This document shows, in pieces, positions 1 through 64,000 of a stretch of 64,000 bases of DNA. Positions within the stretch are counted from its first letter, which is position 1, and each line of letters starts with the position of its first letter. The stretch comes from Geobacillus thermoleovorans (lineage in GTDB: Bacteria; Bacillota; Bacilli; Bacillales; Anoxybacillaceae). The DNA is taken from the NCBI RefSeq assembly GCF_001610955.1, contig NZ_CP014335.1, forward strand, positions 2,613,001 through 2,677,000. The letters run 5' to 3'. The position numbers and the translations under genes were made by a program. The notes under the pieces were generated by a model. The model saw only the letters and a program-made list of their open reading frames with translations, did no database searches and was not told the origin of the DNA.

Positions 1-225
1 AAAAAGGCGCTTGACATCGCCAAGCACCGGTAATTGTTTCAATCACATCCATGGGAAACGGCAGCGTTGGCTCCGTTGCACAGGTCGACCCGTAGTAACT
101 GAACGACACCGTTTCCCATCCTTTCCACATGTTTCGTTTTACGTTATGAAGAAAATGGCTTTTCATCCGCAAACAACCAAAAGGCTGTCCCCACCCAGCC
201 TAGTGAGCCGGGATCATTAGACGGC

Positions 226-372
226 CTATTCTGCCGCGCCATCGATGGCCTTCGATTTTTCCGTTGCTCGTACAAAATAATCCATTCCAGCAGAACGTGA
301 ATGAATTGTAATCCCGATATGGTACGTCAAAATATCCCTTATCTTCATCAGTCGTCCGGGATGCCGCCCCAT
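226..372 (-). pseudogene. 48-residue reading frame, possible gene remnant
   Basis: A minus-strand frame opens with ATG at 370-372 and ends with TAG at 226-228. It codes 48 residues of ordinary composition, including HSRSAGMDYFVRATEK. There is no clear Shine-Dalgarno sequence before the ATG, and a stop lies three codons upstream of it. The text reads like the C-terminal end of a longer cytosolic protein, but I do not recognise the family. It could also be chance, since it lies in an otherwise gene-free stretch. Confidence 0.25.
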
Positions 373-596
373 TAAGCACTGTCAGTTCTTCGGAATTTTG
401 TTTTGGTGTAAAAAATCGATTGCAGCTTCACTACCTTACCATGACAGATGAAAGTCCAAAAACGCTTACGATATCAATACATAAAAATGGTTTGCTAACT
501 GGTGGTCGACAACATACGTGGTGAACCGAAAAGAGTTCTCCACAAACTCTTGACTGACCGGGATTCATTTCCGGACAACGGCCAGAAAATCGTGCC

Positions 597-632
597 AAAA
601 AAACAAGACGCGCCAAAAAAGCAGCGTCTTGT
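597..632 (-). terminator. Rho-independent terminator of the DJ-1/PfpI gene
   Basis: On the minus strand a 9-bp stem ACAAGACGC/GCGTCTTGT with a 12-nt loop is followed by seven T. It lies 22 bp beyond the stop codon of the DJ-1/PfpI gene. Confidence 0.85.
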
Positions 633-653
633 CACAAGTTCAGCCGATATCGC

Positions 654-1319
654 TCACGCCAGTTCTTCCAGCGCGGCGACGACTTTCTCCGCCGTGCTTC
701 GGCTTGATTGCGGGTTTTGCCCAGTGATCAAGTTGCCGTCGCGCACCGAGAAATCGGTCCACTTCTCGCCGCGGACGAAATTCGCCCCGCGCAGGCGCAA
801 GGTGGACTCCAACAAAAACGGCATATGGACGTCAAGCCCGACTTCGCGTTCTTCTTCGTCTGTAAACGACGTGATCGTTTTTCCTTTCACAATCGGCGTA
901 CCGTCTTTGTATGTGGCGTTCACCAGCCCTGACGGACCGTGGCAGACAGCGGCGATGATCCGGCCGTCTTCGGCAAACTGCTGCAAGACGTATTGCAGCG
1001 TTTCATTGTCGGGAAAATCGAACATCGTCCCGTGTCCACCGGGAAGGAAAATGGCGTCAAACCCGTGTGCATCGTCTTTGCTTAAGCGCGCTGTATGTTT
1101 CAGCGCTGCTTCCGCCTCGGCCCAAGACGGGTCTTTTTCATTGATGCTGCGCGGGTCAAGCGGCACATCACCGCCTTGAATGCTCGCCACTTTCACGTCA
1201 TACCCTTTTTCTTTAAACACCAAATACGGCACGGCAAACTCTTCAAGCCAAAGCCCGGTTTTATGGTCGTCGGTGATCGTCGTATGGTTCGTCACCACCA
1301 TGAGCACTCGTTTCGTCAT
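654..1319 (-). CDS. DJ-1/PfpI family protein (Hsp31/HchA-like)
   Basis: This 221-residue protein belongs to the DJ-1/PfpI superfamily of cytosolic chaperones, glyoxalase III-type enzymes and deglycases. The nucleophile elbow AAVCHGPSG puts the catalytic Cys at about residue 126. The upstream LPGGHG loop (92-97) and the acidic pair in WLEEFAVPY (about 26-27) complete the expected active site. Size and motifs fit the Hsp31-like branch better than PfpI protease. AAAGGAGG precedes the ATG at good spacing. It is monocistronic, with its own terminator. The role is probably stress repair or detoxification of reactive carbonyls; the substrate cannot be told from sequence. Confidence 0.85.
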   Translation of the reverse strand: MTKRVLMVVTNHTTITDDHKTGLWLEEFAVPYLVFKEKGYDVKVASIQGGDVPLDPRSINEKDPSWAEAEAALKHTARLSKDDAHGFDAIFLPGGHGTMFDFPDNETLQYVLQQFAEDGRIIAAVCHGPSGLVNATYKDGTPIVKGKTITSFTDEEEREVGLDVHMPFLLESTLRLRGANFVRGEKWTDFSVRDGNLITGQNPQSSRSTAEKVVAALEELA

Positions 1320-1512
1320 GGCGTCATTCCTCCTTTAGGTTCTGGAATGTTCTCTATCACTCATCATACCTTTACATTGGGCAAAAACGGAAAAAATATG
1401 CTCGTGAAATAGAATCATGATTGAGGGGAATGAATCACTGGAAGATGATCAAGCAACACGAACAGAACGTACATTCTCTTGATTAGAAGGTCGGCATCCT
1501 TTCCGTTCTCCC

Positions 1513-1551
1513 TAAAAAAGAACGCCGCTTCCTAGATCTTGGGAAGCAGCG
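1513..1551 (-). terminator. Terminator of the marR-MMPL operon
   Basis: On the minus strand a GCTGCTTCC/GGAAGCGGC stem (one G-T pair) is followed by TTCTTTTTTA. It lies just after the MMPL stop codon. Confidence 0.8.
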
Positions 1552-1564
1552 ATGGCCCGCCTTC

Positions 1565-4500
1565 TTAACTAATTTTTTGTTGTTCCAGTCCGGTTGTCTC
1601 GCTTGCCAGCTGCCGAAACGGCCACCAGTTCGCGCGGCCGAACGTGCGGACCATGACCGGCACGAAAAGCGGCAGGACGACGAGGGCGTAAAGCAGGAGC
1701 CCTGTCAGCACAATCGTCGCAATTTGCAAAAGCGACAAGACGCCGGACGGATACATCGCGGCGAACGTTCCGCCCAAAATGACGGCGGCCGAGATGATGA
1801 CCGTCCCCATATGGCCCATCGCCGACAGCATCGCTTCCTTCACCGGCCGGCCGCGGTATTCGTTGAACCGATCCATCAGGAAGATGCTGTAGTCGATGCC
1901 GAGCGCCAAAAGCAGCACAAAGGCGAAGAACGACACCGCCCAGTTCAAGCCGGCATAGCCAAGGCCGTTGACGAAAATGAGCTCGGTGACGGCCATCGAC
2001 GTGTAATACGTCAACACGAGCGACAAGATCAAATAAAGCGGCATGATCAGCGAACGGAGCAGCACCGCCAACACGATGGCGATGCCAATGAGCATAAGCA
2101 CCGCGGTATGCCGATAGTCGGCGTTCGAAATCGCCTGCAAATCGGCGTACGTGCTGGTGACGCCGCCGACAGCGATCGTCGCGTCTTCCCACTTCGTTCC
2201 TTTCACTGCCCGTTCGGCCGCGGCGCGAATGTCATCGATGCGGCCGAGCGCCGATGTTGAATACGGATTTTCTTTTAAAATGACATCGAACGTCACGATG
2301 CGGCGGTCTTTCGACATATACGCGTCTTTCGCCTGCGTAAAGTCTTTGCTTTCGCGCGCCTCTTTCGGCATGTGCCAGCCGGCCATTTCTTTCTCCGGGG
2401 CCGATGACAAATCGGCTAAATACGTTTCCGCCGTTCCGAGGCCGTTCGCCACTTTTTGAAGGCCGGACGCGCTTTGGTCCAAGCCATTTACAAGCTGGCC
2501 GAGCTGGCCGCCAAGCGCGGAGAAATGCTCAAGCAATTGGCGCTGGCCGCCGTTCACTTGCTCAAGCCCTCGGGAGAATTGCGGCAATTTATCAACCGCC
2601 TGTTTCTGACCGTCGGCCGCTTTCGTCAATCCGGCTTCGAGCTCACTAAGCCCGGCAATGACTTGATCCAAGCCGCCGTTGACCGCCGCTTGACCAGCCG
2701 CGAGTTGGGCGAACGATTCGTTCGCTTTCGCCAAACCGGCGCGCGCCTGCTCAAGCGCCCCGTTCAATTGCGTGAGGCCGTCCGCCATTTGTTTCGTCTG
2801 GCCGGACAAGGCGGCAACCGTCATTTTTGCTTGTTGGTATTGCCCATCTTGACGGAGTTCCGGATGCGACTGTTCGACTTGCCCGAGCATCGTCTGCACG
2901 GCGGCAAGCTGAGCGGCGACAGCTTTTAATCCCGCTTCGATTTGCCGGTACTGGCCGCTTAGCGCCGACAGTCCTTGTTCCGCCTGCTTGTAGCCGTCAA
3001 GCAGCTGCGTGGCGCCTTCCTGCAGCTTTTTTGCATTGTCGCGAAGCGTCACTAAGCCGTTTTTCAGCTCACCGGCGCCCATTGCTCCCCGGCGCACCCC
3101 TTGTTCAATTTGACTGAGACCGGTTTGCAGCTGGCGCAGGCCGTCTTCAAGCCGCTCCGTTCCGGAGACGAGCTGGCCGACGCCGGATGACGCCTGCTTC
3201 AGCTGCGGAGCGGACGAGGACAACTTTTGGCTTGCCGCCTCAAGGCCGGAGCCGATTTTCTCAATGCCCTCTTTGCCGGCGCCAAGGCCGCTTTTCAGCT
3301 GTTTCGCCTGTTCGGTGACATACAGCTCCTGAATCGGCTCTCCCGTCGGACGCGTCGCCGAGCGGACGCTCGCCACGCCATCAACTTTTTCGATCTCACG
3401 GCTCATTTTCTCAATCAACGCCAGCCCTTCTTCCGAATCAAGCGGCTCTTTGCTTTTCAATACCACCTGCGTCGGCATGGCATCTCCCGGATTGAAATGA
3501 TCGGCAATGATGTCAAACGCTTTGACGGAACGATAATGATCGCCGATCTCTTCCATGGAATCAAACGACAGTTTGCCATCATACGTCGCCAACACCGGCA
3601 CGGTCACGACAGCGACAATCGCCAGCGCCAAAAGCGGACGGGCGAACGCAAATCGGCCAGCCGCGAGCCAAAGCCGGCTTTGCCCATGCTCGAGCTTCCC
3701 CCGCACCGGCCAAAACAGCTTCTCGCCAAGCACGGCCATGAAAAACGGCACAAGCGTCACGAGCGCCAAAAGCAGCACCGCTACCCCAACGGCGACGGCC
3801 GCCGCCGATTGGTACAGCTTAAACGTCGACAAACCGATCGCCGCAAAGCCGATCATGACGGCAATGCCGCTTGCGGCCACCGTTTTCCCAGCCGTCCGGT
3901 ACGTGGCGACGATCGCTTCCACCCGATCGCCGCGTTTCGCCAGTTCTTCTTTAAACCGGCTCAGCAACAAAATGCAATAGTCGGTCCCAATGCCAAACAA
4001 CACCGCGACTAAAAACGTTTGCGTGAACGTCGACAGCGGGAAATTCACTTTATCTACTAAAAACGCAACGACCGACTGCGAGACGACATACGTCGCCCCG
4101 ACCGCGAGCAGCGGAATGAGCGGCGCCACCGGCGAGCGGAACACGGCGAGCAACACAATTAAAATAAAGACGACCGTGATCCCTTCCGTTTTCTTCACGC
4201 CTTCCTGCGAGCTCGTCACGACATCTTCATCGATCATCCAGCCGCCGGTGAAATAATGCTCGACCTTGACGCCATCGACCGCTTTATACAGGGCGTCGGT
4301 CAATTGCTTCGCCGTCCGCCCGGCCGGGTCGATGCTGACGGAAATGAGCATCGTCGTTCCATCTTTGGAGATGAGTTCTTTTTCCAGCTCCCGGTTGGCA
4401 AACGGCGAGACGATGTTCGTGACATGAAGTTCCTCTTTTTTCTTTTCGAGCGCGTTTACCGCCCGTTCAATCTCTTTTTTATCGTCCGCCGTCAGCCCGC

Positions 4501-4729
4501 CTTTTTGGTAAAAGACAAGCACCGCGGATCGTTCATTTTGTTTGTTTTCCTGGCCGTTTGCCTCTTTGATCAATTTTGCCGCCAATGACGACGAGTAGCC
4601 GTCCGGCACGCTCAGCTGCCCTTTTTCCCTGACAAGCTCGCCCATGTTCGGCGCGGTCATCATGAGCACCGCCGCCATGATGATCCACGCCGCAAGCACA
4701 AACCATCTTCCTTTGATCATCGCCCTCAT
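1565..4729 (-). CDS. MMPL/RND family exporter
   Basis: This 1054-residue membrane protein is of the MMPL (RND superfamily) type, proton-driven exporters of lipids or amphiphilic compounds in the cytoplasmic membrane. A single N-terminal membrane segment (about 8-28) leads to an outer loop. A first five-to-six-helix bundle follows (about 185-380, with GTDYCILLLSRFKEE), then a long Gln/Leu/Gly-rich helical region (about 490-790). A second bundle (about 860-1035) carries the matching GIDYSIFLMDRFNEY motif. The two GxDYxxxLxxRxxEE signatures are the family hallmark. The long internal coiled region is as in YdfJ/YdgH-type proteins. Its start overlaps the marR stop codon by 4 bp, so the pair is translationally coupled. 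The substrate is unknown. Confidence 0.85.
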   Translation of the reverse strand: MRAMIKGRWFVLAAWIIMAAVLMMTAPNMGELVREKGQLSVPDGYSSSLAAKLIKEANGQENKQNERSAVLVFYQKGGLTADDKKEIERAVNALEKKKEELHVTNIVSPFANRELEKELISKDGTTMLISVSIDPAGRTAKQLTDALYKAVDGVKVEHYFTGGWMIDEDVVTSSQEGVKKTEGITVVFILIVLLAVFRSPVAPLIPLLAVGATYVVSQSVVAFLVDKVNFPLSTFTQTFLVAVLFGIGTDYCILLLSRFKEELAKRGDRVEAIVATYRTAGKTVAASGIAVMIGFAAIGLSTFKLYQSAAAVAVGVAVLLLALVTLVPFFMAVLGEKLFWPVRGKLEHGQSRLWLAAGRFAFARPLLALAIVAVVTVPVLATYDGKLSFDSMEEIGDHYRSVKAFDIIADHFNPGDAMPTQVVLKSKEPLDSEEGLALIEKMSREIEKVDGVASVRSATRPTGEPIQELYVTEQAKQLKSGLGAGKEGIEKIGSGLEAASQKLSSSAPQLKQASSGVGQLVSGTERLEDGLRQLQTGLSQIEQGVRRGAMGAGELKNGLVTLRDNAKKLQEGATQLLDGYKQAEQGLSALSGQYRQIEAGLKAVAAQLAAVQTMLGQVEQSHPELRQDGQYQQAKMTVAALSGQTKQMADGLTQLNGALEQARAGLAKANESFAQLAAGQAAVNGGLDQVIAGLSELEAGLTKAADGQKQAVDKLPQFSRGLEQVNGGQRQLLEHFSALGGQLGQLVNGLDQSASGLQKVANGLGTAETYLADLSSAPEKEMAGWHMPKEARESKDFTQAKDAYMSKDRRIVTFDVILKENPYSTSALGRIDDIRAAAERAVKGTKWEDATIAVGGVTSTYADLQAISNADYRHTAVLMLIGIAIVLAVLLRSLIMPLYLILSLVLTYYTSMAVTELIFVNGLGYAGLNWAVSFFAFVLLLALGIDYSIFLMDRFNEYRGRPVKEAMLSAMGHMGTVIISAAVILGGTFAAMYPSGVLSLLQIATIVLTGLLLYALVVLPLFVPVMVRTFGRANWWPFRQLASETTGLEQQKIS

Positions 4730-5178
4730 TTCGCTTCTTCCACCTCCTGCAGCACGCGGGCCAACCGTTCATACGTACGGATGAACGTTTCGATCTCCTC
4801 CTCTGGAAAGCGGGCGATCACTTCTTCGACGAGCCGATAGACGCTGCGGTCCATTTCCTCTACCCATGCTTCCCCCTGCTCCGTCAGCGATAAGACGATG
4901 ACGCGCCGGTCGTTCTCGTCACGGTCGCGGCGTAGCCAGCCTTTGTCGACGAGGCGATTTGTCATCGCCGTCACCGCGCTTTTGTTCACGCCAAACATCG
5001 CAGCGAGCTCCGTTGACGTGCACGCCCCCCGCCTGCGGATGTAGCGAAGCAAATAATATTGATCGTGCGTCATCTCTTCGCAAAGACTGCCTTTGACAAG
5101 CGCCGCTCCGCGTTTCATCACGAGAAACGACACGGACAAATAGCGGTCAATCCACTCATCGATGTTTCGTCCCGGCAT
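4726..5178 (-). CDS. MarR family transcriptional regulator
   Basis: This 150-residue winged-helix repressor of the MarR family has a typical recognition-helix region (TSTELAAMFGVNKSAVTAMTNRL in pieces) and a wing with DRDENDRRV. The start chosen is the ATG at 5176-5178, preceded by GGAGGTG; an upstream ATG adds 11 residues but lacks a ribosome site. It is the first gene of an operon with the MMPL exporter, overlapping it by 4 bp. MarR proteins commonly repress a linked exporter and are released by small phenolic or amphiphilic ligands. The perfect palindrome at 5251-5269 is its likely operator. The ligand is unknown. Confidence 0.85.
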   Translation of the reverse strand: MPGRNIDEWIDRYLSVSFLVMKRGAALVKGSLCEEMTHDQYYLLRYIRRRGACTSTELAAMFGVNKSAVTAMTNRLVDKGWLRRDRDENDRRVIVLSLTEQGEAWVEEMDRSVYRLVEEVIARFPEEEIETFIRTYERLARVLQEVEEAK

Positions 5179-5250
5179 TGATTCACCTCCGTTTGTTTCA
5201 TGATTGCACAATCAACCAGATGCTCTCTTGCACGGCGGCATTTGTCCATT

Positions 5251-5269
5251 TAGTTCAACTGTTGAACTA
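5251..5269 (-). promoter_or_regulatory. Palindromic operator at the marR-MMPL promoter
   Basis: TAGTTCAAC-T-GTTGAACTA is a perfect 9-bp inverted repeat with a 1-bp centre, the size and AT-edge pattern of MarR-family sites. A sigma-A-like promoter lies just upstream on the minus strand (-35 TTGACT, 18-bp spacer, -10 TATCGT near 5276-5305), so the palindrome covers the likely transcription start. Autoregulation by the MarR protein is inferred. Confidence 0.75.
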
Positions 5270-5363
5270 TTAGTAACGATACCAAGGAAAAAAGAAAAAG
5301 TCAACGAGGAATGTTGGCAAAAGAGAACCCATTCTGTCGCCCCATTCGAATAATAAGGAAATG

Positions 5364-5402
5364 TTTTCAAAACGATTACATGGCATTCACGAACACTTAA
5401 CA
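5364..5402 (+). promoter_or_regulatory. Pho box (PhoP binding repeats) upstream of alkaline phosphatase
   Basis: Four hexamers resembling TTAACA follow each other at exact 11-bp steps: TTTTCA (5364), ATTACA (5375), TTCACG (5386) and TTAACA (5397), each separated by 5 bp. This is the known arrangement of Bacillus PhoP-binding repeats in Pho-regulon promoters. They lie about 55-90 bp before the phosphatase start. PhoP-PhoR is encoded at 33840-36288. Confidence 0.85.
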
Positions 5403-5455
5403 TCCAGCTTGTACGATAAAGATGACAAAATCATCTGAAGAGGGAGAGGAGAACG

Positions 5456-6736
5456 ATGTTCCAATCGAAACGCCGCACGGCTTTGCTCATCGCCGTGCTG
5501 AGCGCCGGACTGGCGCTGCATCAAGCCGGACAAGATGCATGGGCCGCCCCAGCGAAACAATCGAAGCCGTCTGAGGTGAAAAATGTCGTCCTTTTTGTCG
5601 GCGACGGCATGGGCACAGCGCATCGCAACGCCATTCGCCTTGCCACAAAAGGGATCGCTGGAGAATTGGAGATGGACGATATGCCATACAGCGGGCTTGT
5701 CCATACGAACTCCGCCGACTCGAAGTCATTCATCACCGACTCCGCTGCGGCGGCGACCGCGATCGCCTCAGGCGTGAAAACGTACAACGGCGCCATCTCT
5801 GTTGATCTGCAAGGAAAACCAGTGGAAACGATTTTGGAACAAGCAAAAAAAGCCGGCAAGGCAACAGGGCTTGTCACGACCGCCCAAGTGACGGACGCCA
5901 CGCCGGCTGCGTTTGCCGCCCACACCGCCAATCGCTCTGCCCAAAGCGACATCGCCAAGCAATACATCGAACAAACGAAAGTGGATGTCATTTTGGGCGG
6001 CGGGGAAGATTACTGGTATCCTGCTGGAAATCCTGGCTATTACCCCGACCATCCAGCCGAAGATCCGGAAGAAGCAAGCAAAGGCACGCAAGGAAACTTG
6101 GTTGAACGCGCCAAGCAGCTCGGCTACACGTACGTCCGCACCGCCGATGAGCTGAAACAAGCGTCCGGCCGCAAGCTGCTTGGACTGTTTGCCAACGAAG
6201 AAATGTTCCAGCAGCGCCCCGAAGGAGAAGGAGATGTGTACAATCCCGTTGTGCCGCTGCCCGATATGACAAAAAAAGCGCTTGACGTGCTGTCGCAAAA
6301 TAAAAAGGGCTTTTTCCTCGTTGTCGAAGAAGAAGCCATTGATGAAATGAGCCATGAAAACAACGGATCGCTCATGATCAAAGCGGGCCAGCAGCTTGAC
6401 GAAGCGGTCGCCGTAGCGAAACAGTACGCCAAGCGCCATCGGGATACGCTCGTCCTCGTGCTCGCTGACCATGAATGCGGCGGCTTGACGATCGAAACGC
6501 CGGGCGGCACGGATGAGTCGGGAGACGGCAAAACGATCTCCGGCGAAGACGGTCCGTTTCCAATTGCCCGCTCTACGCAAACGTTCGCCCTCGACTGGAC
6601 GACAACAGGCCACACCGCCGCCGATGTGCCGCTGACTGCCATGGGCCCGGGAGCGGAGCGATTCACCGGCATTTATGAAAATACGCGCATTCATGACATT
6701 CTCGAACAATTATTGTTTGGAAAAAGCAGAAGATAA
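5456..6736 (+). CDS. Secreted alkaline phosphatase
   Basis: This 426-residue phosphomonoesterase of the alkaline phosphatase superfamily releases phosphate from organic esters outside the cell. A signal peptide (basic MFQSKRR, hydrophobic core, AWA-AP cleavage near residue 30) is clear. The first metal-binding stretch is LFVGDGMG (Asp50). The phosphorylated Ser is in TDSAAAATA (about Ser96). DHECGG and TTGHTAADVP supply the late zinc ligands. Length and motifs match Bacillus PhoA/PhoB. AGAGGAGAACG precedes the ATG. The Pho box upstream suggests induction on phosphate starvation. It is transcribed alone, divergent from marR, with a terminator directly after. Confidence 0.92.
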   Translation: MFQSKRRTALLIAVLSAGLALHQAGQDAWAAPAKQSKPSEVKNVVLFVGDGMGTAHRNAIRLATKGIAGELEMDDMPYSGLVHTNSADSKSFITDSAAAATAIASGVKTYNGAISVDLQGKPVETILEQAKKAGKATGLVTTAQVTDATPAAFAAHTANRSAQSDIAKQYIEQTKVDVILGGGEDYWYPAGNPGYYPDHPAEDPEEASKGTQGNLVERAKQLGYTYVRTADELKQASGRKLLGLFANEEMFQQRPEGEGDVYNPVVPLPDMTKKALDVLSQNKKGFFLVVEEEAIDEMSHENNGSLMIKAGQQLDEAVAVAKQYAKRHRDTLVLVLADHECGGLTIETPGGTDESGDGKTISGEDGPFPIARSTQTFALDWTTTGHTAADVPLTAMGPGAERFTGIYENTRIHDILEQLLFGKSRR

Positions 6737-6775
6737 CGCCATCCGTGTTTCGAACGTTGTCCTTCATCGATCTCC

Positions 6776-6814
6776 GTTTCCCCGCGAACGAATCGTTTGC
6801 GGGGAAGATTTTTC
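6776..6814 (+). terminator. Terminator of the alkaline phosphatase gene
   Basis: CCCCGCGAAC/GTTTGCGGGG forms a 10-bp stem (one G-T pair) followed by AAGATTTTTC. Confidence 0.8.
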
Positions 6815-6839
6815 TATCCATTCATCCATACTGATTGCC

Positions 6840-6976
6840 TAGAAGGGCGGTGAAAAAACAATCATTCCTGCAAATCGGTCATTTTTGATCAAAGAGAAAA
6901 ACAGATTTTACAAGGCTTATCAAATTGAAAAACACTGTTGTTGATTCACATTTTTCATTCAATCACCAGCCCTCTA
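6840..6976. repeat. Intergenic structured element, copy B
   Basis: A 137-bp element with terminal inverted repeats: TAGAAGGGCGGTGA at the left and TCACCAGCCCTCTA at the right pair with single-base bulges. It aligns end to end with the element at 30881-31016, sharing AAATCGGTCAT, CAAGGCTT-TCAA and TTTTTCATT. Differences fall as paired changes in the outer stem and in an inner stem (TTTGAT..AAG with CTTATCAAA). No reading frame lies in it. It occupies most of the 311-bp gap between the phosphatase and the crcB pair. Strand of action is unknown. Confidence 0.75.
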
Positions 6977-7047
6977 AAAGCAAGCCAAGAACGTTCTTTT
7001 TCACAATCAACTAATTAAGAAACAATGCTTGTTTTTCGGCGCTGCGG

Positions 7048-7398
7048 TCACCGCCCCACGTGATAGCCAAGCCACGCGAGCCACACGCCACACAAATACG
7101 TAGCCGCCAAATAAACGACAACCTTCGCCCATTGGCGTTGCTGCATCATTTGCACGCTTTCCCATTTTAAGGTCGAAAACGTGGTGAACGCGCCCATAAA
7201 GCCCGTGCCAACAAGCAGTTTTGCGGCATCGGCGGCGCCGCTTCCGGCGAGCCAGCCGAGCAAGAAGGACCCAAGCAAGTTGACAATGAGCGTCCCGAGC
7301 GGAAAACGCGGCGAACGCCGAGCCGTCCAGCGGCTGACGAGATAGCGGGCCATGGCGCCGAAAAAACCGCCGATCGCCACAAACAGCGGTGCGTACAT
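7048..7398 (-). CDS. crcB2: Fluoride exporter CrcB/Fluc, second subunit
   Basis: This 116-residue four-helix membrane protein of the CrcB/Fluc family is a fluoride-specific channel. It carries the family signature GTGFMGAFTTFSTLKWE, whose Phe and Thr residues line the pore, and NLLGSFLLGW in helix 2. The start is the ATG at 7396-7398, which overlaps the stop of the upstream crcB copy by 1 bp (TAATG). Two adjacent small CrcB genes in Bacilli usually encode the two halves of an antiparallel heterodimer. The upstream fluoride riboswitch controls both. Confidence 0.92.
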   Translation of the reverse strand: MYAPLFVAIGGFFGAMARYLVSRWTARRSPRFPLGTLIVNLLGSFLLGWLAGSGAADAAKLLVGTGFMGAFTTFSTLKWESVQMMQQRQWAKVVVYLAATYLCGVWLAWLGYHVGR

Positions 7399-7787
7399 TA
7401 TCCAATCCCTTCCTTCCGTTCCGGTTGAGCGGCGGCATATCCAGCCCATGAGGCGAGCAACCCGCCAAACAGGCTGGCAGCGATATAAACGGCCGCCATG
7501 CCAAAGCGCCCTTGTTCCATCAATTCCACACATTCAACACTAAGCGTCGAAAACGTCGTATACGAACCGACGAACCCGGTCGTTACGGCTGTTTTCAGCC
7601 ATGGCGGCCACGCGGGGCGGCGGGTGAACATCACGGTGAACCAGCTGAGCAAAAACGAGCCTGTCCAGTTGATGAAAAGCGTCCCGAGCGGAAAGCCGCC
7701 GACGGCGGCGGCGGGAACAACCAAACCGAGGCCATAGCGGACAAGCGCGCCGATCATGCCGGCGATGCCGACAGCGAGATAGACCAA
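7398..7787 (-). CDS. crcB1: Fluoride exporter CrcB/Fluc, first subunit
   Basis: This CrcB/Fluc membrane protein of about 129 residues has TTGFVGSYTTFSTLSVE as the pore signature and NWTGSFLLSW in helix 2. I place the start at TTG 7785-7787 because AAGGAGG lies 8 nt before it. An ATG at 7830-7832 in the same frame would add 15 residues but lies inside the terminator hairpin of the riboswitch and has no ribosome site. It is the first gene of the two-gene fluoride-export operon, overlapping the second by 1 bp. Expression should rise when the riboswitch binds fluoride. Confidence 0.9.
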   Translation of the reverse strand: MVYLAVGIAGMIGALVRYGLGLVVPAAAVGGFPLGTLFINWTGSFLLSWFTVMFTRRPAWPPWLKTAVTTGFVGSYTTFSTLSVECVELMEQGRFGMAAVYIAASLFGGLLASWAGYAAAQPERKEGIG

Positions 7788-7805
7788 TAAGGACCCCTCC
7801 TTCCA

Positions 7806-7847
7806 AAAATGAACAGACTCCTGCCGCTTCAATTTGCAGCAGGAGTC
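7806..7847 (-). terminator. Riboswitch-controlled terminator before crcB1
   Basis: On the minus strand GACTCCTGC pairs with GCAGGAGTC (9 bp), followed by TGTTCATTTTTGG. The left arm includes the conserved end of the fluoride aptamer, so ligand binding and terminator formation compete. This is the expression platform. Confidence 0.85.
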
Positions 7848-7890
7848 ATCAGCCGGAAGCCGGCGGTTATGGCGAACTCCATCGCCTATT
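7838..7890 (-). ncRNA. Fluoride riboswitch (crcB motif)
   Basis: The minus strand carries the conserved crcB-motif core: GGCGATGGAGTTCGCC (7871-7886), then ATAACCGCC, a GGCTTCCGGC-type hairpin, and GCTGATGACTCCTGC at the 3' end. This matches the fluoride aptamer consensus closely. It is followed by a terminator and by two fluoride exporter genes. A likely extended -10 (TGGTAAAAT, about 7906-7914) lies just upstream. Confidence 0.95.
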
Positions 7891-7943
7891 CGATTGGCAT
7901 CGCCTTTATTTTACCATATATCCCCTCCCAATGGGAAGCAGAT

Positions 7944-8735
7944 TCAACGGCTTGGTCGGAACCCGTGTTGTTCGAATATTTGGAGCGCTTGTTCGCTCGT
8001 CAAATAATCATACAACTCCCGCGCCTCCTTGAGATGTTTGCTCGTCTTGACAACACCAAGCGGATAGACGATCGGGTCGTGCATGCCGCTTGGCACGGAG
8101 GCGGCGATCTTGACTTTGTCCGACACGAGCGCGTCCGTCCGGTACACAAACCCGGCGTCGACGTTGCCCGTTTCGACATACGTCAACACTTGGCGGACGT
8201 CTTTGGCAAGAACAAGGTGCGGCTTGACTTTTTCCCATAACCCGGCATGCTCAAGCGTTTGTTTCGCGTACATGCCGGCCGGCACCGACTCGGGGATGCC
8301 GATCGCCACTCGTTTGGCGCGGGTGATGTCATCGAGCGACTGAATCGCCTCTTCTCCTTGTTTCGGAACGATGAGCACCAGCTCGTTGGCGAGCACGGTT
8401 TTTTCGTGTTTGGAATCGATCAGCCCTTCCTTTTTCAGTTCCTCAAATGGCTCGGCAGCCGCGGAGAAAAAGAGATCGACCGGCGCCCCTTCGGAAATTT
8501 GTTTTTGCAAGGCGCCCGACGCGCCAAAATTATATTGGATGCGGATGTTCGGGTGCTTTCGTTCAAACGCCGTTTTCGCTTCTTCCAGCGCTTCTTGCAG
8601 ACTGGCCGCGGCGGAGATAGTGAGCTCCACTTTGTCCGCCGATTTCGTTTGCCCAGCCCCCTCTTTCGAACCGCTGTCGCAGCCATACAAGCCGAACAAC
8701 AAGACCACCGCGACAAGCCATGCCATTTTTCGCAT
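7944..8735 (-). CDS. modA: Molybdate-type ABC transporter substrate-binding lipoprotein ModA
   Basis: This 263-residue extracytoplasmic binding protein is of the ModA family. The N-terminus is a lipoprotein signal with lipobox LYGC at residues 16-19, so it should be anchored outside the membrane. The mature part starts VELTISAAASLQEALEE, the family's oxyanion-binding N-terminus, and has FGASGALQKQI and DLFFSAA downstream. GGAGATAAGGGGGATGTAG precedes the ATG. No modB permease or modC ATPase lies next to it in the window, which is unusual. The divergent HTH/binding-domain gene may regulate it. Tungstate rather than molybdate is possible. Confidence 0.88.
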   Translation of the reverse strand: MRKMAWLVAVVLLFGLYGCDSGSKEGAGQTKSADKVELTISAAASLQEALEEAKTAFERKHPNIRIQYNFGASGALQKQISEGAPVDLFFSAAAEPFEELKKEGLIDSKHEKTVLANELVLIVPKQGEEAIQSLDDITRAKRVAIGIPESVPAGMYAKQTLEHAGLWEKVKPHLVLAKDVRQVLTYVETGNVDAGFVYRTDALVSDKVKIAASVPSGMHDPIVYPLGVVKTSKHLKEARELYDYLTSEQALQIFEQHGFRPSR

Positions 8736-8868
8736 CTACATCCCCCTTATCTCCATTTAGATTTTTATATGTAATGATATCTAATTATAAATAATGATAA
8801 ATAGTTATGAAAGAAAAAATTTTTTCACCTCCCTTTCTTTGCGCTACAATGGAAGAAAGGAGGATTGC
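8736..8868. promoter_or_regulatory. Divergent promoter region modA / HTH-PBP regulator
   Basis: A very AT-rich 133-bp gap separates two divergent genes. It holds repeated TAATGATA (8773 and about 8796) around ATATCTAATTATAAAT, which could be an operator. No single promoter stands out. Binding by the adjacent regulator is a guess. Confidence 0.4.
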
Positions 8869-9795
8869 ATGATGCCGGAGCCGCAGTCATACACGATTGA
8901 AGAAATCGCTTCCTTATTAAAGGTGTCAAAACTAACGGTGTATGATTTAGTGAAAAAAGGGAAGCTGCCCGCCTTTCGCGTTGGGCGGCAAATGCGGATC
9001 ACCGCGGATGATCTCAAGCGGTACATCGCCGGGCAAAAAGGGGAGGCAAGCACCGTTTCCCCCGCCGTTTCACGGCCGACCGAAACCGCTTTTCGCCCCA
9101 TCATCATCAGCGGTCAAGATATGGCGCTCGATTTGCTTGGCGCCCATCTCGAGAAAGGCGGCCCTTATCAATCGCTTCGCACCTATACGAGCAGCCTCAA
9201 CGGATTGATCGCTCTATACAAAGGGCAATGTGACATCGTCAGCGTGCATTTGTTTGACGGGCAAACGGGTGAGTACAACCGTCCCTATGTTGAAAAGCTG
9301 TTGACAGGCCATGCGTACATCATGGTGAACTTGATGCGCAGGCCGATCGGGTTTTACGTGCAAAAAGGCAATCCGCGCGGCATTCAAACGTGGAGCGACT
9401 TAGGAAGGAGCGACGTCGTGATCGTCAACCGGGAAAAAGGAGCGGGGGTGCGTGTGCTCTTGGATGAACAGCTGCGCCTGCATGGGCTGTCACCGTCCGC
9501 TATTCGCGGCTATGAGCGTGAGGAGACAAGCCATTTGAGCGTCGCCTCCGCGGTGGCGGCGGGTCTCGCTGATGTCGGCATCGGCACGGAAAAAGTGGCG
9601 CGAATGGCCGGCGTCGAGTTCATTCCGCTGATGAAAGAGCAGTATGATGTCGTCATGCTGCGGACGCGGGAGAACGAACCGCTCATCGCCGCCGTCTTGA
9701 ACGTGCTTCGCTCCGATTCGTTCCGCACCGAACTCGAAGCGCTTGGCGGATACGATGTGTCGCAAACCGGGCAAATCATCGCCGAACGCGGCTGA
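8869..9795 (+). CDS. HTH (excisionase-type) regulator with periplasmic-binding-like domain
   Basis: This 308-residue protein joins two domains. The first 55 residues are a MerR/excisionase-type helix-turn-helix (YTIEEIASLLKVSKLTVYDLVKKGKLPAFRVGRQMRI). Residues of about 85-305 form a PBP-like ligand domain (RPIIISGQDMALDLLGAHLE, GFYVQKGNPRGI, DVVIVNREKGAGVRVLLDEQL, ADVGIGTEKVA), as in the PF12727 family. Such proteins act as one-component regulators, often next to molybdate or tungstate uptake genes. AAAGGAGG precedes ATG 8869; the next codon-aligned ATG (8872) is an equal choice. It diverges from modA, so control of modA by oxyanion sensing is a reasonable inference. Confidence 0.8.
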   Translation: MMPEPQSYTIEEIASLLKVSKLTVYDLVKKGKLPAFRVGRQMRITADDLKRYIAGQKGEASTVSPAVSRPTETAFRPIIISGQDMALDLLGAHLEKGGPYQSLRTYTSSLNGLIALYKGQCDIVSVHLFDGQTGEYNRPYVEKLLTGHAYIMVNLMRRPIGFYVQKGNPRGIQTWSDLGRSDVVIVNREKGAGVRVLLDEQLRLHGLSPSAIRGYEREETSHLSVASAVAAGLADVGIGTEKVARMAGVEFIPLMKEQYDVVMLRTRENEPLIAAVLNVLRSDSFRTELEALGGYDVSQTGQIIAERG

Positions 9796-10049
9796 CAGGG
9801 CAGCACAACCGCATCTGTATCGACGCAACGAAAACGTTTACCATCTCCTTAATGGAAAAGCCGCTTGTCCATTTTTTCGACTGCCAAGGCTTGCCTCCAT
9901 CACGTCTTGGCAGTCGATCCAATGCTTAGGAAAAGCGACGAATCTTAAAGCTTCAAATGGCATCTATATGCATGTTTTGGACATCAGGCGATGATTCAGC
10001 GGAACCTTCCAAATCCTATTTCCTTGCTCCGATTCTATGCCATCCATCC
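9796..10049. other. Gap with a long perfect inverted repeat
   Basis: No gene is seen. TCGACTGCCAAG (9877-9888) and CTTGGCAGTCGA (9906-9917) form a perfect 12-bp inverted repeat with a 17-nt loop. The T-run lies before it on the plus strand, not after it, so it is not a standard terminator on either strand. It may still end the regulator transcript. Confidence 0.5.
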
Positions 10050-10095
10050 AAAAAAAGCTGTTCCAAAAGCGAGTCGCTTTTTGGAACAGCTTTTC
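10050..10095 (-). terminator. Terminator of pheST
   Basis: On the minus strand AGCTGTTCCAAAA-AGCG pairs with CGCT-TTTGGAACAGCT, followed by seven T. It is a strong terminator directly after the pheT stop. Confidence 0.9.
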
Positions 10096-10098
10096 GTT

Positions 10099-12513
10099 TT
10101 ACCCGCGCAGCACCGCGCCAAATTGTTTCTCGACCGCGGCGAGCACCCGCTCGTGGACGGCGGCGACTTCTTCATCCGTGAGCGTCCGCTCCGGATCGTA
10201 GTAGCGGAGCGAGAAGGCGAGCGATTTTTTCCCGTCCGGCAGGCGGTCGCCTTTGTAGACGTCAAAGAGGGAGACGTCTTTGACAAGCGGTTTCCCGGCT
10301 TCTTCGATCGCTTGCTTGAGGGCGCCAGCTTCGACGTTTTCGTCGACGACCAAGGCAATGTCGCGCACGACGGACGGGAATCGCGGAATCGGCTCGTAGC
10401 GGATCGCTTCACTTTCGGCGTTCAACAGCTCGGCCAAGGCGAGCTCGAAGACGTACGTTTCTTTTAAATCGTACTCTTTTTGCACGGCCGGATGGAGCTG
10501 GCCGACAAAGCCGATGACCCGGCCGTCAAGCACAATGTCCGCCGTCCGTCCGGGATGCAAATCGGCGCGTTTCGCCGGGCGGTACGCGATGCGCTTGGAC
10601 AGCCCAAGCAAGTCGAACAACCCGTCAAGAACGCCTTTGGCGACGTAAAAATCAGCCGCTTTTTTCTCGCCTTGCCACAAATGGGCGTGCCATAAGCCGG
10701 TGAGAACGCCGGCAAGCCGCTCGTTTTCCGCCGGTTGGACGTGTTCTCCTTTGGACAAGTAGACAGAGCCGATTTCGTACAAGGCGACGTTCTCGACTTG
10801 GCGGGCGCGGTTGTAGCTCGCCGCTTCGAGCAGATGCGGAATCAAGCTTTGTCGAAGAACGCTCCGCTCTTCGCTCATCGGCAGCGCCAAGCGGATCGGT
10901 TCGGCCGTCTCAAGCGCAAAGCGCGTCGCTTTGTCCGGGCTCGTCAACGAATACGTGATCGCTTGGAACAAGCCGGCTCCTTCCAAATAGCGGCGGACGC
11001 GGCGGCGCTTCGCCTGGTACGGCGTGAGTCCGCCCGGTTTCGCCTCGGCCACCGGCAGCGTCGCCGGCAGGCGGTCGTAGCCGTACAAACGGGCGACTTC
11101 TTCAATGATATCTTCTTCAATTGCAATGTCGCGCCGACGCGACGGGACGTGGATCGTGAACGTTCCGTTGTCTTCCGTAAACGGAAATTGCAAGTTCGAA
11201 AGAATCGCGGCCACTTCCTCTTTCGACATTGCCGTGCCGAGGACGCCGTTGATGCGTTCGAGCGTGACCGTCACCACCACTGAGTCTTGGCGCCACACGC
11301 TCGCTTCGACGATGCCGCCGACGACCTCGCCGCCGGCGTATTCCGACATCAACGCCGCGGCGCGCTCGAGCGCTTCTTTCGTCCGCGCTGGATCGATCCC
11401 TTTTTCAAATCGGGTGCTCGCCTCGCTGCGCAGCCCGTGGTCTTTCACCGCTTGGCGGATGACCGGGCTTGTAAAGTACGCCGCTTCAATGAACACGGTC
11501 GTCGTGTCGTCGCGCACTTCCGAATTCGCCCCGCCCATCACGCCGGCTAAGGCGACCGGCTCGCGGCCGTTGGTGATGACGAGATGTTCTTCCGTCAGCT
11601 TCCGCTCGACATCATCAAGGGTGATGATCGTTTCGCCCGCTTTTGCACGGCGGACGACAATCTCCTTCGAACCGAGGCGGTCGTAGTCAAACGCATGAAG
11701 CGGCTGGCCGTACTCAAGCAAAATGTAGTTCGTAATGTCGACGACGTTGTTGTGCGGGCGAATGCCGGCCGCCATCAAACGCGCTTGCATCCAAAGAGGC
11801 GACGGGCCGATCCGGACGTTTTTCACAATCCGCCCGGCGTACAGCGGATTGTCTTCCGGCGCCTCAACGCGCACGGAAATGTATTCATGGACATGTTCGC
11901 TGTTTTCCTTGACCGCCGCTTCCGGCAGTTTTACATCGCGGCCGAGAATGGCGGCGACTTCATAGGCGACGCCGATCATGCTTAAACAATCGGCGCGGTT
12001 GGGCGTCAAGGACAGTTCAAGCACTTCGTCATGCAAGCCGAGCCACTCGATGGCATCGGCGCCGATCGGCGCGTCGCTTGGAAAGACGAAAATGCCGTCC
12101 GCGTATTCTTTCGGCACGACTTTCGTTTCGACGCCAAGCTCTTGGAGCGAACAAATCATACCGTTCGATTCTTCCCCGCGCAGCTTCGCCCGTTTGATTT
12201 TGAAATTGCCCGGCAGCACCGCCCCGACTTTGGCGACGGCGACTTTTTGCCCTTTGGCGACGTTCGGGGCGCCGCAAATGATTTGCACGGGTTCGTCCTC
12301 TCCCAAGTCGACAAGGCATTTCCGCAGTTTATCCGCGTTCGGGTGCGGCTCGCACTCGAGCACATGACCGATGACGACTCCTTTCATTCCCCGGTCAAGC
12401 GCTTCGACCCGCTCGACTTCAATGCCGCTTTTCGTAATCCGCTCCGCGAGCTCTTTGGCGGTGATGCCCGTCAAATCGACGTATTCCCCTAGCCAACGGT
12501 AAGAAACGAGCAT
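10099..12513 (-). CDS. pheT: Phenylalanyl-tRNA synthetase beta chain
   Basis: This 804-residue beta subunit of the (alpha-beta)2 phenylalanine-tRNA ligase begins [14 protein letters not shown]. It has an EMAP/tRNA-binding domain near 40-150 ([33 protein letters not shown]), the B3/B4 editing region, the B5 domain and a C-terminal ferredoxin-like anticodon-binding domain ([19 protein letters not shown]). AAAGGAGG lies 8 nt before the ATG at 12511-12513; a TTG two codons upstream is too close to the ribosome site. It follows pheS with a 21-bp gap and shares its T-box-controlled transcript, ending in a strong terminator. Confidence 0.96.
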
Positions 12514-12534
12514 TCCCAACTCCTCCTTTTTCTG

Positions 12535-13569
12535 TTACACACGCAAAAATTGCCGCAAGAAACGTAGATCGTTTTGATAGAAATGGCGGATGTCATCAAT
12601 ACCATACTTCAGCATCGCGATCCGCTCCGGCCCCATGCCGAACGCAAAGCCGGTGTACGTTTTCGAATCAAAACCGGCCATCTCAAGCACGTTCGGATGC
12701 ACCATGCCGGCTCCTAAAATTTCGATCCAACCGGTGCCTTTGCAGACGCCACAGCCCCGCCCTTCGCAGCGGAAGCAGGACACATCGACTTCGACCGATG
12801 GTTCCGTGAACGGGAAAAAGCTCGGCCGGAAGCGGATGTCGCGCCCTTCCCCGAACAGCTTGCGGGCAAATTCGCGCAGCGTCCCTTTCAAATCGCTCAT
12901 CCGGATGTTCCGGTCAACAACCAATCCTTCAATTTGCGTAAACTGGTGCGAATGCGTCGCATCATCGGTGTCGCGGCGATACACTTTGCCCGGGCAAATG
13001 ATTTTCACTGGGCCGCGCCCGCGGTGCTTTTCCATCGTCCGCGCCTGCATCGGCGACGTATGGGTGCGAAGCAAAATCTCTTCCGTGATGTAAAACGAAT
13101 CTTGCATATCGCGGGCCGGATGGCCTTTCGGCAAGTTGAGCGCCTCAAAGTTGTAATAGTCGGTCTCCACTTCCGGCCCTTCGGCGACCGTATAGCCCAT
13201 GCCGATAAACAAGTCTTCAATTTCTTCAATGACACGCGTCAGCGGATGCGGGTTGCCAAGACTCACAGGCCGGCCCGGCAGCGTCACATCAATCGCCTCG
13301 GCAGCCAGCTTCCGCTCCACTTCCTCCTGTTCCAGTTTCGCTTGTTTCGCTTCCAGCGCCTGTTGGATTGCCTCTCTTACTTCATTGGCAAGCGCGCCGA
13401 TTTTCGGGCGCTCTTCCGGCGGCAATGCCCCCATGCCGCGCAGCACTTCGGTGATCGGCCCTTTTTTGCCTAAATAGGCGACGCGCACGTCGTTTAGCAT
13501 TCTTAAGTCGCGGGCTTGGCCGATTTGTTCGAGCGCCTGGCGTTTCAGCTCGTACAGCCGTTCTTTCAC
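12535..13569 (-). CDS. pheS: Phenylalanyl-tRNA synthetase alpha chain
   Basis: This 344-residue catalytic alpha subunit charges tRNA-Phe. An N-terminal coiled coil (to about 90) precedes the class II catalytic core with SLGNPHPL, the motif 2 region ([29 protein letters not shown]) and motif 3 ([18 protein letters not shown]). The insert [17 protein letters not shown] is a Cys-rich loop also found in other Bacillaceae PheS. The start is GTG at 13567-13569 with AGGAGGG upstream. It is the first gene of pheST. A 60-bp inserted element lies in its leader between the T-box terminator and the ribosome site. Confidence 0.96.
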
Positions 13570-13590
13570 ATCAATCCCTCCTCATTTCAG

Positions 13591-13650
13591 TTGAACGCTC
13601 TCCCACTTACGCTCACGCGTAGAAGCGGGGGGGCTTCTCGGTTTAAGATG
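13591..13650 (-). repeat. Short IS200/IS605-end-like element in the pheS leader
   Basis: On the minus strand the element starts right after TTTAT in the T-run of the T-box terminator, with CATCTTAAACCGAGAAGCC. It continues with CGTGAGCGTAAGTGGG and ends GAGAGCGTTCAA. The same ends and internal GTGAGCGTAAG are found at 33736-33824. GAGAAGCC...GCTTCT-type stems and ...TTCAA ends resemble right ends/omega-RNA regions of IS200/IS605 elements (recalled, not searched). No tnpA or tnpB is present. Confidence 0.5.
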
Positions 13651-13925
13651 ATAAAAAAAACCCGCCCCGGTAAGGGACGAGTTGTTGCTCGCGGTACCAC
13701 CCTTGTTAACAGCATAAGCGTGCTGTTCACTTCATTGCGATAACGGCCGAAAGCCGGAACACCTTTACATCCCTCGTCGGGATGGTCCCGGTGTCAACTC
13801 AGGAGGTGAACTTCACTTGCGCCGGCCATAAAAACGCTCCCAGTCTATGGCGTTTTCTCCCTGGATGGCGAACAGCAAGCTACTTTTCTCCGTCATCGTT
13901 GTTGTCCGTATGGGAAATTGTCGCT
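13651..13925 (-). ncRNA. T-box leader of pheST (Phe)
   Basis: The minus-strand leader carries the T-box sequence AGGGTGGTACCGCG (about 13690-13703). It is followed by a terminator: AACTCGTCCC, then a short loop, then GGGGCGGGTT with eight T (13651-13685). Upstream is a stem I region with candidate specifier codon TTC (13808-13810) in AGTGAAGTTCACC, fitting phenylalanine. Uncharged tRNA-Phe should favour readthrough into pheST. Confidence 0.93.
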
Positions 13926-13929
13926 ATTC

Positions 13930-13958
13930 ATTATACGCAAATGAGTGGGCAAAGGCAA
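13930..13958 (-). promoter_or_regulatory. pheST promoter
   Basis: On the minus strand -35 TTGCCT (13953-13958), a 17-bp spacer and a consensus -10 TATAAT (13930-13935). It begins 2 bp after the stop codon of the preceding gene. Confidence 0.88.
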
Positions 13959-13960
13959 GG

Positions 13961-14332
13961 TCAGGCCGAAATTTCTTTGCGCAGCTCATCGATTTCCGCT
14001 TCCTGTTCAATCGAGCGGATGGCAAGGCGCTCCATAATTTTTTCCTGCCGCACTTGCCCTTCCTTGAGCGCGGCGACATCTTTTTTGACCCCCAACATGT
14101 CCTTTTTCATGGCATCCATGTCTTTTTTCATGGCATCCATGTCTTTTTTCATGGCGTCCATGTCTTTTTTCATGGCGTCCACATCACTTTGAAGGCGATC
14201 GACTTTGTCTTCGAGTTGTTTCACGCTTCCTTGCAGCTTGACGATATCCATGCGCATTTGTTCGATGTAGGCCCCTTGAACATCAAGACGCTCGAGCACA
14301 GCGTTCAATAACGCCCGCAGTTCGCCATCCAT
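13961..14332 (-). CDS. Coiled-coil protein with perfect heptad repeat
   Basis: A 123-residue soluble protein that is almost entirely predicted coiled coil. The start chosen is ATG 14330-14332 (MDGELRALLNAVLERLD) with GGGAGCGGAGAC before it. The middle contains four heptads of the type MKKDMDA, encoded by four near-identical 21-bp units (14097-14180). There is no signal peptide or membrane segment. Its function is unknown; similar short coiled-coil proteins are scattered in Bacillaceae. Copy number of the repeat may vary between strains. It lies between ysgA and the pheST promoter on the same strand. Confidence 0.7.
   Translation of the reverse strand: MDGELRALLNAVLERLDVQGAYIEQMRMDIVKLQGSVKQLEDKVDRLQSDVDAMKKDMDAMKKDMDAMKKDMDAMKKDMLGVKKDVAALKEGQVRQEKIMERLAIRSIEQEAEIDELRKEISA
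14097..14180 (-). repeat. Four 21-bp tandem repeats inside the coiled-coil gene
   Basis: Four consecutive 21-bp units of the form ATGTCTTTTTTCATGGCRTCC (plus strand). Each encodes one heptad of a coiled coil, so gain or loss of units keeps the reading frame and the helix register. Confidence 0.9.
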
Positions 14333-14372
14333 CTGTCTCCGCTCCCTTGTCCTATTGATTTTCGATTCTATT

Positions 14373-15128
14373 TTACCGCACCGCCTGCAAGGAATAAAGC
14401 AAAATTCCGGCCGCAACGGCGACGTTCAGCGACTCGGCGCGGCCGTAAATCGGGATGTACACGTTCTCTGTCGTTAGGCGCAGCAGGTCGGGTCGGACGC
14501 CGCTTCCTTCATTGCCGACGAGCAAGGCGAACGAAGACGATTGTGGAACGGTGCGGTAATCGACGGCGTTCTCCAAGGCGGTGCCGTACACCGGAATGCC
14601 CTGCTCCTTGAAACGCGCGATCCATTGTGCCAGATCGCCTTTGACAACCGGAAGGTGAAACAGCGACCCTTGCGTCGCCCGCACCACTTTCGGATTGTAC
14701 AAGTCGGCGCATCCCTCACCGAGGATGACGGCATCGATCCCAGCGGCATCGGCGGTGCGGATCATCGTCCCAAGATTGCCCGGATCTTGCACGGCGTCAA
14801 TAAGCAAGGCGGTCTTCACGCCTTCAAGCTCGGTCGACAGCTGCCGGCACACCGCGGCGATGCCTTGCGGCGTCTCCGTGCTGCTGATCGCCCTCATCAC
14901 CGCTTCGGTCACGATCGTAACCGGGACACCTGTGACGTTCCAGCCGGGCGGGACGGCCGTCCGCTCATCAACGATCAGCTCGACAAGGGGCGCGTTGCTT
15001 TTTATGGCCTCTTCGACAAGATGAAACCCTTCAAGCAAAAACAATCCGGTCTCATCGCGCCCTTTTTTTGTCAGCAGCTTTTTCCATTGTTTGACGCGCG
15101 CATTTTTCGGCGATTCGATCCGCTTCAC
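14373..15128 (-). CDS. ysgA: TrmH/SpoU-type RNA 2'-O-ribose methyltransferase
   Basis: This 251-residue SPOUT methyltransferase uses S-adenosylmethionine to methylate a ribose 2'-OH in rRNA or tRNA. An N-terminal substrate-binding domain (IESPKNARVKQWKKLLTKKG, FLLEGFHLVEEAI) leads to the knotted catalytic domain. Its motifs are DAVQDPGNLGTMIRTADAAG, LLVGNEGSGVRPDLL and IPIYGRAESLNVAVAAGILLY. The GTG start at 15126-15128 overlaps the msrA stop by 4 bp (GTGA), so the pair is coupled; a TTG five codons upstream is possible. The target nucleotide is not known. Confidence 0.9.
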   Translation of the reverse strand: MKRIESPKNARVKQWKKLLTKKGRDETGLFLLEGFHLVEEAIKSNAPLVELIVDERTAVPPGWNVTGVPVTIVTEAVMRAISSTETPQGIAAVCRQLSTELEGVKTALLIDAVQDPGNLGTMIRTADAAGIDAVILGEGCADLYNPKVVRATQGSLFHLPVVKGDLAQWIARFKEQGIPVYGTALENAVDYRTVPQSSSFALLVGNEGSGVRPDLLRLTTENVYIPIYGRAESLNVAVAAGILLYSLQAVR

Positions 15129-15649
15129 CGCTTCGTCCCCCAATGTTTGGCGATAAATTCGTCACGCCCCGAGGCGGCTCGATCTTGCTTGTAATGTTCC
15201 GGATTTTTCTTATGATAGTTTTGATGGTACTCTTCCGCCGGATAAAACGTGGTGGCCGGCAAAATTTTCGTCACGATCGGCTTGGAGAAGCGCCCGCTTT
15301 CCTCGAGCGCCCGCTTTGACTGCTCGGCGAGCTGGCGCTGTTTTTCGTTATGGTAAAAAATCGCCGTCCGGTATTGCGGCCCGCGGTCGTGAAACTGGCC
15401 GCCGTCATCGGTCGGGTCGATTTGGCACCAATACAGCTCCAAGAGCCGCTCATACGGAAAGACGTCCGGGTCGAAGGTGATTTGCACCGCTTCGTAGTGG
15501 CCGGTCGTGCCGGTTTTCACTTGCTCGTATGTTGGATTTTCCACATGTCCCCCTGTATAGCCGGAGACGATGCCGTAAATGCCATCGAGCTCCTCAAACG
15601 GCGTCACCATGCACCAAAAGCAGCCGCCGGCGAATGTCGCTTTCTCCAT
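15125..15649 (-). CDS. msrA: Peptide methionine (S)-S-oxide reductase
   Basis: This 174-residue MsrA repairs methionine-S-sulfoxide in proteins. The N-terminal FAGGCFWCM motif holds the catalytic Cys10. GYTGGHVENPTYEQVKTGTTGHYE, then YPAEEYHQNYH, complete the active site. Length is normal for single-domain MsrA; no MsrB domain is attached. It is first in a two-gene unit with ysgA, overlapping it by 4 bp. Confidence 0.95.
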   Translation of the reverse strand: MEKATFAGGCFWCMVTPFEELDGIYGIVSGYTGGHVENPTYEQVKTGTTGHYEAVQITFDPDVFPYERLLELYWCQIDPTDDGGQFHDRGPQYRTAIFYHNEKQRQLAEQSKRALEESGRFSKPIVTKILPATTFYPAEEYHQNYHKKNPEHYKQDRAASGRDEFIAKHWGTKR

Positions 15650-15777
15650 TGTGTCGTCACCTCATGCATCAAGTTTCTTCCTTTGATTATAGCAAAATGT
15701 GTGCCGTTGTCATCTTTCACGACCAAAGTCAAGTTCCTTCACAAAGCCAAGCGCGTTCCGTTCCGCACGCCGGCCGC

Positions 15778-16182
15778 TCATGTCGCCGAGTCAAGCCGTT
15801 GTTTCATTTCGTCAAGCAAGCGGTCAAACAGCGGGATATAGTGGGTGCGAATGCGTTCATACATGTCCATGGCAGTTTCTTCATCATACGTATGGGACGT
15901 CCGGTTGCGGTCTTCGAGCATGCGAAGCCATGTCTCTCCGTCTTGAATCAACCCTTCCCGAAACTCCTCGCGAATCGTTTTCCTCGGACTCGTCACTTCA
16001 GCGTATCCCTGATGCTCCAAATAAAGTTTCATCCATTTCCATGCTAGTTCGTACGTGAATTCAAAGCGTTGAATGGTCGCATCAACAACAAGGTCATCCG
16101 TTTGGGCGTCTCTTGCGGCACTTTGCCGGAGTTTGGAGAGCGCCCGTTCGAAATCGTAAAATCGATCCATCAGCCGGCTCAT
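15778..16182 (-). CDS. HEPN toxin (HepT-like, HI0074 family)
   Basis: This HEPN-domain protein of about 134 residues (start ATG 16180-16182, MSRLMDRFYDFERAL) is of the HI0074 family. Its members are paired with MNT nucleotidyltransferases as HepT/MntA toxin-antitoxin systems. The RNase motif R-x4-H-x-Y is intact in RNRTSHTYDEE. AAGGTG lies 9 nt before this ATG. The frame continues without a stop upstream into the MNT sequence (to 16348), so the toxin may also be made as an extension of it. Known MntA blocks HepT by AMPylating the Tyr of this motif. The toxin here looks complete while its partner is interrupted. Confidence 0.8.
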   Translation of the reverse strand: MSRLMDRFYDFERALSKLRQSAARDAQTDDLVVDATIQRFEFTYELAWKWMKLYLEHQGYAEVTSPRKTIREEFREGLIQDGETWLRMLEDRNRTSHTYDEETAMDMYERIRTHYIPLFDRLLDEMKQRLDSAT

Positions 16183-16191
16183 TGTGACCAT

Positions 16192-16530
16192 CACCTTCCC
16201 GTGCTCGTTCGTTTGAAAAATCGCCTTTCCTTCTTGGTCAATATTCATTTTTAGCTGTTCGTTGTGAATTTGATTGTAATCAACAACATCGATCGGATAA
16301 ATGATCGGAAGTTCATCCAAGTCCGATTGCAGGAGGTACAGCGGGCCTCACGGTTTTCGAAATTGGATCGCCAAATCGATATCCGATCCTTCCTTGTAAT
16401 CGCCTCGTGCTCTTGAGCCGAACAAAATGACTTTTTCAATGACATCAGCATAACGGGAAAATAGATGGAGCAGTTGGCGAAATACCGTTCGTTCCAATCC
16501 ATAGAGCGGTTTCTCGTCCATCGTCGCCAT
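16192..16530 (-). pseudogene. MNT-type nucleotidyltransferase antitoxin split by an in-frame TGA
   Basis: The MNT domain starts near ATG 16528-16530 (start uncertain, weak ribosome site). It carries the catalytic FGSRARGDYKEGSDIDLAI signature, reaching QFRKP, where TGA (16348-16350) stops it at about 60 residues. The same frame then resumes as GPLYLLQSDLDELPIIYPIDVVDYNQIHNE, the typical MNT C-terminus. It runs on into the HEPN domain without another stop. One base change (such as CGA to TGA) explains this. Without its C-terminus the antitoxin lacks the late Asp-bearing strand (YPIDVVD). It is either a broken antitoxin, a readthrough product or a sequence error. Confidence 0.8.
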
Positions 16531-16648
16531 CACTCATTTCGGTCTAGTTTTTCCTCTATTATACCATATACGAGAGCCGCTCCATGTATAAATCCGCCGC
16601 CATTGGCAAACGATAACGGTGTACAATACGGCCAATGAGGTGAGACAA

Positions 16649-16858
16649 ATGGATTTGAACTTGCGGGAAGCCATTATGCACAACGTAGCCAACAACTCGA
16701 AAGAGCAGCTGGAACATACGATCGAAGATGCGATCCAACGAGGCGAGGAAAAATATTTGCCCGGCCTCGGTGTCCTCTTTGAAGCCATTTGGACGCATGC
16801 CAATGAGCAACAAAAAGACATGATGCTCACAACACTCGAGCAGGCGGTTAAACAATGA
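16649..16858 (+). CDS. sspI: Small acid-soluble spore protein I
   Basis: A 69-residue minor SASP found in the spore core. The sequence [47 protein letters not shown] matches the SspI family over its whole length. The start is the ATG at 16649, preceded by GAGGTGAGAC. Expression should be forespore-specific (sigma-G in B. subtilis); a clear -10 was not settled. The gene is single and converges with the M42 peptidase gene. It supports a spore-forming host. Confidence 0.92.
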
Positions 16859-16890
16859 CGAACACCGGCCGAATTGGCCGGTGTTTTTAT
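16859..16890 (+). terminator. Terminator of sspI
   Basis: ACACCGGCC/GGCCGGTGT (9 bp) with loop GAATT then five T. It overlaps the 3' end of the convergent M42 peptidase gene. Confidence 0.88.
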
Positions 16891-17975
16891 TCGTCAAACG
16901 TCAGTTGTTTCACTTTGTCGGCGTCAAGCCGTTTGATCACCTCAACAAGCAGCTTGACCGTGTTTTCGTAGTCGTCGCGGTGCAAAATGGCGGCGTGCGA
17001 GTGGATGTAGCGCGTCGGGATGGCAATCGTGAGCGACGGAACGCCGATGCCGGTTAAGTGAATCGCTCCCGCGTCCGTACCGCCGCCTGGCATGGCATCA
17101 AAATGGTACGGAATGTTGAGCTCTTCCGCCACTTCGATGACAAATTCGCGCAAGCCGCGGTGCGACACCATCGTTGCGTCGTACAAGACGATGTGCGGGC
17201 CGGCGCCGAGTTTGCCCATCGCTTCTTTTTCCGACACGCCCGGCGTGTCGCCGGCAATGCCGACGTCAACAGCAAACGCGATATCTGGCTGAATGAATTG
17301 GGCGGCCGTGCGCGCGCCGCGCAAGCCGACTTCTTCCTGCACCGTGCCGACGCCGTATACCGTGTTTGGATGGTCGACGCCTTTCAGCTGCTTGAGCACA
17401 TCGATGGCGACCGCACAGCCGATCCGGTTGTCCCACGCTTTCGCGAGCAGCATTTTTTCATTGTTCAATACCGTAAATTCAAAATACGGCACGATCATAT
17501 CGCCCGGGCGGACGCCCCACTCCATCGCTTCCTCGCGGCTTGTCGCGCCGATGTCGATGAACATATCTTTGATTTCCACCGGTTTTTTGCGCGCCTCCGG
17601 CGGCAGAATGTGCGGCGGCTTCGAACCGATGACGCCGGTGATGTCGCCTTTTTTCGTCACGATCGTCACGCGCTGGGCGAGCATCACTTGGCTCCACCAT
17701 CCGCCAAGCGTTTGGAAGCGGATGAATCCTTTGTCGTCGATTTGCGTCACCATAAAGCCGACTTCATCCAAATGGCCGGCGATCATCACTTTCGGCCCGC
17801 CCGATTTCCCTTCTTTTTTGGCAATCAAGCTGCCGAGGCCATCCGTTGTCACTTCATCCGCATACGGAGCTATGTATGTCTTCATCACATCGCGCGCTTC
17901 CCGCTCATTGCCCGGGACGCCTTTCGCATCGGTCAGCGCTTTCAGCATCGTCAACGTTTCGTCCAACTTCGCCAT
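16887..17975 (-). CDS. ysdC: M42 family metallopeptidase (YsdC-type aminopeptidase)
   Basis: This 362-residue cytosolic aminopeptidase belongs to the M42 (glutamyl-aminopeptidase/FrvX) family, usually a tetrahedral dodecamer with two metal ions per site. Metal ligands appear in [19 protein letters not shown] (bridging Asp), [10 protein letters not shown] (catalytic Glu pair), [11 protein letters not shown] and the C-terminal [11 protein letters not shown] (His). The start is ATG 17973-17975 ([12 protein letters not shown]) with GGAAAGGGGTG before it. Older 'cellulase M' annotations of such proteins are likely wrong. It is transcribed alone and converges with sspI. Confidence 0.92.
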
Positions 17976-18068
17976 CTTGGCACCCCTTTCCGGTTTTGTC
18001 CACTTTTTTATTATACTTGAAAAGGCTGACGATTGGCAAAATGAATCATTCGCCACCCGAAAAAAAGA

Positions 18069-18554
18069 TCAATAGCGCTCGTTTTGCCGCTTGTGGTTCA
18101 CTTCATTTTTCCGCCGATACGCCGCCTCGATGTCGTCGGAAGAAAAACCGAGCGCCACGCCAAGCCGCCAATACTCCGCAAACAGCGCATCATATTCCCC
18201 TCGCGCTCTCGTCTCCCCGAACCGCTCGGCGGCGCGAAACACGGCAAGAAACTGCTCGACAAGCGGCCGTCCTGCCGACGGAGCTTCGTTTTCTTCATAA
18301 AACAAGCCGCACTCCAGCCCGAGCGACAATAAAAAATGCAAGCCGTCAACATATTCCTCAAGCACTCGCTCGGCTGGCGCGGGCGGTTTGATGCTCCAAA
18401 ATTTAAAGCAACGCGTCTCATTCGCGAGTTCTCCCAGCTCCACAAGAAAGGCGAGCTGCTTGCGGGCAAACAAATCTTCCTCCATCAAGCCATGCTCCGT
18501 TTCAATGCGCCGATCCAACATGCGCTGCATATCGTAAAGCAAAGGCCAATTCAT
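18069..18554 (-). CDS. Dimeric dUTPase-like NTP pyrophosphatase (all-alpha)
   Basis: A 161-residue all-helical protein related to the dimeric dUTPase/MazG superfamily (dUTPase_2 type). The metal-binding pattern is visible as FLVELGELANETRCFKFW (ExxE..NE) and EEYVDGLHFLLSLG (ExxxD). It likely hydrolyses dUTP or a related dNTP to the monophosphate and pyrophosphate, keeping uracil out of DNA. It lies just upstream of the M42 gene on the same strand and downstream of the DUF1294 gene. Substrate choice is inferred from family only. Confidence 0.75.
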   Translation of the reverse strand: MNWPLLYDMQRMLDRRIETEHGLMEEDLFARKQLAFLVELGELANETRCFKFWSIKPPAPAERVLEEYVDGLHFLLSLGLECGLFYEENEAPSAGRPLVEQFLAVFRAAERFGETRARGEYDALFAEYWRLGVALGFSSDDIEAAYRRKNEVNHKRQNERY

Positions 18555-18569
18555 TCTCTCCTCCCCTTT

Positions 18570-18821
18570 CTACCTCATCCATCGCCAATAGAGAAACAGC
18601 TCCACCGCTGCCAACAGCGGCAAACCATAGCGAAACGTCCGATGGCGCGTTTTATGGCGAAACGTGTACATGCCCGCCATTGCCCCCAGAGCTCCACCCA
18701 ACCACGCCAGCAGCCAAAGCGTCCGCTCGGCGGTGCGAAAGCGGCGGCGCTTCGCCTTGTATTTGTCGACCCCCATCACGAAAAAAGCGAGAAGGTTGAT
18801 CGCTATCCCGTATTGTACCAT
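18570..18821 (-). CDS. ysdA: DUF1294 membrane protein (YsdA)
   Basis: An 83-residue protein with two or three predicted membrane helices (MVQYGIAINLLAFFVMGVDK, TLWLLAWLGGALGAMAGMY, YGLPLLAAVELFLYW) and the DUF1294 signature DKYKAKRRRFRTAERTL...GMYTFRHKTRH. The start is ATG 18819-18821 with AAGGAAAGGGA upstream. Function is unknown. In B. subtilis ysdA also follows infC-rpmI-rplT, so the position is conserved. Confidence 0.85.
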   Translation of the reverse strand: MVQYGIAINLLAFFVMGVDKYKAKRRRFRTAERTLWLLAWLGGALGAMAGMYTFRHKTRHRTFRYGLPLLAAVELFLYWRWMR

Positions 18822-18842
18822 ATCGATCCCTTTCCTTGATAA

Positions 18843-18876
18843 GAAAATGGCCACCCTGATCAAGGATGGCCATCGT
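18843..18876 (-). terminator. Terminator after rplT
   Basis: On the minus strand GATGGCCATCC pairs with GGGTGGCCAT around loop TTGATCA, followed by TTTTCTT. It sits between rplT and ysdA. Confidence 0.8.
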
Positions 18877-18878
18877 TG

Positions 18879-19238
18879 TTATTTATTCAAATTCGCTTTC
18901 GCCAAGTCGGCGAGTTGGGCGAACGCGGCTTGATCGTTCACCGCCAAGTCGGCGAGCATTTTCCGGTTCACTTCCACGCCGGCCAGCTTCAAGCCGTGCA
19001 TCAAACGGCTGTAGGACAAGCCATTTTGGCGAGCCGCCGCGTTGATGCGGACAATCCACAGTTTGCGGAAGTCGCGCTTCCGTTGACGGCGGTCGCGATA
19101 CGCATACATGAGCGATTTCATCACTTGTTGGTTCGCGACTCTATATAATGCGTGTTTCGCGCCGAAATAGCCTTTTGCGAGTTTTAACACTTTTTTGCGA
19201 CGTCTGCGCGTCACTGGTCCACCTTTTACGCGTGGCAT
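18879..19238 (-). CDS. rplT: 50S ribosomal protein L20
   Basis: A 119-residue L20 ([35 protein letters not shown]...). The long basic N-terminal helix binds 23S rRNA early in 50S assembly, and the C-terminal domain also acts as autorepressor of the operon in B. subtilis. It is the last gene of infC-rpmI-rplT. Confidence 0.98.
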
Positions 19239-19263
19239 AATCGTTCCCTCCTATAGTCGGTCG

Positions 19264-19464
19264 TTATTTCAAGTTGTCAAGCATTTGGCGGATGCGTTTG
19301 AAATCTCCAGGCGAGACAAGCGTCGCTTTGCGGAGATGACGCTTTTGTTTTTTCGTTTTATTGGCAAACAAGTGGCTCGTATAGGCATGACCGCGTTTTA
19401 ATTTGCCGCTGGCCGTTTTTTTGAACCGTTTCGCCGAGCCGCGGTGAGTTTTCATTTTTGGCAT
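19264..19464 (-). CDS. rpmI: 50S ribosomal protein L35
   Basis: A 66-residue L35 ([33 protein letters not shown]...), a small basic protein of the large subunit. It sits between infC and rplT with 13- and 25-bp gaps, in the universal order. Confidence 0.98.
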
Positions 19465-19477
19465 CGCAGGTTCCTCC

Positions 19478-19996
19478 TTACTTGTTGTCGTTTTTCGGTG
19501 CGAGCACTAAAAACATGTTGCGCCCGTCCATTTTCGGCGCCGTTTCGACAACGGCAATGTCGGCGCACGCTTCCGAGAAGCGGTCAAGGACGCGCTGCCC
19601 AATTTCTTTATGGGTGATCGCCCGACCTTTAAAGCGGATCGTCGCCTTCACTTTATCGCCTTTTTCCAAAAACTTGCGCGCATTGCGCAGCTTCGTGTTG
19701 AAGTCATGCTCCTCGATCGTCGGGCTGAGGCGCACCTCTTTGACGTTGATCACTTTTTGTTTTTTGCGCGCTTCTTTCTCTTTCTTCTGCTGCTCGAAGC
19801 GGAATTTGCCGTAGTCCATGATGCGGCAAACGGGCGGTTTGGCGTTCGGCGCGACAAGCACAAGATCCAAGTTGCGTCTTGCCGCAATCTCAAGCGCCTC
19901 CTGCTTCGACTTGATGCCAAGCTGTTCGCCGTTTTGGTCGATCAAGCGCACTTCACGGGCACGAATTTGTTCGTTGATAATAAAATCTTTGCTAAT
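19478..19996 (-). CDS. infC: Translation initiation factor IF-3, ATT start
   Basis: A 172-residue IF3 that keeps 30S subunits free and checks initiator tRNA. N-domain [18 protein letters not shown], linker, and C-domain ([40 protein letters not shown] in pieces) are full length. No ATG, GTG or TTG lies at the right place: GGAGGTGGCTC is followed by ATT ATT AGC AAA. The start is therefore an ATT (second one, 19994-19996, gives MSKDF). This rare start is known for infC of E. coli and B. stearothermophilus and allows IF3 to limit its own translation. An open frame upstream is leader, not coding. Confidence 0.94.
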
Positions 19997-19999
19997 AAT

Positions 20000-20212
20000 G
20001 AGCCACCTCCAAGGTTTTTTCCGACTGGCTTGTTTGCCAGCAGAGCCCCACTTCCAGCCCAAAAAAAAGCGCAGATGCACAAAGCACCCGCGCAGTACGT
20101 CCTTACACTCGCATTGACGAACCGTAACAACCTGCCAACAGCCGTCTTGGCGTCGGTCAGGTGAGAAGCGGGGTGCTTCTGCTTTTGTTACAAACAAGCA
20201 ATCATTCCACTT
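20000..20212 (-). ncRNA. L20-type leader with attenuator of infC-rpmI-rplT
   Basis: About 210 nt separate the promoter from infC. The minus strand holds a hairpin GCAGAAGCACCCCGCTTCTC near 20165-20185, then a GCGC-GGTGC/GCATC-GCGC hairpin followed by eight T (20061-20093), an intrinsic terminator inside the leader. Bacillus infC operons are known to be repressed by L20 binding to such a leader; that mode is inferred here from position and layout. Confidence 0.75.
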
Positions 20213-20217
20213 TATAC

Positions 20218-20246
20218 ACTATACCACCTTGGCGATGGCATGTCAA
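20218..20246 (-). promoter_or_regulatory. infC operon promoter
   Basis: On the minus strand a consensus -35 TTGACA (20241-20246), 17-bp spacer and -10 TATAGT (20218-20223). Confidence 0.9.
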
Positions 20247-20336
20247 GGAGCGGATCTTGATAAACACAACGTCCTTTATTATAGCGGATCAACATTCAAT
20301 TGGCAAGAGAAAATCTTGTTCACGCCGCCATTTCTT

Positions 20337-20370
20337 TGAAAAACCGCCCATGACATGGGCCATCGCCACC
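20337..20370 (-). terminator. Terminator of thrS
   Basis: On the minus strand GCCCATGTCATGGGC forms a compact hairpin followed by GGTTTTTC. It lies about 50 bp past the thrS stop. Confidence 0.7.
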
Positions 20371-20416
20371 GTTGCTTCCTTGTGGCGCTTGAACGTTTAT
20401 GTCGCCTGTCAACGGT

Positions 20417-22375
20417 TTATTGCGCTTTCCCTAATCTTGTCCGTTTTTCCCGCACATCGTCAGCGAGCAAGGCCATAAACTCGTCAAGCCCCATCGTCCG
20501 GCTTTCTTTTTCTCCATAGCGGCGGACGTTGACCGCTCGCTCAGACACTTCTTTATCGCCGACAACGAGCATGTACGGGATTTTTTGCATTTGCGCTTCG
20601 CGGATTTTATAGCCGATTTTTTCGTCGCGCTCGTCGACTTCGACGCGGAAGCCGCGTTCTTTCAGCGTCCGTTGCACGTCATACGCGTAATCGAGGTGCG
20701 CCTCCGGCGACACGGGGATCACTTTGACTTGAACCGGGGCGAGCCATGTCGGAAACGCGCCTTTATACTCCTCGATGAGGAACGCGACAAACCGCTCCAT
20801 CGTCGAGACGACGCCGCGATGGATGACGACCGGACGATGCGGCTTCCCATCCTCGCCAATGTATGTCAAATCAAAGCGCTCGGGCAACAGGAAGTCAAGC
20901 TGCACCGTCGAGAGCGTCTCGTCTTTGCCAAGCGCCGTGCGCACTTGCACATCGAGCTTCGGCCCGTAAAACGCCGCTTCCCCTTCCGCTTCGTAGTAAT
21001 CGAGGCCGAGCTCGTCCATGGCTTCCCGCAGCATGCGTTGCGCTTTTTCCCACATTTCATCGTCATCATAATATTTTTCTTTGTCATGCGGATCGCGGTA
21101 AGACAAGCGGAACGAGTATTCCTCAATGCCGAAATCCTTATAGACTTCCAAAATCAAGTTGACGACGCGCTTGAACTCGTCTTTGATTTGGTCCGGGCGC
21201 ACGAAAATGTGGGCGTCGTTGAGCGTCATGCCGCGGACGCGCTGCAGGCCGGTAAGCGCTCCAGACATTTCATAGCGGTGCATCGTGCCGAGCTCGGCGA
21301 TGCGGATCGGCAGCTCGCGGTAGCTGTGCAGCTTGCTTTTGTAAATCATCATATGGTGCGGGCAGTTCATCGGACGAAGCACAAGTTCTTCGTTGTCCAT
21401 CTCCATCGGCGGGAACATGTTTTCTTTGTAATGGTCCCAATGGCCCGATGTCTTGTACAGCTCGACGCTGCCGAGCACCGGTGTGTAGACATGATCGTAT
21501 CCGAGCGCCACTTCTTTGTCGACGATGTACCGTTCGATAATGCGGCGGATCGTCGCTCCTTTCGGCAGCCATAGCGGCAAGCCTTGTCCGACTTGTTGCG
21601 ATGTCGTAAACAGCTCAAGCTCTTTGCCGAGCTTCCGGTGGTCGCGCTCTTTCGCTTCTTCAAGCAGGCGCAAATAACGATCCAAGTCTTCCTTTTTGAA
21701 AAAGGCCGTGCCGTAGATGCGCTGCAGCATTTTGTTGTTGCTGTCGCCGCGCCAGTAGGCCCCCGAGATGCTGAGCAGCTTGAACTCTTTGATTTTTCCA
21801 GTCGACGGCACGTGCACACCGCGGCAAAGGTCGAAAAACTCGCCTTGCTCATAAATCGAAATCGGCTCGCCTTCCGGAATATCGGCGATCAACTCGAGCT
21901 TCAACTCATCGCCGATTTCTTCATACAGCCGGATGGCTTCTTCGCGGCTCACTTCTTTGCGGACGATGTCCAAATTTTCTTTGACAATCTTGCGCATTTC
22001 CGCTTCGATTTTCGGGAGGTCGTCTGGCGTCAGCTTATGCTCCATGTCGATATCATAGTAAAAGCCGTTTTCAATGACCGGACCGACGCCGAGCTTGACG
22101 TTGCCATACATCCGCTTGATCGCCTGCGCCATTAAGTGGGCGGTGCTATGGCGCAAAATGTCAAGCGCCTCCGGCATGTCTTGGGTAATGATGACAAGCT
22201 CGCCATCTTCGTGAAGCGGCGTGCGCAAATCAACGAACCGGCCGTTCAGTTTGCCGGCGATCGCTTTTTTCTTCAGCCCCGGGCTGATCGAGGCAGCGAT
22301 GTCTTCCGTCGTCGTCCCCTTCGGAAACTCCTTTTCCGCCCCATCTGGGAACGTGATGCGAATGACGTCTGGCAT
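20417..22375 (-). CDS. thrS: Threonyl-tRNA synthetase
   Basis: This 652-residue class II synthetase charges tRNA-Thr. A TGS domain (about 1-63) and the editing domain with [10 protein letters not shown] and the HxxxH-type site come first. The catalytic core follows with motif 2 ([26 protein letters not shown] in pieces), the zinc Cys in RPMNCPHHM, and motif 3 ([18 protein letters not shown]). The C-terminal anticodon domain ends the protein. The start is ATG 22373-22375 with AAAGGAG 8 nt before it; a TTG two codons upstream is less well placed. A Thr T-box controls it. Confidence 0.96.
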
Positions 22376-22410
22376 CGGCAATCACTCCTTTGTCATGATG
22401 ATGAAAATGG

Positions 22411-22680
22411 AAAAATAAAAAAACTCCTCCCTCCTAAAGGGACGAGTTTTCATCGTGGTTCCACCCTTCTTCCCATGGCAGCGCCTCGCCATGCCATGGC
22501 TCAACAAGAATAACGGTCGTCCACCGGCGGCAACTACTGGGCGTTGCGTTCGCTGCCGCAGCTCTGAGGGGGTAAGCGCATTTTTCGTGTTAGGAAGGTT
22601 CCAGCCGCTGCCTTCCCTCTCTGGAAACCGTAAAAATGCACCCATGTCCTCGTCATCGCTTGTATTCATCCATATTCATG
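22411..22680 (-). ncRNA. T-box leader of thrS (Thr)
   Basis: The minus strand carries T-box sequence AAGGGTGGAACCACG (about 22454-22468). A terminator follows: AACTCGTCCC, loop, GGGAGGAGTT with seven T (22413-22447). The stem I region upstream has AGAGAGGGAAGG and a candidate specifier ACC in CGCTTACCCCCTCAG, fitting threonine. Confidence 0.92.
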
Positions 22681-22685
22681 ACGAC

Positions 22686-22714
22686 ATTATAGCGAAAACA
22701 GCAGGAAAAATCAA
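22686..22714 (-). promoter_or_regulatory. thrS promoter
   Basis: On the minus strand -35 TTGATT (22709-22714), 17-bp spacer, consensus -10 TATAAT (22686-22691). The -35 box overlaps the stop codon of ytxC. Confidence 0.88.
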
Positions 22715-23586
22715 GCTTCTCCCCCATTTCCAGCGTTGGCGGCAAACAAGCGGGAAAAATCGGCGCGGCGGCAGACGATCAGCCGTTCTTGAAACACGTT
22801 TTGCAGTGTCTGCACCATGCCGTCATCCGGATGATCGGTGTACAGCTCAATTTCCGCCGGAGCGAGCGAGACAAGCGGAGCGAGCACCGATGCATCAATA
22901 TACATCGGCTGGCTGAAGACGAGATGGCGGTCGATCAACTGTCTCACTTCCGCCGCCGACAGCTCCCGCCGCTCGCTGTCGTAAAATACGAAGTGCGGCG
23001 GATCGTGCACCAAATACAGGCGCGGCCATTGCGGCGTCCGGCCAGCCAGGCAGTCGCGCAGCATTTGCACAAAATTTTGATACTCCTGCTCCAGCTTGTA
23101 TTCATCAATCGCCAGCTCGACATAATGTTGGAGGCGCTCCATATACGGCTTTAACCGGAACGTAACGAACGAAGAAAACGAAAATGACAAGCCGTCGCGC
23201 AAAAAGGAGGCAAAAGCGTCGCGCAACATCACGGTGCGCGAGGCGGCAAACGCCGCGCTTTTCCGGTAATCGCGCCGCTCGCCGTCCAAAAACGAATGAG
23301 CGAGGGCCAAAATTTGCTGCTGTTCTTCGACGTCGCGGAAATAAAAAACATTGGCAATGATGGATAGCAGCAGCCGGTCTTCCATCACCTCCTGCATAAA
23401 CGCCGTCATCGCTGGGATGATATGCTCCTCAAGCACACGCTTCTCCTCGCCCTGTATGTAAACCGCCACGGTTTTGTTCCCGTCATAAGCGGCATGAAAC
23501 AGCGGACCGTCATCCGGTTGCCGGTGATCTAGCAGCCCAACCAATTTTTCCGCCTCGCTTGCCTCGTCAAAATGGATTTCGATCAC
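22711..23586 (-). CDS. ytxC: Sporulation protein YtxC
   Basis: This 291-residue protein matches the YtxC family of spore formers, whose biochemical role is unknown. It is soluble, with no signal or membrane helices, and rich in helices in the middle (FVTFRLKPYMERLQHYVELAIDEYKLEQEYQNFVQML in pieces). It lies between dnaI and thrS, as in B. subtilis. The last codons overlap the thrS promoter. Confidence 0.85.
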   Translation of the reverse strand: MIEIHFDEASEAEKLVGLLDHRQPDDGPLFHAAYDGNKTVAVYIQGEEKRVLEEHIIPAMTAFMQEVMEDRLLLSIIANVFYFRDVEEQQQILALAHSFLDGERRDYRKSAAFAASRTVMLRDAFASFLRDGLSFSFSSFVTFRLKPYMERLQHYVELAIDEYKLEQEYQNFVQMLRDCLAGRTPQWPRLYLVHDPPHFVFYDSERRELSAAEVRQLIDRHLVFSQPMYIDASVLAPLVSLAPAEIELYTDHPDDGMVQTLQNVFQERLIVCRRADFSRLFAANAGNGGEA

Positions 23587-23933
23587 CCGCTGTCCCCCCT
23601 TTAGCCCGAAAGGAATGCTTGGTTTATATATATGGGGACAACGGGCTGTTTAGACTAAAAAACCACAAAGCTTAGCGGCGTTCATTGTTCGAGGAGAGGG
23701 TGCCCCAAAAGGATCGGGACACCCTTTCTTATTACCGTATACAGGCATAAAACAATTAAATAAGAAACAATATGTTGTGTTTTGTTTAAGGGAAATTACC
23801 CTTTTGGGTCAGCCCCAGTCGGCAAACGAACCGCTTGCCGACTACGGCAGAAAAGCTAGAAACAGAACCTGCTCAACTAGTTTTTATGGGTTAATCAACA
23901 TGCCTGTGCAAACGGCAACGTTTCAAATCGCCT
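23587..23933. other. Gap between ytxC and dnaI with two hairpins
   Basis: No gene is seen. GGGTGCCCC/GGGACACCC (23699-23724) forms a hairpin followed by TTTCTTATT on the plus strand; it resembles terminators at 42535 and 52425. GTCGGCAA/TTGCCGAC (about 23817-23842) is a second perfect 8-bp hairpin without a T-tract. There is no plus-strand gene for the first to end, so it may be part of an old insertion or act on ends of minus-strand messages. Confidence 0.5.
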
Positions 23934-24875
23934 TTATATATTTTGCTCACGGCGGTTCGGTCCAGTGATTTCAATCGGATAGGCCAAATAGCGGATTCGC
24001 TCCATAATGCGCGCCGCCTTCACCTTCTCTTCTTCGCCGCGCTGCGAATACGTCAAATGATGGGCGAGCTGCTGCATATCAAAGTTCGACGTGAAAAACG
24101 TCGGCAAGTTTTCAAACATCCGGTATTGCAAGATCGGGCCAAATACATCATCGCGCACCCAGCTTGACATCGCCTCCGCCCCAAGGTCATCGAGCATCAG
24201 CACCGGCACTTTTTTGATATAATCAAGCTTTTCGTTCATCGTCTGGTCTTGAAGCGAATGTTTCATCTCACGAAACAGCTCGGGCACGTAGACGATCAGC
24301 GACGAAACGTTTCGCTTCGCCAGCTCGTTGGCGATCGCGGCGAGCAAATACGTTTTGCCCACCCCAAACGATCCGTGCAAATACAAGCCTTTCATTTTTT
24401 TCCCTGGCTCGTATTCCGCCACAAACCGCTCGGCAAATCGGATCGCTTTGATCCGCCCATCGTCATTGAGATCGACGTCAGAGAGCGAAGCACGCAAGAT
24501 TTCGCGCGGCATGAACATGCTTTGAATGAGCGACTCTTGCCGTTTTCGCTCGTCATGCTGCACTTTTTTGGGGCAGCGGTCGTACTCAACGTCGATCCTT
24601 CCACCGTTGACCACCAAATTTGGATGGTACCCCGGCAGCATGTTGTTGCATCGCTCAAGGCCCGGACATTGGCGGCAATTCCCGTGCTGCTCGATGAACT
24701 CATACAGCTTCATCAAGCTGCGGTCAACCGCATCGGCCGACAATTGCCGTTCGTGCGCCCGCAAAAACGGCTGCACGTCCGGATGCTCCAAAATGTAGCG
24801 TTTCATTTGTTCGTAGCGTTGTTTAAACCGTTGATTGCCAAGCAACCGCTGCAACAGGTGGTTTACTCGTTCCAT
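23934..24875 (-). CDS. dnaI: Primosomal protein DnaI (helicase loader)
   Basis: A 313-residue AAA+ ATPase that loads the replicative helicase in Firmicutes. The N-terminal helicase-binding domain holds a Cys cluster (CRQCPGLERC) for zinc. The ATPase part has Walker A GSFGVGKTYLL, Walker B PVLMLDDLGAE and sensor/finger FFTSNFD. It directly follows dnaB, 11 bp apart, the usual primosome pair. Confidence 0.95.
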   Translation of the reverse strand: MERVNHLLQRLLGNQRFKQRYEQMKRYILEHPDVQPFLRAHERQLSADAVDRSLMKLYEFIEQHGNCRQCPGLERCNNMLPGYHPNLVVNGGRIDVEYDRCPKKVQHDERKRQESLIQSMFMPREILRASLSDVDLNDDGRIKAIRFAERFVAEYEPGKKMKGLYLHGSFGVGKTYLLAAIANELAKRNVSSLIVYVPELFREMKHSLQDQTMNEKLDYIKKVPVLMLDDLGAEAMSSWVRDDVFGPILQYRMFENLPTFFTSNFDMQQLAHHLTYSQRGEEEKVKAARIMERIRYLAYPIEITGPNRREQNI

Positions 24876-24886
24876 GGCTTTTCCCT

Positions 24887-26272
24887 CTATGATTCATCAC
24901 GGTATTTTTTCAGCCGTTCCTCAAGCTCTTTGCGCGCCTGTTCGACGTCAAAATCATCATCATCCGGCTGGCTGTAATCCATGTTCAGCCAGTCCGGGAC
25001 GATTTCCGTGCGCACGACTTTGCGCACCGTCCGCGTCCCTTTTTCCTTTTCGTTCGCCCAGTTTTGGTATGTTTTCGCCTCTTCTTTCGCCAGTTCCATT
25101 GCTTCCTTCACGGTTTTCACCTTTTTGCGCGCCCAATGGCTGGCGATTTTTTCTACGTATTTTTTCGACAGCTTCATATTCGTCCGGAGCATGACATAAT
25201 AAATGAGCACGTTGACAACTCCGGGGAGCAGCTGCTGCTGGAACATAATGTCTTCGATCAACTGCAAATCAGCAAGCGACGGCTCAGCGCCGCCTGAAAT
25301 CTCTTTCAGCAGCTGGCGCGGGGAAATTGTTTCCAGCTGTTTCATTAGTTGCTCCTCTTTTGTGCGCGGTTCGATGTTTTCCATCGTCCGGTAGGCGAGC
25401 GGCTGCACTCGTTCGACGAGGCGCGGCTCGACACCGCCATGTTCGAGCTCATACCATTCGCGCGCCGCCCGGCGCAACGCGTCAATATCGATATGATAGG
25501 CCGGATCGATGACGCCAAGGACCAGTTTTTGCATCTCAAGCGGCGGAATGCCGTATAAAAACGCCAGCTTTTTAATCGCTTCCTTCACTTTCGCTGTCAC
25601 AGCCCGGCGCGGCACAAGCTGCTTGGACAGGCCGGCAAAAAACAGCTCAAAGTCGAATACATCATCATCGAGCACATACGACGCCTCATCCCGCCTGATG
25701 TGATCCTTCCCTTCAAGCAGCTCGGGCCCGGCTTCTTCGCTGAGGCCGGCGACGATTTGTTCAGCGGGCACGGCCGAAAACACGTCGGAAAACGACCGCG
25801 TCACCTGGGTGAATTTCGTTTCATCAATGGAAGGACGGGCAAAAAAGTTGCTCAGCTGGATAAACAAGTGGCGGCCGACTTGCCGGTGCAAAAAAACGCT
25901 CAACATCTCGTCGCGGAAAAACTGGTCTGGCGCCAGCGGCGGACGCAGCTCATAAAGAAACAGCTTCGGTTCATCCGCCTCTGGAGCGTGGACGTATGTG
26001 TCGAGCAGCCCGATTCCTTCGAGTTTCAACCGTTCGCTGTAAATGTCCGGCAGTCCGCACTGCATGAGCGCCATAAGCCGATGATGGGTCGCTTCCTGGC
26101 CGTCAAGCAGCTCAAGCTCCCCCCAAAGCGTCATATAAAGCGCCAACGCCCGGCAGCCGATGAGCGGCTGGTAAAGCAGCGTCAGCACTTTACGGTCCAC
26201 CTCTTGCAACACCCCACGGCTTTGCACGGTATAACGGTCGACAGCAATCAGCTCTTTCCAATGGTGCTGCAT
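24887..26272 (-). CDS. dnaB: Replication initiation and membrane attachment protein DnaB
   Basis: This 461-residue Firmicute DnaB (not the helicase) works with DnaD and DnaI at oriC and restart sites. The N-terminal winged-helix part begins MQHHWKELIAVDRYTVQSRG; the C-terminal DDBH2 region has SRKYVEKIASHWARKKVKTVKEAMELA (in SKKYVEKIASHWA form). I place the start at ATG 26270-26272 with AAGGTCGGAG upstream; a longer frame exists but its first 32 residues are not family-like. It is followed by dnaI and preceded by nrdR. Confidence 0.93.
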   Translation of the reverse strand: MQHHWKELIAVDRYTVQSRGVLQEVDRKVLTLLYQPLIGCRALALYMTLWGELELLDGQEATHHRLMALMQCGLPDIYSERLKLEGIGLLDTYVHAPEADEPKLFLYELRPPLAPDQFFRDEMLSVFLHRQVGRHLFIQLSNFFARPSIDETKFTQVTRSFSDVFSAVPAEQIVAGLSEEAGPELLEGKDHIRRDEASYVLDDDVFDFELFFAGLSKQLVPRRAVTAKVKEAIKKLAFLYGIPPLEMQKLVLGVIDPAYHIDIDALRRAAREWYELEHGGVEPRLVERVQPLAYRTMENIEPRTKEEQLMKQLETISPRQLLKEISGGAEPSLADLQLIEDIMFQQQLLPGVVNVLIYYVMLRTNMKLSKKYVEKIASHWARKKVKTVKEAMELAKEEAKTYQNWANEKEKGTRTVRKVVRTEIVPDWLNMDYSQPDDDDFDVEQARKELEERLKKYRDES

Positions 26273-26376
26273 CGCTCCGACCTTCCATTCCGCCGTATTC
26301 GTTTCAAACCGGCTCTCCCCTTTCCTGCCGAAAAGACGTTGAAAAAAGGGCTTGCCGCCTAACGCCAAAGCCCTTT

Positions 26377-26838
26377 TTACCGTTGCCCTTTTTTGATCAG
26401 CTCTTTCAGTTCTTCAATGAACACATTAATATCTTTAAACTGCCGATAGACGGAAGCGAAGCGGACATAGGCGACCTCATCGATGTGTGACAGGCGCTCC
26501 ATCACCATTTCGCCGATCGTTTCGCTTTTCACTTCCGAGACGCCTTGATTGCGCAGTTCGCGCTCAATTTCCTGCGTCACTTTTTCAAGCTCCTCGAGCG
26601 CCACCGGCCGCTTCTCGCACGCTTTGATCAAGCCGCGCAAAATTTTCTCCCGGCTGAATTCTTCGCGCGTTCCCTCTTTTTTCACAACAATCAGCGGCGG
26701 CTCCTCGATCCGCTCAAACGTCGTAAACCGATAATGGCACTGTTCGCACTCCCGCCGGCGGCGGATCGAACGACCCTCTTCAACCGGGCGCGAGTCAAGC
26801 ACGCGCGTGCCTTGATGATGGCATGAAGGACATCGCAT
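26377..26838 (-). CDS. nrdR: Transcriptional repressor NrdR
   Basis: A 153-residue repressor of ribonucleotide reductase genes. The N-terminal zinc ribbon has MRCPSC and [13 protein letters not shown]. The ATP-cone domain follows ([30 protein letters not shown] in pieces), sensing ATP versus dATP. The start is ATG 26836-26838, before which GGAGTGG lies. The order nrdR-dnaB-dnaI is the standard Bacillus one. Confidence 0.96.
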
Positions 26839-26905
26839 AACATCCACTCCGTTGATCTTCTTATTTTCTATCATACCGGAATGGACGAAAGCAGACAAGA
26901 TATAG

Positions 26906-27304
26906 TTAGCTGTTCAGTCCGGAACCGATATAGGGCAGGCGGGCGTCGAGCTTCCGATACAAATCGAGAATGACCGCCCGGCTATGCCCAAAATCAAACG
27001 GCAATAGCTTCGTCTCCGTCGTCGCGGAAAAGTCGACCGCCGTTTCAAACGGCCGCACGGAAATGACGGTAGCGACGATGAACAACTTTTTGCCGCGCTT
27101 TGTTTGCGCACAAATTTCGCCGCGCTCTTCGGAAACAGAAACGAGCTCGGCGCCGGGCAGCGACGAGAGCAGCTCCTTGACCGCATCGATGACGGCGCGG
27201 TTCGTCGCTTTGTAATAATGGCTTCTTAGCTCTTCATCTTCATGATTTTCCCGCGTTTCACAATGGTTTGTGAAGGCGTATTTGAGTGTTTTCCACATGC
27301 TCAT
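26906..27304 (-). CDS. Conserved cytosolic protein upstream of nrdR
   Basis: A 132-residue soluble protein ([33 protein letters not shown]...) ending [10 protein letters not shown] recognise it as a conserved Bacillaceae protein of unknown function placed between speD and nrdR, but not as a named domain. The central part ([32 protein letters not shown]) looks like an alpha-beta fold. The start ATG 27302-27304 has AGGGAG before it; GTG 2 codons upstream is possible. Confidence 0.7.
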
Positions 27305-27379
27305 TGCCACGTCTCCCTAGTCATTCTTTTTCTTCCATCATACCATGATTTTCGCCGCTGTTGTACCGCCGAGGGCGCA

Positions 27380-27415
27380 AAAAAAGGAGCGTTTCGCTTA
27401 CGCTCCTTTCGGTTT
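27380..27415 (-). terminator. Terminator of speD
   Basis: On the minus strand AGGAGCGT/ACGCTCCT (8 bp) with loop AAGCGAA is followed by seven T. Confidence 0.9.
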
Positions 27416-27427
27416 ATCATTATCCAA

Positions 27428-27802
27428 TTACAGCGCCTGCGCCTTTTTCACTTCGATCGGGCGCATGCCGCGCGGAAGTTCAATCGTTTCCCGCGTTTGC
27501 GCGCCCAGCATTTCGGCAATGTAATCGGCGGCAATCGTCGGGTCTAAATGGCCGCATGTATACACATCAATGCTCGCATAGCCGTGTTCGGGAAACGTGT
27601 GAATCGTCAAATGCGATTCCGAAATAATGACGACCCCGCTTACGCCTTGCGGAGCGAATTTATGGAACGCCACTTCGCGAATCTCCGCTCCCGACTTTAA
27701 CGCGGCGTCAACGAACGTTTTTTCAATAAAATCAATATCATTCAGTTTGTCAAAGTCGCATCCCCAAAGTTCCGAGATAACGTGACGACCCATCGTGTCC
27801 AT
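27428..27802 (-). CDS. speD: S-adenosylmethionine decarboxylase proenzyme
   Basis: A 124-residue small-type AdoMetDC that makes decarboxylated SAM for polyamine synthesis. It cleaves itself at Glu62-Ser63 in ISESHLTIH to form the pyruvoyl group on Ser63; His68 and Cys83 (YTCG) complete the site. Size matches B. subtilis SpeH/SpeD. It has its own promoter, a leader of about 155 nt and a terminator, unlike a pure gapB operon. Long and branched polyamines are important in Geobacillus, so control here may matter. Confidence 0.95.
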
Positions 27803-27958
27803 GAAAAGAATCCCCCTTTAACCAATTTTCTCAAACTAATAAAAAAACAGAAGGTGAGTTGCAAAATGGCATGTATAACTACCACGGGGGAAAGTTAGTC
27901 CTAAGAGGTCCTAACCCTTTAAGTAGTCACATTACCCTTGCCGTTAAGAAGTTCACGA
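27803..27958 (-). promoter_or_regulatory. Long 5' leader of speD, function unknown
   Basis: About 155 nt lie between the speD promoter and the ATG. The minus strand has a GTTAG...CTAAC hairpin around CCTCTTAGG, a CCCCC stretch and a run of eight T before the ribosome site AAAGGGGGA. It matches no riboswitch class I know. Post-transcriptional control by polyamines or SAM is possible. Confidence 0.5.
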
Positions 27959-27963
27959 GACAT

Positions 27964-27992
27964 AGTATACTTTGTTTAGGGGGTTTTTGCAA
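27964..27992 (-). promoter_or_regulatory. speD promoter
   Basis: On the minus strand -35 TTGCAA (27987-27992), 17-bp spacer, -10 TATACT (27964-27969). Confidence 0.85.
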
Positions 27993-28009
27993 CAGGCTTT
28001 TTTAATTTT

Positions 28010-28082
28010 TTTGCATAAAAAAGAGAAAAAGCGCCCACTCCCGCACCGTGGCCCGATCCGTTTGTGCGGATCGCAAAAGCCA
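28010..28082 (-). terminator. Terminator region after gapB
   Basis: On the minus strand CGATCCG/CGGATCG makes one hairpin, followed by a GC-rich segment ending GGGCGCTTTTTCTCTTTTTT. The exact stem before the T-run is less clear. Confidence 0.6.
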
Positions 28083-28116
28083 TAGCGCAGGCGGCGCGCT
28101 TCACATCGAACCGCTG

Positions 28117-29145
28117 TTACGCATTGACGCTGAGACGCTCATTCATTTTGGCCGCGACAAGATGGGCTAAATCAACGACGCGGCACGAATAGCCCCATTC
28201 ATTGTCATACCAAGCGAGCACTTTCACTTTTCGCCCTTCCATCACCATCGTCGACAGGCCGTCGATAATCGCAGAATGCGGATTCGTATTGAAATCGATC
28301 GAGACAAGCGGCTCCATCGTGAAATCCAAGATGCCTTTCAATGGGCCGTTGGCAGCGCGGATCAGCGCCTCGTTCACCTCATCAACCGTCACATCGCGCT
28401 TCAAGTCGACGACCAAGTCGACGAGCGAGACGTTCGGCGTCGGGACGCGGAGCGCCATGCCATGAAGCTTCCCTTTTAAATGCGGCAGCACTAGGCCAAG
28501 CGCTTTCGCCGCTCCCGTTGTCGTCGGGATGATCGACTGCGCGCATGAGCGGGCGCGGCGCAAATCTTTATGCGGGTTGTCGATGTTTTTTTGGTCGTTC
28601 GTATACGCGTGAACTGTCGTCATCAGGCCGTTTTCAATCCCAAACGCTTCATCGAGCACTTTGACGACCGGAGCCAAACAGTTTGTCGTACACGAGGCGT
28701 TCGAAATGATGAAATGGCGGTCGATGTCAAGCATATGCTCGTTGACGCCAACAACGATCGTCACATCTTCATTTTTGCCTGGGGCGGTTAAAATGACGCG
28801 CTTCGCCCCTGCCTCAAGGTGAAGGCTCGCCTTTTCGCGGTCGTTGAATTTTCCGGTCGCTTCAATCACAATATCGATATCAAGCTCTTTCCACGGCAGC
28901 TGTTTCGGGTCGCGCGAGTTTAACAGCCTCACTTTTTTGCCGTTGACGAGCAGGCCGTCTTCCAAGGCGATGACCTCACCGTCAAATTTACCGTGGTTTG
29001 AGTCATATTTCACTAAATGGGCTAACGTTTCCGGCGGATAGCTGGCGTTCACCGCCACAATGTCGAGGTCAGAGGAATTGATGGCGCGCCGGAACACCAT
29101 CCGTCCGATTCGTCCGAAACCGTTAATCGCCACTTTCGCCTTCAT
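28117..29145 (-). CDS. gapB: Glyceraldehyde-3-phosphate dehydrogenase, gluconeogenic type
   Basis: A 342-residue GapB. Rossmann motif INGFGRIGR (8-16), catalytic Cys152 in SNASCTTNCLAP and the conserved C-terminal WYDNEWGYS are present. The region after the second strand is AVNASYPPETLAHL, lacking the Asp of glycolytic GapA; this goes with NADP preference and the gluconeogenic role known for B. subtilis GapB. Two CcpN-type boxes flank the promoter, fitting repression on sugars. The ribosome site is GAGAGGAG. It lies downstream of coaE but has its own promoter. Confidence 0.95.
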   Translation of the reverse strand: MKAKVAINGFGRIGRMVFRRAINSSDLDIVAVNASYPPETLAHLVKYDSNHGKFDGEVIALEDGLLVNGKKVRLLNSRDPKQLPWKELDIDIVIEATGKFNDREKASLHLEAGAKRVILTAPGKNEDVTIVVGVNEHMLDIDRHFIISNASCTTNCLAPVVKVLDEAFGIENGLMTTVHAYTNDQKNIDNPHKDLRRARSCAQSIIPTTTGAAKALGLVLPHLKGKLHGMALRVPTPNVSLVDLVVDLKRDVTVDEVNEALIRAANGPLKGILDFTMEPLVSIDFNTNPHSAIIDGLSTMVMEGRKVKVLAWYDNEWGYSCRVVDLAHLVAAKMNERLSVNA

Positions 29146-29166
29146 TCACTTTGTTCTCCTCTCATA

Positions 29167-29210
29167 TATGTTATACTATTTTCTTATATTCGTATAAATA
29201 GTATATCATA
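29167..29210 (-). promoter_or_regulatory. gapB promoter with two CcpN-type boxes
   Basis: Two 11-bp sites fit the CcpN consensus TRTGHYATAYW exactly: TATGATATACT on the minus strand (29200-29210) and TATGTTATACT on the plus strand (29167-29177), in opposite orientation. Between them is a promoter of the form TTTATA, 17 bp, TATAAC on the minus strand. B. subtilis gapB is repressed by CcpN at similar sites; no ccpN gene is in the window. Confidence 0.78.
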
Positions 29211-29250
29211 TTTTTAGGAAATGTGGAGAACAAAATGACTGAAAGCGAAC

Positions 29251-29279
29251 AAAAAAGACGCCTATTTTTCCAAGGCGTC
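29251..29279 (-). terminator. Terminator overlapping the coaE stop codon
   Basis: On the minus strand GACGCCT/AGGCGTC with loop TGGAAAAAT, then six T. The left arm is made of the last coaE codons. Confidence 0.85.
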
Positions 29280-29867
29280 CCATTGTTTCAAAATAGCCAA
29301 CAGCTGACGGCGTGTCTCTTCCCTCGTTCCGTTATTGTTGATGACCGCGTCGGCCCGCTTCATTTTTTCCGCCAGCGGCCATTGAGCGCGAATGCGGGCG
29401 CGCGCTTCTTCCTCAGTGAACCCGTTCCGCTCCATCAGCCGGCGAAGCTGGATGTCATCGTCAACATACACGACAAGTACTTTATCGACCCAGGATGTCA
29501 ATCCGCTTTCAAATAAAAGCGGAATGTCCAATACGACCGTTTTCGCCCCGGAACGGACGAGCGCTTCTTTCTCCGCGAGCATTTTCTGACGCACCGCCGG
29601 GTGAACGATGGCGTTTAGCTTTTTCCGTTCTTCTTCGTCGTTGAACACGATCGCCCCGAGTTTCGCCCGATCGATCTCTCCATTTGTCTGCAAAATGCCC
29701 GGACCGAAGGCGGCGACAATCTGACGGTAGGCGTCTTCCCCCGGTCGGACGACGGCGCGCGCCGCTTCGTCAGCATCAATGACCGGAAGGCCGAGCTCGC
29801 GCATCATCGCGCTCACCGTGCTTTTGCCGCTGGCGATCCCGCCGGTCAATCCGATCGTCAACGTCAT
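29262..29867 (-). CDS. coaE: Dephospho-CoA kinase
   Basis: A 201-residue P-loop kinase for the last step of coenzyme A synthesis, dephospho-CoA + ATP to CoA. Walker [13 protein letters not shown] (6-17), the DADEAAR segment and LPLLFES-type DIPLLFESG are all seen. It follows mutM by 27 bp, so polA-mutM-coaE may be one transcript. In B. subtilis ytaF stands between mutM and coaE; it is not here. Confidence 0.95.
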
Positions 29868-29894
29868 GGAACCTCTCTCCTTTTTACGCGCCGC

Positions 29895-30719
29895 CTAGCG
29901 CTGGCAGCGCGGGCAATAATGCGTGCCGCGGCCGGCGACGACCGTTTTTTCAATCGGCGTGCCGCATCGTTTGCACGGACTGCCTTGGCGGCCATACACG
30001 TACAAATGATGTTGAAACGTGCCGGCCTCGCCTTGCGTGTTCACATACGTGCGCACCGTGCTTCCCCCTTTCATGACCGCCTCGCCGATCGTCGCCACCA
30101 TTTCCTCATGCAGGCGCTCGATCTCTTTGCTGGAGAGAGAAGCGGCCGGCCGGCCGGGAAGAATGCCGGCGCGAAACAGCGATTCGTCGACATAAATATT
30201 GCCAAACCCAGCCACGACCGTCTGATCAAGGAGCAACGCTTTGACCGACCGTTTCGTTTTCACCGCCCGCTCCGCCAATACAGCTGGGGAAAACGCCGGG
30301 GAAAGCGGCTCCGGCCCAAGCTCAGCAAGCGGCGGCCGACGGTCAGCTTCTTCTTTGGCATAAACGTGCATCGTTCCGAACTTGCGCACGTCGCGGTAAC
30401 GGAGTTCGCTGCCGTCCGTGAAGCAAAACACGACGTGCGTATGCGGTTCGAGCGGCTCGAGGGCAGAAGCAACGGCGTAGCGCCCTTCCATGCGCAAATG
30501 GGAAATGAGTGCATCGCGGTCGAGCAGGAATTTCAAAAACTTCCCTCTCCGTTCCAAACCACGCACCGTCTGTCCGATCATTCTTGCCGCAAACTCCTCG
30601 GGGTCTCGCGGATGGCGGATGATGTTCGGCCAAAAGATGCGCACATCCTCAATCGTTTTTCCGACAATAAGCGGCAAAAGCGTACGACGGATCGTTTCCA
30701 CCTCCGGCAATTCCGGCAT
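29895..30719 (-). CDS. mutM: Formamidopyrimidine-DNA glycosylase
   Basis: A 274-residue bifunctional Fpg glycosylase/AP lyase that removes 8-oxoguanine. The start is ATG 30717-30719, giving MPELPEVETIRR; Pro2 must be N-terminal because it is the nucleophile, and Glu3 is catalytic. The helix-two-turn-helix region and the C-terminal zinc finger CKRCGTPIEKTVVAGRGTHYCPRC are complete. AGGAAAGGGGGG precedes the ATG. Length equals the well-studied B. stearothermophilus MutM. A 136-bp repeat element lies between it and polA. Confidence 0.96.
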   Translation of the reverse strand: MPELPEVETIRRTLLPLIVGKTIEDVRIFWPNIIRHPRDPEEFAARMIGQTVRGLERRGKFLKFLLDRDALISHLRMEGRYAVASALEPLEPHTHVVFCFTDGSELRYRDVRKFGTMHVYAKEEADRRPPLAELGPEPLSPAFSPAVLAERAVKTKRSVKALLLDQTVVAGFGNIYVDESLFRAGILPGRPAASLSSKEIERLHEEMVATIGEAVMKGGSTVRTYVNTQGEAGTFQHHLYVYGRQGSPCKRCGTPIEKTVVAGRGTHYCPRCQR

Positions 30720-30880
30720 GGCGATCCCCCCTTTCCTCCGTTTTCCTGCATCGTTCCCGCCGACGCTTTCGCATTGACGCCGGTTCATCCGCCGAGAGAA
30801 AGATTCTCCATGGGGCGGCAGCTGTTTCGCTCCAATTCATCGAGTTGCAACCGAGAATCGTCGCACCGAAAGATTCTGCC
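30720..30880. other. Left part of the polA-mutM gap
   Basis: No gene is seen. The mutM ribosome site lies at its left end and the structured repeat begins at 30881. Two copies of GAAAGATTCT (about 30799 and 30868) are present. Confidence 0.5.
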
Positions 30881-31016
30881 TAGAAGGCCGGTGAGAAACG
30901 CTGATTTTCGCAAAATCGGTCATGTTGGTTGAGAAGGACGACTCGATGTTCCAAGGCTTCTCAACTGGAGAAGAGTCGTTGTGAAACTGCTTTTTCATTG
31001 CATCACAGGCCTTCTT
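30881..31016. repeat. Intergenic structured element, copy A
   Basis: A 136-bp element whose ends AGAAGGCC-GGTGA and TCAC-AGGCCTTCT pair at 12 of 13 positions. Inside, GTTGAGAAG (30928-30936) pairs with CTTCTCAAC (30957-30965), and ACGACTC (30938-30944) pairs with GAGTCGT (30973-30979). The two helices interleave, giving a pseudoknot order 1-2-1'-2'. It aligns with 6840-6976. It lies between polA and mutM in an operon-like series and has no reading frame. Confidence 0.75.
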
Positions 31017-31049
31017 AAGGGTGCCGGCGATCCACACCAAGACTCCTTT

Positions 31050-33680
31050 TTATTTCGCGTCATACCACGTCGAGCCATAATGGTAATCGACTTTGAGCGG
31101 CACGCGAAGTGTGACCGCTTGCTCCATCACTTCCGGAACGAGCCGGCACAGCCGCTCCATCTCTTCTTTCGGCGCCTCCAAAATGAGCTCGTCATGCACC
31201 TGCAGCAAAAGGCGCGCTTGCAGCCGCTCTTCCTTCAGTCTGGCGTTCAGATCGATCATCGCCTTTTTAATAATGTCAGCGGCGCTCCCTTGAATCGGCG
31301 TGTTCATCGCCATCCGTTCAGCAAAGCTGCGGACGTTGAAGTTGCGGCTCGTGATATCCGGCAAATAGCGGCGCCGATGCAGCAGCGTCGTCACATACCC
31401 TTTCTGTTTTGCTTCTTGCACAATGTTTTCCATATACCGCTTCACGCCAGGGAAGCTTTCGAAGTAGCGCTCGATGAATTCAGCGGCCTCTTTGCGTGAA
31501 ATATTTAAGTTTTGCGCCAAGCCGTAATCACTGATCCCGTAAACGATCCCAAAGTTGACCGCCTTCGCCTGACGGCGCATGTTGGGCGTCACTTCGTCCT
31601 CGCTCACTTGGAAAATGTCCATCGCTGTTTTCGTATGGATATCCAAATCGCGGCGGAACGCTTCCATTAAATTGTCATCTTCCGCAATATGGGCGAGGAC
31701 GCGCAACTCAATTTGCGAGTAGTCGGCAGCGAAAATGAGCCAATCAGACTCCGACGGCACGAACGCTTGGCGGATTTTCCGTCCTTCCTCAAGCCGAATC
31801 GGAATGTTTTGCAAGTTCGGCTCCGTCGAGCTGAGCCGTCCGGTTTGCGTCAACGCCTGATTGAAAATCGTATGCACCTTCTTTGTATCGGGTCGCACGA
31901 CTTTCAGCAATCCTTCAATATACGTCGACTGCAACTTGCCAAGCTGGCGGTAATGCAAAATGTTTTCCACGATCTCGTGATAAGGCGCAAGTTTTTCAAG
32001 CACATCCGCCGAAGTGGAGTAGCCGGTTTTCGTTTTTTTCAAGACGGGCAGCTGCAGTTTTTCAAATAAAATGACGCCGAGCTGTTTCGGTGAATTGATG
32101 TTGAATTCTTGGCCGGCGAGCTCATAAATGCGCTGCTCGACCGTGCACAGCTGCTCGGCGAGCTCTTCGCCCATCTGTTCGAGCCGCTTCGTATCCACTT
32201 TCACTCCGGCAAATTCCATTTCCGCCAAAATCGAAGACAACGGCTGCTCGAGCTCGACGAGCAACCGATCTTGTTCGTTGCGGCGCAGCTCATCCAAAAA
32301 CGGCCGTTCGAGCGCCCAAATCGCCGCCGCCTTGCGGACCAAATGCTCGGCGAGCACTGGCTCATCCGGCACGGCCCGCTTCGCCCCTTTGCCATACACC
32401 GCTTCATCCGGGCGCACCGCTTCGTATTGCTTCATTTTTGCTGCGGCAGCCACATCATCAACACCTTGCGCCGGATCAAGCAAATAGGCGGCCAGCAATA
32501 AATCAAAGGAAACGCCGCATAGCTCAATTCCTTTCCATTTCAAGGCGACTGCCGCGCGCTTTGAGTCAAACATGCTTTTTTTCTTCGTTTCATCACCAAG
32601 CCAGGCGACAAACTGCGGATCGGCAAGCGCCGTCTCCGGGCGCAGGAAAAACCGTCCATGTTCGTTGACCACAGCGATGCCGACGATCGGCGCATCATGA
32701 TAATTTTCCTCGACCACTTCAACGACAAGCGCCGCCTTGTCGGCAAGCATCTCCTCCGTCACGCGGTCAGCAAGCGTAAATGCCATCTTGGCAAGCGGTT
32801 TTTCCTCTTCTGATGACGGCGATTCCATTTTCTCTAAAAACGATTGAAACCCAAGCTCTTTAAATAAAGCGACCACTTTCTCCCGGTCTTCCCCTTGATA
32901 GACGATGTCATCAAGCGAGAGCTCGACCGGGGCGTCGCGGCGAATGGCGGCGAGCTTTTTGCTTAACAGCGCCATCTCCCGGTGTTGGCGCAGCGTTTCT
33001 TTCAACTTTTCGCCTTTGATCTCGTCAATGGAGGCAAGCACGTTTTCGACCGTGCCGAATTGCCTGAGCAGCTTGACCGCCGTCTTTTCCCCGATGCCCG
33101 GCACTCCGGGGATGTTGTCCGATTTGTCGCCCATCAATCCTTTCAAATCAACGATTTGTTCCGGAGTTAAGCCGTATTTTTCGCGGACCGTCTCCGGCGT
33201 GTACGGTTCGATATCGGTAATCCCTTTTTTCGTAATGTCCACCGTCACATGGGGGGAGGCGAGCTGGGTCAGATCGCGGTCGCCGGAAATGACTTTCACC
33301 TCAAACCCTTCCTGCTCAGCGCGGGCGGCAAGCGTTCCGATAATATCGTCCGCTTCGTAGTTCTCGAGTTCATAGGCGGGGATGCGATACGCCCTCAGCA
33401 GCTCGCGCAACAGCGGAAACTGCTCCGACAGCTCCGGTGGCGTCTGTTGGCGCCCACCTTTATACTCTTGAAACGCTTCATGCCGGAACGTCGTTTTCCC
33501 GGCGTCAAACGCGACAAGCATATGAGTTGGCTCTTCTTCCGCCAAAATTTTATTCAACATCATCGTAAACCCGTAGACGGCGTTCGTATGGATGCCTTTG
33601 TCGTTATGCAAAAGCGGCAAGGCGAAAAAGGCGCGGTACGCCACGCTGCTGCCGTCGATTAAAACAAGCTTTTTTTTCAA
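31050..33680 (-). CDS. polA: DNA polymerase I (Bst-type)
   Basis: A 876-residue family-A polymerase for Okazaki-fragment processing and repair. Residues 1-300 are the 5'-nuclease (LVLIDGSSVAYRAFF, GDRDLTQL, GLMGDKSDNIPGVPGIGEKTA). Residues of about 300-470 are an exonuclease-like domain in which the catalytic DxE is gone (AALVVEVVEENYH), so no proofreading is expected. The polymerase domain has DYSQIELRVLAHI (motif A), RRQAKAVNFGIVYG (B) and QVHDELILE (C). It is near identical in kind to the Bst enzyme. The start is TTG 33678-33680, 7 nt after AGGAGG; ATG two codons upstream touches the ribosome site. Confidence 0.96.
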   Translation of the reverse strand: MKKKLVLIDGSSVAYRAFFALPLLHNDKGIHTNAVYGFTMMLNKILAEEEPTHMLVAFDAGKTTFRHEAFQEYKGGRQQTPPELSEQFPLLRELLRAYRIPAYELENYEADDIIGTLAARAEQEGFEVKVISGDRDLTQLASPHVTVDITKKGITDIEPYTPETVREKYGLTPEQIVDLKGLMGDKSDNIPGVPGIGEKTAVKLLRQFGTVENVLASIDEIKGEKLKETLRQHREMALLSKKLAAIRRDAPVELSLDDIVYQGEDREKVVALFKELGFQSFLEKMESPSSEEEKPLAKMAFTLADRVTEEMLADKAALVVEVVEENYHDAPIVGIAVVNEHGRFFLRPETALADPQFVAWLGDETKKKSMFDSKRAAVALKWKGIELCGVSFDLLLAAYLLDPAQGVDDVAAAAKMKQYEAVRPDEAVYGKGAKRAVPDEPVLAEHLVRKAAAIWALERPFLDELRRNEQDRLLVELEQPLSSILAEMEFAGVKVDTKRLEQMGEELAEQLCTVEQRIYELAGQEFNINSPKQLGVILFEKLQLPVLKKTKTGYSTSADVLEKLAPYHEIVENILHYRQLGKLQSTYIEGLLKVVRPDTKKVHTIFNQALTQTGRLSSTEPNLQNIPIRLEEGRKIRQAFVPSESDWLIFAADYSQIELRVLAHIAEDDNLMEAFRRDLDIHTKTAMDIFQVSEDEVTPNMRRQAKAVNFGIVYGISDYGLAQNLNISRKEAAEFIERYFESFPGVKRYMENIVQEAKQKGYVTTLLHRRRYLPDITSRNFNVRSFAERMAMNTPIQGSAADIIKKAMIDLNARLKEERLQARLLLQVHDELILEAPKEEMERLCRLVPEVMEQAVTLRVPLKVDYHYGSTWYDAK

Positions 33681-33735
33681 TCTCATCCCTCCTCGGATGC
33701 TTCCTTGTCCTATTGTACCATGCCTGCGGCTTGCC

Positions 33736-33824
33736 TTGAACGCTCTCCCACCATGATGGGAGGCGCCGATTCATCCCGTGCTTACGCTCACGCTGAAAAA
33801 TGGCAGGCTTCTCAGTTGGAGATG
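33736..33824 (-). repeat. Short IS200/IS605-end-like element between phoR and polA
   Basis: On the minus strand it begins CATCTCCAACTGAGAAGCC directly after TTTTTAT of the phoR terminator, contains GCGTGAGCGTAAGCACGGG, and ends GGGAGAGCGTTCAA. It shares ends and core with 13591-13650 and has about 29 bp more in the middle, including a GGCGCCTCCCATCATGGTGGGAG hairpin segment (CTCCCATCATGGTGGGAG). No transposase gene is near. Relation to IS200/IS605 right ends is from memory. Confidence 0.5.
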
Positions 33825-33858
33825 ATAAAAAGAAGCCGGCTACCGCCCCGGCTTTGGA
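33825..33858 (-). terminator. Terminator overlapping the phoR stop codon
   Basis: On the minus strand AAGCCGG/CCGGCTT with loop GGCGGTAG-like, then CTTTTTAT. The left arm is the last phoR codons. The T-run continues into the repeat element. Confidence 0.8.
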
Positions 33859-35588
33859 AAATGGATCGTGAACACGGTGCCGCGCCCCACTTTGCTCGCT
33901 ACGGTAATATATCCATGGTGAGCCTCAACCAAATGTTTCACAATCGCCAGGCCCAACCCCGTTCCGCCGGAATCGCGGCTGCGCGCCTTGTCGACGCGGT
34001 AAAAACGCTCAAAAATGCGCGGGATTTCTTTTTCCTCAATGCCGATTCCGGTGTCTTTCACATGGATCAGCACTTCTTTCTTCGTCTCTTCCGCCTCGAC
34101 AGCGACCCGTCCGTGCTCCGGCGTATACGTGATGGCGTTGGCGAGCAAGTTCAGCAAAATTTGCTTCATCCGATTTCTGTCACCGCGGATGACAAGCCCG
34201 GATGGCGATTCGATATGCAAATCAATTTGTTTTTCCGCCGCTTTTTGGCGAAACACAGCAGCCGCTTCGGCGATGACTTGAGCGATATCCACGTCTTCGA
34301 GTTGCAGCTGAAATCCGTGCTGCTCGATTTTCGACAAGTCCAACAGTTCCTCAACGAGCGTTTGCAGCCGTTCGCTTTCTTTTAAGATGATGGTCAAAAA
34401 ATGTTCGAGCGCCGCTTCATCCTTCATAGCGCCATCCAATAGCGTTTCGGCGAATCCTTTGATGGACGTCACCGGCGTTTTCAATTCGTGCGAAACGTTG
34501 GCGACAAAGTCTTTGCGGATTTGCTCAAGGCGCTTCAGCTCCGTAATGTCATGAAACACGACGACAATCCCTTTCCATTCGGCGTTCGTGCCAATAATGG
34601 GAGCCCCGTATACATCGAAATGTTTCCGCTCGATGCCAATCGTCAGCCGCATATGCCGGCGCATCGTCGTTTCAGTGATGAAAATATCATCGATAAACCG
34701 GACGATGTCGCGGTGCGGCAGCACATCGGCGTACGGACGGTACAAACAATCCGACGGATCGAGATGAAACTGAGTCTGGAACGCCCGATTGATGAGAGAA
34801 ATATGTCCGCGGTGGTCAATAAACAACAGGCCGCTGCCGACGTTTTCAATGAGCGTGTGAAGCCGATCGGTCTGAATTTCCCGCGCCCTGCTCATCTCCT
34901 GCAAATGGCGGGCCAGCCGGTTGATCGAGCGCACAAGCATCCCGGCCTCGTTATATTCACCATCGGGCACACGGGCGGCGTAATTGCCTTTTTCCAGCTC
35001 AAACGCCACTTTCGTCGCTTCTTCAATCGGCTTCATATATTGATTGGCGATTTTCCAGACGAGGGCGATGATGACAACGAGCGCCATCCCGAGGCTGCTC
35101 GTGAGCACGCCCCAAATTTGCTCGTTTACTTTTTGGAGTGAGCTCGTCGGTGTGCTTAAAACGACGTACCCGCTCCGTTCACCGCGCTCGTACGGGACGA
35201 TGTAGTAATAGACATCGTTTGTTTTTTCAATCACGGAAAAGCGGGGAAACTGCTTTTTGCGCAAAATCGCGCGGACGATGCGCTCATGGTCTTTGTCGCT
35301 GATCGCTGCGACGCGACCGCTGTCAAACCGCACCCGTTCTTCTTTATCGAGCACGGTGATGCGGGACGACAGTTCATTCCCCATTTCCTGCAAATCGGCG
35401 CGGATTTGCTCGAGCGGTTCATTTTCAAGCAAAATCGCAAGCGCTTGGGCCTCTTTTTCCATCCGTTTGTTCATCGTCTCGGCGTAAAAATCTTTCAGCA
35501 ATTGCCCGAGCAAAAGCCCGAGGGCGATCAACACCGTGGCGATGAGCGTCACGAGCCAAAACAAAAGGCGGGTGCGGAAGCTATTCAT
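33840..35588 (-). CDS. phoR: Phosphate-sensing histidine kinase PhoR
   Basis: A 582-residue membrane kinase. Two N-terminal membrane helices (LLFWLVTLIATVLIALGLLLG and a second near 160-180) enclose an extracytoplasmic sensor loop. HAMP, a PAS domain (VGSGLLFIDHRGHISLINRAF) and the kinase core follow. The phospho-acceptor His is in FVANVSHELKTPVTSIKGF, with N (NLLANAITYTPE), G1 (DTGIGIEEKEIPRIFERFYRV) and G2 (GGTGLGLAIVKHLVEAHHG) boxes. The ATG overlaps the phoP stop by 8 bp. Assigned PhoR from gene order with phoP and polA; ResE-like kinases are the main alternative. Confidence 0.9.
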   Translation of the reverse strand: MNSFRTRLLFWLVTLIATVLIALGLLLGQLLKDFYAETMNKRMEKEAQALAILLENEPLEQIRADLQEMGNELSSRITVLDKEERVRFDSGRVAAISDKDHERIVRAILRKKQFPRFSVIEKTNDVYYYIVPYERGERSGYVVLSTPTSSLQKVNEQIWGVLTSSLGMALVVIIALVWKIANQYMKPIEEATKVAFELEKGNYAARVPDGEYNEAGMLVRSINRLARHLQEMSRAREIQTDRLHTLIENVGSGLLFIDHRGHISLINRAFQTQFHLDPSDCLYRPYADVLPHRDIVRFIDDIFITETTMRRHMRLTIGIERKHFDVYGAPIIGTNAEWKGIVVVFHDITELKRLEQIRKDFVANVSHELKTPVTSIKGFAETLLDGAMKDEAALEHFLTIILKESERLQTLVEELLDLSKIEQHGFQLQLEDVDIAQVIAEAAAVFRQKAAEKQIDLHIESPSGLVIRGDRNRMKQILLNLLANAITYTPEHGRVAVEAEETKKEVLIHVKDTGIGIEEKEIPRIFERFYRVDKARSRDSGGTGLGLAIVKHLVEAHHGYITVASKVGRGTVFTIHFPKPGR

Positions 35589-36288
35589 GCCGCTTCGGTT
35601 CCTCCAACTTGTAGCCAAGGCCGCGCACCGTTTTAATGTACATCGGTTTTTTCGTATCGGTTTCGATCTTCTCGCGCAAGTGGCTGATATGGACGTCGAC
35701 AATGCGTGTATCGCCGGCAAACTCGTAGTTCCACACGGCGCTGAGCAGCTGGTCGCGCGTCAACACCCGCCCTTTATGGCGAGCCAAATAAAGGAGCAAC
35801 TCAAACTCTTTCGGCGTCAGCTCAAGCGGCTTGCCGTCGATCGTTGCTTCATAGCGTTCCGGAAAAATTTCCAGCTCGCCAACAACAAGCCGCTCGCTCG
35901 ATTCAGCCGCCGGCTGAACGATCTCCGTGCGGCGCAAAATCGCCTTGACGCGGGCAATGACTTCGCGCGGGCTGAACGGCTTTGTCATATAGTCGTCGGC
36001 GCCAAGCTCAAGACCAAGCACTTTGTCAAATTCATCATCGCGAGCCGTCAACATTAAAATCGGCGTCATGATTTGCTGCTGACGAAGCCGCTTGCACACA
36101 TCAACGCCGTCAAGCTTCGGCAGCATCAAGTCCAAAATAATGAGCGCCGGCTGCTCGGACGCTACTTTCACGAGCGCCTCTTCGCCATCGTGAGCGGTCA
36201 CGACGTGAAATCCGGCTTTCTCCAAATTGTACGACAACAGAGTCACAATCGGCTGTTCGTCATCGACAACTAAAATTTTTCGTCCCAT
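35581..36288 (-). CDS. phoP: Phosphate response regulator PhoP
   Basis: A 235-residue OmpR-type response regulator. The receiver has DDE (9-11), phospho-acceptor Asp53 (LILDLMLPKLDG) and Lys in DDYMTKPFSPREV. The winged-helix domain is ELTPKEFELLLYLARHKGRVLTRDQLL..RIVDVHISHLREKIE. Start ATG is preceded by GGAGGAG. Pairs with phoR in one operon. The Pho-box repeats at 5364-5402 are a likely target. Confidence 0.93.
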   Translation of the reverse strand: MGRKILVVDDEQPIVTLLSYNLEKAGFHVVTAHDGEEALVKVASEQPALIILDLMLPKLDGVDVCKRLRQQQIMTPILMLTARDDEFDKVLGLELGADDYMTKPFSPREVIARVKAILRRTEIVQPAAESSERLVVGELEIFPERYEATIDGKPLELTPKEFELLLYLARHKGRVLTRDQLLSAVWNYEFAGDTRIVDVHISHLREKIETDTKKPMYIKTVRGLGYKLEEPKRHE

Positions 36289-36357
36289 GCCGCTCCTCCA
36301 TCCCGTCCAATGGTTTCTGCCTTTATGATACCACAATTGACGCCTTGATTCGGACAA

Positions 36358-36412
36358 AAAAAAGAAAAAAGGGCGTTTTCCTGCGGACAGGTTGCCCTCG
36401 GAAAACTGCCCC
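36358..36412 (-). terminator. Terminator after the MaoC-like gene
   Basis: On the minus strand GGGCAGTTTTCC pairs with GGAAAACGCCC around a loop of about 18 nt, then six T, C and eight T. It separates the citZ-icd-mdh side from phoPR. Confidence 0.85.
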
Positions 36413-36496
36413 TCGCGTTTGGCTGGCTTCCTTTGGCGGAAAGCGGCATGAAACTCCCCCTTTGTTTCGAAGTGGGGGACTGCTTTCAACATGAGG

Positions 36497-36964
36497 TCAA
36501 AAGTTCTCGAGCACCCGCCCGTCTAGGCGCGGCAACGTATGCGGCGGGCAGACAGACAGCGTTCCGTCAAGCACCGTCTCCGCACCGCGCGTCGCCATGA
36601 CGGACAACGTCACGCAATGGCCCGCCTCATCGACATCGGCGACTTCGAGCAAAAATTCGAGCGTTTCATAATGATAAACTGGGCGGAGAAAGCGAAGATC
36701 CTGCCGCGTAATGTAGCTGCCCGGGCCCGGCAAATATTTGGAGACCGCGGAAGTGATCATCCCCGTCAACATGACCGGCGGCACGACCGGTTTTCCAAAC
36801 GGCGTCTGTGAAGCATAATCATGCTGGATATAGAGCGGATTGGCATCATCCGTCAGCCCAAGATAAAGAAGCAAGTCTTTGTCTTCGATGGCGGCTTGGA
36901 ACACGAGCTTTTCCCCCGCTTGAATTTCCCCGATCCGTCTCCCGAGCTTTCGTTTTTTCAACAT
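36497..36964 (-). CDS. MaoC-like hot-dog protein with altered active site
   Basis: A 155-residue hot-dog fold protein of the MaoC/(R)-hydratase class. The hydratase motif D-x-N-P-L-H-x-D is seen as DANPLYIQHDYA (from Asp40): the catalytic His position is Tyr45 and the second Asp is Gln47. The rest (TPFGKPVVPPVML, YITRQDLRFLRPVYHYETLEF) fits well. Loss of His argues against enoyl-CoA hydratase action; it may bind acyl groups or work as a thioesterase. The start is ATG 36962-36964 with AAGGGGTGGG upstream. It follows mdh on the same strand. Confidence 0.75.
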   Translation of the reverse strand: MLKKRKLGRRIGEIQAGEKLVFQAAIEDKDLLLYLGLTDDANPLYIQHDYASQTPFGKPVVPPVMLTGMITSAVSKYLPGPGSYITRQDLRFLRPVYHYETLEFLLEVADVDEAGHCVTLSVMATRGAETVLDGTLSVCPPHTLPRLDGRVLENF

Positions 36965-37048
36965 GTTCCCACCCCTTCGTTGTCTAGAAAGCGCTTTCAT
37001 TGACTGTGGGCAAAAATCCGGGGCAATGCCCGAATTTTTGCCTCGCCG

Positions 37049-37988
37049 CTATTCCAGCATGCGCATGACATTTTTAACGGATTCGACGGATTTGGCGAGC
37101 GCCGCTTTTTCCTCTTCGGTCAGCTCGAGCTCGATCACTTTCTCGATGCCGTTGCCGCCGAGGATCGTCGGCACGCCCAAATAAATGCCTTCATAGCCGT
37201 ATTCGCCTTCAAGGTAGGCGATCGCCGGCAAAATGCGGCGCTGGTCTTTCAAAATCGCTTCAACCATTTCGACAAGCGAGGCGGCCGGTGCGTAGTAGGC
37301 GCTGCCGTTGCCGAGCAGGTTGACGATTTCACCGCCGCCTTTGCGCGTCCGCTCAACGATGGCGTCCAAACGATCTTTCGGAATGAGTTTTTCGAGCGGA
37401 ATGCCGCCGGCGTACGAGTAGCGGACGAGCGGCACCATGTCATCGCCATGGCCGCCTAAAACAAACCCAGTGACATCTTTTACCGAAATGTTCAGCTCCT
37501 CGGCGACGAACGTGCGGAAGCGCGCCGTATCCAAGACGCCCGACTGGCCGATGACGCGGTTTTTCGGGAATCCGGATTCCTTAAAGACCGTATACGTCAT
37601 CGCATCGACCGGGTTCGTCAAGACGATGATGTAGCAGTTCGGCGAGTACTTGACGACTTCCTTCGTCACTTGCTTCATAATTTTTTGGTTCGTCGTCACC
37701 AAATCGTCGCGGCTCATGCCCGGCTTGCGGGCGATGCCTGCTGTGATGACGACGATGTCGGAATCGGCTGTGTCAGCGTAATCCGATGTGCCGATGATAT
37801 TCGCGTCAAAGCCGAGCACCGGGCTTGCCTCGAGCATATCGAGCGCCTTCCCTTTCGTTGGGTTCTCAAGCTGCGGAATATCGACCAACACGACGTCGCC
37901 GAGCTCTTTTTGCGCCAAAAGGAACGCCGTCGTCGCCCCCGTGAATCCGGCGCCGATCACCGAGATTTTTTTTCCGTTTCATCGCCAT
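37049..37988 (-). pseudogene. mdh: Malate dehydrogenase, start region frameshifted
   Basis: NAD-dependent malate dehydrogenase of the TCA cycle, LDH-like Bacillus type. The body is intact: [15 protein letters not shown] (NAD site), [27 protein letters not shown], active-site His in [10 protein letters not shown]. The natural N-terminus MAMKRKK(I)SVIGAG starts at ATG 37986-37988, but the codons run CGG-A8-TCTCGG; with eight A the frame is lost, with seven it would be correct. Translation as read could only start at GTG 37958-37960 (MIGAGFTG, 303 residues), lacking a good ribosome site and the first strand residues. Sequence error or slippage-prone run; the enzyme is probably made. Confidence 0.88.
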
Positions 37989-38014
37989 CGTTTGCCATCC
38001 CTTTCCTTCAAAGG

Positions 38015-39286
38015 TTAGTCCATATTGCGGATGAGCGCATCAGCAAATTCGGAGCATTTCACTTCCGTCGCCCCTTCCATCAGGCGGGCGAAGTCATACG
38101 TGACGATTTTCGCGGCGATGGTTTTCTCCATCGCTTTGATGATCAATTTCGCTGCTTCGTTCCAACCAAGATGCTCAAACATCATGACGCCCGAGAGAAT
38201 GACGGACGACGGGTTGACTTTGTCAAGCCCTGCGTATTTCGGCGCCGTGCCGTGCGTCGCTTCGAAAATCGCGTGGCCGGTTTCGTAGTTGATGTTGGCC
38301 CCCGGCGCGATGCCGATGCCGCCGACTTGAGCGGCCAGCGCGTCGGAAATGTAGTCGCCGTTTAAGTTCATCGTCGCGATGACGTCAAATTCGCGCGGAC
38401 GCGTCAAAATTTGTTGCAGGAAGATGTCGGCGATGACATCTTTGATAATGATTTTGCCGGACGCTTCCGCATCAGCAAGCGCTTTGTTCGCCGCTTCCTT
38501 GCCTTCCGTTTCAACGATTCGGTCGTATTGCGCCCACGTGAACACTTTGTCGGCGAATTCTTCCTCCGCCAATTCATAACCCCAGTTTTTAAACGCGCCT
38601 TCGGTGAATTTCATAATGTTTCCTTTATGAACGAGCGTCACCGACTTGCGGCCGTGTTCGATCGCGTAGTTGATCGCCGCGCGCACAAGCCGTTTCGTCC
38701 CTTGTTCGGAAATCGGTTTAATGCCGATGCCGGACGTTTCCGGGAAGCGGATTTTGCGCACGCCCATTTCGTTTTGCAAAAAGTCGATGACTTTTTTCAC
38801 TTCCGGCGTGCCTTTGGCATATTCAATGCCAGCGTAGATGTCTTCCGTGTTTTCCCGGAAAATGACCATATCGGTGTCTTCCGGGCGTTTCACCGGCGAC
38901 GGAACGCCTGGGAAGTAGCGAACCGGGCGCAAGCAGACAAACAGGTCGAGCTCTTGGCGGAGCGCTACGTTCAGCGAGCGGATGCCGCCGCCGACCGGCG
39001 TCGTCAACGGCCCTTTAATGGCGATTATGTATTCGCGGATCGTCTCAAGCGTTTCATCCGGAAGCCAGCTGCCCGTCAGCTTGTACGCTTTTTCACCAGC
39101 GAGCACTTCCTTCCAGACGATTTTTTTCTCACCTTTGTACGCTTTTTCCACCGCTGCTTCGAGCACGCGCGAAGCGGCCGCCCAAATGTCCGGGCCGGTT
39201 CCATCCCCCTCGATGAACGGAATGATCGGGTTGTTCGGAACGTTGAGCACACCATTTTGGACTGTAATTTTTTCTCCTTGCGTCAC
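38015..39286 (-). CDS. icd: Isocitrate dehydrogenase (NADP)
   Basis: A 423-residue NADP-dependent isocitrate dehydrogenase of the TCA cycle. [12 protein letters not shown], the substrate loop [31 protein letters not shown] and phosphorylation-loop Ser in that stretch, and the NADP part [19 protein letters not shown] are all present. The start is GTG 39284-39286 ([12 protein letters not shown]); GGGGG lies 8 nt upstream. This gives the same length as the B. subtilis enzyme. It stands between citZ and mdh in the usual operon order. Confidence 0.95.
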
Positions 39287-39358
39287 GAGCAAAACCCCCA
39301 ATGCAGTTTTTTTATAAAAAGGCGTGAAGGCGCGCCTTCACCGCCTTGTCCACTTGTT

Positions 39359-40477
39359 TTAGCCGCGCTCGTCGATCGGCACGTACGCCCGCTTGCCTGG
39401 GCCGGTGTACTCAGCGCGCGGACGGATGAGACGGTTGTTGTCGTATTGTTCCAAGATGTGAGCCAACCATCCCGAGGTGCGGCTGACGGCAAAAATCGGC
39501 GTAAACAAATCATGATCGATTCCTAGACAATGGTAAACCGAGGCGGAATAAAAGTCAACGTTCGGCGGCAGCGCTTTTTCCGATGTGACGATTTCTTCAA
39601 TCTTCGTCGACATTTCATACCAATGCGGCTCGCCGACGAGCTTCGTCAGTTTTTCCGACATTTTTTTCAAATGTTTGGCGCGCGGGTCGCCTTTTCGGTA
39701 AACGCGATGGCCAAAGCCCATAATTTTTTCTTTGTTGGCGAGCTTTCTGCGGATGTATGGCTCGACGTTGTCGACCGTGCCGATTTCCGTCAACATTTTC
39801 ATCACCGCTTCGTTCGCCCCGCCGTGAAGCGGCCCTTTCAAGGCTCCGATCGCCGCCGTGATGCCGGAATAAATATCGGACAGCGTGGCTACGCAGACGC
39901 GCGCCGTGAACGTCGACGCGTTCAACTCGTGGTCGGCATGCAGCACGAGCGCCTTGTTGAACGCTTCCGTGGCGATGTCGTCTGGTTCTTTGCCGGTCAG
40001 CATGTACAAGAAATTGGCAGCAAAGCTCAAATCTTTGCGCGGCGCAACCGGTTCCAACCCTTTGCGCACGCGGGCGAAGGCGGTGACAATCGTCGGGATT
40101 TTCGCCTGCAGGCGAATGGCTTTCCGATAATTCGCCTCTTTCGTCATCACATCCGCCTCTTCGTCATACAAGCCGAGAAGCGATACCGCGGTGCGCAAAG
40201 CCGCCATCGGATGCACCTTGTCAATCGGATACAGCTTGAAGTGTTCAATGATTTCATTTGGAATTTCAGCGTTTTCCGCCAACTGTTTCTTTAATTCCTC
40301 AAGCTGCTCTTTCGTCGGCAGTTCGCGATGCCAAAGCAAATAAACGACTTCTTCGAAGGAAGCGTTTTCGGCTAAATCGTCAATGTCATAACCGACATAC
40401 GTCAACGTGTCATCGATGATCGAACTGATGCTTGAAGTTGTGGCCACAACTCCCTCTAACCCACGGGTTACTGTCAT
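39359..40477 (-). CDS. citZ: Citrate synthase
   Basis: A 372-residue type I-like citrate synthase of Gram-positive bacteria. Catalytic His and Asp are in LHADHELNASTFTARV, GPLHGGANEAVMKML and FYSASVYHCLGIDHDLFTPIFAVSRTSGW. The start is ATG 40475-40477 with AGAAGGGGAG before it; upstream in-frame residues are not family-like. First gene of citZ-icd-mdh. Confidence 0.95.
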   Translation of the reverse strand: MTVTRGLEGVVATTSSISSIIDDTLTYVGYDIDDLAENASFEEVVYLLWHRELPTKEQLEELKKQLAENAEIPNEIIEHFKLYPIDKVHPMAALRTAVSLLGLYDEEADVMTKEANYRKAIRLQAKIPTIVTAFARVRKGLEPVAPRKDLSFAANFLYMLTGKEPDDIATEAFNKALVLHADHELNASTFTARVCVATLSDIYSGITAAIGALKGPLHGGANEAVMKMLTEIGTVDNVEPYIRRKLANKEKIMGFGHRVYRKGDPRAKHLKKMSEKLTKLVGEPHWYEMSTKIEEIVTSEKALPPNVDFYSASVYHCLGIDHDLFTPIFAVSRTSGWLAHILEQYDNNRLIRPRAEYTGPGKRAYVPIDERG

Positions 40478-40654
40478 GTTCAATCTCCCCTTCTCTTCAT
40501 AAGTTCCGGCCATAACGACCGATGGCCGATGAGCGCTTGCTCGAAATGGAGGCAAAAACAAACGCGCGCGCGAAAGTGCTTACATGACGCCGGCGACAAC
40601 CGCCCCGTCGCAACAGCTGCACAATGCTTGGCCGAAAACTCACTCACGTTTATT

Positions 40655-40683
40655 ATTATAAACAATTATCAGACTTTTGTCAG
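40655..40683 (-). promoter_or_regulatory. citZ operon promoter, possible CcpC dyad
   Basis: On the minus strand -35 CTGACA (40678-40683), 17-bp spacer and consensus -10 TATAAT (40655-40660). The spacer and -10 hold ATAATTGTTTAT, an ATAA/TTAT dyad of the sort bound by CcpC in B. subtilis TCA genes. CcpC binding is a guess; the promoter is clear. The leader to citZ is about 170 nt. Confidence 0.75.
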
Positions 40684-40770
40684 CTGTCACACGTCAAAAG
40701 AAATGATGATCAGGAATAAAATGGAAATCGATTCATCTCAAAACGGAGGATCCCACACACCGCCTGATGA

Positions 40771-41226
40771 TCAAAAATATTCTACCATTTTGATGACCGT
40801 ATAGGCAATGCCAGCGCCGATCAATGGACCAACCGCCACCCCATGAAACAGCGAAACCGCGAGGATGGTGCCGAATGCAAGCGCGGCGGTCATATGCGGG
40901 TCATTGGCAAGGAGCGTTACTCCATTTTTGGCGATCAAGGCGACAAAAATGCCAGATGCGAGCGCCACCCAGGCCGACAACGACTGCAGAGAGCCGACAA
41001 GCTGCCGAAAGCCGATCTCCCCAGAAGCGATGGGAGCGAGCACGGCGATCGTAATGACCGTCACTCCCCAGTTGATCCCTTTGGACTGAATGATCGGCAG
41101 CACTTTTTGATCCAAGCCGACAAGTTTGATGGCCAACAGCACAACGACGGCGACAATAAGCGACTTGTTTTTCGCAAGAAAGCCGAGCGCAAGCAACAAC
41201 AATAAAAACAACACCGGTTCGTTCAC
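40771..41226 (-). CDS. ytwI: DUF441 membrane protein (YtwI)
   Basis: A 151-residue protein with four or five membrane helices and the DUF441 pattern (GFLAKNKSLIVAVVVLLAIK, GINWGVTVITIAVLAPIASG, LFHGVAVGPLIGAGIAYTVIK). Function unknown. It sits between citZ and the divergent ytvI gene, as in B. subtilis. Initiation at ATG 41224-41226, with AGGAAAGGACGG before it. Confidence 0.88.
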   Translation of the reverse strand: MNEPVLFLLLLLALGFLAKNKSLIVAVVVLLAIKLVGLDQKVLPIIQSKGINWGVTVITIAVLAPIASGEIGFRQLVGSLQSLSAWVALASGIFVALIAKNGVTLLANDPHMTAALAFGTILAVSLFHGVAVGPLIGAGIAYTVIKMVEYF

Positions 41227-41319
41227 GGTCGTCCGTCCTTTCCTATGAAACTTGTCTTTTTGCTTCCCCGTAAGAAAACGTGTAATATATCAATATGGAA
41301 CGTCGTTGGAGGTGAAACA

Positions 41320-42438
41320 TTGTCCCGAGTTTATGTTGATCGCTTTTTGCGCTTTTTTCTTGTCATCGCCGCTGTCGCGCTCGGCGCCATCGCTATGTAC
41401 TACATCGCGACGGTGACGTATCCGTTCATCATCGCCTTTTTCATCGCGATGATCATCAACCCGCTCGTCGATGCTTTGGAGCGGAAAGCGAAAATGCCGC
41501 GCTGGCTCGCGGTCAGCGTCACGCTCATCATGTTGTTTGCCGCGGTCGCCGGCTTGGTCACGCTTCTTGTTGCCGAAATCGTTTCGGGAACGCAATATTT
41601 AGCCCGCGTCGTGCCGGAAAAATTTCAAGCATTGATCACGTACATGGAGACGTTCGTCGCCGACCAAATCATCCCGATTTACAAAGATTTGGCCGGGATG
41701 TTTAAAAGTTTAAGCGCCGCCCAACAGGATACGATTATGCAAAACATTCAAGCCGTCGGAAAAAAAATTGGGACGACGGTTGGTGAATTTGTCCAGAGCA
41801 TCCTGCAAAACATTCCGCAGCTTCTCGCCTGGCTGCCGAATGCCGCGACCGTGTTTATTTTTTCGCTGTTGGCGACGTTTTTCATCAGCAAAGACTGGCA
41901 CCGTCTGATGCGCATGGCGCAGCAATGGCTGCCGACGAAAGCCCGCACAAGCGGAAAAACGGTGTTTCTTGATTTAAAGCGGGCGCTGTTTGGCTTTATC
42001 AAAGCGCAGGCGACGCTCATTTCGATTACGACGGTCATCGTGTTGATCGGCTTGCTTATTTTGCGCGTCGATTACGCCATTACGATCGCATTGATCATCG
42101 GGTTCGTCGATCTTTTGCCATATTTGGGAACGGGGATTGTATTTGTTCCTTGGATCATTTACACCATGGCTAGCGGCGACATTCCGTTTGCCATCGGATT
42201 GGGCGTGCTGTATGTCGTCGTCCTCGTCCAACGGCAAATCATGGAGCCGAAAGTGCTTTCTTCAACGATCGGCCTCGATCCGCTCGCGACGCTCATCGCC
42301 TTGTTCGTCGGCTTCAAACTGCTCGGCTTTCTCGGCTTGATTGCCGGCCCCGTCGCGCTTGTCATCATCCGCACGCTCCATAGCGCCAATGTTTTTCGTG
42401 ATCTTTGGCGCTTTATTATCGGCAAGCCGGCCACGTAA
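41320..42438 (+). CDS. ytvI: YtvI-type membrane protein (AI-2E transporter superfamily)
   Basis: A 372-residue integral membrane protein with about eight helices in the AI-2E exporter/PerM superfamily. In B. subtilis YtvI is a sporulation-linked membrane protein. VDLLPYLGTGIVFVPW and QRQIMEPKVLSSTIGLDPLATLIALFVGFKLLG are the conserved loop and tail. The start is TTG 41320-41322 (MSRVYVDRF): GGAGGTG lies 6 nt before it, and the longer upstream frame has no ribosome site. It gives the family's usual length. Substrate, if any, is unknown. Confidence 0.88.
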   Translation: MSRVYVDRFLRFFLVIAAVALGAIAMYYIATVTYPFIIAFFIAMIINPLVDALERKAKMPRWLAVSVTLIMLFAAVAGLVTLLVAEIVSGTQYLARVVPEKFQALITYMETFVADQIIPIYKDLAGMFKSLSAAQQDTIMQNIQAVGKKIGTTVGEFVQSILQNIPQLLAWLPNAATVFIFSLLATFFISKDWHRLMRMAQQWLPTKARTSGKTVFLDLKRALFGFIKAQATLISITTVIVLIGLLILRVDYAITIALIIGFVDLLPYLGTGIVFVPWIIYTMASGDIPFAIGLGVLYVVVLVQRQIMEPKVLSSTIGLDPLATLIALFVGFKLLGFLGLIAGPVALVIIRTLHSANVFRDLWRFIIGKPAT

Positions 42439-42534
42439 TCGAAGGGAGCTGTCTCAAAAGCTCGGCTTTCTATAATAGGAATACAATCTTTCGTTTCACA
42501 AAGATGTTTAATGGGTATATAGGACGATGCGAAA

Positions 42535-42568
42535 GGGTGTCCCGCTGCTTTTGGGACACCCTGTTTTG
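42535..42568. terminator. Bidirectional terminator between ytvI and pyk
   Basis: GGGTGTCCC/GGGACACCC is a perfect 9-bp stem with loop GCTGCTTTT; TGTTTT follows on the plus strand and TTTCGC on the minus strand. It serves convergent ytvI and pyk. Confidence 0.8.
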
Positions 42569-42580
42569 CTGCAACGTCCG

Positions 42581-44344
42581 TTACAACACGCTCGCATGGC
42601 CGCGGTAGACGGCGCCAAAGCCGCCATCGACCGTGATCTCTTGCCCATCTTTAAACAAGCTTGTGGCATTTTCCACCCCGACGACGACCGGAATGCCAAG
42701 GCTTAAGCCGACGACCGCCGCATGGCTCGTCAACCCGCCTTCCTCGGTGATGATCGCCGCCGCTTTTTCGATCGCCGGCATCATATCGGCATCGGTGCTG
42801 ATGGTGACTAAAATGCCGCCCTCTACCATTTTTCGGCACGCCTCTTCTGCCGTTTTGGCGACGACCGCCTTGCCGAATGCCGACTTGCGGCCGATGCCTT
42901 GCCCTTTGGCAAGCAAGTCGCTGATGACGTGCACTTTCATTAAGTTCGTCGATCCCGTTTCGCCGACCGGCACGCCGGCCGTGATGACGACCAAGTCGCC
43001 GTGCTTCACCAAGCCGGAGCGCACTGCCGCGTCGACCGCCACATCGAGCATTTCATCGGTTGTATTGACATGCGGTGCTTCTTTCGTATACACGCCCCAA
43101 ATGAGCGCCAGCCGCCGCGAGACCGCTTCGTTTGATGTCACCGCGATGATCGGGGCTTTCGGGCGGTATTTCGCCACCATCTGCGGCGTTTTTCCGCTCA
43201 CCGTCGGCGTCACGATCGCCGCGACATCCAAATTGAGCGCTGTGTGGGCGACCGATTGGCCGATGGCATCGGTGATCGTCGTTCGGCTCTCTTTCGTGCG
43301 CTGGGACAAAATGTCGCGATGCTCCAACGCCTGCTCGGTGCGGAGCGCGATTTGGTGCATCGTCCTTACCGCTTCGACCGGATACTGGCCGGCTGCGGTT
43401 TCTCCGGAAAGCATGACGGCGTCGGTGCCGTCAAAAATGGCGTTGGCGACATCGCTCGCCTCAGCCCGCGTCGGCCGCGGATTGCGCTGCATCGAGTCGA
43501 GCATTTGCGTCGCCGTGATGACCGGTTTGCCAAGCATGTTGCACTTTTTAATGAGCATTTTTTGAATGAGAGGCACTTCCTCAGCCGGAATCTCAACGCC
43601 AAGGTCGCCGCGCGCCACCATGAGGCCATCGGCGGCTTCCAAAATTTCATCGATGTTGGCGACGCCTTCTTCATTTTCAATTTTCGCGATAATTTGGATA
43701 TGTAAGGCGTCATTCGCCTCGAGCAGCTCGCGGATTTCGAGCACATCAGACGCCCGTCGCACAAACGAGGCGGCGATGAAGTCGATGCCTTGGCGGATGC
43801 CAAATAAAATATCGGCTCGGTCCTTCTCGGTGATGCCCGGCAAATTGACACGCACGCCGGGGACATTGACCCCTTTTTTGTTTTTGAGCACACCGGTGTT
43901 TAGGACGGTCGTGACAATTTCTCCAGCTTGCTTGTCGACCGCGTTGACTTCAAGGCCGATCAACCCGTCGTCCAGCAAAATTTTCGAACCAACGGACACA
44001 TCATCGATCAGCCCCGGATAGGTGACGGAAATTTTTTCCGGCGTGCCGAGCACTTCGCTCATCGAAATGATGAGCTTTGCCCCTTCCTTCAGTTCGACGG
44101 CGCCGTTCTCCATATTGTGCGTGCGGATTTCCGGGCCTTTCGTATCGAGCAAAATGGCGACCGTTTGGCCCGTCCGCCTCGCCGCCTCGCGAATGTTGGC
44201 GATGCGCCGCCCGTGTTCCTCATGATCTCCGTGCGAAAAGTTGAGGCGCGCCACGTTCATCCCCGCTTCGATCAATTGCACGAGCTTGTCTACGCTCTCG
44301 CTTGCCGGCCCGATCGTACAGACGATTTTCGTTTTCCGCTTCAT
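42581..44344 (-). CDS. pyk: Pyruvate kinase with extra C-terminal domain
   Basis: A 587-residue pyruvate kinase, the last glycolytic step. [17 protein letters not shown], the active-site TKGPEIRTH, and [18 protein letters not shown] are conserved. Residues after about 475 form the extra domain typical of Bacillus/Geobacillus enzymes, related to the phosphohistidine domain of PEP-using enzymes ([26 protein letters not shown]); it contains the TSHAA motif. The ATG at 44342-44344 is preceded by AAAGGAAG. It follows pfkA by 27 bp in one operon. Confidence 0.97.
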
Positions 44345-44371
44345 CACTTCTTCTTCCTTTCCCCTCGGGAA

Positions 44372-45448
<1,077 letters not shown>

Positions 45449-45477
45449 TTACAAAAGTGGATTTTTTCACGATAGAA

Positions 45478-45510
45478 CAAAGCTGTCCCACGACGGAGAC
45501 AGCTTTTTCC
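45478..45510 (-). terminator. Terminator of accD-accA
   Basis: AGCTGTC-type stem: AAGCTGTC and GGACAGCTT around a 9-nt loop; T-runs follow on both strands (TTTGTTC on minus, TTTTTCC on plus). Confidence 0.75.
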
Positions 45511-46488
45511 TTATCTTGCCCGAATCGTTTCCGGCAAAAACGACACTTGGCCCATTTGTTTAAATTTTTCATAGCGCTGCCGGACGAGCTCTTCGCCGTC
45601 AAGCGCCAACAGCTGTTTGAGCGAACGGCGCAGCACGCGGTCAATTTCTTTTGCCTGCTCGTCGGCGTTGCGATGAGCGCCGCCTTTGACTTCTGGAATG
45701 ATTTCATCGATGACGCCGAGCGCCTTTAAGTCATGAGCGGTGATTTTCATCGTTTCCGCCGCCCGCTGCGCCAATGAGGCGTCTTTCCACAAAATCGCCG
45801 CCGCCCCTTCCGGCGAGATGACCGAGTACGTCGAGTTTTCAAGCATATGGATATGATTGCCGACGCCAAGGGCAAGCGCCCCGCCGCTTCCGCCCTCTCC
45901 GATGACGATGCAGACGACAGGCACCGTGAGCCCAGCCATTTCAAACAAGTTGCGGGCGATCGCCTCGCTTTGCCCGCGCTCTTCGGCCGCTTTGCCCGGG
46001 TAGGCGCCTTTCGTGTCGATAAAGCAGATGATCGGCCGCGAAAACTTTTCTGCCTGCTTCATGAGCCGCAACGCCTTCCGGTATCCTTCCGGATGCGGCA
46101 TGCCAAAGTTGCGGCGCAAGTTTTCTTTCGTATCTTTGCCGCGCTGATGACCGATGACCGTCACGGGGAGTCCGTCGTATTTGGCGATGCCGCCGACGAT
46201 CGCCTCGTCATCGCCAAAGCAGCGGTCGCCGTGGCACTCAAGAAAGTTCGTAAACAACCGCTCGATGTAATCGAGCGTCGTCGGCCGCTGCGGGTGGCGG
46301 GCGATTTGCACGCGGTCCCACGGCGTCAAATTCGCATAAATCTCGTTTTCCAGCTTGGCGAGGCGCGCCTCAAGCTTTTCGATTTCCGCCGATAAATCGA
46401 CGTCCGCCGTTTTCATGAACTCTTTCAACTCTTGAATTTTGCGGCGCAGCTCGACAAGCGGCTTTTCGAATTCTAATTCCGCCACCAT
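45511..46488 (-). CDS. accA: Acetyl-CoA carboxylase carboxyltransferase alpha subunit
   Basis: A 325-residue alpha subunit of the carboxyltransferase that moves CO2 from biotin to acetyl-CoA, giving malonyl-CoA. N-terminal coiled region, then crotonase-fold core with [27 protein letters not shown] (in GKDTKEN form), [18 protein letters not shown] and [16 protein letters not shown]. The ATG lies inside the end of accD (16-bp overlap), so the two are coupled for equal amounts. Confidence 0.96.
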
Positions 46489-47345
46489 CCCTCTTCCCCT
46501 CCTTTTTGATGAAGATCCAAGACGACCGCAAGCGTTTCTTTCAGCTCGTGGCGGTGAATGACGGCATCAAGCTGCCCGTGCTTCAGCAAAAACTCCGCCG
46601 TCTGGAAATCGTCCGGCAGCTCTTCGCGCACCGTCTGCTCGATGACGCGGCGGCCGGCAAAACCAATGAGCGCCCCCGGCTCGGCAAAGTTATAATCCCC
46701 AAGCGAGGCGAAACTCGCCGATACACCGCCGGTCGTCGGGTGGGTCATGACGGAGATGAACAAGCCGCCGTCGTTGCTGAACCGTTTGAGCGCCGCGCTT
46801 GTTTTCGCCATTTGCATGAGGCTCAACACCCCTTCCTGCATGCGGGCGCCGCCGGAAGCGGTGAAAATGAGAAACGGCATCTGCTGTTCGCGTGCCCGTT
46901 CGACGGCGCGGGTGATTTTTTCGCCGACGACCGAGCCCATGCTGCCCATGCGAAACGATGAATCCATGACAGCAATGACGAGCGGATGGCCGTCAAGCGC
47001 CCCTTCGCCGGTGACGACCGCCTCGTTCAGCCCTGACTTGCGCCGGTCTTCTTCCAGTTTTTCGATGTAGCCCGGAAAGCCGAGCGGATTGACCGAGATC
47101 ATATCGGCGTCATACTCGCGGAAGCTGCCGTCATCAAGAAGGCTTGCAATCCGTTCACGCGCCGGCATCGGATGATGGTAGCCGCAGCTTAGGCAAACGC
47201 GCAAATTTTTGATCAACTCTTTTGTATACATAATTTTCTTGCATTGCGGACATTTCGTCATCACGCCTTCCGGCACTTCATGCCTCGCTTGTTCTGAAGG
47301 CAGCGGTGCATACTTTTTCTTTTTCACAAACAAGTCTTTCCACAC
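46473..47345 (-). CDS. accD: Acetyl-CoA carboxylase carboxyltransferase beta subunit
   Basis: A 290-residue beta subunit. The N-terminal zinc ribbon is [17 protein letters not shown]; the crotonase core has [12 protein letters not shown] and [12 protein letters not shown]. Start is GTG 47343-47345 ([12 protein letters not shown]) with AGGAGGGG upstream. It overlaps accA by 16 bp and lies just downstream of a FadR-type regulator gene. Confidence 0.96.
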
Positions 47346-47384
47346 GAGGGAGCCCCTCCTTTGCGTTTTCGCCTCTCTACTACT

Positions 47385-48023
47385 TTATCGAAAATGGACA
47401 TCATTGTTTGTCAAACGATGTCCGGCCTGTTTCGACAACGGCGAAGGCCGTTGCGCCTCCCAAACGGCGACAGTCTCCGCCGGATCTTGCCTTTCCAAAG
47501 CGGCAAGCAACTGTTCATAACCGGCGTCGGCAAGGGGCGGCTCGGGCGCAAATGAAGCGGCAAACCCCGACAGCACCCGCCAAATGCGGGCGAGCAAAAC
47601 ATTGCCAGCTGCTTCCACCACCGTCTCGAAAAACCGCGCGAAATCAATCGGTTTTTGACGAACGATTTTTTTCAACTCGTCTACGTCCTCCGCGCTCCGG
47701 CGCCGACACGCAAGGGCAAGCAACAGGCGCTCGATGAGCCATTTTGTTTCCGCCAAATCGGCCTTCGCCCGTTCGTTTTCCAACAAAAACATCGCCAACA
47801 GGTCGATCAGCTGGTGGCTGCCGACCTCACGCCTATACCTCCCCTCGCCGCGCCGCGTTTCAATCAAGCCGAGAAATTCAAGCGCCCGCAACGCCTCGCG
47901 CACCGATGAACGCCCGACGCCGAGCCGTTCGGCCAGCTCGCGCTCCGACGGCAGCTTGTCGCCAGGGGCTAAGTTGTCTTCCGCCATCATGCGGCGGATA
48001 TGTTTTAACGTCTCGGCATACAC
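47385..48023 (-). CDS. FadR/GntR-family transcriptional regulator
   Basis: A GntR-family regulator with winged helix (LAPGDKLPSERELAERLGVGRSSVREALRALEFLGLIETRRGEGRY) and a helical FadR-type effector domain (FCD). I favour GTG 48021-48023 as start (VYAETLKHIRRMM, GAGGAG close before); longer frames up to 48080 exist but run through the palindrome. The length is about 212 residues, short in the effector domain, whose metal-binding His pattern is not evident. Placed directly before accD, where B. subtilis has ytsJ (malic enzyme). It may repress itself and accDA; the effector could be an organic acid or acyl-CoA. Confidence 0.75.
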   Translation of the reverse strand: MYAETLKHIRRMMAEDNLAPGDKLPSERELAERLGVGRSSVREALRALEFLGLIETRRGEGRYRREVGSHQLIDLLAMFLLENERAKADLAETKWLIERLLLALACRRRSAEDVDELKKIVRQKPIDFARFFETVVEAAGNVLLARIWRVLSGFAASFAPEPPLADAGYEQLLAALERQDPAETVAVWEAQRPSPLSKQAGHRLTNNDVHFR

Positions 48024-48068
48024 GTTCTCCTCTTTGATACAATGACCCCTCTCCTTCGCTTCATCCAC

Positions 48069-48079
48069 TGGTCTGACCA
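48069..48079. promoter_or_regulatory. Palindromic GntR/FadR-type operator
   Basis: TGGTCTGACCA fits the GntR/FadR-subfamily operator pattern TNGTNNNACNA exactly. It lies at the start region of the regulator gene; a weak promoter (TTTACT, 17 bp, TATCGT on the minus strand) lies just upstream. Autoregulation is inferred. Confidence 0.7.
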
Positions 48080-48127
48080 CCTAATGGTTATACGATATAA
48101 CAAAATAATGAAATAGTAAAGAGCGAT

Positions 48128-51100
48128 TTACTTGACGACCACGCGTCCGAAGCTGAACAAGGAAAGCAGTTCATCGACAAGCGGGGCGGTGAGATCGGCC
48201 GCATACCGCTCGGGAAGACGGAGAAGCTTTCGCTTCGCTTCATCGTACAAATACACCGGAGTGCGGCCTTGGTGTCGTTCCAACAGCGGCTTCAGCGCGG
48301 CAAGACGCGCCTTGTCTTGGCGGCTGGCGTCGATATACAACGCCGACGCCGTCAAGCGTTCGGCCCGGCGGATGATGAGCTGACGCCGTCCGCCGCGCAC
48401 CTCAATCGTTCCGGCAAGCAATACAAACTGCCCTTCTTTCAATATGTCCGCCGCGCGGCGGTAAACGTTCGGAAACGCCACCGCCTCCAATTCCCCGCTC
48501 TCATCGCCGACGGTGAAAAACGCCATTTCTTCACCCTGCTTTGTTCTCGTTTTCCGTATGCGGACGACCGCTCCCCCGACTACAGTTGACGGACCTTGTA
48601 CATCGGCAACACACACCGCCCCCGCCGCTTGCAGCAACGGGCGGCACACCGCCGCCGGATGCGGGGTGACGGCGAAGCCAAGAAACTCCGCTTCCCGCCG
48701 CCGCCGTTCGGACAAAGGCCACGAATGTGCGGCAGCATATTTCGGTTTTAACGACAGCCCTCCGGCTTGCAGCGCCTGAACCCATTGCGCATGTTCGATC
48801 GCAATGTCAATGCTGGCAAGAAGCGAAGCCCGATCTGCACCGAACTCGTCAAACGCCCCAACGGAAATGAGCGCCTCGAGCGCCGGGCGCCCGAGCCCTT
48901 TTGGCAGCAGGCGAGCAGCGAAATCAAAGAAGTCGGCAAACGGTCCGTTCGCTTTCCGCTCCTCGACAATCAGCTTCGCCGCCGAGCCGACTTGCTTCAC
49001 CATCGCGAGCCCAAGGCGAATGGCGCTCCCCTCCACGGAAGAGCGAAAACCGCTTTTGTTGACCGACGGCAAAAGGACGTTGATCCCTTTTCGCGCCGCC
49101 TCCCAATAGTATACCGCCGCTTTTTCTCGGTCGCCGGAAGCATTGGTGAGCATGACCGCATAAAAACAAAGCGGGTAATGAGCTTTCATATACGCCATCG
49201 CATACGACAACATCGCATAGCTGACCGCGTGGCTTCGGTTGAAGCCGTAATCGGCAAAGCGGACGATGTGTCGGTACAGTTCCTCGGCGACTGCTTTCGG
49301 ATAGCCGTTCGCCACGCAGCCGGCGACAAACGCCTGACGCTGCTCAGCAAGCAGCGCTTTCTCTTTTTTCGCCACCGCCCGGCGAAGCACGTCCGCTTGT
49401 CCGAGCGAAAATCCGGCAAGCCGGGCGGCGATTTGCATAATTTGCTCCTGGTAGATCAACACCCCGTATGTGGGCGCCAAAATCGTCTCAAGATCAGGAT
49501 GGGCATAGGACACCGGCTCTTCCCCGCGCTTGCGCCGGATGTAAACGGGGATCATTTGCATCGGCCCTGGCCGATACAAGGCATTGACGGCGACGACATC
49601 TTCCAATTGCGACGGCCGCAGCTCGGCGAGCACGCGCTTCATCCCGCTTGATTCCAGCTGAAAAATGCCGTTTGTATCTCCAGCGCCAAGCAGCGCGTAC
49701 GTTTTTTCATCATTGAGCGGCAACGTGCGGATGTCAAACGGCTTTCCTGTCTGCCGCTCGATCAAACGCACGATCTGCTCGATCAACGTGAGCGTGCGCA
49801 AACCGAGAAAATCAATTTTCAGCAATCCAAGCGCTTCAAGCGCCCCCATCGCGTATTGCGTCAGCGGCCATTCGCCATGGCTTGGCTGCAGCGGCACGAA
49901 GCGAACGAGCGGCTCCGGGCTGATGATGACACCAGCAGCGTGGATCGACGTATGGCGCGGCAGCCCTTCCAGTTTTTGCGCAACAGCCAGCCACTCTCTC
50001 CCTTGCGGAACCGCTGCCACCGCGCGCCGAAAAGCGGCGGACTCGGCATGCCATTGGCGGAGCGTCACACTTTGTTTGCTCGGCAGCAGCGCCGCGACCT
50101 GTTCCGCCTCCCGCCCAGGGACGCCAAGCGCTTTGGCCGTCTCGCGCAGCGCCGCTTTGGCGCCGAACGTACCGAACGTAATGATTTGCGCAACGCGGTC
50201 GCGCCCGTATTTATCCGCCACATAGCGAATCACTTCTTCGCGCCGGTCATCAGGAAAATCCAAGTCAATATCCGGCACCGACGCCCGCTCCGGATTTAAA
50301 AACCGTTCAAACAAAAGCCCATACTTGATCGGATCGACATCGGTGATCGACAATGCGTAGGCGACAAGCGACCCGGCCGCCGAACCGCGGCCCGGGCCGG
50401 TTAAGATGCCGCGCCGGCGGGCGTAGGCGAGCACATCGGCGACGATCAAAAAATAGTCGCTGAAATGAAGCGACTGAATCACATCCAGCTCATGCGAAAG
50501 CCGACGCCAGTAGCGCTCATCGGCCGACGGCACGCGTCGGGCGAGCCCTTGTTCCGATAAGCGGCGCAAATAACTGTCGGCCGTCTCTCCGTCCGGAACG
50601 GGATACGCCGGCAGCCGCCAGCCGCCAAACTCGATCTGCAGCTCGCATTGATCGGCGATCGCCAGGCTGTTCTCGAGCGCCTCCGGCAAGTCCGCAAACC
50701 GGCGCGCCATCTCCTCTGGCCCCGCCAAATAGCGGCCGTTATCGTCCTCAATGTCAGCGAGCAGCGCGCCGCGGCCGATGGCCTGCAAGCAACGCCACGC
50801 CACGGCATCGCTGCGCTCCACGTAACGGACGTCGTTCGTCGCCACGATCGGGACGCCGGTTTCCTCCACCAGCTGCAACAACCCGGCTTCATATGGGGCT
50901 CGCGTTTGCTCGCCGCGCTGAACGGCGACATACAGCCGTCCTGGAAACAGCTGATGATAGCGGCCAAGCGCCTCTTTCGCCCGCTCCCATTCGCCGGCGG
51001 CCACAAGCGACTCGACGCGTCCCTCGCTTCCGGGAGTGATGGCGATGATGCCGCCGCTTAAGCGTACAAGAGCGACTTCCTCCATATGCTTTGTTTCCCC

Positions 51101-51403
51101 CATTTGCATCATGGTGCTGATTTCAAGCAAATGGCGATACCCCTCTTCATTGGCGGCCAACAGCACGAGCGGGAACGCTTCCTCCCCAGAAAGAGCGACA
51201 TCAGCCGTCACGCCGATAATCGGGCGAATGCCGTTCTGCTTGCATTCCCGGTAAAACGGAATAGCGCCATACAACACATTCCGGTCCGTGAGCGCGAGCG
51301 CTTGATAGCCGAGCTGTTTCGCCCTCGCTGCAAGCGCCTCCACCGCCGCTGCACTTTGAAACAAACTGTATCCGCTCAACACATGCAAGTGGACGAACAT
51401 CAT
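48128..51403 (-). CDS. dnaE: DNA polymerase III alpha subunit DnaE
   Basis: A 1091-residue C-family polymerase of the DnaE type, which in Bacillus extends primers together with PolC. N-terminal PHP domain starts FVHLHVLSGYSLFQS. The catalytic core has PDIDLDFPDDRR (paired Asp), GRGSAAGSLVAYAL and the finger region; helix-hairpin-helix, then an OB domain (VGGAVVRIRKTRTKQGEEMAFFTVGDESG in pieces) end it. The start is one of two adjacent ATGs (51401-51403 chosen), with GGGAGGG upstream. Confidence 0.94.
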   Translation of the reverse strand: MMFVHLHVLSGYSLFQSAAAVEALAARAKQLGYQALALTDRNVLYGAIPFYRECKQNGIRPIIGVTADVALSGEEAFPLVLLAANEEGYRHLLEISTMMQMGETKHMEEVALVRLSGGIIAITPGSEGRVESLVAAGEWERAKEALGRYHQLFPGRLYVAVQRGEQTRAPYEAGLLQLVEETGVPIVATNDVRYVERSDAVAWRCLQAIGRGALLADIEDDNGRYLAGPEEMARRFADLPEALENSLAIADQCELQIEFGGWRLPAYPVPDGETADSYLRRLSEQGLARRVPSADERYWRRLSHELDVIQSLHFSDYFLIVADVLAYARRRGILTGPGRGSAAGSLVAYALSITDVDPIKYGLLFERFLNPERASVPDIDLDFPDDRREEVIRYVADKYGRDRVAQIITFGTFGAKAALRETAKALGVPGREAEQVAALLPSKQSVTLRQWHAESAAFRRAVAAVPQGREWLAVAQKLEGLPRHTSIHAAGVIISPEPLVRFVPLQPSHGEWPLTQYAMGALEALGLLKIDFLGLRTLTLIEQIVRLIERQTGKPFDIRTLPLNDEKTYALLGAGDTNGIFQLESSGMKRVLAELRPSQLEDVVAVNALYRPGPMQMIPVYIRRKRGEEPVSYAHPDLETILAPTYGVLIYQEQIMQIAARLAGFSLGQADVLRRAVAKKEKALLAEQRQAFVAGCVANGYPKAVAEELYRHIVRFADYGFNRSHAVSYAMLSYAMAYMKAHYPLCFYAVMLTNASGDREKAAVYYWEAARKGINVLLPSVNKSGFRSSVEGSAIRLGLAMVKQVGSAAKLIVEERKANGPFADFFDFAARLLPKGLGRPALEALISVGAFDEFGADRASLLASIDIAIEHAQWVQALQAGGLSLKPKYAAAHSWPLSERRRREAEFLGFAVTPHPAAVCRPLLQAAGAVCVADVQGPSTVVGGAVVRIRKTRTKQGEEMAFFTVGDESGELEAVAFPNVYRRAADILKEGQFVLLAGTIEVRGGRRQLIIRRAERLTASALYIDASRQDKARLAALKPLLERHQGRTPVYLYDEAKRKLLRLPERYAADLTAPLVDELLSLFSFGRVVVK

Positions 51404-51518
51404 GACCATCCCTCCCTCATCCGTGCGCTTGACGGGCGAAAACTTTTCTTTCGGCTACATACTCCGTCCACCCTATTGATATACATAGATAAGAGAGAAA
51501 GAAAGGGCGGGGAAACGC

Positions 51519-51860
51519 ATGAACGAAAAAGCGGCCTTCTTGCCGGCGTTTATTCAAAGCTATTTTATCGCCGTCGGCGTGCTGCTTGGCGGCGCCATCA
51601 TCGGCGCGCTCGGCGCGTTTTTGAGCGGCGGCCAGCCGCTGACGGCCATGTACCGATTTGCCGGCGATTTGCGCATTTGGGCGGTCGTCGCCGCCATCGG
51701 CGGGACGTTTGACACGTTTTACGTCGTTGAGCGAGGGCTGTTTTTAGGGGAAACGAAAGACATCGTGCGGCAATTTTTGCTCATTTTGTCCGCCATGGGC
51801 GGAGCACAGACCGGAGTGGCGATCATCACGTGGCTGACGCAGGAGCACATTTCGCCATGA
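51519..51860 (+). CDS. ytrH: Sporulation membrane protein YtrH
   Basis: A 113-residue membrane protein (three helices: AVGVLLGGAIIGALGAFLSG, LRIWAVVAAIGGTFDTFYVV, FLLILSAMGGAQTGVAIITW) of the YtrH family, needed for full sporulation under sigma-E control in B. subtilis. It overlaps ytrI by 4 bp (ATGA) and diverges from dnaE. GGCGGGGAAACGC precedes the ATG. Confidence 0.88.
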   Translation: MNEKAAFLPAFIQSYFIAVGVLLGGAIIGALGAFLSGGQPLTAMYRFAGDLRIWAVVAAIGGTFDTFYVVERGLFLGETKDIVRQFLLILSAMGGAQTGVAIITWLTQEHISP

Positions 51861-52360
51861 GAATTCCTCCGTATTACCAATACCCGTCATGGCAGCGCTT
51901 TTTCGCCGGCGCGGCGATCGGAGCGCTCATCAGTTGGTTTGTCTTTTTGTATATTTTCGGCGTCTTGCAGGAAAAACAAGTGCAACACGTCAATGAGCTC
52001 AACGAACAGATCGCCGATTTGCAAAACGAAATTCGCATTTGGCAGGAAGACTATATTCATTACAATAAGGAAATGAAAAAAAAGCTGACCGTGCAGGACG
52101 TTTCCGTCCATCTCGCCAACGCCGAGCAATATAAACTTGATTCATACACGACGTTTCGCATTGAAGACAGCGTCAAAGAAGATTTGTCCCATTTGATTGC
52201 GAAAGATATCGAAACAGTGTACAACAGCCGCGAACTGATTGAGCGGGCAATTGAAAACAAAACGTATACGATCCACGAGAAGACATACCGGCTTGAACTT
52301 CACACACTCACGATCTTTACCTTGTTGGCCGTCGAAGTCAAACTGACGCCGCTTCCGTAG
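51857..52360 (+). CDS. ytrI: Sporulation membrane protein YtrI
   Basis: A 167-residue protein with one membrane helix (FFAGAAIGALISWFVFLYIFGVL) then a coiled coil (QVQHVNELNEQIADLQNEIRIWQEDY) and an extracytoplasmic domain. Start ATG 51857 overlaps the ytrH stop. It is the partner of ytrH in sporulation in B. subtilis. Confidence 0.87.
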   Translation: MRIPPYYQYPSWQRFFAGAAIGALISWFVFLYIFGVLQEKQVQHVNELNEQIADLQNEIRIWQEDYIHYNKEMKKKLTVQDVSVHLANAEQYKLDSYTTFRIEDSVKEDLSHLIAKDIETVYNSRELIERAIENKTYTIHEKTYRLELHTLTIFTLLAVEVKLTPLP

Positions 52361-52419
52361 AGCGCACCTTGCCGCCCCATTCCGCCGCGGTGGAGTGCCA
52401 AACAAGCGCGTCTTGCGGG

Positions 52420-52462
52420 AAAAGAGGGTGTCCCGAAAGCCTTCGGGACGCCTTCTCCTATC
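52420..52462 (+). terminator. Terminator of ytrHI
   Basis: GGGTGTCCCGAA/TTCGGGACGCC hairpin then TTCTCCT. Stem resembles those at 23699 and 42535. T-tract is weak. Confidence 0.65.
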
Positions 52463-52512
52463 AACATGACGCTTCATTTGAAACAACAACTTTTTAAAAC
52501 CACCCGTTTCCG

Positions 52513-53460
52513 TCACCGCTCAGCCCGGCAAACCGCTTTTACGTCTTCAATCACGCGATCCGCTTCCTCCCAAGAAGCAATGGACGCACCGGCTGCGAGC
52601 GGATGGCCGCCGCCGCCGTAGCGTTTGGCGACCACATTGATGACCGGCCCTTTGGAACGGAAGCGGACGCGGATTTCCCGTTCTTCCTCAATGAAAAACA
52701 CCCAGGCGACAATGCCGTCAATATTGCCGAGCAAACTGACGAGTTGCGACGCCTCAAGCGGGGTGACGCCGTATTCCCCAAGCAGCGCCCGCGGCATTTT
52801 CACAGCCGCCACCCCTTCCTCGATCATAAAGTTCGACAGCACATAACCGCTTAAGCGGGCGAGCGGCAAGCTCGTCCGATACAATCCGTCGTACAATTCC
52901 GTCAGCGAAAAACCGTACGAAATGAGCTCCCCAGCGTAGCGGAACGTTTTTTCACTTGTGCGCGGAAACAAAAAGCGGCCCGTATCGCCGACAATGCCGG
53001 CGTAAATGAGACGCGCCGCCTCAGCGGTCATCGTCAACCCTTCCTCTTTCCCCGCCAAATAAAACTCATAAATCATCTCGCTTGTCGAACTGGCGGCGGT
53101 ATCGACCCACATAATGTCGCCATACGGCGTGTCGTTCGGGTGATGGTCAATTTTAATGAGCTTTCGCCCGAGCCGATAGCGGCTGTCGCAAATCCGCTCC
53201 TCATTGGCTGTATCGCAGACGATCACAAGCGCCTGTTCATAAACGGCATCGTCAATGACATCCATTTGTCGTAAAAATGATAACGATGGGTCATCGGTCC
53301 CCACCGCATACACTCGTTTTTCCGGAAACGACGCCCGAAGCAACGCCGCCAACCCGCCTTGCGACCCGTACGCGTCCGGGTCCGGGCGAACATGGCGGTG
53401 GATGATGATCGTGTCAAATTCACGAATCGCATCAAGAATTTGTTGATGAACCGGTTTCAT
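52513..53460 (-). CDS. nrnA: Bifunctional oligoribonuclease / pAp phosphatase NrnA
   Basis: A 315-residue DHH/DHHA1 family enzyme that degrades nanoRNA and pAp. Motifs IIHRHVRPDPDAYGSQ, VIVCDTAN, KLIKIDHHPNDT and the C-terminal KRYGGGGHPLAAGAS are present. The start is ATG 53458-53460 with AAAGGGGAAG upstream. Converges with ytrHI. Confidence 0.93.
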   Translation of the reverse strand: MKPVHQQILDAIREFDTIIIHRHVRPDPDAYGSQGGLAALLRASFPEKRVYAVGTDDPSLSFLRQMDVIDDAVYEQALVIVCDTANEERICDSRYRLGRKLIKIDHHPNDTPYGDIMWVDTAASSTSEMIYEFYLAGKEEGLTMTAEAARLIYAGIVGDTGRFLFPRTSEKTFRYAGELISYGFSLTELYDGLYRTSLPLARLSGYVLSNFMIEEGVAAVKMPRALLGEYGVTPLEASQLVSLLGNIDGIVAWVFFIEEEREIRVRFRSKGPVINVVAKRYGGGGHPLAAGASIASWEEADRVIEDVKAVCRAER

Positions 53461-53560
53461 TCGTTCTTCCCCTTTAGTCACCTGTCATATTCAACCGCTG
53501 GCATTTTTCCCTGCTTCTATGTACAATGAAAAAAGAAATGAACAACGGAGGGACCCAACC

Positions 53561-53869
53561 ATGCCAGCCTTGGTTATTTTCATTATATTTTCCTTTTCGT
53601 TTTACGTCTATTATAAAATCCGCTACGTCCGCTCCCAGCGCCCGATGGAACGCCGCTTTCTCTCAGCGAAATCGAGCATGGCGCTTGGACTGTTCGTTGC
53701 CTTGTTCGGGATCAACCAATTGTTTTTGTATCAGACAACCGTGACCTATATCATCTGCGCCATTTTTATCGCCTTAGGCTTCGGGAGCGTTTGGGCCGGC
53801 TACCGCGCCTACCGCTGCTATCTGCCGCAGGCGGTCGAAGAGGCAAAGGAAGCGGCAAAACAAGGGTAA
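53561..53869 (+). CDS. ytpI: YtpI-like membrane protein
   Basis: A 102-residue protein of the YtpI family with three membrane helices (LVIFIIFSFSFYVYYKI, MALGLFVALFGINQLFLYQ, YIICAIFIALGFGSVWAGY). Function unknown. Start ATG 53561 with CGGAGGG before it. Divergent from nrnA. Confidence 0.85.
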   Translation: MPALVIFIIFSFSFYVYYKIRYVRSQRPMERRFLSAKSSMALGLFVALFGINQLFLYQTTVTYIICAIFIALGFGSVWAGYRAYRCYLPQAVEEAKEAAKQG

Positions 53870-53904
53870 TGCCGTTTGGCGTATGCGCCGGTCAACGATA
53901 AAGG

Positions 53905-53946
53905 AAAAGGATGTTCCCATAAGGAAGTGGACATCCTTTTTTTCCT
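53905..53946. terminator. Bidirectional terminator between ytpI and ytoI
   Basis: AAAGGATGT/ACATCCTTT (9 bp) with a 16-nt loop; seven T follow on the plus strand, TTCC on the minus strand. Confidence 0.82.
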
Positions 53947-53953
53947 TTACCGT

Positions 53954-55261
53954 TTATCGGTCGATCAGCTGGCACATCATCATCGCTTTGCCGACAAGAT
54001 CGCCTTCGTTATACACTTCGACATCCACTTTCCCGAACTTGCGCCCGAGCTCTAAAAGCTTTGCCCGCACGTCGACCGTGCTGTCGATTTGCACCGGCTT
54101 GATGAAGTAAATCGTGATATTTTCCATCACCAAATCGCCGCGTTTGTACGCGCGAAGCATGCGCGCCGCCGCTTCGGTGACGATCGTCGTAAACACGCCG
54201 TACGAGAGCGTCCCTAAATAGTTCGTCATCTGCGGCGTGATCGTGCAGCGAAACAGCGTTTCTTTGTCGCCTGACTCACGAAACTGGGCGGTGATGAGAT
54301 CATCGATCGTCTCCCCGACTTGCGGCTGGCGCTGCGCCATTTGCAGCGCTTTTAACACGTCTTGGCGGCTGATGATCCCTTGCAGCCGGTTATAGTCATC
54401 CACCACCGGGAGAAGCTCAATTCCTTCCCATACCATAATATGAGAAGCAAACGCCACTGACGTTTTTCCGTTCACCGTAATCGGCTGCTTCGTCATCACC
54501 TTTTCGATCGGCAGCTGCCGGTCGACATCCAGCACGTCTTTTGCCGTCACAACCCCTTGCACTTTCAGCTCATCATCGACGACCGGGAACCGGCTATGGC
54601 GCGTCTCTTTGTTCAACGCATACCACCGCTCAATCGGATCATGGACGCGCAAGTACGCTGTTTTGTCAAGCGGAATGAGAATATCCTCGACCAACACAAT
54701 TTCTTTTTTGATGAGCTGGTCGTAAATCGCCCGGTTGATCATCGTCGCGACCGTAAACGTGTCATAGCTCGTCGAAATGATCGGCAGCTGCCGCTCATCG
54801 GCGAGCTTTTTCACGTGGTCGGCCGTGTCAAACCCGCCGGTGATGAGCACGGCCGCCCCCGCCTGAAGCGCCAGCTCGTGCGCCTTCGTCCGGTTGCCGA
54901 CGATAAGCAAATCCCCTGCGCCCGTATAGCGCATCATCGCCTCCAGCTGCATTGCGCCGATGACAAAACGGTTGAGCGTCTTATGCAACCCTTCACGTCC
55001 GCCAAGCACTTGGCCGTCCACAATGTTGACAACCTCGGCGTACGTAAGCTTCTCAATGTTTTCCTTCCGTTTCTTCTCAATCCGGATCGTGCCGACGCGT
55101 TCAATCGTGCTCACATACCCTTTGTTCTCGGCGTCCTTGATCGCCCGGTACGCCGTCCCTTCGCTTACGCCCATTTCCTTGGCGATCTGCCGGACAGAAA
55201 TTTTCTCGCCGATCGGCAGCCGGTGGATGTATTCCAAAATTTGCTCGTGTTTTGTCGCCAA
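53954..55261 (-). CDS. ytoI: HTH-DRTGG-CBS-hotdog regulator YtoI
   Basis: A 435-residue regulator-like protein with four parts: N-terminal winged HTH (SVRQIAKEMGVSEGTAYRAIKDAE), a DRTGG domain (about 80-185), two CBS repeats (about 185-305) and a C-terminal hot-dog domain (about 330-430). The architecture matches B. subtilis YtoI. CBS pairs usually sense adenine nucleotides; the hot-dog part may bind acyl-CoA. The start is TTG 55259-55261 (LATKHEQILEYIH) after AAAGGGTGAAG. Target genes are unknown. Confidence 0.9.
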   Translation of the reverse strand: MATKHEQILEYIHRLPIGEKISVRQIAKEMGVSEGTAYRAIKDAENKGYVSTIERVGTIRIEKKRKENIEKLTYAEVVNIVDGQVLGGREGLHKTLNRFVIGAMQLEAMMRYTGAGDLLIVGNRTKAHELALQAGAAVLITGGFDTADHVKKLADERQLPIISTSYDTFTVATMINRAIYDQLIKKEIVLVEDILIPLDKTAYLRVHDPIERWYALNKETRHSRFPVVDDELKVQGVVTAKDVLDVDRQLPIEKVMTKQPITVNGKTSVAFASHIMVWEGIELLPVVDDYNRLQGIISRQDVLKALQMAQRQPQVGETIDDLITAQFRESGDKETLFRCTITPQMTNYLGTLSYGVFTTIVTEAAARMLRAYKRGDLVMENITIYFIKPVQIDSTVDVRAKLLELGRKFGKVDVEVYNEGDLVGKAMMMCQLIDR

Positions 55262-55334
55262 CGGTTCTTCACCCTTTACGCGTTTGTTACTTTCATTATA
55301 ACGGGCCTGGCGGCGGGGATTCAACGGTCGCGCC

Positions 55335-55378
55335 GGCCATCATAAAGCGCCCTTCCCAAAGCGGGAAGAGCGCCTCTG
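55335..55378 (-). terminator. Terminator of ytkL
   Basis: On the minus strand GGCGCTCTTCCC pairs with GGGAAGGGCGC, followed by a short TTTAT. Confidence 0.6.
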
Positions 55379-56059
55379 TTACAGCTCGATGCTTTCCCCC
55401 GGTTTCAACGCGCGGCCGACGCCCGGCGGAAGGAGCGAGACGAACCGCTCGGGGTCTTGGGTGATCGGCGGGAACGTGTTGTAATGGATCGGCACGACGA
55501 GTTTCGCCCCGAGCCACTCGGCGGCGACCGCCGCGTCTTCCGGCCCCATCGTGAAGCTGTCCCCAATCGGCAAAAAGGCGACATCGATGTTATGGCGCTC
55601 GCCGATCAGCTTCATGTCGGAAAACAGCCCGGTATCGCCGGCATGATAGATCGTTTTGCCTTCGGACGTGAACAAAATGCCGGTCGGCATGCCTAAATAA
55701 ATGATTTGCTTGTCGTCCGTCACAAACCCGGAGCTGTGGAACGCCTGCGTGAACTTGACCGTGCCAAAGTCAAATTCGCGCGCCCCGCCGATGTTCATGC
55801 CAAACGTCTCGACGCCTTGCCAGCTTAAATACGTCGCCAGCTCAAATGTGGCCACGACAAGGGCGTTGTTCCGCTTGGCGATTTCAACCGTATCGCCGAC
55901 ATGATCCCCGTGCCCGTGCGTCAACAAAATGACATCCGCTTTCACATCCGCCGCGTTCAAATCGGTCGTCGTATTGCCGGTGATGAACGGGTCGATCAAA
56001 ATCGTTTTTCCGTTCGTCTCAATGCGGACGACCGAATGGCCATGGTAGCTGATTTTCAT
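55379..56059 (-). CDS. ytkL: UPF0173 metal-dependent hydrolase YtkL
   Basis: A 226-residue metallo-beta-lactamase-fold hydrolase. THGHGDH at 47-53 is the metal-binding motif; [12 protein letters not shown] and PIHYNTFPP supply later ligands. Substrate is unknown; some relatives act on phosphoesters or N-acyl compounds. Start ATG 56057-56059 (MKISYHGHS) with AAAGGAGAG upstream. Confidence 0.92.
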
Positions 56060-56198
56060 CGTCACATCTCTCCTTTCCACTACACATGATTCGCCGCCGC
56101 CCATCCATTCCCTTCTTTTCCCTCCTGTCCATTTACAAACGGCCCGTTTCTTGATACGCTCAAAATGGACGATCACGAAAAAAGGAAGGAAGGGAACG

Positions 56199-57293
56199 AT
56201 GAACCAACGGCTGGATGCTTTTTCATCATGGCTTCAACATCATGATGATTCATTTGCCTTCATTACGTCAAGCGCCAACGTTTTTTATTTGAGCGGCTTT
56301 TTTTGCGATCCACACGAGCGGCTGCTTGCATTGCTTGTCTTCCCTGACAGCGAGCCCGCGCTCGTCTGTCCGCAAATGGAAGTCCCGCGCGCCCGCCGGA
56401 GCGGCTTTGGGTATACGGTGATCGGCTACGACGACAGCACCGACCCATGGGAAGAGATCGGGCGCCATCTCGAAGCGCGCGGCGCAAAACCCGGCTTGAT
56501 TGCCATCGAGAAAAACCATTTGTCGTTCGCCCGTTTCGAGCGTCTCTCGGCATTGTTTCCAAACGCCAAGTGGCACGACGCCGAAGAAAAGCTGCGCCAG
56601 CTTCGCCTGATCAAGGATGAGCAGGAAATGAAGGTGTTGCGCCAGGCGGCGGAACTTGCCGACAAAGCGATCGAAATCGGCGTCTCGGCCATCCGCCCGG
56701 GCGTGACAGAGCTCGAACTTGTCGCCGTTATTGAATATGAGCTGAAAAAACTCGGCGTTGAAGGGATGTCGTTTCCCACGACCGTGCTCACGGGCGCAAA
56801 ATCAGCCGATCCGCACGGCGTGCCGGGAACGGCGGCGGTCGCACCAGGCGATTTCGTGCTGTTCGATTTGGGCGTCATCGTCGATGGGTATTGCTCCGAC
56901 ATTACCCGCACCGTCGTCTGTCAGACGGCAAGCGACGAACAGCGGCTCATTTACGATACCGTTCGGCGCGCCCAGCAGGCGGCGATCGACGCCTGCCGCC
57001 CGCAAACCGCGATGGGCGAGATCGACCGCGCCGCCCGAAACGTCATCGAACAAGCCGGCTACGGAGACTATTTCACCCACCGCGTCGGGCACGGCTTAGG
57101 GATCGAGATCCACGAATACCCATCGCTTCATGGCGCCAACAACGAACCGCTCGCCCCCGGCATGGTGTTTACAATCGAACCAGGCATTTACGTCCCATCC
57201 ATCGGCGGCGTGCGCATTGAAGACGACGTCGCGGTCACGGATCATGGGGTTGAGGTGTTGACGTCGTTTTCGAAGGAGTTGATCATTGTTTAA
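56199..57293 (+). CDS. M24 family Xaa-Pro peptidase
   Basis: A 364-residue creatinase-like N-domain plus pita-bread metallopeptidase. Metal ligands: Asp in [18 protein letters not shown] (both Asp), His in [12 protein letters not shown], Glu in FTIEPGIY and Glu in RIEDDVAVT. It likely removes residues from X-Pro peptides in the cytosol. Start ATG 56199 after AAGGAAGGGAACG. Divergent from ytkL with a 139-bp gap. Confidence 0.9.
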
Positions 57294-57337
57294 CGAGAGA
57301 GGCCATTGGCAAAAGCTGCCGCGAATGAGCGCATCAA

Positions 57338-57390
57338 AAAAGCTGTCCACCGGCCCGATCCCCAAGCCGATTCGGACAGCTTTGTTTTCT
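57338..57390. terminator. Bidirectional terminator between the peptidase gene and ald
   Basis: AGCTGTCC/GGACAGCT with a long loop; TTTGTTTTC follows on the plus strand and TTTTTTGATG on the minus strand. Confidence 0.8.
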
Positions 57391-57423
57391 CATCGCCATC
57401 AAGGCGGCTCCATCTTCATTGTT

Positions 57424-58542
57424 TCATCCCTGCAGCAACGAATGAACATCCGTATACGGCATGTTGTGCGCCGCCGCGACCGCTTCGTACACGATGTGCC
57501 CGTCGAGCGTGTTGATCCCTTTTAACAGCGCCGGATTGTCGAGGCAAGCGGCGCGGTAGCCTTTGTTGGCGATTTGCAAGGCGTATGGGATCGTGACGTT
57601 CGTAAGCGCGAATGTTGACGTACGCGGCACAGCGCCCGGCATGTTCGCGACGGCGTAATGGACGACGCCGTGCTTGACGTATGTCGGATCGTCGTGCGTC
57701 GTGACGCGGTCGGTCGTTTCAAAAATGCCGCCTTGGTCAATGGCGACGTCGACCAACACCGAGCCTGGCGTCATCGAGCGCACCATCTCTTCCGTCACAA
57801 GCTTCGGCGCTTTCGCCCCCGGGATCAAGACGGCGCCGACGACCAAATCGGATTCGCGCACGCACTCGGCGATATGATACGAGTTGGACATCAACGTCGT
57901 CACTTGGTCGCCGAACAAATCATCGAGCTCGCGCAGCCGCTCGGCGTTAATGTCCAAAATCGTCACGTCCGCCCCGAGGCCGACCGCGATTTTCGCCGCG
58001 TTCGTCCCCGCTGTGCCGCCGCCGATGATCGTCACTTTGCCGCGCCGCACCCCGGGCACGCCGCCAAGCAAAATGCCTTTCCCGCCGTGCGGCTTCTCGA
58101 GAAACTGGGCGCCGACTTGCACCGACATGCGGCCGGCGACTTCACTCATCGGCGTCAACAGCGGCAGCGAGCCGTTCGCAAGCTGCACCGTCTCGTAAGC
58201 GATGCCGACCACTTTTTGCTCGACGAGCGCTTTCGTGAGCGCTTCGGCCGCGGCTAAATGCAAATACGTAAACAAAATCAATCCGGGGCGAAAATAGCGG
58301 AACTCCTCAGCCAGCGGTTCTTTCACTTTCAACACCATCTCCGCCGCCCAGGCATCTTCCGCTTTCGTCACGATCACTGCCCCGGCTTTTTCATACTCGG
58401 AATCGGAAAAACCCGACCCAGCGCCGGCTTCCGTCTCCACATACACGTCATGCCCCGCTTTGACGAGCGTCATCACGCCTGCCGGAGTGATGGCGACGCG
58501 GTTTTCATTGTTTTTGATTTCTTTTGGAATGCCGATCTTCAT
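57424..58542 (-). CDS. ald: Alanine dehydrogenase
   Basis: A 372-residue NAD-dependent enzyme for L-alanine to pyruvate and ammonia, used in catabolism and spore outgrowth. [20 protein letters not shown], the Lys/His substrate site (EVLKVKEP region, YLHLAA) and Rossmann [24 protein letters not shown] are seen. Same length as the B. stearothermophilus enzyme. Start ATG 58540-58542 after AAAGGAGG. Downstream of an SDR gene on the same strand. Confidence 0.96.
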
Positions 58543-58630
58543 TACTTTTTCCTCCTTTTTCCTTCCCGCTTCTTCTTTTATTGTGCCCCGTTTCGCGCAA
58601 AAGCAAACGAAAAAGGAGGAGGCGCTGTTC

Positions 58631-59395
58631 TCAACGGAAAAGGTGGCGGTAAATGACGTTCGCTCCGCCGGTGACGTCAATGACGGCGCCGGTGATGAAA
58701 TCCGAGTCGTCCTCGCATAAAAACGCGATCACGCGGGCGATATCTTCACCAGTCCCCGGGCGTCCGACCGGCGTTTCCGCATCCCGCCTGGCGCGGGCGT
58801 CGGCGATCCCCGCCTCTTTCATGGCGCCGACAATATTGCCTGGGCACACCATATTGGCGGTAATGCCATATTCCGCCTCTTCCAGGGCGATCGTTTTCGT
58901 CAGCGATACAAGCCCGACTTTCGCCGCGCCGAACGCCGAACGGTGCACCCAGCCCGGGGCATCCGCCGCTCCTTGAAATCCGTACGTAATGATGCGGCCA
59001 AACCGTTGTTTTCGCATAATCGGGATCGTCCTTCTCACTAAATGGAAGACCGAGCTCAAATTGCCTTCAATCATTTCGTACCATTCGTTTTCCGTATAAT
59101 CGGCCAGCTTTTTCCGTTCAAAAATGTACGGCCCTGCATTGTTGATGAGGCAGTCAATGCGGCCAAACCGCTCCATGGCGGCGTCCACAAGCGCCGCTAA
59201 ATCGTTTTTGTCCGTCACATCTCCCTGCACAAACTGGAGGCGGTCAGCGGCGCCGCGGTACTTCTCGGCAAGCGAGCGCACCGCCTGTTCATCGCTCCGG
59301 TAGTTCACCGTCACCGAGTAGCCTTTATCAAGCAGCAGCTCGGTCACTTTTCTCCCCAATCCTTTCGCTCCGGCCGTAATCAAGGCGTGCCGCAC
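58631..59395 (-). CDS. SDR-fold protein lacking the catalytic Tyr
   Basis: A 254-residue short-chain dehydrogenase-like protein. The nucleotide site is TAGAKGLG (variant of TGxxxGxG) and NNAG (85-88) is present. The catalytic YxxxK is F155-G-A-A-K159, and the expected Ser near 139 is missing (IITYGFQGA). So proton transfer as in normal SDRs is not expected. The C-terminal [10 protein letters not shown] is normal. The start is GTG 59393-59395 after GAGGGAGAAGG. Comparable to the YtkK-like protein of Bacilli; function unknown. It lies 88 bp upstream of ald. Confidence 0.82.
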
Positions 59396-59454
59396 CCTTC
59401 TCCCTCCTCGTCGCGATTTGCTGTCTCATTTTTACTTTACTACAAACCGGAGCG

Positions 59455-59500
59455 AATACAAAAAAATAACCATAACGCGCAGGCGCTATGGCTATTCGCC
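59455..59500 (-). terminator. Terminator of the 46-residue gene
   Basis: On the minus strand AGCCATAGCGC pairs with GCGTTATGGTT (loop CTGC), followed by seven T. Confidence 0.85.
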
Positions 59501-59632
59501 GACTTCGCGGCGCGGGTCGTAATACGATTCATCCTCGTCAACAATGCCGCTTTCATACGACTCGGTAATTTGCTCGGTGATCGTCCGCACTTCCTCCTCA
59601 TCGTACTGCCAGTCGTTATACCGCTTTTCCAT
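59492..59632 (-). CDS. Small acidic protein, 46 residues
   Basis: A short frame from ATG 59630-59632 to TAG 59492-59494 codes MEKRYNDWQYDEEEVRTITE and goes on to ESGIVDEDESYYDPRREVGE. It is very acidic with many Tyr. GGGGAGGAAGAGC precedes the ATG at good spacing and a strong terminator starts at its stop, so it is very likely expressed. I do not recognise the family; it looks like a small conserved Bacillaceae protein. Confidence 0.8.
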   Translation of the reverse strand: MEKRYNDWQYDEEEVRTITEQITESYESGIVDEDESYYDPRREVGE

Positions 59633-59744
59633 TGCTCTTCCTCCCCTGTTCACAAAATCTCAATATATGGCCTAGTTTCTCGTCAAAGGGCGATGGGTAT
59701 ACCATATATAGAGATAGCATTTTTAACCAAAGGGAGGGGAGAAC

Positions 59745-60191
59745 ATGACCATGACCTACCAAACGATCGTCGTCGCCGTCGATGGCTCGAAAGAAGCGGA
59801 ATGGGCGTTGAAAAAAGCGATCCAAATCGCCAAGCGAAACGGAGCGAAACTCATTTTGTCCCACATCATCGATTTGCGCGGGTTCACAACCGTGGAAGCG
59901 CACGATTACGCCCTCGCCGAACGGTCGGAGCAATATGCGAACGAACTTCTGGAACGGTATAAAAACGAAGCCATCGCCGCCGGGCTCGACGATGTGGACA
60001 TCGCGGTCGAATTCGGCTCGCCGAAAGTGAAAATCGCCAAAGACGTCGCTCCGAAATACAAAGCCGATCTCATCGTTTGCGGGGCGACCGGTTTAAACGC
60101 TGTCGAACGGCTCTTGATCGGCAGCGTTTCCGAAAACATCGTCCGCCATGCGAAATGCGATGTGCTCGTTGTAAGGACGCCGAAAGAATAA
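59745..60191 (+). CDS. Universal stress protein (UspA family)
   Basis: A 148-residue single-domain USP. The N-terminal IVVAVDGSKEAEWALKKA and the ATP-binding GATGLNAVERLLIGSVSENIVRHAKCDVLVVR (G-x2-G-x9-G-S) are present, so it likely binds ATP. GGGAGGGGAG precedes ATG 59745; ATG 59751 is an alternative. Divergent from the 46-residue gene. Confidence 0.93.
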   Translation: MTMTYQTIVVAVDGSKEAEWALKKAIQIAKRNGAKLILSHIIDLRGFTTVEAHDYALAERSEQYANELLERYKNEAIAAGLDDVDIAVEFGSPKVKIAKDVAPKYKADLIVCGATGLNAVERLLIGSVSENIVRHAKCDVLVVRTPKE

Positions 60192-60277
60192 TGTCTTCGT
60201 CACATGAAGCAGATGGACCGAAAAACTTCCTTGTCCGATGCGAAAACATGTGACGGTCAAAAAAGAACACCCCGCCG

Positions 60278-61657
60278 TTACGGGGTGCTAAGCAACTGTT
60301 TCGCCTTCGCCAGCGCCGCGCGCACTTCGGCAAAACCGGTGCCGCCGGCGCTGTTGCGGCGGTTGACGGCCGTGCGCGGGTGCAAGGCGTCATAAATGTC
60401 TTCTTCAAAAAGCGGCGACGCTTCTTTGTACACGTCAAGCGGCAAATCAGCCAAAAAGACGCCTTGTTCGATGCAATGCAAGACGAGCTTGCCGACGATT
60501 TCATGCGCCTCACGGAACGGGACCCCTTTCGCGGCCAAGTAATCGGCAAGCTCGGTCGCGTTTGAAAAGTCTTGTTTCGTCGCCCGCTCCATCACGTCCG
60601 TGCGCACGTTCATCGTCTCAATCATACCGGTGAAAATTTTCAGCGACCCGATGACCGTCTTTACTGTATCAAACATGCCTTCTTTATCTTCTTGCATATC
60701 TTTATTGTAAGCAAGCGGCAGCCCTTTCATCACCGTGAGGAGCGCCATCAAGTGGCCGTACACGCGGCCGGTTTTGCCGCGGATGAGTTCGGCCATGTCC
60801 GGGTTTTTCTTTTGCGGCATGATGCTGCTGCCGGTCGCAAACGCATCATCCAGCTCAATGAACTGAAACTCTTGGCTTGACCAAAGAATCAACTCCTCGG
60901 CCAACCGCGACAGGTGCATCATGAGCATCGAACTGTTGCTTAAAAACTCGATGATGAAGTCGCGGTCGCTCACCGCATCGAGGCTGTTTTCGTAAATATC
61001 GGCAAAGCCCAAAAGCTCCGCCGTCCGATGCCGGTCGATCGGAAACGTCGTCCCGGCGAGCGCCCCGGCGCCGAGCGGCGAGCGGTTGATGCGCTTTTGC
61101 GACTCGGAAAACCGCTCATAGTCGCGCTCGAGCATCCAAAAATAAGCCAGCAGATGGTGGGCGAACGAAATCGGCTGCGCCCGCTGCAAATGCGTATATC
61201 CGGGCATGATCGTTTCGACATGCTTTTCGGCTTGAGCGACAAGCGCCCGCTGCATCCCGCGGATGAGGCCGAGAATCTCTTCAACCCGCTTGCGCAAGTA
61301 TAGATGCATATCGGTCGCCACTTGGTCGTTCCGGCTCCGTCCAGTGTGCAGCTTGCCGCCGACCGGTCCGATGTCGTCGATGAGCATTTTTTCAATGTTT
61401 AAATGAATGTCCTCGTAGGCAATGGAAAATTTGAGCTCCCCTTGCTTCGCCTTTTCCAACAGGCGGATGAGCCCGCCTTTGATCTGCTCTACATCGCCTT
61501 CAGGCAGGATGCCGCATTCGCCAAGCATCGTCACATGGGCAAGGCTGCCTTCAATGTCTTCTTCAACGAGCTCTTGGTCGAATGGGATCGACGCGCCAAA
61601 CTCGTCGACCCATTCTTCCGCTGTTTTCGTAAACCGTCCGCCCCAAAGCTTTTTCAC
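60278..61657 (-). CDS. argH: Argininosuccinate lyase
   Basis: A 459-residue fumarase/aspartase-superfamily enzyme, last step of arginine synthesis. Signature [20 protein letters not shown] and [19 protein letters not shown] are present. By family alignment it starts at GTG 61655-61657 ([15 protein letters not shown]). The ribosome-like GGAAGGAGG lies too far upstream (about 22 nt); an in-frame ATG at 61697-61699 would add 14 residues. An ATG overlaps the argG stop. Coupled with argG. Confidence 0.93.
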
Positions 61658-61719
61658 GAATCTCGCCGCAGAGGAATGCGACTTCCTCCTTCCTTTCATG
61701 AAGTTCCCTTCATTTTCCT

Positions 61720-62940
61720 TCATTGGCCGGTCGGCACTGACGCCTTGTTTTGCTTGTTCACGATGCTGTGCACTTTCGTCGGCAGGCCGTACAGCGAAAT
61801 GAATCCGACCGCCGCTTGATGGTCAAATTCATCTTCGGACGTGTATGTTGCCAATTTTTCATCATAGAGCGAGAACGGCGATTTGCGCCCTTCGACGATC
61901 GCATGGCCTTTAAACAGCTTCACGCGCACGACGCCGGTGACGTTTTTCTGCGTTTCTTTCAAAAACGCGACCAACGCGTCTTTCAGCGGTGAGAACCAAA
62001 GGCCGTTGTAAATGACTTCGGCGATTTTTTGTTCGATGATCGGTTTGAAATGGGCGACTTCTCTCACCAATGTCAAGTCTTCCAGCTCTTTATGCGCTTT
62101 AATGAGCGTGATCGCCCCTGGGCATTCGTACACTTCGCGCGACTTGATGCCGACAAGGCGGTTTTCGACGTGGTCGATGCGGCCGACGCCATGCTTGCCG
62201 GCCAACGCATTCAGCTCCAAAATCAATTGCGCAAGCGGATACGCCTTCCCGTTTAACGTCACCGGCACGCCTTGTTCAAAGCCGATCTCGATGACATCCG
62301 GCACATCCGGCGCGTTCTCAAGCGAAGCCGTCAGCTCATACGCCTCTTCCGGCGGCGCCGCCCACGGGTCTTCCAAAATGCCGCACTCGTTGCTTCGTCC
62401 CCACAAGTTTTGGTCGATGGAAAACGGGCTGTCAAGGTCAACCGGAATTGGAATGCCGTGCTTTTTCGCGTATTCGATTTCTTCCTCGCGCGACCAGCTC
62501 CACTCGCGCACCGGGGCGATCACGTCCAAATCTGGATTGAGCGCTTTGATCGACACTTCAAAGCGCACTTGGTCGTTCCCTTTCCCCGTGCAGCCGTGGG
62601 CCACCGCCACCGCGCCTTCAAGCTCGGCGATTTCAACGAGTTTTTTCGCGATGAGCGGACGCGACAGCGCCGAAACGAGCGGATATTTCCCTTCGTACAA
62701 CGCGTTCGCCTGCAAGGCGATGAGTGCATACTCGTTCGCAAACTCGTCTTTGACGTCGATCACGTACGATTTCATCGCGCCGACTTTGAGCGCTTTTTCT
62801 TTCACGAAATCGAGGTCTTTCCCTTCGCCAAGGTCCAAGCAGCACGCGATCACATCATAGCCGCGCTCCTGAAGCCACTTGATCGCAACTGATGTATCTA
62901 AACCACCAGAGTATGCCAGCACCAATTTCGGATTTGCCAT
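61720..62940 (-). CDS. argG: Argininosuccinate synthase
   Basis: A 406-residue ATP-dependent ligase joining citrulline and aspartate. N-type P-loop [10 protein letters not shown] (8-17), [13 protein letters not shown] and [23 protein letters not shown] are conserved. GAGAGGAG precedes the ATG at 62938-62940. First gene of argG-argH behind an ArgR-type operator. Confidence 0.97.
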
Positions 62941-62959
62941 GGTCGTTCTCCTCTCTTGT

Positions 62960-62995
62960 CAAATAAATATACTTAAACATAAATAAATATTCAAA
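62960..62995 (-). promoter_or_regulatory. argGH promoter with tandem ARG boxes
   Basis: On the minus strand -35 TTGAAT (62989-62994), 17-bp spacer, -10 TATATT (62966-62971). Two AT-rich 18-bp sites, TTTGAATATTTATTTATG (62978-62995) and GTTTAAGTATATTTATTTG (62960-62978), resemble ARG boxes (TNTGNATWWWWATNCANA, with the second half degenerate). Repression by ArgR/AhrC with arginine is inferred. Confidence 0.75.
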
Positions 62996-63120
62996 TTTAA
63001 TACATTATCACTTTATCAGCTTTCGGATCATTTTTCAATACGTATTCCTGAAAAAGCATAAAAATTCCACCACGCTCTATGGGGACGTTTCGTATAATAG
63101 AAGAAAAGGAGGCCATGAGG

Positions 63121-63471
63121 ATGAACGGCATCTTCATCGAAGACAAACGGCTCGGCATCCGCCTGCCGCATCTGGACAAGCCTTGGGAGGACTACAGCCC
63201 AAACGAACAAGAGGCGATTTTACTGGAATGGGAAACGATCCGCGGCTTGATCCCCGACCGCATCGCCGAACTGGAGCGGGAAATCAACGAAAAACAAGAC
63301 GCGCTCGGCCAAGAAGCGGATTTTGCGCGCTCGTGCCAGCTCAATGCTGACATCGCCGAGCTCGCTTCGATCGTCAACGATTTATGGATTTGGTATCGCA
63401 CCGCTCCATCCGTTTCATCGCCGACACGGAAAAAAGCGGGTCGAAAAACCATAACACCCCATAACAAATGA
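63121..63471 (+). CDS. Conserved hypothetical protein, 116 residues
   Basis: Not recognised. The protein starts MNGIFIEDKRLGIRLPHLDKPW (in parts), has a helical, probably coiled middle (LIPDRIAELEREINEKQDALGQEADFARSCQLNADIAELASIV in pieces) and a basic disordered tail (SSPTRKKAGRKTITPHNK). No signal or membrane segment. AAGGAGG lies 8 nt before ATG 63121; an ATG two codons upstream is too close. Codon use matches the neighbours. Divergent from argGH. Confidence 0.75.
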   Translation: MNGIFIEDKRLGIRLPHLDKPWEDYSPNEQEAILLEWETIRGLIPDRIAELEREINEKQDALGQEADFARSCQLNADIAELASIVNDLWIWYRTAPSVSSPTRKKAGRKTITPHNK

Positions 63472-63774
63472 GCGCCGATGCCGCTTGTCCCCTTTTTGAA
63501 GACGGCAGACAAACCATGCGGCCGCAACAATTTTGACGAGAAGATCGAGGATTGATGCGGCGGATTCCGCCGCGATGACGAAGGATACGCTGTCGCAAAC
63601 GAAAGCTTTCTTGGCGATTGAAGAGGAGCACTCAAGCTGGAGAGCTCCTCTTTTTTCATTCTATCCCCTTTCTCAAACGATTTCCATTTATTATCCGCCA
63701 AAAATATATTGAATTTTATTTTTATTTCAATTATTATTGATTTGACTCCTTTTCACACAACGGAGGGATCAGAC
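63472..63774 (+). other. Gap with terminator before the acyl-CoA synthetase gene
   Basis: No gene is seen. A terminator at 63619-63656 (GAAGAGGAGC/GCTCCTCTTTTTTC on the plus strand) ends the upstream gene. An AT-rich promoter region (63690-63745) precedes acsA. Confidence 0.7.
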
Positions 63775-64000
63775 ATGGCCAACCATCTATCACCCGCTTC
63801 TATCATTCAATCGTTTTCTTGGGATCAGGCATTCGCCCACTACGACGGCGATCCGCGCGGACGGTTCAACGCCGCCCACGAAGTATGCGACCGGTATGCC
63901 GAGGATCCGAATCGCATTGCGCTGTTTTATGAAAACGCTTTAGGAGAGCAAAAAACGATCACCTATCGGCAATTGCGCGATTGGTCGAACCAAATGGCGA
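63775..64000 (+). CDS. acsA: Acetyl-CoA/acyl-CoA synthetase, 5' part
   Basis: The first 75 codons of an ANL-superfamily acyl-CoA synthetase; the gene runs off the right edge. The sequence SWDQAFAHYDGDPRGRFNAAHEVCDRYAEDPNRIALFYENALGEQ, then TITYRQLRDWSNQMA, matches the N-terminus of AcsA-type acetyl-CoA synthetases. ACGGAGGGATCAGAC precedes ATG 63775. Exact substrate (acetate or a medium acyl) cannot be told from this part. Confidence 0.82.
   Translation, partial: MANHLSPASIIQSFSWDQAFAHYDGDPRGRFNAAHEVCDRYAEDPNRIALFYENALGEQKTITYRQLRDWSNQMA

Follow-up and report, generated by a model that had tools for sequence, protein, structure and literature searches.

The window, that is, the whole 64-kb stretch of DNA analysed here, holds two related intergenic sequences, one between polA and mutM (copy A) and one flanked by crcB and a gene resembling alkaline phosphatase (copy B). 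Each comprises a core with a 4-mer on either side, and the features of the two sites are as follows.

5456–6736: alkaline phosphatase-like gene flanking copy B (NCBIfam 210 bits, below the model cut-off of 540)
6839–6842: left target 4-mer of copy B, CTAG
6843–6973, plus strand: copy B of the MITE, 131-bp core, in the interval between the alkaline phosphatase-like gene and crcB (BLAST, model match)
6974–6977: right 4-mer of copy B, CTAA, one base off CTAG
7048–7533, minus strand: crcB, flanking copy B
start near 30719, minus strand: mutM, flanking copy A (start judged from the onset of the family match)
30880–30883: left target 4-mer of copy A, CTAG (from the sequence)
30884–31013, plus strand: copy A of the MITE, 130-bp core, in the polA–mutM interval (BLAST, model match)
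30884–30894, plus strand: left terminal inverted repeat of copy A, AAGGCCGGTGA
31003–31013, plus strand: right terminal inverted repeat of copy A, TCACAGGCCTT
31014–31017: right 4-mer of copy A, CTTA, presumably a decayed target repeat
31050–33686, minus strand: polA, flanking copy A

The stretches 30880–31017 and 6839–6977 are homologous end to end and both contain the blocks AAATCGGTCAT and TTTTTCATT, as a sequence-only reading of this DNA had proposed; when copy A is compared by BLAST with its own genome, copy B is recovered at 69% identity (E = 9.9e-6). The same reading had correctly set copy A between polA and mutM, and its placing of copy B after phoA is essentially right, in that the gene is alkaline phosphatase-like but falls under the NCBIfam cut-off, with crcB on the other side. 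No third copy was detected in the 64-kb window by a model search at E ≤ 0.1, for which A and B both belonged to the training set. Known RNA elements in the window lie at 7833–7895, 13670–13905, 20057–20190 and 22435–22665 (minus strand), and comprise a fluoride riboswitch near crcB, two T-box leaders and an L20 leader.

Beyond the window, the two copies belong to a family with at least 783 model matches (E ≤ 1e-3) in all 14 genomes of the genus, and 53 of these matches are in the window's genome. The search model was sequence-only, built from 16 copies and applied to up to 150 candidates per genome, a ceiling reached in G017; the small alignment began with 17 copies and was reduced to 16 by omitting L034, whose ends were mislocated. 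Across 41 genomes and nine genera of the wider taxonomic family, 12 genomes from two genera contain relatives by BLAST with copy A (E ≤ 1e-3), and 18 genomes from four genera contain matches by a model search with stricter filters (E ≤ 1e-5). Outside the window's genus, the latter search yields eight matches in 4 of 27 genomes. The exact pattern of both ends occurs in 13 stretches, every one of them in a named Geobacillus species. The family is bounded by terminal inverted repeats, AAGGCCGGTGA ... TCACCGGCCTT, and allowing up to two mismatches the end motif is found 34 times in the window's genome and 237 times in G017, against one occurrence each for a reversed control pattern. The count in G017 is the heaviest end-motif load of the 14 genomes, and this genome also has several same-strand end-motif pairs at a spacing of about 134 bp, a pattern like that of tandem copies with one common CTAG.

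For the analysis of individual insertions, 264 profile hits gave 251 that were near full length with flanks, and removal of 123 repeated or orthologous sites left 128 distinct sites. The 100 regions that were fetched had been picked by hand, mostly from near-full-length rows of the model matches, and are a selected rather than a random sample. The median core at the 128 sites is 131 bp, too short for a transposase gene.

The 4-mers outside the inverted ends are mostly CTAG, CTAA, TTAG, TTAA or ATAG, and they discriminate between the two main readings of the element. If they extended an RNA stem, TTAG would have to stand opposite CTAA, whereas a target duplication requires TTAG on both sides; CTAG and TTAA are uninformative because, being palindromes, they look alike as stem or duplication. 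Identical 4-mers flank the core at 93 of the 128 sites, and 85 of those follow the pattern NTAR (CTAG/CTAG 53, TTAG/TTAG 15, CTAA/CTAA 11, ATAG/ATAG 4 and TTAA/TTAA 2). Setting aside the sites with palindromes on both sides leaves 73, of which 38 carry direct repeats, none inverted ones and 35 neither. When the right-hand 4-mers were shuffled among sites in 2,000 trials, direct repeats averaged 4.4 and never exceeded 11. A stem requires inverted 4-mers, and the 38 direct against zero inverted cases therefore identify a transposon and not a stem. Unequal 4-mers are present at 35 of the 128 sites, both window copies included: neither has a perfect target repeat today (CTAG/CTTA for A, CTAG/CTAA for B), and in the orthologues of copy A in G029 and G024 the left 4-mer is CTAA. 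Moreover, 14 of the 128 copies directly adjoin a further end with a 4-mer common to both, an arrangement that is expected if the CTAG at the edge of an element is itself a target.

The sequence-only reading had interpreted the changes between A and B as covarying stems with a possible pseudoknot and had concluded that selection acts on RNA structure. Some pairs do change in a matching way between the two copies, and the terminal inverted repeat and a hairpin at alignment columns 74–90 can pair in most copies. We therefore examined covariation in 126 of the 128 copies (two were removed because of gaps or identity), scoring 8,128 pairs of columns at least four apart in a 131-column alignment by an APC-corrected G-test. 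The null came from 40 alignments simulated on the tree, in our own implementation in the spirit of R-scape, which is distinct from R-scape itself. None of the 8,128 pairs rose above the phylogenetic null at E < 0.05 (best E = 4.2), a result that has little power in nearly invariant columns. In a positive control with 20 null alignments, a 7-bp stem implanted in columns with 8–28 changes was recovered at all seven pairs when noise-free (E = 0), at six of seven with 10% noise (the other at E = 13.2) and at four of seven below 0.05 with 20% noise (the others at 0.15, 0.35 and 5.3). Several hairpin columns change only one to seven times and the end columns are nearly invariant, and the test says little there. 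Thus the larger alignment, which had been set beforehand as the test that could refute selection on base pairing, leaves that headline inference unsupported. The compensatory changes that seemed to be present had been read from two sequences.

The individual stems fare differently from one another. The outer stem is real, being paired in 75% of cells, but its nature is that of a terminal inverted repeat. The first inner stem is paired in 61% of cells without significant covariation, and the second, on which the pseudoknot depended, is at background level, being paired in 36% of cells when column pairs overall average 38%. The hairpin at columns 74–90 is 81–98% paired per position in the helix list; two rows of the stem table ('inner P1 B' and 'hairpin R') are invalid, because the second arm was located too early in the sequence, and the hairpin discussed here is that of columns 74–90 throughout. 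The helix scan also lists further short helices, one of which (columns 48–52 with 109–113) has double changes in 61 of 630 cells. Of the five top column pairs in the covariation test, 28–45 is complementary in 87% of copies and 24–45 in 80%, which counts in favour of a structured RNA, and the three others in at most 43%; the two complementary pairs have one column in common and E values of 10–11, and we read the top pairs as a subfamily signal.

Folding and database comparisons agree with the covariation result. Single-copy folds are ordinary relative to shuffled sequences (z = −0.78 for A and −0.95 for B, with 41 of 200 shuffles as good for each copy), and an RNAalifold consensus of 16 copies contains 20 pairs, in none of which both partners change so as to preserve pairing. 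Neither element matches any of 4,227 Rfam families at the gathering threshold; a relaxed search with copy A returned only sub-threshold snoRNA and lncRNA matches. A pseudoknotted, structured non-coding RNA that exists as two copies and is maintained by selection on its base pairing would in addition have to accommodate direct rather than inverted flanking 4-mers and copies that are dispersed and polymorphic in their presence, and we regard it as highly improbable. The likeness of the window copies stems from transposition, not from RNA structure, and the family is a MITE rather than a new structured RNA. Two diverged copies of a MITE can thus imitate RNA covariation, and what settles such a case is whether the flanking 4-mers are direct or inverted, together with more copies.

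Comparison of orthologous sites is in line with mobility. The polA end is kept in all 14 genus genomes, and, read by eye, the element is visible at the copy A site in three of them (G000, which is the window's genome, G029 and G024) and absent from the examined stretch in the other 11. Between fixed anchors, the polA–mutM interval measures 220–221 bp where the element is present and 85 bp in G026 and G028, which lack it. At the copy B site, a flank was matched in 10 of 14 genus genomes, and the element is present in one of the nine read by eye, the window's own; that count leaves out G020, in which the flank match is 57 bp. The empty site of copy B is weaker, as the similarity of relatives ends a short way past the junction, the rest of the intergenic region being rearranged. 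From 128 queries, 17 junction-spanning hits were obtained, and five sites were judged clean by eye (L001, L021, L183, L217 and L229). The empty site for L183 spans only 76 bp, and the other junction hits were discarded as self matches, nested or tandem copies, or cases unclear for other reasons. In one of the clean examples, L217 carries a copy flanked by CTAG on both sides, and its counterpart L008 in the window's genome matches over 205 bp at 94.6% identity and contains a single CTAG. Taken together, short cores, inverted ends, direct target repeats, dispersed copies and empty sites bear out the MITE-like mobile element that the sequence-only reading had listed among its options.

A candidate partner for the MITE occurs in relatives. 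In G018, two inward-facing ends 1.54 kb apart enclose a gene for a 487-aa transposase with DDE_Tnp_1, DUF772 and DDE_Tnp_1_6 domains. Its best NCBIfam model is IS1182, at 215.2 bits (E = 1.8e-63) and below the cut-off of 270; the best-scoring IS5 model gives 103.6 bits, below its cut-off of 140. Relatives of this transposase (E ≤ 1e-10, fragments and distant matches included) occur at 53 places in 11 of the 14 genus genomes. Both ends are present at all of the first 13 of these 53 places, and 10 of the 13 have identical flanking 4-mers (CTAG, CTAA or ATAG), with CTAA/CTAA seen twice and ATAG/ATAG once; the exceptions are L074 and L075, with ATAG/CTAG, and L085, with TTAG/CTAA, which is inverted and not direct. 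The MITE and the insertion sequence have the left end AAGGCCGGTGAAAAA in common and similar right ends, CATTAAATCACC(A/G)GCCTT in the MITE consensus and CATTAATTCACCGGCCTT in the insertion sequence. When MITE cores were compared with the insertion sequence by BLAST (E ≤ 0.05), 153 of 161 hits fell in the two end bins and eight outside them. A looser comparison (E ≤ 1) had placed 191 of 437 hits in the interior; this internal likeness looks like chance, given the 8 of 161 at the stricter threshold. Because the interiors are unrelated, the MITE is not a simple deletion derivative of the insertion sequence.

These sequence comparisons show that the MITE has its ends and its kind of target repeat in common with an insertion sequence, that its own target repeats are direct, and that its copies are dispersed over sites which can be found both filled and empty; the element is probably mobilised by a transposon whose ends match its own. 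We consider it very probable that the family as a whole is a MITE whose ends would be recognised by the DDE transposase of the related insertion sequence, with a 4-bp direct duplication at NTAR. In the proposed mechanism, that transposase would recognise the 11–15 bp ends of the MITE and insert it at NTAR sites, most of them YTAR, with a 4-bp direct duplication of the target left behind. We infer that the partner transposase performs this step in trans. The finding defines the ends and the target preference of a repeat that is frequent in a thermophilic genus, proposes a likely transposase for it, and accounts for 53 matches in the window's genome.

No transposase match at E ≤ 1e-10 was found in the window's genome, G025 or G029. 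Since the window's genome contains no recognisable copy of the partner transposase, its MITE copies are probably stranded now. The combination of 53 MITE matches and no such transposase could also be taken to mean that a different, unrecognised transposase with similar ends mobilises the MITE. We think this unlikely: the ends, the subterminal bases and the target repeats all agree with those of the partner insertion sequence, and among the 68 end matches listed for the window's genome (up to three mismatches, read by eye) there is no inward-facing pair 0.6–3 kb apart.

Within the MITE, alignment columns 69–90, AAGGNTTCTCNANTTGAGAA, are over much of their length about as conserved as the ends, and the neighbouring interior varies. 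This block includes the palindrome TTCTCNANTTGAGAA, which is found with up to two mismatches in 116 of the 128 cores and is absent from the insertion-sequence copy L066. Its arms could form a hairpin in most copies, with no significant covariation and with several columns that vary little. The palindrome may aid transposition, serve as a binding site for a host protein or function at the RNA level. On the strength of this conservation, the interior might be kept for a cellular or RNA role besides mobility, as a terminator, a processing site or a protein binding site. At the two window loci, however, copies are seen in only 3 of 14 and 1 of 9 genomes rather than being conserved, and the conservation of the palindrome may reflect common ancestry or a requirement of transposition. 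We accordingly give such a role a low probability beside a plain MITE. Slightly more doubtful still is that the palindrome has a function of its own, as an accessory site for a host protein or the transposase or as a hairpin for RNA processing or termination; if it did, dozens of dispersed copies would make it a common regulatory or processing element of the Geobacillus genome.

A MITE with an identified partner is a kind already well known, as in MITEAba12 of Acinetobacter. According to its description (PMC6382973), that element is likewise nonautonomous and derived from an insertion sequence, with an autonomous parent insertion sequence proposed and its target duplications studied. It differs in host group and in partner, the Geobacillus partner being IS5/IS1182-like with the target NTAR. 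Our search of the open-access literature, which did not extend to ISfinder or to most subscription journals, found no description of the Geobacillus MITE, and a registered name is possible.

The partner resembles two families of insertion sequence in different respects. IS5 has the target motif YTAR and makes 4-bp YTAR target duplications (PMC10359306); the repeats of the partner are CTAG or CTAA, with ATAG/ATAG as a single exception. Public records assign some of the transposases closest to that of the partner to the IS5 family. The partner transposase nevertheless falls below the NCBIfam IS5 cut-off, and the two are likened by target motif and records, not by the ends of IS5 itself. The likeness to the IS1182 family lies in the best NCBIfam model, albeit below cut-off. 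IS1272, of the IS1182 family, is described as replacing a target stem-loop, unlike canonical target duplication, which according to PMC5678879 not all IS1182 members do; the partner differs from IS1272 in having identical 4-bp repeats at 10 of the first 13 of its 53 places. IS711 of Brucella is reported to use the same YTAR site and to duplicate only TA (PMC2266754).

A transposase in Anoxybacteroides amylolyticum is 97% identical to that of the partner, which suggests transfer between genera. A Geobacillus plasmid carries a copy of the transposase at 92% identity. NCBI uses the label 'IS5-like element ISGka1 family' for a 92% identical transposase, and ISGka1 is also the name of an IS701 element in PMC8024623; we have avoided the name for the partner because two elements bear it. 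In G008, which belongs to another genus, a relative of the MITE (L019:1501–1532 and beyond) has only about 86 bp between its ends and still has CTAG on both sides.
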